NCBI GenBank assembly: GCA_011088105.1
Contig: JAALKI010000024.1
Location: 1 to 40,093 of the forward strand
From: Nitrospirota bacterium
GTDB taxonomy: Bacteria > Nitrospirota > Nitrospiria > Nitrospirales > UBA8639
DNA: 40,093 nucleotides
Reading direction: 5' to 3'
The stretch's first letter is position 1. Every line of letters begins with the position of its first letter. Position numbers and translations under genes: made by a program. Positions 1-40,093 of the stretch are shown in pieces. Under the pieces are notes generated by a model. It was not told where the DNA came from. It worked only from the letters and a program-made list of their open reading frames with translations, and did not search any database.

Positions 1-251
1 AATTAAAACAGTGGGTTAAGCCTTATATGAAATAGTTATCTAGGACAGCCCCAAACCTTTAAATTTATTGAAGCCACTTTTCCCTCTCCTGCCCATGATA
101 CCCCCTTCATCTGGAACTTGGAAAATTATACTCCAATGTGAGAATTTATCAACTAATTCTCGGGTTGGCGTCGATCTTCGAACAGGAGCAACTCTCCCTA
201 CTGAATCGAAGTTCTGTCGTCTAGAAACATGCCCATCTCGCTCTCAAATAA

Positions 252-494
252 ATCCTGGTTTTGCAAGCTCTGGAAATTTTCCATTATGATGGGCTGAAGG
301 TCGGCGTCGAATATCAAACTGATGGGACATTGAAATTACAGACGACATTGCAGGAGAACAACCCAGCCCTCCAGAAAGGGCGTCCGATCCATCTGAATCT
401 GAATATGCAAGAAAACATTCCGGCGTTACTCCAAAGTTTGCAGGTGACCCATGGGATTGAAGAGCAAATCGAAAAGATGGTGCAAGAGCGGTGA
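252..494 (+). pseudogene. C-terminal remnant of a YdbH-like AsmA-family protein
   Basis: Only about 80 codons are readable. They contain ALEIFHYDGLKVGVEY, then NPALQKGRPIHLNLNMQENI and PALLQSL, which I recognise as the C-terminal signature of YdbH proteins, normally several hundred residues longer. A stop lies just upstream at 249-251, and all three forward frames of bases 1-250 are interrupted with no YdbH-like sequence I can see. No convincing ribosome-binding site precedes the TTG at 261. The next two genes are ynbE and ydbL, the usual partners of ydbH, so the identity is well supported by context. YdbH is one of the AsmA-like bridges implicated in lipid transport between inner and outer membranes. 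It is either a truncated pseudogene or a gene broken by rearrangement or sequencing error. Confidence 0.6.
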
Positions 495-562
495 TTGATG
501 AGTCATGTGAGAATTTGAATTGTTCAGCAGGAACTTTTCATGATCAACAAAGGTCTATCCCC

Positions 563-781
563 ATGAACAGATGGCAAAACACAAAATCTTGGTTGCTGTT
601 GCTTGTGCCATTGAGTCTCTTGGTATTCACGACGGGGTGTTCGCCAAAAGTTGAAGTTGCGGTCGAGGCCCCAGAAAAACCGATTACCATCAATCTCAAT
701 GTGAAAATTGACCATGAAGTACGGATCAAAGTCGATAAAGAACTTGATGACGTGCTGTCAGACGACAGTGAATTGTTTTAA
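563..781 (+). CDS. ynbE: YnbE-like outer-membrane lipoprotein
   Basis: This is a 72-residue protein with a hydrophobic signal (residues about 9-25) ending in a lipobox before Cys26 (FTTGC). The mature part carries EAPEKPITINLNVKIDHEVRI, characteristic of the YnbE family; the length is right for the family. The frame is open upstream to 491, but the ATG at 563 is preceded by an AAAGG at 549-553 and starts directly before the signal peptide, so I prefer it. Known family role: YnbE is a small lipoprotein that works with the AsmA-like protein YdbH in envelope lipid homeostasis. Here it sits between the ydbH remnant and ydbL, 20 bases before the latter, in the standard order. Confidence 0.85.
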   Translation: MNRWQNTKSWLLLLVPLSLLVFTTGCSPKVEVAVEAPEKPITINLNVKIDHEVRIKVDKELDDVLSDDSELF

Positions 782-801
782 TGCCCTGAGGAGGGTACAT
801 C

Positions 802-1164
802 ATGCATGTTAGAATGACTCAAAGGCTTCTGTTCTTCCTTCTATTCGGCACATTCTGTCTTCAACCAATCATGCCTGCTTGGTCGATGAATCTCCATGAG
901 GCCAAAGCCCAAGGGTTGGTGGGCGAGACATTGAGCGGCTATCTCGAACTCGTCGACCCCTCAGCTTCTGGAGACGTTAGGGCATTGATGCAAGAGATCA
1001 ACCAGAAGCGGAAGCAAAAATATGGGGAAATCGCTCGTAGAAATAAGACCAATCTAGGCGCCATTGAATCCTTAGCAGGCCAGAAAGCCATCAAGAAAAC
1101 GAAGCCTGGGCACCTTATTAAACTTGATGGGAAATGGAAAAAGAAGCCAGGTCTCATGCCCTGA
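802..1164 (+). CDS. ydbL: YdbL family periplasmic protein (DUF1318)
   Basis: The product is a 120-residue exported protein: a signal peptide (residues about 5-29, ending PAWSM) followed by the DUF1318 body. Recognisable pieces are LHEAKAQGLVGETLSGYLEL, then NQKRKQKYGEIARRN and a C-terminal TKPGHLIKLDGKW segment. A GAGGAGGG ribosome-binding site at 788-795 precedes the ATG at 802; a second ATG at 814 is also possible. In enterobacteria ydbL is the last gene of ydbH-ynbE-ydbL and is thought to modulate YdbH/YnbE assembly in the periplasm. The order is kept here although ydbH is only a remnant. Confidence 0.85.
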   Translation: MHVRMTQRLLFFLLFGTFCLQPIMPAWSMNLHEAKAQGLVGETLSGYLELVDPSASGDVRALMQEINQKRKQKYGEIARRNKTNLGAIESLAGQKAIKKTKPGHLIKLDGKWKKKPGLMP

Positions 1165-1477
1165 CCTTCTTCCGTCAATATGCATTCGCCTGATCAAGGC
1201 CTCAAGCCACACCCGAGAGAAGGTTCTCTGTCTGACCGGAAAATATTCCGTGACCATTCTGCTCAAACGGATTTCCTGGCTCTCTTGTTTTGAGGCTTTG
1301 TCAGACAGCGACTCAATAGGGAAGCCGCTTCTCCCAACCCTATCCCCATTGAGACACGTCAAGACCTCTGACGATATTCGAGCTGATCGTGAGAGAGTCG
1401 TAATGGCAGACCTCATTCCTTGCGGAACACAGTTAATGGCCAGAACCTTACTGATGAGTTTGAAGGAGCCTGTTTAG
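1165..1477. other. Intergenic stretch without a supported gene
   Basis: There are 313 bases between ydbL and the Rieske/glutamate-synthase gene. Open frames exist on both strands here (for example 1124-1477 forward), but they lack family resemblance, overlap the end of ydbL and have no good ribosome-binding site. An AAGGAG at 1463-1468 serves the next gene. I see no clear terminator or RNA gene. Confidence 0.5.
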
Positions 1478-3086
1478 ATGAAGAATGTATCGATTGCTGA
1501 ATGGAAACATCTTAAAGATCGAGAACCCGCCTACGCTTTAGTGGCAAACGTGGATCTGGTGATCGTGCGCTATGATGAACAGGTCTCCGTGCTGTACGGA
1601 CGATGTCTTCATCGAGGTGCGCTCTTAGCCGATGGGCAGGTTGAAGGGAATGATCTCATTTGTGGTCTCCACGGCTGGGACTTTCAATATGAGACAGGGA
1701 TTAGCGCGTACAACAATGCCGAGCGTTTGCACAAATTCACCGCCTGGGTCGAGGATGGCCAAGTCTGGGTAGACGAAGAGGAAGTGGCCGCATGGGAGCG
1801 CGAGAATCCTCAGCCCTTTCAACGGGATACCTATCTTGGCACCTATGCCGATACGCATCCTGTAGAAGAAGAACCTCATGTCAGTCTCATCCAAGGCTAT
1901 GCAGCACATGGACTAGAAAAAACAGGCCATCATGGCCTCGTAGCTGCAATGGGGGTACCTCGGATGGAATTGCCCATGTGGGATGCCATTCAATTTGTGA
2001 CCGCACAACTGGCAACACCTCCCCAGCTTGATGATGTGCCGGTCGGAACAGACGTGGTCATCGGGCCCAATGCCCAGAAACCCTTGCGGCTCATGCTGCC
2101 ATTGTTTGTGTCGGACATGAGTTTCGGCGCGCTCTCAGAAGAAGCCAAAATCGCCCTTGCGCAAGGAGCCGAGCTGGCAGGCACCGGTATTTGTTCAGGT
2201 GAAGGCGGTATGCTGCCGGAAGAGCAAGCTGGAAACTCACGGTATTTCTACGAACTCGCGTCTGGACGATTTGGGTTTTCGATGGAGAAAGTCCAACGAT
2301 GCCATGGCTTTCCATTTCAAAGACGGACAAGGCGCCAAAACCGGAACAGGCGGGCATCTACCCGGGCCGAAGGTCAAAGGCAAAATTGCCCAAGTGCGTG
2401 GGTTACCAGCAGGAGAACCCGCTGTTTCACCTGCTCGCTTTCCTGACTGGACGGACATTACCCAAATTCGTGACTTTGCCACACAAGTCCGTGAAGAGAC
2501 CGGGGGCATTCCGATTGGATACAAACTTTCGGCCCAGCATATCGAGAAAGATCTTGATGCCGCTCTTGAAATTGGTGTGGACTACATCATCCTTGATGGC
2601 CGTGGTGGTGGAACCGGTGCGGCCCCCATCATCTTCCGTGATAATATTTCCGTACCGACGATTCCTGCTTTGGCCCGAGCACGTCGACACCTCGATCGAC
2701 TCAACCGGCAAGATGTGACCTTGGTGATTACCGGAGGGTTACGCAAACCTGCTGATTTTGCCAAAGCTTTGGCCTTAGGCGCCGATGCCATTGCCGTCTC
2801 CAACGCCGCGATGCAGGCCATTGGATGTTTGGGTATGCGTGCCTGTCATACCAACAATTGTCCCGTGGGGATCGCGACCCAAAAAGACCATCTACGTGCT
2901 CGTCTCATGGTCGAAGAATCTGCTCAACGTCTCGCGCGATTTTTTGAAACCTCCGTAGAATTGATGAGCATTTTGGCACGAGCCTGTGGACACACACACC
3001 TCCATCAGTTTTGCCTCGATGACTTGACGACATTTAAACGACATATGTCTGAACTGACCGGGATCCCGTTTGGTGGCGTGCAGTAA
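1478..3086 (+). pseudogene. Rieske [2Fe-2S] / FMN-binding glutamate-synthase-like fusion, interrupted by a frameshift
   Basis: Residues 1-105 form a Rieske domain with the C-x-H ... C-x2-H pattern (CLH at about 43-45, CGLH 16 residues later). The rest resembles the central FMN/3Fe-4S domain of glutamate synthase: LPLFVSDMSFGALS, AGTGICSGEGGMLPEE, then in the +1 frame AFHFKDGQGAKTGTGGHLPG, ILDGRGGGTGAAP and CLGMRACHTNNCPVGIAT, whose cysteines match the 3Fe-4S ligands. The frames join near 2295-2300: removing one C from 'gtccaacgatgcc' restores one reading frame of about 535 residues. No slippery heptamer is visible, so this is a frameshift mutation or a sequencing error rather than obvious recoding. 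The start has AAGGAG 9 bases upstream. If intact it would be a cytoplasmic FMN oxidoreductase with its own Rieske electron relay; its acceptor is unknown. Confidence 0.85.
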
Positions 3087-3150
3087 GCAGGCCCCCCCAA
3101 TAGATAAGACAGACAAACGAAACGTTCCCATCATCTCAAGGAGTCTGACT

Positions 3151-4026
3151 ATGACGGCAGAATCGCTACATCACCAATGGCAACCGATTGGAGCCATCTC
3201 GACATCGAGCCTTCTCGATGCACGACTTCAGTTACACTGGGCCGTGCAAATTGTGGGGTCTTTTGGGAATACGGTGCTCGAACCTCAAGCAGATGATAGT
3301 CAATCAAACCTCGGATGGGTTGACTCTCAGGGAGCCCTCTGCAGTCATGCGTCCTCAGATGGGATCTGTGTTGGCCTTCGGCTGGCGGACCTGACTCTCC
3401 TTTTTTTTACACCCCAACATACAACCCCGATTGAACTTCGACTATCAGCACAGACTCTCCAACAAGCATTGGTGTGGCTCGCCACCACCTATGCTCAGGC
3501 CTCTGGGTCTGCTGCCCCCAAACCCTTTGCCTTACGCGACTATGATATGCCAGCCCATCCTGTTGCACAGGGCATGCCTTTTTCTATGAACGACTCTGTC
3601 CCATATCAAGAACTCCACCGCTGGTATTCCAATGCAAATTCCGCGATTCACGAGATCACAGCCCCATGGAGCCAGGCTTTGCCTATTCGATGTTGGCCGC
3701 ATCATTTTGACATTGCGACGTTGGTCGCATTGGATCCAGAAAAAGGCAGTGAAGACGCTCGATCGGTGGGATGCGGTATGAGTCCAGGGGATCACACGTA
3801 CCCTGAGCCCTATTTTTATGTTACACCCTGGCCGTATCCCAAGAAAGAAACGCTTCCCGCGTTATCAGGTGGATTCTGGCATACCGAGGGGTGGGTTGGG
3901 GCTATTCTCACCACATCCGTCTTGACTGAGACAAAATCGAATGAGACCCAAGCCCAACAGGTTCAGCAGTTTTTCCACGATGGGACGCAGGCCGCATTTG
4001 TGGCTTTGGGCGCTACCCCTGTTTAA
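3151..4026 (+). CDS. Conserved protein of unknown function (possibly DUF5996-like)
   Basis: This 291-residue protein has no signal peptide or membrane segment. Distinctive conserved-looking motifs are CWPHHFDIATL, GCGMSPGDHTYPEPYFYV and ALSGGFWHTEGWVGAIL. The combination of WPHHFD with 'SPGD..YPEPYFYV.PWP' reminds me of DUF5996-type proteins, but I cannot confirm this. The frame is open from 3070, overlapping the preceding gene, yet AAGGAG at 3138-3143 sits 7 bases before the ATG at 3151, which fixes the start. It follows the Rieske/glutamate-synthase gene by 64 bases and precedes an SDR gene by 70 bases, so the three may be cotranscribed. The histidine-rich WPHHFD motif could be a ligand or catalytic site, but no function is assigned. 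Confidence 0.75.
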   Translation: MTAESLHHQWQPIGAISTSSLLDARLQLHWAVQIVGSFGNTVLEPQADDSQSNLGWVDSQGALCSHASSDGICVGLRLADLTLLFFTPQHTTPIELRLSAQTLQQALVWLATTYAQASGSAAPKPFALRDYDMPAHPVAQGMPFSMNDSVPYQELHRWYSNANSAIHEITAPWSQALPIRCWPHHFDIATLVALDPEKGSEDARSVGCGMSPGDHTYPEPYFYVTPWPYPKKETLPALSGGFWHTEGWVGAILTTSVLTETKSNETQAQQVQQFFHDGTQAAFVALGATPV

Positions 4027-4096
4027 GGTCCCGTTCTAAACGGCTTCCGTTTTTCAATGGGGATTATTACCTCTCCTTTTACAAAGGCGAAAGATT

Positions 4097-4705
4097 ATGA
4101 AGATCATCATTATGGGAACCAGTGGAATCATTGGGCGTGAGATTGTTCGGGCCATGTCACCACAACACGACATTGTCCAGGTAAGCCGGAATGGTGATGT
4201 ACAGGTCGACTATACTGATACACAGTCCGTGCAAGATATGTTCGAAGCCGTTGGTGCTTTTGATGCCCTTGTTGTGGCCGTAGGCAATGATAGCCTGTTC
4301 AAAGTTTACGAAGATTTAGCTGACGATGATTTTGTGTATGGATTTCAGCGAAAGTTTCTGGCGCAAATTAATCTTGTACGAACCGGAACACCTTACGCTC
4401 GGGATGGTGCATCATTCACGTTGTCGAGTGGCTATCTCAGTGATTATCCAAATCCAGCGAGTGCCGCGACAGGTCCATTTAATGCAGCCGTCGACTCTTT
4501 TGTTCGAACGGTTGGGCCACTCTTACCTCGACGCATACGTTTGAACGTTGTGAGTCCAGCCCCAGTGGTTTCTTCCGACCAAGTAGGTCGTGGCACCATC
4601 ACAGCAGCACAAGCGGCAGCGGGATATATCCAAAGCATCGAAGGAACGATGAATGGCGAAATTCTCCGTCTATGGGGTGGGCTTGAGAATGAACCACGGC
4701 CATAA
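4097..4705 (+). CDS. Short-chain dehydrogenase/reductase family protein, atypical short form
   Basis: A 202-residue Rossmann protein. The N-terminal nucleotide-binding motif is GTSGIIG (residues 7-13), followed by a short DVQVDYTD segment and VVAVGND, equivalent to the NNAG region. The C-terminal part LPRRIRLNVVSPAPVVSS fits SDRs. The classical Tyr-x3-Lys catalytic pair is not visible; in its place is SGYLSDYPNPASAATGPFNAA, the pattern of a compact SDR subfamily in which the Lys is replaced. It may still bind NAD(P)(H), but a conventional reductase mechanism is doubtful. AAAGG at 4083-4087 supports the ATG at 4097. It converges on the MoaD-like gene, with 83 bases between them. Confidence 0.85.
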   Translation: MKIIIMGTSGIIGREIVRAMSPQHDIVQVSRNGDVQVDYTDTQSVQDMFEAVGAFDALVVAVGNDSLFKVYEDLADDDFVYGFQRKFLAQINLVRTGTPYARDGASFTLSSGYLSDYPNPASAATGPFNAAVDSFVRTVGPLLPRRIRLNVVSPAPVVSSDQVGRGTITAAQAAAGYIQSIEGTMNGEILRLWGGLENEPRP

Positions 4706-4788
4706 AGAATCATCCTTATCCATGAGGCCGGGACAATTTCATGACAACCAGGATATTGTGACAGTGGCCTATTACAATGTGACTGCTC

Positions 4789-5085
4789 TCATCCTCCAGC
4801 CATAGCCCCCACAATGAGAAACGGCTCTGTCCCCATCGTGACTGCGTCGGGTAACGGAGCATCCATTTGTTCGTGGGACAGATCTTGCGCACATACGAAA
4901 AACCTGACAAACGATCGACGCTGTTGCGTGACCTGGTCACGGAGCGTCCCCCGCAACATGGGGTAGCGAGCCTCAAGCGCGTCGAGCACTGAGCAGAGCG
5001 TGGCCTGGCCCGGCACATCAAGCATCACCTCACCTTCGACCCGCGCCAATGTCCGTAGATGTGCTGGAAGCACAATGCGGATCAT
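4789..5085 (-). CDS. MoaD/ThiS-family ubiquitin-like protein
   Basis: A 98-residue protein with a beta-grasp sulphur-carrier pattern: [19 protein letters not shown] at the N-terminus, a middle [20 protein letters not shown], and a C-terminal VGAMAGG ending in the Gly-Gly used for adenylation and thiocarboxylation in MoaD and ThiS. Its ATG overlaps the stop of the upstream BNR-repeat gene by 4 bases (ATGA), indicating translational coupling. No moaE, moeB or thi genes are nearby, so a role in molybdopterin or thiamin synthesis is not implied. It could be a sulphur carrier or protein modifier dedicated to the partner gene; that is inference only. Confidence 0.85.
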
Positions 5086-6197
5086 GACAACGTCTGAACT
5101 TCCAGAGACAACACGGCGGGAAAGTCTCGAGCCAGAGTCATCCAGCTGTCTCCGGCATCAGCTGATGCGTAGACCTGCCCGCCGGTTGTGCCGACGTACA
5201 CGCCGCATGAGTCGAGCGAGTCGATAGCCATGGCATCGCGCAAAACATTGACATAGCAATCACGTTGCGGCAGACCTTTCGTGAGCGCCTCCCACTCCTG
5301 TCCGCCCGTCCGGCTGCGATAGACACGTAGTTTCCCATCAGGTGGAAAATGTTCCGAGTCACTCTTGATCGGGACAACGTAGACTGTATCCGGCTCATGG
5401 GCATGCACGTCGATCGGAAACCCAAAATCTGTTGGAAGGTTTCCGCTGACCTCATGCCATGACTCGCCAGCATCATCGCTACGCATGACGTCCCAGTGTT
5501 TCTGCATGAACAACACGTTCGGACGCGATGGGTGTATGGCAATACGGTGCACACAGTGACCAACCTCAGTATGTGGATCAGGGATGTTTTCGGACCGCAG
5601 GCCACGGTTCATCGGTCGCCACGTCTTTCCAGCATCATCCGTCCGAAACACACCCGCTGCGGAGATGGCAACAAACATCCGCGCGGCATTGCTGGGATCT
5701 TGAACAATCGTGTGTAGGCACATTCCGCCGACGCCTGGTTGCCAAGAGGGTCCCGAGCCATGGCCGCGGAGACCTGAAAGCTCTTGCCATGTCTGACCGC
5801 CATCGATTGAGCGAAACAACGCGGCGTCTTCAACCCCGGCATAGACTATGTTCGGATCGGTTAACGATGGTTCAAGATGCCAGACGCGTGCGAACTCCCA
5901 GGGATGTGGTGTCCCATCGTACCACTGATGGGTACCGGGAACACCATCATACACAAACTGGTTTCCCACCGGCGCCCACGTCTTGCCTCCATCATTGGAG
6001 CGTTGGATGAGCTGCCCAAACCAGCTAGTCGACTGAGATGCATACAACCGATTCGGATCAGCCGGAGCCCCCTTCATATGATAGACTTCCCAGCCCGCAA
6101 AGTGGGGACCGCTGATATCCCACTGTTTTCGCTTTTCGTCTGATGTCAGGATGAATGCTCCCTTGCGTGTACCAACGAGTACCCGTACCGCCCTCAT
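5082..6197 (-). CDS. BNR/Asp-box beta-propeller (exo-alpha-sialidase-like) protein
   Basis: This 371-residue protein has repeated Asp-box motifs (S-x-D-x-G-x-T-W): [44 protein letters not shown] and [11 protein letters not shown], spaced as in a six- or seven-bladed propeller. Family members include sialidases and VPS10/sortilin-like and photosystem assembly-like proteins. I see no proof of sialidase activity and no signal peptide, so it is probably cytoplasmic. The frame opens at a GTG (6209), but GGAGGAAGG immediately before the ATG at 6197 fixes the start. It overlaps the downstream MoaD-like gene by 4 bases. The pairing suggests a shared function, possibly the propeller as scaffold or target of the ubiquitin-like partner. 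Confidence 0.85.
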
Positions 6198-6420
6198 TCC
6201 TTCCTCCACTTCTGTGTTGGTCGTTCTTTCTCAATGAACCCCATCGCAATCAGCACGATGATTGCTCTCTATATTGGAAAACCTCTTTTTGAAACACCCG
6301 CCTGGTCGAGATCAGTTATTGACCGCGGTCGGGTCGATCGAGGTGCTCCAATCTCTTGAGCTGTCATCCGATACATGCTGTGCCGATGACACCCAATGCT
6401 AGAATCTGGTTTCCACAAGA

Positions 6421-7482
6421 CTAGGAGTTCTCGGCCTGCTGGACAGATTTGACGATGGCTTGGCTGGCACGGGTACTGAGAAATCGTTGCTGATCGTATC
6501 CCCATACGATTTCCCATGCTGAATCTTTATAGCGGGTGAGGAGTGGAAAGGCGACCTCATTCAGCATCCACTGGCCGTGCCGGAGGTCTTCTTTGATGTG
6601 CACATCCCAGTAGCTAATGGCTTTTTCGCTGAGGCCAAGCCGTTCCCCTGCGATTTTATAATTCTGGAATGCCGCAGGGACTGAGGTTTCGAAGTAGAGA
6701 AGGCTCCCAATGTATCGCAAGAAATGTCTCTTGTGCTCACAAACAGTAAAGCTGTGATTGATGTTGGCGAGGACTTCCCAGGGAACGATTTCAAAGTAGG
6801 CTTCTGGCATGGTATCCATGTCAAATTCTCTCAGCATTGCCGAAAAAAATGAGGAATGTTTCCTCGCCAATTTCCCTCCTCCATACTCCTCAAGCAAGAT
6901 TTTGGTGAGCATGGCTTGCACTTCGTTCCCCACGCCGCCAATGACCCGTGACAATTGGCTTGCTTCTACCAATCCATCCAGAGAGGTGATGGCCAACAAT
7001 TGACGGTACCCGGTCTGTGACATCTCATTGCGAAAGAACAGGCCAGTCTGCGAGGGCGCTGGATCAAGGTCTTCCGCTGTACGTTCCCGAAGCGCGGCCT
7101 CAACATCTATGTCCTTCAAGGAAGACAGAGCAATGTTCTGGGCCTCCCAGTCCTGCCAGACGGTCTCAATTCTCTTCCGTAAGGAAAAGAGGAACGCCGA
7201 ACTTTCATTGGTGTAATTCTCAAGATCGTCATACCAGAACAGTTTTAATCGGTTGATGCGATAGAGAATCCTTTGAAGGAAGAGATGTGCGTTGGGAGAA
7301 GTCGGCTGGTCTTCGTAGGCTTCTAATATGGCCACACCCAGAACAGACTCGAAGGGTTCTAGGCACTCAGGGGTATCGGACACATACCGATCAAGATCAT
7401 CATGCTGCAGGAGGTGCGTCAAGACCTCTTCCGCTTTGCGATAATCGATATCGGTAATGGTGTGAAAAGAAGAAAGGCTCAT
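6421..7482 (-). CDS. Haem-oxygenase-like di-iron oxidase (iron-containing redox enzyme family)
   Basis: A 353-residue protein whose C-terminal 170 residues have the ligand pattern of haem-oxygenase-like di-iron enzymes (HDOs, related to UndA, SznF and BesC): a helix with E198/E199 and H209 (EEYGGGKLARKH), E265 in LLYFETSVP, and the final helix H295-x3-D299-x2-H302 (YWDVHIKEDLRHG). All the expected ligands appear present. The first 150 residues are helical and not assigned. HDOs use Fe(II) and O2 for N-oxygenation, C-C cleavage or desaturation, usually in specialised metabolism. The gene is divergent from an EgtD-like methyltransferase across 127 bases, which hints at a joint pathway. No strong Shine-Dalgarno precedes the ATG at 7482. 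Substrate unknown. Confidence 0.8.
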   Translation of the reverse strand: MSLSSFHTITDIDYRKAEEVLTHLLQHDDLDRYVSDTPECLEPFESVLGVAILEAYEDQPTSPNAHLFLQRILYRINRLKLFWYDDLENYTNESSAFLFSLRKRIETVWQDWEAQNIALSSLKDIDVEAALRERTAEDLDPAPSQTGLFFRNEMSQTGYRQLLAITSLDGLVEASQLSRVIGGVGNEVQAMLTKILLEEYGGGKLARKHSSFFSAMLREFDMDTMPEAYFEIVPWEVLANINHSFTVCEHKRHFLRYIGSLLYFETSVPAAFQNYKIAGERLGLSEKAISYWDVHIKEDLRHGQWMLNEVAFPLLTRYKDSAWEIVWGYDQQRFLSTRASQAIVKSVQQAENS

Positions 7483-7609
7483 CAGATGAGGATAAAAATA
7501 TAAAAAGGCTGTATAGATATATATTGAAGGATAGTACGGTCACATTCTAGCAAGCACCCTTCAGGGTGAGCAAATCCTCAACGAGATCAACCGTGTAAGA
7601 AGGAGACCC
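7483..7609. promoter_or_regulatory. Divergent promoter region between the di-iron oxidase and EgtD-like genes
   Basis: These 127 bases separate two divergent starts. The part around 7490-7535 is AT-rich, with several TATA-like hexamers, and must hold at least one promoter for each gene. I cannot single out a -35/-10 pair or an operator. Confidence 0.4.
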
Positions 7610-8608
7610 ATGTCATTTCACTATCACAATTTACGATCGGGAACCGCTGCAGCATCGGTCGATGACCAGTTTGCTCAAGCCGTGCGTGAAGGCCTCTTGA
7701 GAGAACCGAAACGTCTTCCTTCGTGGTTGATATTCGATGATCAGGGCAGCGAAATCTTCACCGAGATTACCCAACTTGCCGGATATCATCCAGCTCAATG
7801 TGAGTTCGAGATATTCCAGACGCACAAACAGGCCGTCACCGATATCTTTGCGAAGACGCCCTTTCGGGTGATTGAGCTGGGAGCAGGAGATGGGCGGAAA
7901 ACTCACATTCTTCTTGAGCACTTCATCCAGAACCAGCTGCATTTTGAGTATGTGCCCATCGATATCTCCGAGGGCGCCACCCAGAATCTCGTGGCCTTTC
8001 TGGAGTCACGATTTTCCCAGAGTACCATGTCGGTCACAGGATTGGCCACTGATTACTTTGATGGACTCAGTACGGTCAAAGAACATGCCAATCTACGAAA
8101 CATGGTTCTCTTTCTGGGTTCGACCATTGGAAATATGGAGTTACCCGCAGCCGAGCAGTTCGTTCGGAATGTGCGGGAATCTTTGAACGAAGGGGACTAC
8201 GTCATGATCGGGTTTGATCTTATGAAGCACCCGAAGACGCTGTATTCTGCCTACAACGATTCAACAGGAGTGTTCGAACGATTCAACCTCCATCTCCTTG
8301 ATGTCCTAAATCAAAAGCTGGGGGCGAATTTTGTCAAAGATTATTATGTCCAGCAGGGACAGTATAATCCGCGAGCCCATGCGGTCGAGAGCTTTATTTA
8401 CAGTACCCGAGAGCAGGTTGTGTCCATTGATGCCTTGGGAGAGAAATTTCACTTCGGTGCGTGGGAACCGATGCAAACGGAGCACTCCTACAAATACACC
8501 CTATCAGAAATCACATTGTTGGCTGAGAACAGTGGGTATCGGATTGTGAAGCACCTGTTTGATGGAAACAACTACTTCGTGGATTCGATTTGGGAAGTGA
8601 AGAAATAG
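7610..8608 (+). CDS. EgtD-like histidine N-alpha-methyltransferase family protein
   Basis: A 332-residue SAM-dependent methyltransferase of the EgtD family. Visible elements are the SAM motif ELGAGDGRKT (89-98), PIDIS (117-120), FLGSTIGN (168-175), AYNDSTGVFERFN (214-226) and TEHSYKYT (290-297). In EgtD the Asn of the GSTIGN region and the Glu and Ser of the T-E-x-S-x-K motif bind the histidine substrate, and all are retained. EgtD makes hercynine, the ergothioneine precursor, but no egtB, egtC or egtE is in the window. The neighbour is a di-iron oxidase instead, so another product is possible. AGAAGGAG at 7598-7605 supports the start. Substrate assignment to histidine is likely but not proven. 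Confidence 0.88.
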   Translation: MSFHYHNLRSGTAAASVDDQFAQAVREGLLREPKRLPSWLIFDDQGSEIFTEITQLAGYHPAQCEFEIFQTHKQAVTDIFAKTPFRVIELGAGDGRKTHILLEHFIQNQLHFEYVPIDISEGATQNLVAFLESRFSQSTMSVTGLATDYFDGLSTVKEHANLRNMVLFLGSTIGNMELPAAEQFVRNVRESLNEGDYVMIGFDLMKHPKTLYSAYNDSTGVFERFNLHLLDVLNQKLGANFVKDYYVQQGQYNPRAHAVESFIYSTREQVVSIDALGEKFHFGAWEPMQTEHSYKYTLSEITLLAENSGYRIVKHLFDGNNYFVDSIWEVKK

Positions 8609-9151
8609 TTCGGCCCGGTTGCTACCCGCACTGGCAGAGAAAGTTGTCGGGGTAATGTGGTCGAGTGGCTTATGCTGGAAAGAGATTCTTCACTTCGTTC
8701 AGGATGACAAGGCAAATTTCAAAGAATTGCCATTATCAAGTGAGGAATCATAAGTTGAAGAGATTTTTCCTGTTTTTTTTCGACACTGTATCTTCATGGC
8801 TTTGGGATACGACCATTATACCGGAGCAGCAAAAATACTGGAGAAAAAGAACGTATTGTAACAACCATTCGAGACAGATCACAGGCGAAGAGGCAAATTT
8901 TCTGTTCCTCTTACTGGACACCGACTATCTTTTATTCCTCTCTCGTGCTAGTTTGAAGAAACTTATCGCCTTAGGCTTGGCTATGAGAATGCAAATTAAT
9001 AAAGCCCACAACCGATGTTGTTTTGCCCGAGAGATAACTCGAAAGTGTCTGACCTCTGTCGCCTGAATGCAGCGTCTGCGGCCTACCCCTTCACAAGGGT
9101 TTACCCTTCCCGAGCTTAAGACAATATCATTTTTTCAAAAGGAGGAACCCC
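8609..9151. other. Long intergenic region upstream of the RRM gene
   Basis: There are 543 bases with no convincing gene. A forward frame of 133 codons (8665-9066) lacks a good start or family resemblance, and its first part translates a repeat-like sequence. A small stem-loop, AAGGG-TTTA-CCCTT at 9095-9108, lies about 45 bases before the RRM start, and AAAAGGAGG at 9138-9146 is the strong ribosome-binding site of that gene. Part of the region is probably a long, possibly regulated leader. Confidence 0.4.
8682..8711. repeat. Possible dispersed intergenic repeat (resembles 'attcttc-cttcg-tcaggatgac' elements)
   Basis: The sequence around 'attcttcacttcgttcagg' (8686-8704), followed by atgac, resembles dispersed intergenic repeats I remember from many bacterial genomes. 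Only this copy is in the window, so it cannot be shown to be repeated here. Confidence 0.3.
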
Positions 9152-9472
9152 ATGGGTTCAAAATTGTATGTAGGTGGATTGCCGTATTCCGCGACTCAAA
9201 CAGAATTAACTGAACTGTTTTCGGCACATGGTACTGTTCAATCAGCGAACGTCATTAGCGACAAATTCACCGGCCAATCCCGTGGATTTGGATTCATCGA
9301 AATGTTGTCCGGAGAAGAAGCCCAAGCCGCAATTACAGCCTTACATTCTACGGAGTTTGGTGGCCGAACATTGACGGTCAACGAAGCCAAACCCCAAGCA
9401 CCACGCACTGGCGGTGGTGGTGGCTATGGCGGCGGCGGGGATTTTGGAGATAAACGTCGCAGCCGATTCTAA
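9152..9472 (+). CDS. RNA-binding protein with one RRM domain and glycine-rich tail
   Basis: A 106-residue protein. The RRM spans residues 3-81: RNP2 is LYVGGL (residues 5-10) and RNP1 is SRGFGFIEM (about 43-51). The tail is a glycine-rich segment (GGGGGYGGGG) ending RRSRF. This architecture matches the small bacterial and cyanobacterial Rbp proteins, which bind single-stranded RNA and are often cold-regulated. An AAAAGGAGG site lies just before the ATG, and a strong intrinsic terminator follows 22 bases after the stop, so it is likely a monocistronic, highly expressed gene. A truncated second copy with the same terminator occurs at 11137-11383. Confidence 0.93.
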   Translation: MGSKLYVGGLPYSATQTELTELFSAHGTVQSANVISDKFTGQSRGFGFIEMLSGEEAQAAITALHSTEFGGRTLTVNEAKPQAPRTGGGGGYGGGGDFGDKRRSRF

Positions 9473-9494
9473 CGATGACCCCAATGCGTCTGAT

Positions 9495-9529
9495 AAAAGG
9501 GAGAGGTCAAAAAGATCTCTCCCTTTTTT
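9495..9529 (+). terminator. Intrinsic terminator of the RRM gene
   Basis: A GGGAGAGGTC / GATCTCTCCC stem (one G-U pair) with an AAAAA loop is followed by six T; flanking A and T runs can extend the stem. Downstream of the RRM stop by 22 bases. Confidence 0.9.
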
Positions 9530-9560
9530 ATCACGAATTCAGGTCACACTTTTCATCGTC

Positions 9561-9595
9561 CCGGCGAAACCAGATAATAGAAATTTGAAAGGCTG
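9561..9595. repeat. 35-base segment duplicated from the vapC-like gene
   Basis: Bases 9561-9595 match 12583-12617 at 34 of 35 positions in the same orientation; the single difference is C versus A at the fifth base. In the second place the sequence is coding, antisense to LSNFYYLVSP of the PIN toxin. Similarity stops sharply on both sides. The following 'cccgcttactcctgctggca' (9600-9619), then tgacgg, looks like another dispersed intergenic repeat. Confidence 0.8.
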
Positions 9596-9689
9596 GATGC
9601 CCGCTTACTCCTGCTGGCATGACGGACTACAGACATTCCTTTCCTCATCGGCCCCTGTCCTGAGAAGATCGAAGGAGCAAGACAAGGTT

Positions 9690-10730
9690 CTAACCCTCCA
9701 AACAACAGTGTTTGTACTTCTTCCCGCTACCACATGGACAAGGGGAATTGCGGCCGAGTCGTCCAGCTCCGAGTTTCATCATGGACACCAGAGCTTTTTT
9801 GACTCGTGCTTGCGGATCCTGGTGAAAGATCTGTTCGAGCACGGTGTATAATTCAGGATGCTTTCGCTTCATTTTATCCGGGTTTTCAAAAAAGTACTCA
9901 GAGACGACCGCAAAAAATTCGGCTTCATTCGTCAATCCATAGGGATTGATATCTGAGTGACCGGCCCGGATGTTTACCATTTCTTTATGCACCAGCTTGA
10001 GCCATGGAGTGATGGCAGACCGAGGTAACCCGACCGAAGGCACCCCATCAACGGCGCCGTCGGACTTATCCAGTAAATGCGCAAACTCATGAATGCCCAC
10101 GTTTTTCCGATCCTGCGTCACGCGAAAATCTCGCAACAGATCAGGCTTGGACAGAATCATCATACGATTCATCGCCCCGGTCCCGACCATGCCCAGCACA
10201 TCTTGGTTCCCCACACGCCCAATTTCATATTGATCATTGAAGGTGGTCGGATAAAGAAGCACTTCACTGATTTGGTCCCACTCCCACCCAGGAAAACCAA
10301 AAATGGGAATGATGGCACTTGCCGCAACCAACACGCGCACCGTGTCATCGACTGTGGTCTTAATGCCAGTGATCCGTTTTTCAGACAGAAAGATGCGCAC
10401 CTCTTCCCGAAAGTGGTCCTTCTCCGATTCATCGAGTGTCTGAAAAAACGGCACCTCCCGCTGCAAGATGGTTTCCCAAGCTGAGGGAAAAGGTTGCTTC
10501 CGAAGTGCCGCCCGACGTCGGCCTTTCCGCGTCAGAAACAAAAACAGGAACAATGCCACAATGAAAGCCCCAGCGGTACGGATGGCGATGTCTAAAGTTG
10601 CCTGTCTCTCCGGCAACAACATCACAAGGAACAACGTAAAAACGATGCCCGAGAGGAATAATGATAACCCACGGGTGAGTTTTTCTTGGCGGCGACGCGC
10701 GTCCATATTAATAAGGCCCTGTTCCTTCAT
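9690..10730 (-). CDS. MtfA-like zinc peptidase with N-terminal membrane anchor and C-terminal SEC-C motif
   Basis: A 346-residue protein in three parts. Two hydrophobic segments (about 19-39 and 48-67) form a membrane hairpin. The central M90/MtfA domain carries the zinc motif HEFAHLLD (H214-E215-x2-H218) with the downstream NEAEFFAVVSEYFFE segment. The last 20 residues are a SEC-C metal-binding motif, GRNSPCPCGSGKKYKHCC. Escherichia coli MtfA binds the Mlc repressor and has peptidase activity; that protein lacks both the membrane hairpin and the SEC-C tail. A SEC-C end, also found on SecA, suggests a link to protein export or quality control, by inference. The gene faces the RRM gene and lies next to a decayed transposase. 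An alternative start is Met9. Confidence 0.88.
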   Translation of the reverse strand: MKEQGLINMDARRRQEKLTRGLSLFLSGIVFTLFLVMLLPERQATLDIAIRTAGAFIVALFLFLFLTRKGRRRAALRKQPFPSAWETILQREVPFFQTLDESEKDHFREEVRIFLSEKRITGIKTTVDDTVRVLVAASAIIPIFGFPGWEWDQISEVLLYPTTFNDQYEIGRVGNQDVLGMVGTGAMNRMMILSKPDLLRDFRVTQDRKNVGIHEFAHLLDKSDGAVDGVPSVGLPRSAITPWLKLVHKEMVNIRAGHSDINPYGLTNEAEFFAVVSEYFFENPDKMKRKHPELYTVLEQIFHQDPQARVKKALVSMMKLGAGRLGRNSPCPCGSGKKYKHCCLEG

Positions 10731-10751
10731 GTCTGTATTTCTTCGGACGTC

Positions 10752-11087
10752 TCAGGTATAGACTTCGTCCCAAGACGAGGAGACATACTGGCCTTGCCGG
10801 ACATGTCCCTTCCAGCCACGTTGCCGACTGAGCCGTTGAGCATAACGCATGTGTAAGGATTTGAGCACCCCTTGCCATCTCTCCTTGGTGGCCGGAGCGG
10901 CCACCAGGTGGATGTGATTGTCATGAGGCAATATGCCAGCATATCCACGTGGTTTTGATGGCAATAGTCTTTCAGCCAAGTCAGCTAGATTTGGCGAGCG
11001 TCATTCGGGAAAAAGACGTCCTCCCGCCGATTGCCACGTTGGGTCATATGATGGGGTACGTGGGCAAAGATCGTCCGGGCGAGGCAT
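10752..11087 (-). pseudogene. Decayed REP-associated tyrosine transposase (IS200-like, RAYT)
   Basis: The leftward translation reads ARTIFAHVPHHMTQRGNRRE, then DVFF, a TAG stop, LTWLKDYCHQNHVDMLAYCL, then after a frameshift NHIHLVAAPATKERW, LHMRYAQRLSRQRGWKGH and SSWDEVY. These are the hallmarks of Y1 transposases that mobilise REP elements, including the HIH metal-binding motif, but the frame holds at least one stop and one frameshift, so the gene is dead. A perfect 9-base palindrome (TGGTGGCCG/CGGCCACCA, 10886-10906) lies inside it and may be chance. Confidence 0.85.
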
Positions 11088-11136
11088 GGAGGTAGCATCC
11101 CATAGAAAAAGGGAGGTGTACCCTTTTTATAGCTCC

Positions 11137-11325
11137 TTAACTGTTTTGGCACACGGGACGGTCCAATCAGCAAACGTCATTAGCGACAAATTCACCGGCC
11201 AATCCCGTGGATTTGGATTTATCGAAATGTCGTCCGGAGAAGAAGCCCAAGCCGCACGCACTGGCGGTGGTGGCTATGGCGGCGGCGGGGATTTTGGAGG
11301 AGGTACCCGTCGCAGCCGGTTCTAA
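11137..11325 (+). pseudogene. 5'-truncated, internally deleted copy of the RRM gene
   Basis: From 'ttaactg' at 11137 the sequence follows the RRM gene at 9152-9472, closely so after the first 25 bases. It keeps HGTVQSANVISDKFTGQSRG, RNP1 and the glycine-rich tail ending RRSRF, then the same terminator. Missing are the first 20 or so codons (with RNP2 and the start codon) and about 24 codons between EEAQAA and RTGGGG. A forward frame stays open upstream to 10933 but translates antisense transposase sequence. It cannot make a complete RRM and is best seen as a duplication remnant. Confidence 0.85.
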
Positions 11326-11347
11326 CGATAACCCCAATGCGTCTGAT

Positions 11348-11383
11348 AAAAGGGAGAGGTCAAAAAGACCTCTCCCTTTTTTT
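11348..11383 (+). terminator. Duplicated intrinsic terminator after the truncated RRM copy
   Basis: A perfect GGGAGAGGTC / GACCTCTCCC stem with an AAAAA loop and a seven-T run. It is the second copy of the element at 9495-9529, with the G-U pair replaced by G-C. Confidence 0.88.
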
Positions 11384-11515
11384 ATCCCGACTTCAGCAGT
11401 TGAACAAGTATTAGCACAGGCCCTTAACACACAATTCGCTTAAAGATAATCCTTTGATTTATCGGAGAAAGATTAAGAGATTAAGGAAAAAAATGAAAAA
11501 AGGAATGCTCCCTTT

Positions 11516-12208
11516 TTATTCTGATGGTTTTTCCTGGGGCATAGTAAAAACCCAAAATGGCTTAGTATTAAAGAATCCGAGAACCCAGAATGTCGCATTA
11601 GGTTCATCTTGACAAACGGCAAAGCTATAAGAAAAAACTTCATCACCGATACTATACTTGGGTGAACCTTTGATGAAATTGATTGTTCTCAGAACCGCGT
11701 TCATGGCTTTCGGTGTTTTTTCCATCGTGTCTGATGAATGAACTGAAATAGAGTAATCGGTTGGTAGAGGCCTGTTGAAATGATGATAAAACAAGCCTTT
11801 CGTAACTCGTTCTAGAACACGACTTATTCGAGAACCATCCACTTTCATGGCAATGCCTTCCTCATAGTACAGCCCCCCAACTGTCATCAAAGGAATCTTT
11901 TTCAGAATTTTTAGCATGGAGATACGAAACCCTTGTGCCTTGGGCCGTTGAAGTGAACGCTTGATCGTTGGACGTAATTTTTGGGCTTCGGCATGTTCCG
12001 ATACTCGCAGTTCTGATACAAGCACTGTACGGAAATATTCATCATCTTGTGATAAACCATTGTTACAGGAGTAACAAGCGGGAACAGTGATTAACGATGG
12101 ACGCGGTTCAGGAAAGAGACATTTTGGAGGAACATGGTCTTGGGTAGAGACTGGCTGTCCACAATAGACACAGGATAAATGTTGATCTCCTGTTTCAGAT
12201 GATTTCAT
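11516..12208 (-). CDS. HNH-endonuclease-like protein
   Basis: A 230-residue protein. The N-terminus has a treble-clef HNH pattern: CVYCG at 13-17, DHVPPKCLF at about 24-32 and CYSCNNGLSQDDE at about 45-57, so both Cys pairs, the His after Asp and the Asn are present. The remaining 170 residues contain GLYYEEGIAMK and RVTKGLFYHHF, as in stand-alone HNH proteins of mobile regions; I do not recognise a more precise family. It may be a nuclease of a defence or mobile element, but no methylase or phage gene adjoins. It sits among toxin-antitoxin genes and transposase remnants, and no clear Shine-Dalgarno precedes the ATG. Confidence 0.75.
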   Translation of the reverse strand: MKSSETGDQHLSCVYCGQPVSTQDHVPPKCLFPEPRPSLITVPACYSCNNGLSQDDEYFRTVLVSELRVSEHAEAQKLRPTIKRSLQRPKAQGFRISMLKILKKIPLMTVGGLYYEEGIAMKVDGSRISRVLERVTKGLFYHHFNRPLPTDYSISVHSSDTMEKTPKAMNAVLRTINFIKGSPKYSIGDEVFSYSFAVCQDEPNATFWVLGFFNTKPFWVFTMPQEKPSE

Positions 12209-12334
12209 AAATTATCACTTTTCATTATCCCAGCGATCAAAAGGGGGCTCATTCGATTCTATCGGTAGGTCTCTTGAAAACAATCCTTACTTGAGTTTTG
12301 CGACCCTTACGGTTTCAGACGGAACGGACCACTC

Positions 12335-12745
12335 TCACTTCATGTCTTTCACAAGCAAAGCAGGAGTCGTTACTCGCATGGAAGCCTGTGCATAGTCACG
12401 AATATTTCGCGTGGCAATGACATCGGCTCCACAGGCCATAGCAGCGGCGACTTGCATGGCATCTTCAAAGTCCTTCATTGGAAATTGACAAGCCAGATGG
12501 AAACTATCACGGTTAGTAGGAGCAATATCAATGAATCGTATCAAGTCGTCGAGGAAATCCCGGGTGTGATGGGCGCCTTTAGCCGGAGAAACCAGATAAT
12601 AGAAATTTGAAAGGCTGTGCCAGGCCACAAACCCTTGACCTCGTCGCATCTCCAACGCTTCCAGTAGTTTTATAGAGGCTTCGACGTGGGATGTTCGGTC
12701 CAGCGCGACGTCAATCAAGACGTCCGTATCCAACAAGACAATCAT
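12335..12745 (-). CDS. VapC-like PIN-domain toxin
   Basis: A 136-residue PIN domain: LLDTDVLIDVALD at the N-terminus supplies the first acidic residues, KDFEDAMQVAAA the central ones, and GADVIATRNIRDY the C-terminal acidic residue. PIN toxins of this type are Mg-dependent ribonucleases. Its ATG overlaps the stop codon of the upstream antitoxin gene by 4 bases, the standard coupling of such modules. A 35-base piece of this gene (12583-12617) recurs at 9561-9595. Confidence 0.9.
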   Translation of the reverse strand: MIVLLDTDVLIDVALDRTSHVEASIKLLEALEMRRGQGFVAWHSLSNFYYLVSPAKGAHHTRDFLDDLIRFIDIAPTNRDSFHLACQFPMKDFEDAMQVAAAMACGADVIATRNIRDYAQASMRVTTPALLVKDMK

Positions 12746-12963
12746 AGATATTTTTTCGCCAGTTGTCGGTAGCGGTCATCCTGGCGAAATGCAGGTTTCA
12801 ACCGACCTCGCCATTTGCTCGCGAAGGACGGTGTGTTCCTAGCACTCATGTCACGGAGCGCAGTTTCAATGAGTTGAGATAGGGAATGGCCTTGAGCGCG
12901 GGCATACTGCTTGGCTTTCGGAAGTAAATCTTCATCAATGGTAACGGTTAATTTCGTTTTCAT
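12742..12963 (-). CDS. Antitoxin of the PIN toxin (DUF6364-type, ribbon-helix-helix-like)
   Basis: A 73-residue protein: MKTKLTVTIDEDLLPKAKQY followed by ARAQGHSLSQLIETALRDM is the beta-strand/helix/helix of a small DNA-binding antitoxin, and the C-terminal part (FRQDDRYRQLAKKYL) would wrap the toxin. The frame opens earlier, but GGAG lies about 7 bases before the ATG at 12963, and the promoter at 12994-13022 places the transcript start nearby, so the longer form is unlikely. It overlaps the toxin start by 4 bases and probably autoregulates, as in vapBC systems. Confidence 0.85.
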   Translation of the reverse strand: MKTKLTVTIDEDLLPKAKQYARAQGHSLSQLIETALRDMSARNTPSFASKWRGRLKPAFRQDDRYRQLAKKYL

Positions 12964-12993
12964 GACAATCTCCATATACGTATGTTTAAATAA

Positions 12994-13022
12994 AGTATAC
13001 GTGCTCTTATTTGATCTGGCAA
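12994..13022 (-). promoter_or_regulatory. Sigma-70-type promoter of the toxin-antitoxin operon
   Basis: Reading leftward, TTGCCA (13017-13022) and TATACT (12994-12999) are separated by exactly 17 bases, each with one mismatch to consensus. The predicted start is about 25 bases before the antitoxin ATG. A palindromic ATACGTAT at 12975-12982, between -10 and ATG, is a plausible autorepression site. Confidence 0.6.
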
Positions 13023-13049
13023 GCTCGCGAGAGAACCTGCTTGGTAGAA

Positions 13050-13157
13050 CCACGAGGCAATAGCCAGCATAGCCACGTGGTGTTGAAGACGACCATCATC
13101 CGAGAAAAAGACGTCCTCCCACCGATTGCCCCATTGGGTCATATAATGGGTCACACT
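13050..13157 (-). pseudogene. Second decayed RAYT transposase fragment
   Basis: The leftward translation reads VTHYMTQWGNRWEDVFFSDD, GRLQ, HHVAML, clearly related to the fragment at 10752-11087 (HHMTQRGNRREDVFF and NHVDMLAY), with the part in between deleted. Only about 35 codons survive. The IS3 fragment abuts it on one side and the antitoxin promoter on the other. Confidence 0.75.
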
Positions 13158-13219
13158 GAGGTGGCCCAGAATTGACAGACACCTGAAAAAGGGGACAGGA
13201 CCCCCGGAGGGGGTGTCAC

Positions 13220-13372
13220 ATGAGCCAACTGAAAACGTTTACGCCGGAGTTTAAACGCGAAGCAGTGCAGTTATTAGCAAATGGGAGCCGCCTGGTCTCG
13301 CAGATTACCCGCGAGCCCGGAATCAAACGCAATCTCTTTTGCCCTAAAGACACGGAGCATTACCAATTTTGA
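13220..13372 (+). pseudogene. IS3-family transposase orfA fragment
   Basis: Fifty codons start MSQLKTFTPEFKREAVQLLA, NGSRLVSQITREPGI, the helix-turn-helix N-terminus of IS3/IS911-type OrfA. The frame then leaves the family and stops at 13372; a normal OrfA has about 90-100 residues and orfB is absent. The 60 bases before it, beginning TGAGGTGGCCCAGAATTGAC (13156-13175), look like the left end of such an element. No right end is seen, so it is an internal-deletion remnant. Confidence 0.75.
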
Positions 13373-13433
13373 GGTCGCAGCTAACAAATGGTGGGCTGTG
13401 AAGGGACGAATCTGCGGCCCGTATGGGGCTCTG

Positions 13434-13625
13434 TTAAGATTTGGGGAGTCGGCGTCGACTTAAGCCTTCATATACTTCTATTTTTGTCTCAAGTCGAACA
13501 AGCCGGTCACGATGGTTTTTCAATTCCGTTGCAACCTCACCAAGGTTTTTCTCGATTCGCTTCATTTGATCTTGCAAGCCAACAAGCCCTTTTAGTGTCT
13601 TGTAGATGTCCTCGGCAACACTCAT
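13434..13625 (-). CDS. Small coiled-coil protein, second gene of a two-gene cassette
   Basis: A 63-residue protein dominated by heptad-like charged helix: KGLVGLQDQMKRIEKNLGEV, then LKNHRDRLVRLETKIEVYEG. No membrane segment or signal. Its ATG overlaps the stop of the upstream ribbon-helix-helix-like gene by 4 bases, so the two are translationally coupled. The arrangement resembles a toxin-antitoxin or regulator pair, but I know no function for it. Confidence 0.7.
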   Translation of the reverse strand: MSVAEDIYKTLKGLVGLQDQMKRIEKNLGEVATELKNHRDRLVRLETKIEVYEGLSRRRLPKS

Positions 13626-13906
13626 GAGGCCTTTTGTTTCGGTTTCCGTAACTCATGCAAGGCTGATTCTAATTGGCGGTTTGCGCGCTTTGCTTGCAAC
13701 GTCATCGCTGCAACCGATTCTCTGGCTGTTTTCGCTGCAACAGCGAGTTCAGCAGAATCAATTCCCTCAGCCCCAATTGCTAAATAACATTCAATCGCAC
13801 GACGCACCTCACTCGCAAAACTCGTCTGACGGCGTTTTGCCAATTGGGATAATTTCTTTTTTTGCACTGACGCTAAATGAATTAATGTGGTTTCAAGAGC
13901 AGGCAT
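13622..13906 (-). CDS. Ribbon-helix-helix-like protein with coiled-coil extension
   Basis: A 94-residue protein. Residues 6-42 (TTLIHLASVQKKKLSQLAKR, then ASEVRRAIECYL) fit a ribbon-helix-helix fold of the CopG/Arc type. The remainder is alanine-rich helix (AVAAKTARESVAAMTLQAKR) that could pair with the coiled coil of the downstream product. AAAGGAGGG lies 5 bases before the ATG, one of the strongest ribosome-binding sites in the region. Upstream, a direct repeat of ATATAGGA (reading leftward, about 13930-13950) could be an operator. It is probably the DNA-binding member of the pair; whether this is a toxin-antitoxin system is unproven. Confidence 0.75.
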   Translation of the reverse strand: MPALETTLIHLASVQKKKLSQLAKRRQTSFASEVRRAIECYLAIGAEGIDSAELAVAAKTARESVAAMTLQAKRANRQLESALHELRKPKQKAS

Positions 13907-14148
13907 CAGACCCTCCTTTCACAGCTGTTCCTATATTACTCCTATATATGATGGAGAATCTAGCCTCTCCCTCCTCTTCCTCTGCAGACATTGTTTAAAC
14001 TTGGACAGCCTTATGAGGAAGAAAGGAGGTTGGGTTCCGACAACGTTTTGACGACATCTTGTGCCATGTCAACGGGCTCCTGAATGATTCGCCTTTGGGG
14101 CACAAGCTTGTCGTTCATCAAAGGTAGCCTATCAATAAGATAGAGAAG

Positions 14149-14712
14149 TTATCCTTTTAACTTTGAGGCGAACTGCTGACGGAACTTAGCAATTTTAGGT
14201 CCGATGAGATAGGAACAATATGGTTGAGCGGGATTACGAACGAAGTACTCCTGATGGTAATCCTCTGCCATATAAAAGGGTTGTGCGGGTGAAACTTCGG
14301 TTACAATTGGAGCGTCAAACAGTTTGTCTGCGGTCAATGCTGCTATAACTTCTTTGGCTGTACCTTCTTGTGCTGGAGAGTGATAAAAAACTACGGATCG
14401 GTATTGCGTGCCGACGTCATTCCCTTGGCGATTCAGCGTGGTGGGATCATGCACGGCAAAAAAGACGTAGAGAATGTCTCGAAAAGAAATGACGGATGGA
14501 TCGAAGGTAACTTGGACCACTTCAGCATGCCCACTCACACCAGTGCATACCGCTTCATAGGATGGATTGGGTTGCTTCCCACCCATATAGCCTGACTCGA
14601 CCGAGTCGACACCCTGCAATTGGTCGAATGCCGCTTCAATACACCAAAAACAGCCACCCCCAAGCGTCGCGATTTCTTTACCTGGTGGTAGGGTAACTGG
14701 TGATTCAGCCAT
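14149..14712 (-). CDS. msrA: Peptide methionine sulfoxide reductase MsrA
   Basis: A 187-residue protein that reduces methionine-S-sulfoxide in proteins. The catalytic motif [12 protein letters not shown] lies at about 19-30, GYMGG and [13 protein letters not shown] follow, and AEDYHQEYF is the conserved distal motif. The frame opens 16 codons earlier, but AAGGAGG about 6 bases before the ATG at 14712 fixes the start. It is divergent from the flavoprotein gene, with about 200 bases between. Probably cytoplasmic, as no signal is seen. Confidence 0.96.
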
Positions 14713-14916
14713 AGATCCTCCTTGTCGTGATGTCCTTTTGAAGAACACGGATTGTTGCATGAGTTATAACACTTCATTTCTTTTGCTGTCACGGTATTGA
14801 AACTATAAGGAATCGATGTAAAATCCACAGTATTTTTTCTGTGATTTTCTGTGACAAGAAACAAAGAAATTCTGTACAGTTGGGGCAACAGATGTGCTAT
14901 AGGAAAGTTACTGCTC

Positions 14917-16158
14917 ATGATACCCACATCTCAGCAATTTGATGTCATTGTCGTTGGAATGGGGCCCGCTGGGTCCTCAGTAGCGTTTGAATTAAGCCGG
15001 GCTGGGGTCTCGGTATTGGGCTTAGAAAAGCAGACCCACCCTCGGTACAAAGTATGTGGAGGGGGGTTATCCGCACGCATTGAGCAGTACTTGCCCACGG
15101 ATTTTAAGTCGGTGGTTGAGGAAGAGGTCCACCGCTTGCACTTCACCTATGGGCCGGAGGAGTCGTATGTGATTGATTCCGAAAAGCCCTTTGTCTATAT
15201 GGTCATGCGTTCCCGTTTTGATCAATGGTTGGTACACCATGCACAGGTTGCTGGTACGGAAGTCCACCAGAATGAAACGGTGACTCGCTTGAAAGCGCTA
15301 CCAGAAGGCGTTGAGGTGGAGACGGACAAAGGACGATATTTTAGCCGTGTCGTGGTAGGTGCTGATGGCGCCTTGAGTGTGGTCGCACAGCAATTATTTC
15401 CAGGACGGCGGTTGCAGAAAGTTCCCGCGCTAGAGAGTGAGATTCTCTTTGGAGAAATGAACCTGGGAGCGGGTCAACCTGACACACAATTGAGGCGGTA
15501 TGCCAACGTAGCCATCATTAGTCTAAATGCTGCGAAAAAAGGCTATGGGTGGATCTTTCCTAAACACCATGGACTGTCGATTGGTGTAGGAGAATTTGTT
15601 CGTGGAGACAGCCGACCTAAGCGAAGTTTTCAACAATTCATTCAAGAAGATCCAAATTTGTCAGGATATGTTGTGCCTCCCCCTGTAGGACACCCTCTTC
15701 CTATTTGCAACGGGTACGCCGACAAGAAGGGGCAACGCTGGAATGGCGGGTTAGTGCATACTCATGCGCTGTTAGTGAGTGACGCAGGGCATTTGGTTGA
15801 TCCCCTTCTTGGAGAAGGGATTCTGTATGCGGTGCGGTCCGGGCAGTTGGCTGCCACGACGATTGTGGACTATTTGCACAACACGAATCGACATTTGGAA
15901 GCCTATGAAGAGGCCATTATCCAAGAGCTTGGTCCTGAGTTTCGGATTGCGTCCCGATTAAATAAAGTCGTGTATGGTATTCCCCGATCTTGGCATCGCT
16001 GGGTGGGCCGAACATTTCCCGTCTCGTACCAAGGGTTGCTGCGCCGGTATTGTGGAATGCTTCAAAGCCACGAGACCTACCGGACCCTTTGGGCCAGAAT
16101 GATGCTAAAACTTCAAGGCCCGTTTGCCACGGCTTCCAAACGAGCTGACCTCTCTTAA
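14917..16158 (+). CDS. Geranylgeranyl-reductase family FAD-dependent oxidoreductase
   Basis: A 413-residue flavoprotein. The FAD dinucleotide motif is VIVVGMGPAGSSVAFELSRA (residues 10-29), followed by KVCGGGLS, the signature of the geranylgeranyl reductase family, then VVGADGALS and the second FAD motif LLVSDAGHLVDPLLGEGI. Family members saturate isoprenoid side chains of chlorophylls, archaeal lipids or menaquinones. In a non-phototroph, quinone side-chain or isoprenoid reduction is the most reasonable guess. The frame opens at 14851, but AGGAAAG at 14901-14907 and the position of the FAD motif favour the ATG at 14917. Confidence 0.88.
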   Translation: MIPTSQQFDVIVVGMGPAGSSVAFELSRAGVSVLGLEKQTHPRYKVCGGGLSARIEQYLPTDFKSVVEEEVHRLHFTYGPEESYVIDSEKPFVYMVMRSRFDQWLVHHAQVAGTEVHQNETVTRLKALPEGVEVETDKGRYFSRVVVGADGALSVVAQQLFPGRRLQKVPALESEILFGEMNLGAGQPDTQLRRYANVAIISLNAAKKGYGWIFPKHHGLSIGVGEFVRGDSRPKRSFQQFIQEDPNLSGYVVPPPVGHPLPICNGYADKKGQRWNGGLVHTHALLVSDAGHLVDPLLGEGILYAVRSGQLAATTIVDYLHNTNRHLEAYEEAIIQELGPEFRIASRLNKVVYGIPRSWHRWVGRTFPVSYQGLLRRYCGMLQSHETYRTLWARMMLKLQGPFATASKRADLS

Positions 16159-16215
16159 CACAACATTTTCTGCTCCTCATCCTCTGTCTGCTTAGACCGC
16201 CTGTGGGGACAAGGG

Positions 16216-16608
16216 TTATTCGTTCTTTGTTGATCCCTGCCATAACATGTCGTATCCGAGTTCCTTAGTCTCAGAGCACATGGAGGCCAAGGCAGAAAAT
16301 GTTTTCTTGAATATTTCATCGGCATGGGATTGTTCATGCGCTTCAAACGACTGCCAATACGTCACGATGGCATAATGCTCATCGGCCGTTTTGGTATCAG
16401 TGAGTGAGCCTTCATCAGACACGAAACCGGAAAACTTGAAGACCTGTCCAGCCAGAAATCCTCCTTTTTCACCACCGTAGGTTTCTTTGACAACCATGCA
16501 CATTTCTCCCACGGCCAACTCAACTTCATCGAAGCTGACACCGGGCTTAAGCGTGACCGTATTGAAGAGCATTTTCGCCCCAAATGGGACTGTAATGGGA
16601 CCGAACAT
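16216..16608 (-). CDS. Small conserved protein, possibly dimeric alpha/beta-barrel (ABM-like)
   Basis: A 130-residue protein without signal or membrane segment. The N-terminal MLFNTVTLKPGVSFDEVELA and the later HYAIVTYWQSFEAHEQSHAD resemble the strand and 'W-x-S-x-E-x-H' pattern of antibiotic-biosynthesis-monooxygenase-like ferredoxin folds, where similar residues bind haem or small substrates. The middle segment (KETYGGEKGGFLAGQVFKFS) is specific to it. A GGAGG lies about 3-5 bases before the ATG at 16608. It converges on the flavoprotein gene, with 57 bases between them. Function unknown. Confidence 0.65.
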   Translation of the reverse strand: MFGPITVPFGAKMLFNTVTLKPGVSFDEVELAVGEMCMVVKETYGGEKGGFLAGQVFKFSGFVSDEGSLTDTKTADEHYAIVTYWQSFEAHEQSHADEIFKKTFSALASMCSETKELGYDMLWQGSTKNE

Positions 16609-17198
16609 GTTAGCCTCCTGAAAGAGACACGCCGCTAAAACACGTACGCGTCAGGAATAACAATACCCACGAGTAATAAAGATATTCTAACATCGATAAT
16701 ATTTCAGATTCCTCATGGTCTGAGACCATCGCCTGTTCGATTCTTCTTTTCGAACACACTAAGGCTGACTTTAGAGAAACGCATCACGGAACGATATTTC
16801 TAGAATACGTTATAGCGCAATGTTGAGAGACTTGCAGTGTCTCCAAGATTTAATAATCTCTTCGACTCAGGTGAAACAATTCAAGCAGGTAAAGAGGAAA
16901 TCTTGCTTTCGGCTAAACTGTGGATAGGTCAATTCTAACAGATGACAGTATTGACACCATGTTGGGATTAGAGAACCTTATTCTATGGAGGCCAAGTTGC
17001 GATAATCACAGGTATTCTTACCCCACGAAGTCTCCATCTATTGACAACCTCACAGTGGTTAAACCCCCTGTTTCGTTAGAGTACGTGCCTCCGTGGAAGG
17101 TGGTGGGTAACCAACCACCTACCAAATTTCTTTCGTTCTGGATGTCGCAGTTTTTCTGGAGACATTCAGTTGGTCCACTGGCGGATGAAGCATAATTC
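16609..17198. other. Intergenic stretch, no supported gene
   Basis: There are 590 bases between the ABM-like gene and the GH108 gene. A forward frame of 91 codons (16920-17195) and a short leftward frame near 17085-17175 (ERKKFGRWLVTHHLPRR) exist, but neither has a recognisable family or a ribosome-binding site. The second could be a fragment of a lost mobile gene. No RNA gene is seen. Confidence 0.4.
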
Positions 17199-17939
17199 TT
17201 AGGCGAGCAAGCCGAGCGACCGGTACGTATTCCGGCCTGCAATACCATCAGGTTCTAACCCACTTTGTTCTTGCCAAGCTTTTAATGCCACCTCCGTGCC
17301 ACGACCAAATTTTCCATCCACTTGGATTCCAAGCGTTTCCTGAAGCTTACGGACCCAGAGCCCTCTCGAACCCTTTTTGACCAATTTGTATTCAACCGAT
17401 GGGATAATTTCTACAGATGGACCCTTTCCACCGGCCATCGTGATGGCAGTCGTACGCACGCCCTCAACACGACGTCCCCACCCTTTTCCAAACGTGGGCC
17501 AGGTGGGAAGGCTATGCAGGAAAGTTAGACGACGATCGCACATATTATCGGCAACGACGGTGGGATTGAACTCTTCTACTTTAGAAAGCGTTTTAGGACC
17601 AATACCTCCATCCTGTTTGGCTCCGACTGCAGCCTGTAACCATTTTGCTCCTCGCCCAGGACCGGAATTTACTGCAGCGTCAAAAACGGCGTAATCGACA
17701 CCCGGCGGAAGTTTGTCACAGCAACATTTGTTCCAGTAGCCAGCACGGTAGATTTGCTCTAATTCCTCCTCAGGAATGTTATGCAGGTCCTCCTTGCTTT
17801 TCTCTTCACCAAAGTGGCGTTGATACGTGGTCAGCGTGACCCCTTTCATCGTTGCACCCCCAGGATCTTTCGGATGATCTGCCCAGCCACCTTCGTGGAC
17901 CAGTACATGCTTGAGGGCGCTTTTAAAATTTCTCTTCAT
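17199..17939 (-). CDS. GH108 lysozyme-like peptidoglycan hydrolase with C-terminal peptidoglycan-binding domain
   Basis: A 246-residue protein. Residues 1-165 are a glycoside hydrolase 108 domain, with the catalytic-Glu motif VLVHEGGWADHPKDPGGATM (Glu16) and YWNKCCCDKLPPGVDYAVFD. Residues about 180-245 form a peptidoglycan-binding domain (LVKKGSRGLWVRKLQETLGI, then QVDGKFGRGT and GLEPDGIAG). Phage and gene-transfer-agent endolysins have this layout. There is no signal peptide, as in endolysins that need a holin, and no phage gene adjoins. GGAGGG about 6 bases before the ATG supports the start. Likely a domesticated or leftover phage lysozyme. Confidence 0.9.
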   Translation of the reverse strand: MKRNFKSALKHVLVHEGGWADHPKDPGGATMKGVTLTTYQRHFGEEKSKEDLHNIPEEELEQIYRAGYWNKCCCDKLPPGVDYAVFDAAVNSGPGRGAKWLQAAVGAKQDGGIGPKTLSKVEEFNPTVVADNMCDRRLTFLHSLPTWPTFGKGWGRRVEGVRTTAITMAGGKGPSVEIIPSVEYKLVKKGSRGLWVRKLQETLGIQVDGKFGRGTEVALKAWQEQSGLEPDGIAGRNTYRSLGLLA

Positions 17940-18479
17940 TTTTTCCCTCCGCGAGTGTTACTCATTGGTTGAATTCAGAATGAAGTCGAGCATGAGTATT
18001 GACTTGAATGTCTCTTTTGAGTCTCCCCCGTTAGTTTCCCAGGAAGGTTGTTTTCGTCCGAGTCAACGCTATCCTCTTGAGAGACACAACTCCGTTCACC
18101 GGACTTGATTTACTGGAAGATATCCTCGCTATCAAGTAAGGATCTTTTCAAAAAGAAAGGAGGGATGCTGTCAACGACTACGGTAACAATTAAAGGCTAT
18201 ATTATCATTCCTAAGAGAATAATATCACTGAACTGATTCACTTTCGTGAACGTGCATAGAACAATCTGTTTGAGCCAAACAACTCAACGGTTTTATCACA
18301 TACTACCACGCTGCTTGGAACAACTCGGTCGTTGCCCATCACATTCCGGAACACCCATCCAGATCATCTACAACGGCATTAATCAATGGGTGGCTCTTTA
18401 TCACGGCATGATCGAAGAATACCCGCACGTTCCCCCCTCTTGAACAGCAGACTATCTCCTGTCATGTATGAGCAACGAT
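17940..18479. other. Intergenic stretch containing an antitoxin stub
   Basis: There are 540 bases between the GH108 and lipoprotein genes. The AbrB-type stub at 18165-18236 is the only recognisable content. A following forward frame (18246-18443) shows no family I know; it may be debris of the partner toxin or a shadow frame. Confidence 0.4.
18165..18236 (+). pseudogene. N-terminal stub of an AbrB/MazE-type antitoxin
   Basis: Twenty-three codons after a strong AAAGGAGGG read STTTVTIKGYIIIPKRI. This matches the swapped-hairpin AbrB signature T-V-T-x-K-G-x-x-x-I-P-K-x-I, then a stop appears where the second half of the domain should begin. Real antitoxins of this type are 70-90 residues long, so this is a truncated remnant. 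Confidence 0.55.
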
Positions 18480-19046
18480 TCAAGGCCAATCAGCGCCTGC
18501 CGAACAGTTCTCAACGAGAAGCATGTTGTTCCGAGAGTCATTTGGGATAAACACTTGATTCACTGCGGATTTTGGATACGTTACCTGCTCACACACAGCA
18601 CTTTGCCCGGGGCCAACAACGACGTTTGTTCCAACTTTAATCGTACAAGAACTCATACGATCCAACGGGCTCCAAGATGGACAGATCCCATTCTCTTCGC
18701 GATATTTCTGTTTTGGTCCTTTAGGTAATTCAAAAGACCACCAGCTTCCATAGAGGGTGTAAGATTTCTCTTTGTTCCATACCCGATAAACAGGAACCGG
18801 CTCCGTGGTTACAAACGCGTTGCCCACGCAGAGTTTTCCTTGCCCACTGGCCCCAAGCGCTTTCTGCACAAGTATGGTGTCCTTTATTTCAACGAGACCC
18901 TTCGGTGGATGTTCAACCTCTCCGACACATGCAATGCGATCAACGCCTAAAGATGGTTGCTCCATCGTTGGCGTCATGCCAGCGCATCCGACAAGGAACA
19001 TGAAGACAAAATACAATGAGCCGTCAACTATTTTTCTGTGTGACAT
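18480..19046 (-). CDS. Putative lipoprotein of unknown function
   Basis: The 188-residue product has a signal peptide with a lipobox, MFLVGCAGM, predicting lipidation at Cys21. The mature part has several cysteines (IACVGE, KLCVGN, GICPSW, SSCTIK, AVCEQV, VENCSA) that may form disulphides and is otherwise unrecognised. The frame opens upstream to 19133, but only the ATG at 19046 places the signal at the N-terminus; AAGGAAAG lies about 11 bases before it. Monocistronic, with non-coding DNA on both sides. Probably anchored in the inner or outer membrane. Confidence 0.75.
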   Translation of the reverse strand: MSHRKIVDGSLYFVFMFLVGCAGMTPTMEQPSLGVDRIACVGEVEHPPKGLVEIKDTILVQKALGASGQGKLCVGNAFVTTEPVPVYRVWNKEKSYTLYGSWWSFELPKGPKQKYREENGICPSWSPLDRMSSCTIKVGTNVVVGPGQSAVCEQVTYPKSAVNQVFIPNDSRNNMLLVENCSAGADWP

Positions 19047-19348
19047 AAAATGTACTTTCCTTATGTGTGTTCCACCAACCGGAGCAGGCAAACTAGCAGT
19101 CAGGTACGAATGCGTCAATACACCCCGCCGCACCGGGTAAACGACAACTATTCAACTGCCTGTACCACTTTTGAGTTCTAAAAGTGAACTCAGCACTCAT
19201 GATGGGTCAGATGCTCAAGTTTGCCGTACAGGTCGTCACTCGTTGTAAAGTTCGACGTTATTGATATTGGATATTGTATTGGTGTTGGGGTCGGTATAAA
19301 AGACTCGTTGCGATAAGACCAGAGACAACGAGTAGGACAGGCAATGTG
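19047..19348. other. Intergenic region after mnmG
   Basis: These 302 bases lie between the lipoprotein start and the end of mnmG. They contain a TTTTGAGTTC-TAAAAGTGAACTCA near-inverted repeat at about 19169-19192 but no T-tract. No gene or tRNA is seen. In many genomes rsmG and parAB follow mnmG; nothing of them is visible. Confidence 0.4.
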
Positions 19349-21238
19349 TTAGGTCAACACACTGGCTTTAAGGCGCGATTGATGACGACGCTCCAACGCC
19401 ACGAGCAGAAGGGAAATTGCCGCTGGGGTTACGCCGGAGATGCGAGAGGCTTGCCCGATCGAGGCCGGACGGACTCTTGTGAGTTTTTCTGCGACTTCGT
19501 TGGAAAACCCCAGGATATGCCGATAGGAAAAATCCGGTGGAATAGAGCGGTTTTCTAATTTCTTAAACCGATCCACTTGCTGCAGCTGGCGTGCGATATA
19601 TCCTTCATATTTCAGGGTGATTTCAATCGCTTCGCGGACGGCTTCATCTTCCTCGCCCTGTTCTCCTAACAAGTCCATCAGCGTGGCATACGTGATTTCC
19701 GGTCTCTTCAGGAGCTGTGCCAACGTTGGGTTTTGCTCCGGAAACGCGGTGCCCAACTTCTCCCAAAGTGGACGTTGCTCTTCTTTCCATGACGAGACCG
19801 TATGGCGCAACCGGTCCACTTCCTGTTCAATGCGTTCTCGCTTTCTGAGAAACTGTACATAGAGGGGTTCGTCAATTAACCCTAGCGTAAATCCTGTTTC
19901 CATGAGTCTCTCGGCAGCGTTGTCTTCACGCAGTAAGAGCCGGTACTCAGCGCGAGATGTAAACATCCGATACGGTTCTCTGGCATCCTTAGTGATCAGA
20001 TCGTCAATCAACACACCGATATAGGCTTGCGACCGATTCAAGATTAGGGGCGGCGCGTCTTTAACTTTCTGTGCGGCATTGATGCCAGCCATGAGCCCTT
20101 GCGCCGCAGCTTCTTCGTACCCAGATGTTCCATTGATCTGGCCTGCGTGATAGAGACCTTCCACATATTTTGATTCTAGGGTCGGATGCAATTGCCAAGG
20201 AGGAAAGTAGTCGTATTCCACAGCATAGCCCGGCCATAACATCTTGACATCCTCTAGCCCAGGAATCGTCTTGAGCATGGCTAATTGGACATCGACAGGA
20301 AGACTGGTGGAAATCCCATTGGGATAATAGGAGTTGGATTTCAATTCTTCAGGTTCTAAGAAAATCTGGTGGCTCGGCTTATCGGCAAACCGCACGACTT
20401 TGTCTTCTATTGAAGGACAATATCGAGGCCCCGTGGCGTCGATCGTTCCAGCATAGATCGGCGACCGATCGAGATTCGCCTGAATAATCTTATGGGTTTC
20501 TTCGGTCGTTTGTGTCAGATGACAGGAAATCTGAGGGTTTGTGATGGCTGTCGTCCGACAAGAAAAGGGTCTGAGGTGAGGATCACTTGGCTGGCTGGCT
20601 AAGATCCCGAAGTTAATGGTATCACGGTCCAGCCGAGGCGGTGTTCCTGTTTTCAAACGTCCGACCTCAAACCCGAAATCTCTCATGCAGTCAGACAATT
20701 GTTCAGCGGGTGATTCACCAGCCCGGCCGCCAGGCAGATGGTTGAGCCCAATGTGCATCAGTCCCTTTAAAAAGGTCCCTGACGTAATGACCACTACCCG
20801 TGTATGAATCACATCCCCATGATTGGTGACGACTCCTGTGATCTTTCCCTGTTTGGTTAGAATCCGTTCAGCAGTTCCTTGCACAATCTCCAGTCCCGCC
20901 TGTGCCTGCAACGTTTCTTGCATGGCCTGCTTATACAGAGACTTGTCGCACTGAACTCGCAGCGCACGAACCGCCGGACCTTTTCTGGTATTCAGTCTTC
21001 GAAATTGAATGCCGGCCTTGTCGGTGTTATACCCCATCTCTCCACCCAACGCGTCAATTTCCTTGACGAGATGCCCTTTGGCAATCCCTCCAATGGCCGG
21101 ATTACAGGGCATCTGCGCAATCTTGCTTGTCTCAATGGTTAACAACACAACCTGGCACCCCATCCGGGCAGCGGCCAATGCGGCTTCACACCCCGCATGC
21201 CCACCTCCAATGACCACAATGTCTCGTTCTAGTGCCAT
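19349..21238 (-). CDS. mnmG: tRNA uridine-5-carboxymethylaminomethyl modification enzyme MnmG
   Basis: A 629-residue FAD protein that, with MnmE, installs the cmnm5 group on U34 of certain tRNAs. The N-terminal FAD motif is [40 protein letters not shown] and [12 protein letters not shown] are MnmG signatures, and the C-terminal helical domain ends with [20 protein letters not shown], which contacts MnmE. Length and order are normal. It is the last gene of the leftward rpmH-rnpA-yidD-yidC-mnmE-mnmG operon, 39 bases after mnmE. Confidence 0.97.
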
Positions 21239-21277
21239 AGTTCTTGTCTCTGAATGATCGAGTTTGTTCTTGACCGT

Positions 21278-22678
21278 CTATTTGCCAATACAAAATTCGC
21301 GAAAGATATGATCCAAGACCTCTTCACTACTCACCTCGCCGGTCATTTCCCCCAAGCTGTCGAGGGATGATCGAATATCTAATGCAATGACGTCCCCAGA
21401 TAGTTGGTTCGTCACAGAGTCTAAGGCATTCGTGACAGAGTCCTTGGCTCGTACTAAAGCCGCGTGATGTCGGGCTCGACCCACCACTATGGACTCACCA
21501 GGCTCAAAATCTCGGCGAAGCACACATTTTCGCATGGTCTCTCGGAGCTCGTCCAATCCCTCCCCGGTCTGTGCCGAAACCCGTATCCCTTCCCCCATCA
21601 CTTCGACATCAGATCGTTCAACTTGCAAGGGCAGGTCACATTTATTAATCACGCATAAACGCTTTTGGTCCGTGCCTTCTTGAAGAAGGGCGCGGTCTTC
21701 CTCGCACAAACCTCTTGACCCATCAATCACCATAAGGATCAGTTCCGCTTGGGTGATCGCGTCACGGGTTCGTTTGATGCCTTCCTGTTCGATCGCATCC
21801 TGTGTGTGTCGAAGCCCGGCGGTATCCACAATTCGCATTGAGACACCCTGGATGTTGACGACTTCGTCTACCACATCACGCGTCGTCCCCGGTATCGAAG
21901 ACACAATCACTCGATCGACTTGAAGTAAGGCATTTAACAAACTTGATTTCCCGACATTGGGACGACCGATGATCGCCACTCGAATCCCCTCCCGGAGAAT
22001 GCGCCCTTCCGCATAAGTCCTCACTAGTTGCTGAAGATCCTCGAATGCCTTGCTGAGGGTCGATTGGATTTCACCCGTTTCCACAAAAGTCATATCTTCT
22101 TCGACGAAATCCATCCCCGCCTCAATATGAGCCAAGAGGCGGAGGAGTTCATTCCGTATTCGACTGACTTCTTGCGACAAGTGCCCACGAAGCTGGCTTT
22201 GGGCGACTTTGAGGCTACTTGCCGTAGAGGCTCGAATCGTATCCAGAACGGCCTCGGCCTGGGTGAGGTCTAGTCGGCCATTCAAAAATGCTCGTCTGGT
22301 AAATTCACCTGGAGCCGCTAACCTCATGCCAACCTGTCCCAAGGCCTCGCAGGTCGCTTGGACAACATAGGGACCCCCATGGGTATGAATCTCTACGACG
22401 TCTTCCCCTGTAAAGGAGTGAGGACCACGCATCACGACAACCAACGCTTCATCTAAATTCCCTGGAGGAGAGGCTGATCCTGCGGTGACGACCGCTTGGA
22501 CATCACTCAGATGGAGGGTATGCGTCAAAAGGGTATCGAGCGGGCGACCGTGGCGAGGTTTCACCACTTGCGAGGTAAGGGCAATGGCGTCTTTTCCACT
22601 GACTCGAATGATACCGATACCCCCTTCTCCCGGAGGGGTGGCCACTGCACAAATTGTATCGTCCAAGTCCTGGTCCAT
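21278..22678 (-). CDS. mnmE: tRNA modification GTPase MnmE
   Basis: A 466-residue protein with three regions. The N-terminal tetrahydrofolate-binding domain begins DDTICAVATPPGEGGIGIIR. The G domain shows GRPNVGKSS, GTTRD, DTAGLRHTQD and NKCD. The helical domain ends in the invariant CIGK, whose Cys is needed for tRNA modification. It is the partner of MnmG. It starts 17 bases after yidC and precedes mnmG in one operon. Confidence 0.97.
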   Translation of the reverse strand: MDQDLDDTICAVATPPGEGGIGIIRVSGKDAIALTSQVVKPRHGRPLDTLLTHTLHLSDVQAVVTAGSASPPGNLDEALVVVMRGPHSFTGEDVVEIHTHGGPYVVQATCEALGQVGMRLAAPGEFTRRAFLNGRLDLTQAEAVLDTIRASTASSLKVAQSQLRGHLSQEVSRIRNELLRLLAHIEAGMDFVEEDMTFVETGEIQSTLSKAFEDLQQLVRTYAEGRILREGIRVAIIGRPNVGKSSLLNALLQVDRVIVSSIPGTTRDVVDEVVNIQGVSMRIVDTAGLRHTQDAIEQEGIKRTRDAITQAELILMVIDGSRGLCEEDRALLQEGTDQKRLCVINKCDLPLQVERSDVEVMGEGIRVSAQTGEGLDELRETMRKCVLRRDFEPGESIVVGRARHHAALVRAKDSVTNALDSVTNQLSGDVIALDIRSSLDSLGEMTGEVSSEEVLDHIFREFCIGK

Positions 22679-22695
22679 GTTTCTGGCCCCACTGG

Positions 22696-24471
22696 TTAGA
22701 CTTCTTCAGATTCCTTCTTGCCCCCTTTCCCCTTACCTTTCTTTTTGGGGGATGACGTGTGATCCGCCTCTTTCGATTCCGTCTGACTTTCATTGGTCGC
22801 GAGAGAAGCTTGAGAAAAAGTTGATCGCTTGAAAATAAATCGATCCGTCACAAACTGCTGGGTGATCGTCAAGACGTTGTTCGTCAACCAGTACAACACC
22901 AGACCGGCAGGAAAAGTGACAAATAAAAAGGTCATGAAGACAGGAAGCAGCAACATCATTTTTGCTTGTGTGGGGTCCATGGTGGTCGGCATAATTTTTT
23001 GCTGAATGACCATGGAGGCGCCCATCAGCACCGGGAGGACATAATACGGGTCCTGAATCGACAAGTCCGAAATCCACAATATAAAGGGCGCCTGCCGCAA
23101 GTCCACGGTCATATATAAAATATTAAAGAGGGAGACAAAGGCTGGCATTTGGACCAACATCGGCAGGCAACCCCCTACGGGATTGACCTTGTGTTCACGG
23201 TACAGTTTCATGAGTTCTTTGTTCAGTTTTTCTCGATCATCCTTGAGTTTCGTTTGGAGGGCCACAACTTTGGGCTGAATCTTCTGCATCCCTTGCATGG
23301 AGGTATAGCTTTTGTACTGAAGCGGAACAAATAGCAGCTTAATCCCAACCGTGAGGAGAATAATGGCGACGCCATAATTGTGGGTATACTCGTAAAAAAA
23401 CCTCAGTACGTAAAAGAGGGGTTTGGCCACCGCCTTCACGACGCCCCAGCTGCCATAAATAAACCATCCAAAATCAATGGTATCCTCCAGACCAACCTCA
23501 AACGCTTTGAGAAGATCGAATTGCTTGGGGCCTGCATAGAGTTGAAAGGAAAGATGTTGTGTCCCAGAGGCCTGAGGGAATCGAATACCTGCAGACATGA
23601 CATATTCGGCTTCTTTTTGGGCGGAAATGCCTTCCGCTCCCCCCTTGGGGATAATGACACTGATAAAATATTTATCCTGTAAGGCGGCCCATCGAATATC
23701 TCCATTCCGGTGAAGCGTTGGGTCGGGCACTTCTTTTTCTAACTCGTCGCCGATCATCCAGGCTGGGCCCAGGAACCCAATAAACCCTTGCCCCCATTCC
23801 ACAACTCCGAAGTTTGTTCCTAACAGCACATCAATCTCTTCTTCCAAGCCCTCGGCCTTGACCTCTACATCTACGGCATAGCTATCGTGATGAAAGGTCA
23901 ACACTTTTTGAATGCTGATGTTTCGATCGGGAAGTTGGTAGGAAAAGGTTAGATGCCCGTCAGGATGGTCAGCATCCAATACGGTAAAATCTCGATTGAC
24001 TTCATAGAACCCATCACGCAGGAGTTTCGTGAGCGCTGCATCGGGCAGATTTAACGAAAGAGGACCTGGGAAGTGGCCTTCAGGATAGACTAAATCGATG
24101 GCATGAGGATTGTCGTCATTTTGGGTTAAATACTGCTTTAGCTTCCAGCTTTGTATTTGTCCACCGCGGTTGGTGATGGTGGCTTGGATCAAAGGCGTCT
24201 CAATATGTTCAATGTGCTCTTGTGCCGAATATGCACTCTCTCCTTCCACCTCCATCGATGACGAAGAACCTGTGGGTTGCTCACGTTCCGTATCTGTTTG
24301 CAATGATGCAATTGGGGAAGCGTCCCTCCGAGCACTTGGCAATTCCCCATCGTATGCCTCTTCAAGGACGGTGTCCTGGTCGGGGATCAACCCCAATTCT
24401 TTCATCAAAAAGTCATAGGCAAAAATAATGACGAGAGAAAGCACCAGAAAGGCAACAACACGTTTTTCCAT
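22696..24471 (-). CDS. yidC: Membrane protein insertase YidC
   Basis: A 591-residue Gram-negative-type YidC: an N-terminal membrane anchor (MEKRVVAFLVLSLVIIFAYD), a large periplasmic P1 domain (about 60-340) and the five-helix insertase core, recognisable from YNYGVAIILLT-like (HNYGVAIILLTVGIK), KYKSYTSMQGMQKIQPK-like, and NPVGGCLPMLVQMPAFVSLF motifs. The last 30 residues are lysine-rich (PKKKGKGKGGKKES), typical of ribosome-binding tails. It inserts and folds inner-membrane proteins with SecYEG or alone. A 121-base gap separates it from yidD. Confidence 0.96.
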   Translation of the reverse strand: MEKRVVAFLVLSLVIIFAYDFLMKELGLIPDQDTVLEEAYDGELPSARRDASPIASLQTDTEREQPTGSSSSMEVEGESAYSAQEHIEHIETPLIQATITNRGGQIQSWKLKQYLTQNDDNPHAIDLVYPEGHFPGPLSLNLPDAALTKLLRDGFYEVNRDFTVLDADHPDGHLTFSYQLPDRNISIQKVLTFHHDSYAVDVEVKAEGLEEEIDVLLGTNFGVVEWGQGFIGFLGPAWMIGDELEKEVPDPTLHRNGDIRWAALQDKYFISVIIPKGGAEGISAQKEAEYVMSAGIRFPQASGTQHLSFQLYAGPKQFDLLKAFEVGLEDTIDFGWFIYGSWGVVKAVAKPLFYVLRFFYEYTHNYGVAIILLTVGIKLLFVPLQYKSYTSMQGMQKIQPKVVALQTKLKDDREKLNKELMKLYREHKVNPVGGCLPMLVQMPAFVSLFNILYMTVDLRQAPFILWISDLSIQDPYYVLPVLMGASMVIQQKIMPTTMDPTQAKMMLLLPVFMTFLFVTFPAGLVLYWLTNNVLTITQQFVTDRFIFKRSTFSQASLATNESQTESKEADHTSSPKKKGKGKGGKKESEEV

Positions 24472-24592
24472 CGATTAGTCGCTCCGTTATACGTATCGCG
24501 GACTCCCAACAGGATGAAACGCCAGGGGTCTCATGATGCCTGTTAAGAAAAAGAAGTGGTTAAAAAGCAATGGGCTCGCGCCCCAACCTGAG

Positions 24593-24835
24593 TTATCGGA
24601 CGGGATCAATTCCTCCCGGATGGAAGGGATGACATTTGAGCAGGCGGATAATTGTAGCCTTACCCCCATTGAGAATTCCATGCCGTGCGATTGCCTCATA
24701 GCCATACTGAGAGCAGGAAGGATCAAAACGGCAATTGGGCCCTAAAAATGGGGAAACCAGGCGTTGGTAGGTGGTGATGAGCAGAAGAATGAGCTGACGC
24801 ATATATCTTTGTTGGGAGTTCCTATACTTCTTCAT
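24593..24835 (-). CDS. yidD: Membrane protein insertion efficiency factor YidD
   Basis: An 80-residue protein with the YidD core: [36 protein letters not shown] and [12 protein letters not shown]. It is membrane-associated and assists YidC-dependent insertion. The ATG at 24835 overlaps the end of rnpA by 14 bases; Met12 (24802) would give the more usual length and is an alternative start. Confidence 0.95.
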
Positions 24836-25178
24836 GGATCAAGGTCTTTGTCCACGTGTCTACCAAAGTTTGGTGTTTTACGGTCAATGATGCCTGGCGC
24901 GGAAACACAATACAATCTTTCTTCGGGGGGACAACTCGGCAATGACTCCGTACCAACTCTCGAAAAATTCTCTTTGCCCGATTTCGGAGAACGGCCTTTC
25001 CTAAGCGCCGCCCCACGACGATTCCAACTCTTCCCCGTTGGGTAGGGGCTGGGGCAATCATGGCAGTAAAAAAAAGTGTGACGACCCGTTTTCCTTCTCG
25101 CTTGATTCGGTTAAAATCTCGCCCGTGATGAATGAAGAGGCTTTGGGTAGGCCTCTTGTTGTATGTTGGGTTATTCAT
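24822..25178 (-). CDS. rnpA: Ribonuclease P protein component
   Basis: The protein subunit of RNase P, which removes 5' leaders of tRNA precursors. The signature RNR motif is [20 protein letters not shown], preceded by the usual [16 protein letters not shown] segment. I start it at the ATG at 25178, which overlaps the stop of rpmH by 8 bases and gives 118 residues. The frame is open to 25238 inside rpmH, and a longer product is possible, as in other bacteria where these genes overlap. It overlaps yidD by 14 bases. Confidence 0.93.
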
Positions 25179-25317
25179 CCGATACTGTGAGACGAGAGCG
25201 CCCTTTCTTTCTCCGTCTTGCGAGGATTTTTCGACCATTCTTTGTGCTCATGCGCTTTCGAAACCCATGATCCCGTTTTCGCTTAAGATTTGAGGGTTGC
25301 CTGTAGGTCATCGACAT
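25171..25317 (-). CDS. rpmH: 50S ribosomal protein L34
   Basis: A 48-residue basic protein: [20 protein letters not shown], then [17 protein letters not shown] and a short SRLTVSDE tail. This is the canonical L34 sequence (QPS-x-LKR ... HGFR-R ... G-K-L-RRR-KGR). The first ATG is at 25317; a second, in frame, is at 25311 and would remove only two residues. AAAGGT lies 8-13 bases upstream. First gene of the operon and the first of an overlapping trio with rnpA and yidD. Confidence 0.95.
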
Positions 25318-25366
25318 GGCTTATTACCTTTCTACTGTAGAAAATATTCTGTTATAACAAGAAGTT

Positions 25367-25395
25367 ATTCTAAAAAACACCTTCTTCTCTGTCAA
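25367..25395 (-). promoter_or_regulatory. Strong sigma-70-type promoter of the rpmH operon
   Basis: Reading leftward: a perfect TTGACA (25390-25395), a 17-base spacer and TAGAAT (25367-25372). It lies about 50 bases before rpmH, within the divergent spacer to hisS. Confidence 0.8.
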
Positions 25396-25426
25396 TGACA
25401 GACTTGGCGACTATGAAAGAACGAGT

Positions 25427-26680
25427 ATGATTCATCGTATCCGTGGTGTCAAAGATGTTTTGCCTGATGATATTTCCCTTTGGTATACAGCCGAACAGGC
25501 GGCACATCGTCTTGCACAATCTTATGGATTCAAAGAAATTCGTACGCCGATGTTCGAGGATACCAGTCTCTTTGTCCGGAGTATCGGTGGAGAAACAGAC
25601 ATTGTCGAAAAGGAGATGTACACCTTTCCAGATCGTGATGGGACATCGTTGACCCTCAGACCCGAGGGAACGGCAAGCGTCGTTCGGGCTTTTATCGAAA
25701 ATCGCCTTCTCAATACACCGACTTCCCGAAAACTCTACTACATTGGCCCCATGTTTCGCCATGAACGTCCTCAAGCTGGTCGCTTTCGGCAGTTTCACCA
25801 ATTTGGTGTGGAATCTATCGGAAGCCCTAGTCCAATGATCGATATTGAGGTTATTTCCCTGTTATGGCGATTTTTCTCATCCCTGCAGATTGATGGGCTT
25901 GCCTTGGAAGTCAACTCTCTTGGCGTATCAACCGAGCGCCAACAGTTCAAGGATGCGCTTCTAGGTTTTCTTGTGCCGATTTCTGCCAATTTATGTGGAA
26001 ACTGTCAAAGACGAATGCATAGTAACACCCTCCGCGTCCTTGATTGTAAAGTCCCCTCTTGCAGAACAGCTACAGCAGAGGTTCCAACCCTTTCCTCATT
26101 TCTTTCCTCCTCATCCAGTGACCATTTCCAACAAGTTCTGGAGGGATTAGACCTCCTAAACATCCCGTATGTCCTTAATCATCGTCTCGTCCGGGGGCTG
26201 GACTATTATTCCCGAACGACTTTTGAAGTGACATGCCATTCCCTTGGAGCACAAAATGCCATCGGAGCTGGCGGGAGGTATGACGGACTACTGGAAACCC
26301 TCGGAGGGCGCCCGTCTCCCGGCGTTGGCTTCGCCATTGGGCTCGAACGCGTCATCTCCGTTCTTCCCGAGTCAGTGATTCTACCCCCTACACCTTTAGT
26401 CTACGTAGCTGGATTTGGCCAAAACGGGCAACAATCTGGTATGTGTGTACTAGAAGCTCTCCGAGCCAACGGCATTATGGCTGACACAGACTTTCAGTCT
26501 TCGACATTAAAAACTCATCTCAGATCCGCTGATCGCCTTGGCGCCACGTTGACCATTATTTTAGGGGATGACGAATGCCAAAATGGGCAAGCTATACTTC
26601 GAAATATGTCGTCTAAACAGCAAGAATTTCTCCCCATTGACGCCGTGCCTGACACCCTGAAGACACGTCTATCTTCTTAA
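25427..26680 (+). CDS. hisS: Histidyl-tRNA synthetase
   Basis: A 417-residue class II synthetase charging tRNA-His. Visible are the N-terminal RIRGVKDVLPDD, motif 2 region (YYIGPMFRHERPQAGRFRQF), the histidine-site loops RGLDYYSRTTFEV and GAGGRYDGLLETLGG, motif 3 (GVGFAIGLERV), and an anticodon-binding domain from about residue 325. Length is normal. It is divergent from rpmH with 109 bases between. The 80 codons at 200-240 carry a CGNCQRRMHSNTLRVLDCK zinc-like insert typical of many bacterial HisRS. Confidence 0.97.
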   Translation: MIHRIRGVKDVLPDDISLWYTAEQAAHRLAQSYGFKEIRTPMFEDTSLFVRSIGGETDIVEKEMYTFPDRDGTSLTLRPEGTASVVRAFIENRLLNTPTSRKLYYIGPMFRHERPQAGRFRQFHQFGVESIGSPSPMIDIEVISLLWRFFSSLQIDGLALEVNSLGVSTERQQFKDALLGFLVPISANLCGNCQRRMHSNTLRVLDCKVPSCRTATAEVPTLSSFLSSSSSDHFQQVLEGLDLLNIPYVLNHRLVRGLDYYSRTTFEVTCHSLGAQNAIGAGGRYDGLLETLGGRPSPGVGFAIGLERVISVLPESVILPPTPLVYVAGFGQNGQQSGMCVLEALRANGIMADTDFQSSTLKTHLRSADRLGATLTIILGDDECQNGQAILRNMSSKQQEFLPIDAVPDTLKTRLSS

Positions 26681-26699
26681 TCCATCGCCTCATAATTTC

Positions 26700-26728
26700 T
26701 TGACTTTTTCACTCCTAGTAACTATAAT
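26700..26728 (+). promoter_or_regulatory. Near-consensus sigma-70 promoter before the DsrE/DsrH-like genes
   Basis: TTGACT (26700-26705), a 17-base spacer and a perfect TATAAT (26723-26728). Transcription from about 26735 would leave a leader of roughly 128 bases before the ATG at 26863. Confidence 0.75.
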
Positions 26729-26781
26729 TTTCCCTTATTTTTCAATAACTAACGATTTCACAACCAACTTCTCATTACCAA

Positions 26782-26838
26782 AATATTCTACGAGGACAAT
26801 TCTTTTGTCCGTCCTTCTCGACTCGCACCGAGAATATT
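26782..26838 (+). promoter_or_regulatory. Possible structured RNA leader (three-way junction)
   Basis: Within the predicted leader three stems can form together: an outer AATATT/AATATT (26782-26787 with 26833-26838), and inside it GGACAA/TTGTCC (26794-26810) and TCTCG/CGAGA (26816-26833). The closing base A26833 is shared. This could be a regulatory leader, but the stems are short and it matches no riboswitch class that I know. Confidence 0.35.
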
Positions 26839-26862
26839 ATACTTATGTAGGGCAAAAAACGT

Positions 26863-27213
26863 ATGTCGATGCCGTTAACCATCGTGATTCTCATCACTCA
26901 AAATCCCAAGCACACCCATCGAGCAGTCGAAGGACTCCGTATTGCCCTTGGTCTTTCCACTGGACCAAACCCTATAACGATTGTTCTCCTAGGCCAGGCT
27001 CCTCTTCTCCTTACTGATGAAGTTGAAGAGGTCATTGATGCCGAGATTATTGAAAAACACTTACCAGTGATTCAGGAACTTCAGCTCCCTCTTGTGGTTT
27101 CACAAGACGCTACGTCTCAATTTGACTTTGACCCAGGTTTCTCGATTCAAGAAGCTTCTTCCGATGACATTGCCTCGTTGATTACGAAAAGTGACCGTAT
27201 ACTAGCCTTTTAA
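26863..27213 (+). CDS. DsrE/DsrF-like (TusC-type) protein
   Basis: A 116-residue protein. The N-terminal strand-loop-helix (TIVILITQNPKHTHRAVEGL, RIALGLS) and the NPITIVLLGQAPLLL segment resemble the DsrE/F/TusC alpha/beta fold. The conserved Cys used in sulphur transfer by DsrE and TusD is absent, as in TusC/DsrF subunits. No strong ribosome-binding site; ATGs at 26863 and 26869 are both possible. It lies 14 bases before a DsrH/TusB-like gene, and the two probably encode one complex. A sulphur-relay role is inferred from fold only. Confidence 0.6.
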   Translation: MSMPLTIVILITQNPKHTHRAVEGLRIALGLSTGPNPITIVLLGQAPLLLTDEVEEVIDAEIIEKHLPVIQELQLPLVVSQDATSQFDFDPGFSIQEASSDDIASLITKSDRILAF

Positions 27214-27227
27214 GATTGTAAAACAGT

Positions 27228-27488
27228 ATGAAAACACTTCTTGCTCTCCTGTCAAAAAGCTCTAATCGTGACGATGTCGAGTTTATACCGTTCCTCTCGA
27301 ACACTGATACCGTTCTGACTGTGATTCTGATACAGGAAGGCATTCACCTGACACAATCACCTTCGGACAAGACGTATGTGCTTGAGGACGATCTTACGCT
27401 CAGAAATGGACATTCGACATTTCCCAAGATCTCCTATCGTGATATGGTAACGATGATTTTTGATGCAGATACGGTAATAGCGTTGTAA
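27228..27488 (+). CDS. DsrH/TusB-like small protein
   Basis: An 86-residue protein with the TusB/DsrH outline: short strand (KTLLALLSKS), DTVLTVILIQEGIHL, TYVLEDDLTLRNG (compare VYALE-x-D-x-x-x-R-G) and a C-terminal SYRDMVTMIFDADTVIAL, matching the Y-x-x-x-V-x-L end of DsrH. It has no Cys, so the active-site Cys of DsrC-directed DsrH is missing. It sits between hisS and dnaA. With the gene before it, it may form a reduced DsrEFH-like complex; function unknown. Confidence 0.6.
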   Translation: MKTLLALLSKSSNRDDVEFIPFLSNTDTVLTVILIQEGIHLTQSPSDKTYVLEDDLTLRNGHSTFPKISYRDMVTMIFDADTVIAL

Positions 27489-27519
27489 TGTATGCAAACT
27501 TACATGTTTTCTCTCTTCT

Positions 27520-27800
27520 CCTAGGATTATTCATAAAAGAACTAAAAAATCGTAGTCGTAGGAATATGAATAAGGTCTGTAGATAGTGAGGAAAATAGAG
27601 AATGTCCTTGCTAGATCTGCATATTGCGTGGTGTCAGCTTGGAGAGAACATAGGGATGAAGGCAGGAATGGCTTTGGGACATCTGTGGGGTATCCTGTTG
27701 GTAACAGGCATCCACTAAATCATGATTTTGGATAAATGGCCGGCAAAGCATGGGAATATAGGGGAAATTATTAACAGGTGTTGATAATATTGTGAATAAA
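27520..27800. other. Probable replication origin region (oriC) with DnaA-box-like sites
   Basis: The 326 bases before dnaA hold one perfect TTATNCACA box (complement of TGTGAATAA, 27791-27799) and several single-mismatch boxes: TTATTCATA at 27527-27535, its complement at 27565-27573, TTTGGATAA (complement TTATCCAAA) at 27727-27735, TTATTAACA at 27768-27776 and TGTTGATAA at 27779-27787. The three nearest dnaA lie within 32 bases in AT-rich DNA, which fits an unwinding or autoregulatory site. The location beside dnaA-dnaN-gyrBA and the rpmH operon is a classic oriC position. Strand asymmetry was not computed. Confidence 0.65.
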
Positions 27801-27814
27801 TTGAGGTTTTTTTC

Positions 27815-29158
27815 GTGTTAGAGCTCCCAAAAGTCTGGAAACAGTCGTTAAAGTATTTAGAATCGAAGATTGGGAGAGATGCTGTAGAAACCTGGTTTCA
27901 AAAGACGGCTCTAGAGGAGGTTTCCGGTTCTGTAGCAAAGATCGGTGTCTCCAGTAAATTTTTTGGTGAGTGGCTTGGTCGAAATTATCGAGGGTTAATT
28001 GCTGAAGCACTAGAGGAACAGGGAGTCGCTGATGGCACACCGTTGGATGTGCAGTTTATTGTGAAAGAAAGTAGTGCTCGACCAGATCAAACACAGACAC
28101 GCATGCAAGGTGTTGTCGGAGGTGGAAAGACTAGAAAAGGACAATTTCTTAACCCTAACTATACGTTTAAAAACTTTGTTGTTGGGGCCAGTAATCAATA
28201 TGCTCATGCCGCGAGTATGGCCGTTGCCGAGGCGCCAGGGAAAACGTATAACCCTTACTTTATTTATGGTGGAGTGGGGCTTGGAAAAACACATTTATTA
28301 GGTTCCATTGGGAATTTTGTCGCGGAAAGAACGGATTTTCGCATTGCGTACGTCACAACTGAGCAATTCACCAACGAAGTCATCAACTCCATTCGGTATG
28401 ACAAAATGATCGAGTTGCGTAGACGGTATCGTCATGTCGACATGCTGCTGATCGATGATATTCAGTTTTTATCGGGAAAAGAGCGGACACAGGAAGAGTT
28501 TTTTCATACGTTTAACACGTTATACGAAGCTCGCAAGCAAATTGTTTTCTCTGGCGATTGTTTTCCCAAAGAAATGCCAGGCATTGACGAGCGGCTCCGG
28601 TCCCGATTCGAGTGGGGCCTCATTGCCGATATTAAACAGCCGGATGTTGAAACAAGAATTGCCATTCTCAGGAAAAAGTCAGAGGATGCAGATCTTCCCG
28701 TTGGCGACGAGGTTCTGCAGTTGCTGGCCATCAACCTAAAAAACAATATTCGAGAGCTAGAAGGCGCACTCATCCGATTAAAAGCGCATTCGTCATTTAC
28801 GGGAGAGTCCATTACCACGGATATTGCCAAAGATGTTCTGCGAGATGTCTTGGGCACCGAACGAAAAACGATCACACAAGAACATGTTCAAGAGGCTGTC
28901 GCTACTCGATTTCGTGTTAAAGTATCAGACTTAAAATCAAAGCGTCGCACCAAAACATTGGTTTATCCCAGGCAAGTAGCCATGTATCTTTCTCGAGAGT
29001 TAACCGATGCCTCATTTCCTGAGATCGGACAAGCCTATGGCGGAAAAGATCACACCACTATTATGCATGCCTGTAAGCAGGTCGATAAAGCCCTGAGCAC
29101 GGACCTGGAGCTGCAAAAAGTTATTGAAAGTCTGAAAGGCGAAATTACAAAGGCTTAA
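27815..29158 (+). CDS. dnaA: Chromosomal replication initiator DnaA
   Basis: A 447-residue AAA+ initiator. Domain I (about 1-85) contains WFQKTALEE; the AAA+ core begins LNPNYTFKNFVVGASNQYAH, with Walker A GGVGLGKTH, Walker B LLIDDIQFLSGKE and sensor 2 NNIRELEGALIRL; domain IV ends with the DNA-binding signature GKDHTTIMHACKQVD. Start is GTG at 27815, which gives the usual N-terminus. First gene of the replication cluster; dnaN follows after 17 bases. DnaA-like boxes just upstream imply autoregulation. Confidence 0.97.
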   Translation: MLELPKVWKQSLKYLESKIGRDAVETWFQKTALEEVSGSVAKIGVSSKFFGEWLGRNYRGLIAEALEEQGVADGTPLDVQFIVKESSARPDQTQTRMQGVVGGGKTRKGQFLNPNYTFKNFVVGASNQYAHAASMAVAEAPGKTYNPYFIYGGVGLGKTHLLGSIGNFVAERTDFRIAYVTTEQFTNEVINSIRYDKMIELRRRYRHVDMLLIDDIQFLSGKERTQEEFFHTFNTLYEARKQIVFSGDCFPKEMPGIDERLRSRFEWGLIADIKQPDVETRIAILRKKSEDADLPVGDEVLQLLAINLKNNIRELEGALIRLKAHSSFTGESITTDIAKDVLRDVLGTERKTITQEHVQEAVATRFRVKVSDLKSKRRTKTLVYPRQVAMYLSRELTDASFPEIGQAYGGKDHTTIMHACKQVDKALSTDLELQKVIESLKGEITKA

Positions 29159-29175
29159 GGGAGGGACGGTATGCC

Positions 29176-30300
29176 ATGAAGGTTCATATTGCCCGGACGG
29201 ATCTCCTCACTGCACTTCAGCGGGTTCAAGGAGTGGTGGAGAAGCGCAATACGATGCCCATCCTCGCGAATATTCTTCTGGAAGGAAAACCTGAAGGACT
29301 GGACATTATTGCGACCGACTTAGAAATTGGGATGAGAGGGTTGTATAAGGCAACGATTGACGAACCAGGGTCCGTCACTTTCTCAGCGAGAAAGCTCTTT
29401 GAGATTTTGAAAGAAATCAAAGAACAAGACATTACCCTTATTGTCAAAGAGAATAACTTAATCACGATACAAGCTGGACGCAGCCAATTCAAAGTCGTTG
29501 GTCTGCCCAGTCAAGACTTCCCTACGCTCCCGGCCATTGACCGTGAAGGGCTCATTCCCCTCCCGGGGTCTGGATTATTGACGCTCATTCGAAAAACGAT
29601 CTTCGCCGTAGGCGATAACGATACACGATATGTCCTCAACGGACTATTAGTGACGATGAATACCTCTGGGGAAAAAGGGGTGATTCGCATTGTGGGAACG
29701 GATGGCCATCGTCTGGCATTGGCGGATCAAGAATTTCATGCGCCTCAAGACGTTATCCCCTCAGGGGAAGTGAAGGTCATTATCCCGAAAAAGGCCGCGC
29801 AGGAAATTCGGCGGCTCTTAGAGGAAGGTGGAGATGAACCATTAATCGGGTTCACTAAACATATGGTCATTTTTCGCAAAAGCGGCTTGGTCCTGACCTC
29901 ACGGGTGATGGAAGGGACGTATCCTAACTATCAACAGGTCATTCCGAAAGAGAATAACCAGAAAGTCTTGGTCAAGAGAGAAGATTTTGAAGGTGCCCTG
30001 CGACGAGTTTCTGTCTTGTCGAGAGACAAAACATCCTCAGTCAAGATCACCTTTTCCCCAACCGGTATCACTATGTTTTCTACGAATCCTGATCTTGGGG
30101 AAGCGATCGAAGAAGTTCCGGCAACATGTCACGGAACAGAATTTTCTGCAGGCTTTAATGCTCGATATTTCTTAGAAGTGTTAAGCGTCATGGACGGAGA
30201 AACGTTGTCGATTCAAATGGATGCGCCTTTAAGCCCCTGTTTGGTGAAGGAAGCAGAAAACCCAAATTTTTCGGCTGTTGTCATGCCAGTCAAAGTATAG
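29176..30300 (+). CDS. dnaN: DNA polymerase III beta subunit (sliding clamp)
   Basis: A 374-residue clamp with three repeated domains. Landmarks are RVQGVVEKRNTMPILANILL, DLEIGMRGLY, NDTRYVLNGLLV, RIVGTDGHRLA, SRVMEGTYPNYQQVIP and the C-terminal VVMPVKV. GGGAGGG lies about 10 bases before the ATG at 29176. It encircles DNA and tethers the polymerase. gyrB follows after only 12 bases; recF, commonly the next gene, is absent here. Confidence 0.97.
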   Translation: MKVHIARTDLLTALQRVQGVVEKRNTMPILANILLEGKPEGLDIIATDLEIGMRGLYKATIDEPGSVTFSARKLFEILKEIKEQDITLIVKENNLITIQAGRSQFKVVGLPSQDFPTLPAIDREGLIPLPGSGLLTLIRKTIFAVGDNDTRYVLNGLLVTMNTSGEKGVIRIVGTDGHRLALADQEFHAPQDVIPSGEVKVIIPKKAAQEIRRLLEEGGDEPLIGFTKHMVIFRKSGLVLTSRVMEGTYPNYQQVIPKENNQKVLVKREDFEGALRRVSVLSRDKTSSVKITFSPTGITMFSTNPDLGEAIEEVPATCHGTEFSAGFNARYFLEVLSVMDGETLSIQMDAPLSPCLVKEAENPNFSAVVMPVKV

Positions 30301-30309
30301 GAACGTTAA

Positions 30310-32823
<2,514 letters not shown>

Positions 32824-33032
32824 GTCTTTTCGGTGATGGGTCTGTTGTTCCTTTCCTGTGTCCTCTTCATAGGAACATCCAGTATCAGGTGCGCTAGGAC
32901 AAGAAAATGGAGAGCGAGGGGCGGGGTATGATGCAGACATCTTTCGAGAGCGCTGCCACAGAATAGACATTCCCAAACACTAGTAGGCGCAGGGATTGCT
33001 CAAAAAACAAGGATACGACCAAGGAGCCGAGA

Positions 33033-35534
33033 ATGCCGGTAGATGAACATCTGACCCAAGTTGCTATTGAAGACGAAATGCGCTTGTCGTACCTCGACTA
33101 TGCCATGAGCGTGATAGTGGGTCGTGCCTTACCGGACGTGCGGGATGGGCTCAAACCAGTTCATCGGCGGATTCTGTACGGCATGAATCAGATGGGCCTT
33201 CCCTTTAATCGGCCCTACCGCAAATCCGCCAAAATTGTCGGGGAAATTATGGGGAATTATCATCCCCATGGCGACTCGGCCATTTACGATACCCTTGTCC
33301 GCATGGCACAGGATTTCAATATGCGGGATCTCCTTGTCGATGGCCAAGGCAATTATGGGTCGGTTGATGGTGATCCACCAGCAGCCATGCGATATACCGA
33401 AGCGAGATTAACAAAATTCGCCGGAGAAATGCTGGCGGATATCGACAAACAGACTGTCGATTTCATCCCGACCTATGATGAATCCGATACCGAACCTAGA
33501 GTCTTGCCCGCCAAAGTTCCTAACCTCTTGATTAACGGGGCTGGGGGTATTGCGGTGGGGTATGCCACTAATATTCCCACTCATAATCTTCGGGAAGTTG
33601 TGAATGGCTTGTTGCGGCTTATTGAAGACCCGACAATGACCATAGAAGATCTCATGGAAGACATTCCTGGTCCTGATTTTCCAACAGCTGGGTTTATTTA
33701 TGGCACGAGGGGTATTAAAGATGCCTATCATACGGGGCGAGGCTTATTGACCCTCCGTGCCAAAACCCATATTGAAACGGACGAGCGCACAGAGCGGGAC
33801 CGCATTATCGTTACGGAAATTCCGTTTCAAGTGAATAAAGTCAAAGTCATCGAGAAAATTGCTGAACTCATTCAAGATAAACGGATTGAAGGTATTTCCG
33901 ATCTTCGGGATGAATCAGATCGAGACGGGTATCGCATCGTCGTTGAATTGAAAAAAGGGATCATCCCCTTAGTGATCTTAAACCAATTATTCAAGCACAC
34001 CCAATTACAGAATACCTTTGGCGTCATCATGTTGGCCTTGGTGAATAGTCGTCCTGAGGTGTTGAATCTGAAACAGATCTTGCAGGCCTTTCTGGATCAC
34101 CGACGTGAAGTCGTGATTCGACGGACGGCTTTTGACTTGCGGAAGGCGGAAGAACGGGCCCATATCCTAGAGGGCTTGAAGGTGGCCTTAGATCACCTTG
34201 ATGCCGTCATTGCGCTGATTCGTGCGGCGTCTTCTCCTGACGAGGCTCGAACCGCGCTCACGCAGCAATTCCCTTTGTCAGAGATTCAGGCTTCAGCAAT
34301 TCTGGATATGAGGTTGCAACGGCTTACTCAGTTGGAGCGGGACAAGCTGACCCGAGAATATGAAGACCTGCTGGAGAAAATTGCCTACTTGAAGTCCGTC
34401 TTAGCCTCTGAGGCTTTGGTGAAAGGGATTATCAAAGAGGAATTGGTCGAGATTCGAGAGGAATACCAAAGTGATCGTCGGACACACATTCTTCCAGAAG
34501 AAGCCGAGATCAATATGGAGGATCTCATCCCTGATGAGGAAGTCGCAGTCACCATTTCGCATGCTGGGTATATCAAGCGAAATGTGGTATCCGATTACCG
34601 AGCACAACGACGCGGTGGCAAAGGGAAGATTGGGATGGGAACCAAAGAAGAAGACTTTGTCGAAACGCTGTTTACCGCATCAACTCACGACTTTCTCTTG
34701 TTTTTCACCGATGCAGGACAAGTCTATTGGCTCAAAGTCTATGAAATCCCTGAAGCTGGGCGAGTCAGTAAAGGGAAAGCGATGATTAACTTGCTTCCGT
34801 TGAGTGAGGGCGAAAAGGTCACAGCCACCTTGCCTGTTAAGGAATTTCGTGCAGATCAGTATGTCATCATGGCGACGAAGCACGGGATCGTGAAAAAAAC
34901 CGCGTTGTCTGCCTATGGCAATCCACGACAAGGGGGCATTATTGCGCTGAACTTGGATGAGGGGGATAAACTCATTGGCGTCAATGTCACGGATGGTCAG
35001 AGTGATATTCTGTTAGGAACGAAACACGGCATCGTTATTCGTTTTCATGAGGAGGACGTTCGACCCATTGGTCGTGTGGGGCGAGGTGTTCGGGGCATCA
35101 ATTTGGATGATGACAATGAAGTGATTGGTATGGAGACCATCACAGCCGATTCCATCGCCTCGATTCTCACGGTGACGGAGCAGGGGTATGGGAAACGAAC
35201 ATTAGTCTCAGAATATCGGATTCAAGGCCGTGCTGGCCGAGGTATTATTAGTGTCAAAGTCACGGAGAAAAATGGTCCAGCTGTCTCATTTCATCAGGTT
35301 CGCGACACGGATCAGATTATGATCATGACCGCTGAAGGCAAGGTGCTCCGAACCAAGATGGATGCCTTGCGAGATATTGGCCGGAATGCCCAAGGCGTTC
35401 GGCTTATGGACATGGACGAGACCGATCGTGTGGTTGGTGTTGCCAAGTTGGAAGATGCCGTCGAACAAGATGAGTCCGAAACGGGCAATGTGTCGGCGGA
35501 GACCTCCGACGAATCTTCAGCGCCTCCTTCCTAA
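33033..35534 (+). CDS. gyrA: DNA gyrase subunit A
   Basis: An 833-residue breakage-reunion subunit. Landmarks are the N-terminal [20 protein letters not shown], the quinolone-region motif [19 protein letters not shown], the catalytic Tyr in AMRYTEARL, and the GyrA box QRRGGKG at the start of the C-terminal beta-pinwheel. The residues usually altered in resistance read as the susceptible type (GD-S-AIYD). AAGGAG lies 7 bases before the ATG. The C-terminal tail is acidic and low-complexity. A 209-base gap separates it from gyrB, so it may have its own promoter. Confidence 0.97.
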
Positions 35535-35570
35535 ATACCAGGAGCGGTATTCCTCCCGCTGTGTGTGTCT

Positions 35571-36158
35571 ATGAATCCCTTGAGCAAACGACCATTGGAT
35601 CCGGTGCCCAGGCTGGGCCTCGGGGTTTTACTGGGATCATTTGTCCTCATTGGCATGGGCATGTTCCTCTCCAGGCCTGATCGCTCGATTCCACCCTATA
35701 GTATTGGGGCTCAGGCTGAAACGGTTGTGGCGGTCCATGTCCCGTCTTGGACGAGTGATCCTGAGATTCAAGCTTTACTCCATCGGTTTCGCGCCGTTGG
35801 TCAGGACACGGGGAATTTCGGCCAGATGAAGATTCAGCCGACCACACCGGATGACCCTCACGGCTGGTATCAACGAATCACGATTTATATTTTTGCTAAC
35901 CATGAATGGGCAATGCCTAAAGTGCTCCATCGCTATCTGACACTGGGGATTCCGGACAATTCTGAAGAGCAGCAATTTAAAAATGAGTTTGAAGCAGAAG
36001 TTCGAGGAGGATTTGTCTTTCACCCAGAAGGGATGAAGGGATGGTTAGGGCCCTTGGGTTGGGAAAAGACAGTTATGCCGGACTTTGCCCACCAGGTCTT
36101 GTTTGAGGAAACGCGCGCGCTCGGTGTGTCCGGTCATGAGTCACGGGTGACACCATAA
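35571..36158 (+). CDS. Membrane-anchored conserved protein of unknown function
   Basis: A 195-residue protein with one N-terminal transmembrane segment (LGLGVLLGSFVLIGMGMFL) and a soluble domain outside or in the periplasm, with DPHGWYQRITIYIFANHEW and EVRGGFVFHPEGMKGWLGPL. I recognise no family. A GTG at 35565 is the first start, but the ATG at 35571 is preferred. It begins 36 bases after gyrA and overlaps the convergent dciA-type gene by 86 bases at its 3' end. Confidence 0.7.
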   Translation: MNPLSKRPLDPVPRLGLGVLLGSFVLIGMGMFLSRPDRSIPPYSIGAQAETVVAVHVPSWTSDPEIQALLHRFRAVGQDTGNFGQMKIQPTTPDDPHGWYQRITIYIFANHEWAMPKVLHRYLTLGIPDNSEEQQFKNEFEAEVRGGFVFHPEGMKGWLGPLGWEKTVMPDFAHQVLFEETRALGVSGHESRVTP

Positions 36159-36612
36159 GCGCTTTGGCCATCACCTGCGTGAGTGCAAGTTGGAGATCAG
36201 GGTTTTTGATATGTTTCGTATAATGGGAGAGATCAGAGAGCATCGTTGCTGATGGAGTGGGTAAGGCTGGTAATTGTTCGAAGGTGTTGGCCTTGTCTTG
36301 GGCGTGAGAAACGTCTCCAATACGAAAGAGAATATCGGTAATCAGGGGTTTGCCAATCGCGGCGTTGATGGTTTCCAGCATGTGGGGTTTGAGAAAGACC
36401 AGTTGCTGCATCCACAGAGAGTTTTCCACAAGAAGCTGAAGTTTACGAAAAGTTATTCGATCGGGTTGGGTATGCGCTGCAACGGCTGGGCCGACGATCT
36501 GGTCCCAGTTGCTCTGCAGGCGGTATTCCCAAAACCTGGTATCCAATCCGTAAGATTGCGCAACGGTGTTCAGGATGGAATGAATGTGGTTAAACGGGTT
36601 GCCAGCCATCAT
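36073..36612 (-). CDS. DciA-type helicase loader (DUF721)
   Basis: A 179-residue protein. The DUF721/DciA domain is at about residues 15-95: QSYGLDTRFWEYRLQSNWDQ, IVGPAVAAHTQPDRI, LQLLVENSLWMQQLVFLKPH. DciA is the ancestral bacterial loader of the replicative helicase DnaB, used where dnaC and dnaI are absent, and is often close to dnaA-gyrA. A frame extends to 36687, but the ATGs at 36612 and 36609 start the conserved part. The tail (TRPGGQSPA) overlaps the convergent membrane-protein gene by 86 bases. smpB is divergent, 59 bases away. Confidence 0.85.
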   Translation of the reverse strand: MMAGNPFNHIHSILNTVAQSYGLDTRFWEYRLQSNWDQIVGPAVAAHTQPDRITFRKLQLLVENSLWMQQLVFLKPHMLETINAAIGKPLITDILFRIGDVSHAQDKANTFEQLPALPTPSATMLSDLSHYTKHIKNPDLQLALTQVMAKALMVSPVTHDRTHRARAFPQTRPGGQSPA

Positions 36613-36671
36613 GCTATTGTAGGTGGGGGCTACGAAATGGGTCAAGGAATCCCGGCTCGAACATAAAAAGA

Positions 36672-37139
36672 ATGGCAAAAGAATCAACGCACAAAGACGT
36701 GGCCGTCAACCGAAAAGCGTTCCATGATTTTTTCATCGAAGAAAAAATGGAAGCTGGCTTAGTCCTCAAAGGAACTGAAGTCAAATCCTTACGAGAGGGA
36801 AAAGCGAACTTGCGCGAGAGTTATGCCAGAGCGGAGCGGGGAAAAGTTGTCTTGCATCAGTGCCATATCGGGGGCTATAGCCATGGGAATATGATGAACC
36901 ATGAACCGGTCCGTCCGAGAACCCTCCTCCTCCATCGCAAGGAAATTAACAAGTTGATTGGACGGGTGCAGCAACGAGGCCTGACACTCATTCCTCTCCG
37001 AATCTATTTCACTCCCCGAGGTTTCGCCAAAATAGAACTGGCATTGGCACGAGGGAAAAAGCATTATGACCAGAGAGAAACTCTGAAAAAACGTGAGGCT
37101 GGGCGAGAAATTGAACGAGCGATGAAGGAACGGAAGTGA
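36672..37139 (+). CDS. smpB: SsrA-binding protein SmpB
   Basis: A 155-residue partner of tmRNA in ribosome rescue. Signature segments are FIEEKMEAGLVLKGTEVKSL, REGKANLRESYA, RPRTLLLHRKEINKLIG, LTLIPLRIYFTPRGFAKIEL and a basic C-terminal tail (KKHYDQRETLKKREAGREIE). Length is normal. engB follows after 22 bases, probably in the same transcript. No tmRNA gene was recognised in the window. Confidence 0.97.
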   Translation: MAKESTHKDVAVNRKAFHDFFIEEKMEAGLVLKGTEVKSLREGKANLRESYARAERGKVVLHQCHIGGYSHGNMMNHEPVRPRTLLLHRKEINKLIGRVQQRGLTLIPLRIYFTPRGFAKIELALARGKKHYDQRETLKKREAGREIERAMKERK

Positions 37140-37161
37140 TCACTGAGGGTATGCGACAACC

Positions 37162-37785
37162 ATGAAAGTCTCTTCAGCTGATTTTGTCAAAAGTTGTGTT
37201 GCTTCCAACCAATATCCCAAAGAATGTCTACCGGAAGTGGCATTTCTCGGTCGGTCCAATGTTGGGAAGTCTTCCACAATCAATGCCTTACTCAAACGAA
37301 AAGGATTAGCCAAAGTCAGCATGACCCCTGGCAAAACCCAAACCATCAACTTTTTTCGGATTGCCAGCACGGATACCCTGCTCAAACATTTCTTTCTGGT
37401 GGATTTACCCGGCGCTGGATATGCCAAAGTGCCTCGTACGTTACGAGAACAATGGGGACCGATGATTGAAACCTATCTCACGGCCAGAGCCGGACTCTGT
37501 GGTGTGGTCTTATTGGTCGATATCCGAAGAAATGACACGAATGGTGTGGAAACCGTCGAATGGATCAGGCACCTTGGGCATGAGCCATTGGTGGTGGTCA
37601 CCAAAGCCGATAAACTCTCTCGGTCTCATCGTCAAGCAGCCTTGAGACAGATTCAACAGAGTCTCCCCGTCAACCTCGCGCATCAGGTCATCCTGTATTC
37701 CGCCCACACCCATGAAGGACATCAGGAACTGTGGAAGGCAATTCGCCACATGGTAGGAGGCCAACAAAGAGGCATGAACTTGTAA
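37162..37785 (+). CDS. engB: Ribosome biogenesis GTP-binding protein EngB (YsxC/YihA)
   Basis: A 207-residue GTPase needed for large-subunit assembly. The G motifs are clear: GRSNVGKSST (G1), TPGKTQTINFF (G2), DLPGAGYAKVP (G3), TKADK (G4) and YSAHTHEG (G5, usually S-S or S-A). The N-terminal FVKSCVASNQYPKECLPEV is family-typical. It follows smpB by 22 bases. Confidence 0.96.
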   Translation: MKVSSADFVKSCVASNQYPKECLPEVAFLGRSNVGKSSTINALLKRKGLAKVSMTPGKTQTINFFRIASTDTLLKHFFLVDLPGAGYAKVPRTLREQWGPMIETYLTARAGLCGVVLLVDIRRNDTNGVETVEWIRHLGHEPLVVVTKADKLSRSHRQAALRQIQQSLPVNLAHQVILYSAHTHEGHQELWKAIRHMVGGQQRGMNL

Positions 37786-37900
37786 AGTAGCAGGACGTTG
37801 TTTTCCTATCATCCAGGATGGCATTGACACAGAAAGGATCGATGGGTTGCTTCCGACAGAGCCAGCATGCTCTTGGGAAGTTTTGTTGAGGTATCACTAC

Positions 37901-38050
37901 TTAATACAAGTGTTGCCCTTTCATGTCGTCTAAAGGGATCAGGTTCAGAAGTTTCATCATACGTTTGGCAAGTTCCTTATTCAGTTGGCCGACGATTGGC
38001 GATAATAATTCCTTGTCTCCGGATCTAAAGACGAGAGGATATTCTGTCAA
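37901..38050 (-). pseudogene. Orphan 49-codon reading frame, probable gene fragment
   Basis: From a TTG at 38050 the leftward frame reads TEYPLVFRSGDKELLSPIVG, QLNKELAKRMMKLLNLIPLD, then ends KGQHLY. The composition looks protein-like, with amphipathic helices, but the frame is closed by a stop just upstream, has no ribosome-binding site and no family I recognise. It is more likely the C-terminal scrap of a lost gene than an active small gene. Confidence 0.3.
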
Positions 38051-38210
38051 TAATCATTTCACTTGAAGAAATATGACACCCTCATTTAGTGCGCATTAGT
38101 GTGTTTGCCAATGCAGCAGGTACAATCAACTATGGGAGGGCAATCAGATGATACTGTCTATGGACAAGGATCTCGTGGAGAGGTGAATTGAAGAACTCTA
38201 ATAAGCGGTC

Positions 38211-38240
38211 GCAAAGGATTTCGCGCTAACGCGCCTTTGC
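38211..38240. promoter_or_regulatory. Imperfect hairpin upstream of the DUF4197 gene
   Basis: GCAAAGG (38211-38217) pairs with CCTTTGC (38234-38240), and an inner GCG/CGC pairing closes a small loop. No T-run follows, so it is not a standard terminator. It lies 37 bases before the start of the next gene and may be in its leader. Confidence 0.35.
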
Positions 38241-38276
38241 TTGTGGGCCGAGAGTTTATTCTGAAAGGAGTTTTTG

Positions 38277-39008
38277 ATGTTTGGTCGACTTGTTCCAATT
38301 GTTTGCCTCATAGTGTGTTTCATCAGTGTCCCAGTGTCGGCGCAGTTTGGCGACCTTCTGAAAGGGCTGTTCGAAAAGGGGATGAACATGTCGCCATCGA
38401 CCGGACTGAGCCAAGATACCATCGTGTCTGGGTTAAAGGAGGCGCTTCAAGTGGGAGCGCAAAAAACCATAGAGCGTACCGGTATTGAGAATGGATATTA
38501 TGGAAATGAAGACATTAAAATTCTCATGCCGAAGAAGCTTCAGATGTTTGATCAGGTGCTGAGATTTGCCGGATATGGTCCACAGTTAGATGAATTTGTG
38601 GTGCGTATGAATCGAGCTGCTGAACATGCAGCGCCGTTGGCCAAACCCATTTTGTGGGAGGCGATTGCGTCAATGACGATTAAGGATGCTAAGGGGGTCC
38701 TTCAAGGGGGAAACACGGCGGCCACTGACTATTTTCAGGAAAAAACGACGGTCCAATTACGTAAAACCTTTCGGCCACAAGTGGAACAGGCGATGAATCA
38801 GGTTGACCTTGTGAGGCAATACAAGGAATTAGTAGGAAGTTATCAGGCCATTCCATTCGTCCGAGACATAGCCTTTGATCTTGATCAATACGTGGTGGAC
38901 AAAAGCCTTTCAGGTTTCTTCACGGTATTGGCGGAGGAAGAGAAACAGATTCGGACAGACCCTGCGGCTCGTGTGACCGACCTCCTCAAAGAGGTCTTTG
39001 CACAATAA
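38277..39008 (+). CDS. DUF4197 family exported protein
   Basis: A 243-residue protein with a signal peptide (to about residue 22, ending PVSAQF) and a DUF4197 domain: GLKEALQVGAQKTIERTGIE, ENGYYGNEDIKILMPKKLQM, VVRMNRAAEHAAPLAKPILW, ASMTIKDAKGVLQGGNTAAT DYF-type. These match the conserved family pattern (dG-x-Y-x-N, NRAAE-A-P-A, T-D-A-x-x-I-L-x-G). Function of the family is unknown. AAAGGAG ends 6 bases before the ATG; the frame also opens 3 bases earlier with TTG. A membrane-anchored gene follows after 24 bases. Confidence 0.88.
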   Translation: MFGRLVPIVCLIVCFISVPVSAQFGDLLKGLFEKGMNMSPSTGLSQDTIVSGLKEALQVGAQKTIERTGIENGYYGNEDIKILMPKKLQMFDQVLRFAGYGPQLDEFVVRMNRAAEHAAPLAKPILWEAIASMTIKDAKGVLQGGNTAATDYFQEKTTVQLRKTFRPQVEQAMNQVDLVRQYKELVGSYQAIPFVRDIAFDLDQYVVDKSLSGFFTVLAEEEKQIRTDPAARVTDLLKEVFAQ

Positions 39009-39032
39009 TGGAGATTGGAGTGCAAGAAAACC

Positions 39033-39713
39033 ATGCGAAGCAAACGCTACATCGTTAAAGACTGGGGTATTCTTAGGCCCCGATGGATTATAGGCATTGG
39101 ATTCTTTTGTGGAGTAACGATAGCTAGTGGCGCCATTGTGTCCAGCTATCCCCTTTCGTCTGATCATTTCCAGACCGAGCAGGCGGCAATGACTACCATT
39201 CCCCTTTTAGCGTTGAACGTTGATCAGGCAATTGCCACGGTGTCAGTTTTGCAAGAACCTCCGTCGGCTGCCGGAACCCTTGTTAAGATCTGCCAGTCAG
39301 GCATTCCCCAAATGCTCCAAGAGAACTTTCAACTAGAAGGCGAAAATCTTGAAGAGGAAATGAAAAAGATTTGTACTTTAGTCAGGCGCATGCTGCCCCA
39401 ATCTGTCGAAAGTCCGGTTCAGGATTTGGACCCACAGGAGTACCGCATTTCAGTTCCCATGAACATTCCGCGTCAGGAGATGCAGTCGGTGGTATGGGTA
39501 GCGCATTCTTTAGATCAAGCAATAGCCTTTGTTCATCTACTCCAAAGTGGCGCGCTCCAAGCCGTGACAGTCTACGAACGGATTCCTTGGTCGGCTTCGC
39601 CAACCAAACCATGTTCATCCTGCCCCATCAAAGAACTCATCTTTCACGCCAGGCATATGAAAGAGCAGCTGGAGCTGCTGCAGGGAAAGTCGAAGGATGG
39701 ACTTGAAAGATAG
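39033..39713 (+). CDS. Membrane-anchored protein of unknown function
   Basis: A 226-residue protein. A single hydrophobic segment near the N-terminus (WIIGIGFFCGVTIASGAIV) follows a basic start. The rest is soluble, with cysteines in KICQSG, KKICTL and PCSSCPIKEL. The frame opens at a TTG at 39015, but the ATG at 39033 fits better; GGAG at 39017-39020 is 12 bases upstream. It lies 24 bases after the DUF4197 gene, so they may be cotranscribed. No family recognised. Confidence 0.65.
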   Translation: MRSKRYIVKDWGILRPRWIIGIGFFCGVTIASGAIVSSYPLSSDHFQTEQAAMTTIPLLALNVDQAIATVSVLQEPPSAAGTLVKICQSGIPQMLQENFQLEGENLEEEMKKICTLVRRMLPQSVESPVQDLDPQEYRISVPMNIPRQEMQSVVWVAHSLDQAIAFVHLLQSGALQAVTVYERIPWSASPTKPCSSCPIKELIFHARHMKEQLELLQGKSKDGLER

Positions 39714-39802
39714 GAGTACATGGAAGAATACAGAAAACTCAGAAGCGGGGGCTATTTCCCTATTTTCACTTAACAATCTCCCTAGCTTGCTATAGAGTGT
39801 TC

Positions 39803-40093
39803 TCAAGTCTGATGAGGGACGAAGATAAAATTCCCCAGACCAGCATGGCCAGCGCGATGGATGGGCACATAGGTTGGAACCTGCTTCATCTGATAACGCT
39901 TGGCTGCTTGAGCCACACGAGTGCGGATTGCCAAGAAGAGCCGTTCACTCTCTAACCACTAGCATTTTCTCTCAACACACTGAGGAAGGCATTGGCAAAA
40001 ATCGAATGTCCTCCAGTCCCAGCGTCAAACACAGGCCCTAATGTAAGCTTCCCCGTCAAGCGGACAGGTTCAACATAGAGTTTTCCGGCCTTT
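39803..40093 (-). pseudogene. C-terminal part of a caspase-like (peptidase C14) protein, frameshifted and cut by the window end
   Basis: The leftward translation from the window edge reads KAGKLYVEPVRLTGKLTLGP, then VFDAGTGGHSIFANAFLSVL, RENASG, then a stop. In the next frame it continues ERLFLAIRTRVAQAAKRYQM, KQVPTYVPIHRAGHAGLGNF, then IFVPHQT. Together they match the end of bacterial caspase-family domains (D-x-G-x-x-H-S-x-F-x-x-A-F ... Q-x-P-x-Y ... A-G-H-x-x-G-x-F-x-F-V). Adding one base in 'tctctaacc' (about 39952) restores a single frame. The catalytic His and Cys lie beyond the window. Confidence 0.75.

Follow-up and report, generated by a model that had tools for sequence, protein, structure and literature searches.

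Haem-oxygenase-like di-iron oxidases/oxygenases (HDOs) catalyse widely different reactions with the same or near-identical metal ligands, and the reaction is known for only about a dozen of them (PMC13108848). HrmI, SznF and RohS are N-oxygenases (PMC13108848, PMC10724926), and an HDO sub-group with three histidine and four carboxylate ligands (3H/4C) has been described (PMC13108848). A precedent for a methyltransferase and an HDO N-oxygenase that act on one amino acid is SznE/SznF (PMC11705231). In EgtD, the enzyme that methylates the alpha-amine of histidine, the carboxylate of the substrate is bound by Tyr56, Tyr206 and Ser284 and its alpha-amine by Asn166, while Thr213 positions a water that contacts the imidazole nitrogen (PMC8593015). 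In the literature, we found no description of a pair of an HDO and an EgtD-like methyltransferase such as the one analysed here.

A conserved divergent gene pair

The window is a stretch of 40,093 nucleotides of a Nitrospirota genome (contig JAALKI010000024.1). On its minus strand, at positions 6421–7482, it contains a gene for an HDO of 353 aa with a match to PF14518 (E = 6.8e-28, 98.1 bits; gathering score 28.9), and on its plus strand, at positions 7610–8608, a gene for an EgtD-like SAM-dependent methyltransferase of 332 aa with a match to PF10017 (E = 1.7e-85, 287 bits; gathering score 23). The divergent intergenic region between them (7483–7609) spans 127 bp. A previous reading of this DNA, made from its letters (hereafter the sequence-only reading), had described the two open reading frames, their divergent orientation and the 127-base gap; all of these were confirmed, with both profile matches far above the gathering scores. 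It had also proposed, from neighbourhood, a functional link between the two genes, which the subsequent survey of related loci supported.

In the family of the window, the HDO occurs in 17 of 49 genomes, and the divergent methyltransferase lies beside it at all 15 loci that could be assessed because the contig runs beyond the start of the HDO gene. The same divergent pair was present at all three loci of a sister family. The gap between the genes measured 111–127 bp in 19 of 20 loci and 383 bp in the remaining one. Besides the pair, each gene family was common to at most four of the 16 compared loci; a third gene kept across these 16 loci was not found, and a larger operon or cluster around the pair was rejected. 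The pair also occurs, with 81% identity to the window, on a contig titled Ignavibacteria (JAPUKJ010000289.1), which probably either comes from a Nitrospirota genome and was mis-binned or reflects a recent transfer.

PF10017 proteins were present in 28 members of the family of the window in our phylum sample, and a second strong PF10017 copy occurred in exactly those eight of the 28 genomes that possess this HDO. The chance of this coincidence is about 3 in 10 million (1 in C(28,8)) with the genomes taken as independent, a value that shared ancestry turns into a guide only. The protein distances of the HDO and the methyltransferase were correlated as well (r = 0.74, a value reached in 0 of 5000 Mantel permutations), mainly a sign of shared inheritance. 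Based on the conserved synteny and the perfect co-occurrence in the family of the window and its sister family, we consider the linkage of the two genes well supported and hold it with high confidence.

Homologues of the HDO, with 52–82% identity, were detected in three families of the phylum. In one of these, which belongs to the class of the window (family f7), the HDO shares 52–57% identity and the same invariant core, and no PF10017 gene was found. The pair is thus not obligatory. A methyltransferase of this type without the HDO was never found in this sample, and the existence of the HDO alone but not of the methyltransferase alone suggests that the HDO acts first. At two of the four f7 loci (L053 and L055), a different SAM methyltransferase (PF13649) is encoded 33–55 bp downstream of the HDO gene; its ortholog was not found in the genomes of the other two f7 loci. 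This enzyme was considered as an alternative HDO partner in f7 and set aside, as its presence at only two of four loci, probably through one evolutionary event, would lend such a role weak support at best.

A plasmid-borne form of the pair was also sought and rejected. The plasmid records comprised 23 with an HDO and 52 with an EgtD-type protein, and among the matches listed (all but 12 of the 52) one replicon, Streptomyces NZ_CP108509, was in both sets, with its HDO and EgtD-type genes about 290 kb apart. A genome-wide scan with exact peptides, a method blind to distant pairs in other phyla, retrieved close relatives only.

Elsewhere in the window, a protein with Rieske and glutamate-synthase domains appears to be split (1478–3086). 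Its Glu_synthase match extends to profile position 134 in the open reading frame at 1478–2446 and covers positions 134–367 in another frame at 2157–3086, and this break across frames points to a frameshift or an assembly error. A gene for an RRM RNA-binding protein (9152–9472) is followed 1.5 kb on by a partial copy (10933–11325; about RRM profile positions 22–56) that shares GTVQSANVISDKFTGQSRGFGFIEM and a Gly-rich tail with the full gene. Next to this partial copy, a short open reading frame on the minus strand (10752–10979), which has an HDNHIHLV stretch and no Pfam match, resembles the remnant of a REP-associated transposase.

The divergent intergenic region

The alignment of 19 intergenic sequences contained a block with invariant columns, which in the window reads CATTCTAGCAAG-N13-GAGCAAA (7543–7574) and across the 19 sequences takes the form CATTCTAGCAAG-N-GAGCAAA or GATCAAA. 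From its reading TTGCTC-18-TAGAAT on the minus strand, we infer that this block is a -35/-10-like promoter element of the HDO gene; a promoter scan did not flag it. On the plus strand, the motif TGTATAG (7510–7516), which is TGTATAA in many relatives, is a possible extended -10 element of the methyltransferase promoter, and the conserved AGAAGGAG (7598–7605, plus strand) is likely the ribosome-binding site of the methyltransferase gene. A riboswitch in the conserved block was rejected, as all Rfam families scored far from their gathering scores.

Ligands and fold of the HDO

The HDO has all six metal ligands that had been named beforehand (E199, H209, E265, H295, D299 and H302), and none of them varies across 18 homologues. 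The same holds for a seventh acidic residue, E173, which the sequence-only reading had missed. E173 aligns gaplessly to residue 189 of SznF, which we take to be the extra carboxylate ligand of the 3H/4C sub-group. E173 is likely a fourth carboxylate, and the predicted ligand set would fit either a 3-His/3-carboxylate site or, with E173 included, a 3H/4C site.

The AlphaFold2 model of the HDO (pLDDT 82) has a haem-oxygenase fold. Its best predicted-fold match was HrmI (TM 0.78), followed by SznF and RohS, with UndA, CADD, BesC and AetD far lower, and a profile search of the PDB retrieved RohS, SznF and HrmI as the closest solved chains. The HDO shares only about 20% identity with any characterised member of its group. 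Since the nearest solved structures by both profile and fold are all N-oxygenases, the analysis favours N-oxygenation as the putative chemistry of this enzyme.

Distant HDOs were also seen on plasmids of Gloeothece, Azospirillum and Curtobacterium (L087, 7992–9715; L088, 7482–9229; L089, 4638–5947), each followed by a gene for a Rieske or CDGSH protein, a small Fe-S protein that is a likely electron donor. No Fe-S protein gene is adjacent to the HDO gene of the window.

A distinct methyltransferase clade with an altered pocket

The predicted fold of the methyltransferase is that of EgtD (TM 0.86 to 4pim). Against TIGR03438 it scored 260.7 bits, below the equivalog cut-off of 290.9, and five other clade members (264–278 bits) also remained below it. 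An EgtB-linked EgtD from Hymenobacter, included as a control, failed too (279 bits), which makes this cut-off a weak test. In a tree of 53 rows, a branch with 100/100 support set all 16 HDO-linked methyltransferases apart. This branch is long, and the nearest proteins were EgtD-like proteins of two other Nitrospirota families together with EgtB-linked EgtDs of cyanobacteria and Bacteroidota. The EgtD encoded on contig C13 of the same genome was not among the nearest neighbours of the clade, whose deeper placement is unsure owing to the long branches. On these sequence comparisons, the window methyltransferase is assigned to a distinct PF10017 clade.

With pocket residues numbered after EgtD of M. 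smegmatis, all 16 clade members retain the equivalents of Asn166, Tyr206, Tyr56, Glu282 and Ser284. Phe takes the place of Thr213 in 16/16 members, a change absent from the remaining 37 PF10017 rows; Tyr57 is replaced by His in 16/16 and Tyr39 by Phe in 13/16, and residue 283 is His throughout the clade (16/16). Met252 is changed to Ser, as it is in EgtB-linked EgtDs. The clade-specific residues of the window enzyme are Phe222 (corresponding to Thr213), His60 and His292. The earlier statement that the histidine-binding residues are retained thus applies to the first set and not to Thr213, Tyr39 and Tyr57. Judged from the alignment, the grip on the backbone of the substrate (the alpha-carboxylate and alpha-amine contacts) is kept, whereas the side-chain pocket is altered. 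The retention of Glu282 and Ser284 would be compatible with a histidine-like substrate as a possibility. Because Thr213, a residue of the imidazole pocket, is Phe in all 16 members, histidine itself, which the sequence-only reading had suggested, appears doubtful; it may be a possible substrate but is no longer the default one.

Ergothioneine-type genes in the same genome

The second PF10017 gene of the genome, on contig C13, passes the EgtD equivalog cut-off (342.6 versus 290.9 bits) and adjoins a cysteine-desulfurase-like, EgtE-like gene. Contig C24 carries an EgtB/SenA/OvoA-type gene beside a betaine-type ABC transporter, which is similar in type to a published ergothioneine importer (PMC9732360). 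In three relatives (L108–L110), an EgtB/OvoA/SenA-like gene, a betaine-type ABC ATPase, a fused OpuAC-permease, EgtD and an EgtE-like PLP enzyme form one cluster; in the genome of the window, this ergothioneine-type cluster is split over two contigs (L003, 8844–10934; L111, 7413–11060). Ergothioneine genes were not found among the conserved neighbours of the window methyltransferase and sit with the other EgtD. The absence of egtB and egtE reported earlier therefore holds within the window, but EgtB-like and EgtE-like genes exist elsewhere in the genome. The sequence-only reading had named two observations that would count against the pairing, a lack of linkage in related genomes and an egtB-containing set elsewhere that explains the methyltransferase. 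Linkage proved to be conserved, and such a set does exist but includes an EgtD of its own, leaving the window methyltransferase free of that role. We thus set aside an ergothioneine role for this enzyme, in agreement with its earlier placement outside ergothioneine synthesis, and consider it quite probable that the pair is a biosynthetic unit separate from ergothioneine.

Proposed function and alternatives

Our best explanation, which we advance tentatively, is an autonomous divergent unit of two enzymes: an amino acid is first oxidised by the HDO and then capped to a betaine by the methyltransferase. The HDO would use its di-iron centre and O2 to oxidise the amino acid; the most likely target is a nitrogen of the side chain, an N-oxygenation like those of HrmI, SznF and RohS. 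The methyltransferase would next use SAM to methylate this product at its alpha-amino group, and the end product would be a betaine-type metabolite. The specific chemistry, from the amino-acid substrate and its N-oxygenation to the order of the steps and the betaine product, is held with far less assurance than the linkage of the genes and is put forward as a suggestion.

The two steps might run in the opposite order, with N-methylation of the amino acid by the methyltransferase preceding N-oxygenation by the HDO, the order in which SznE and SznF act on arginine (PMC11705231). Besides this precedent, the HDO has SznF among its nearest matches in both sequence and fold. However, SznE is an arginine-guanidino methyltransferase and not EgtD-like, and the f7 HDO has the same invariant core in the absence of a PF10017 gene; we regard methylation first as unlikely. 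It is also conceivable, but in our judgement quite unlikely, that the methyltransferase is just another EgtD, producing hercynine or contributing to ergothioneine synthesis, with the HDO acting on hercynine or being an accidental neighbour. The EgtD fold (TM 0.86), the retained Glu282, Ser284, Asn166 and Tyr206, and the proximity of the clade to EgtB-linked EgtDs of cyanobacteria and Bacteroidota would be consistent with such a role. Against it stand the separate EgtD with EgtE-like, EgtB-like and transporter genes, the Thr213 to Phe change in 16/16 members, and the scores of six clade members (260–278 bits) below an equivalog cut-off that one EgtB-linked control misses as well, whereas the conserved linkage speaks against an accidental neighbour.

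Near-identical ligands support widely divergent chemistry among HDOs (PMC13108848), and the HDO could carry out another reaction on an amino acid, such as desaturation, C-C cleavage, rearrangement or ring closure, whose product the methyltransferase uses. This appears improbable, as the top solved matches are all N-oxygenases and UndA, CADD, BesC and AetD rank far lower. The same closeness to N-oxygenase folds, in a comparison that did not include DtpC, weighs against a stress-protection protein that resembles DtpC of Acinetobacter, an HDO needed for desiccation tolerance whose metal-ligand residues are required (PMC13232832). The methyltransferase would then make a protective betaine under the same control, and the divergent promoter region shared by both genes would suit this arrangement; DtpC itself may work through a small molecule (PMC13232832), and we consider this explanation improbable.

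Returning to oxidation by the HDO followed by methylation, the pair is a real, conserved, stand-alone (orphan) two-enzyme unit, and our best guess for its product is the betaine of an HDO-oxidised amino acid. Such a unit would show that a relative of EgtD was recruited away from ergothioneine and would bring to light a metabolite that is kept in part of a Nitrospirota lineage. Many HDOs of known reaction sit in larger clusters, whereas the HDO of the window is kept with a single partner alone. More speculatively, and on balance rather unlikely, the two enzymes might produce a new class of Nitrospirota metabolites, an alpha-N-methylated betaine with an HDO-oxygenated side-chain nitrogen, that serves as an osmolyte, redox buffer or metal ligand.

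Comparison with known systems

EgtD, the histidine alpha-N-methyltransferase, and the window enzyme share homology over the whole length, the fold (TM 0.86) and the backbone-binding residues. Unlike EgtD, the window enzyme is not encoded beside egtB, egtC or egtE and scores below the TIGR03438 cut-off; Thr213, Tyr39 and Tyr57 are changed in its clade, and the genome has a separate EgtD. The best whole-chain fold match of the HDO is the lysine N6-oxygenase HrmI (TM 0.78/0.81), at 19% identity, and we know of no EgtD-like partner of HrmI. HrmI is described as a 3H/3C enzyme (PMC13108848), whereas the window HDO adds the invariant Glu173. An equivalent of Glu173 is found in the alignment with the 2-aminoimidazole N-oxygenase RohS, the best PDB profile match of the HDO (E = 1e-14), but identity is about 21% and the partners of the roh operon were not found at the window locus. 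Unlike SznE/SznF, the window pair consists of two divergent genes outside any larger cluster. The methyltransferase SznE acts on the guanidine of arginine and is not EgtD-like, and SznF has an extra cupin domain that is absent from the window HDO. Nevertheless, the window HDO matches SznF closely, and the streptozotocin pathway offers a likeness to the proposed unit in its combination of a SAM methyltransferase with a PF14518 HDO N-oxygenase on one amino acid (PMC11705231).
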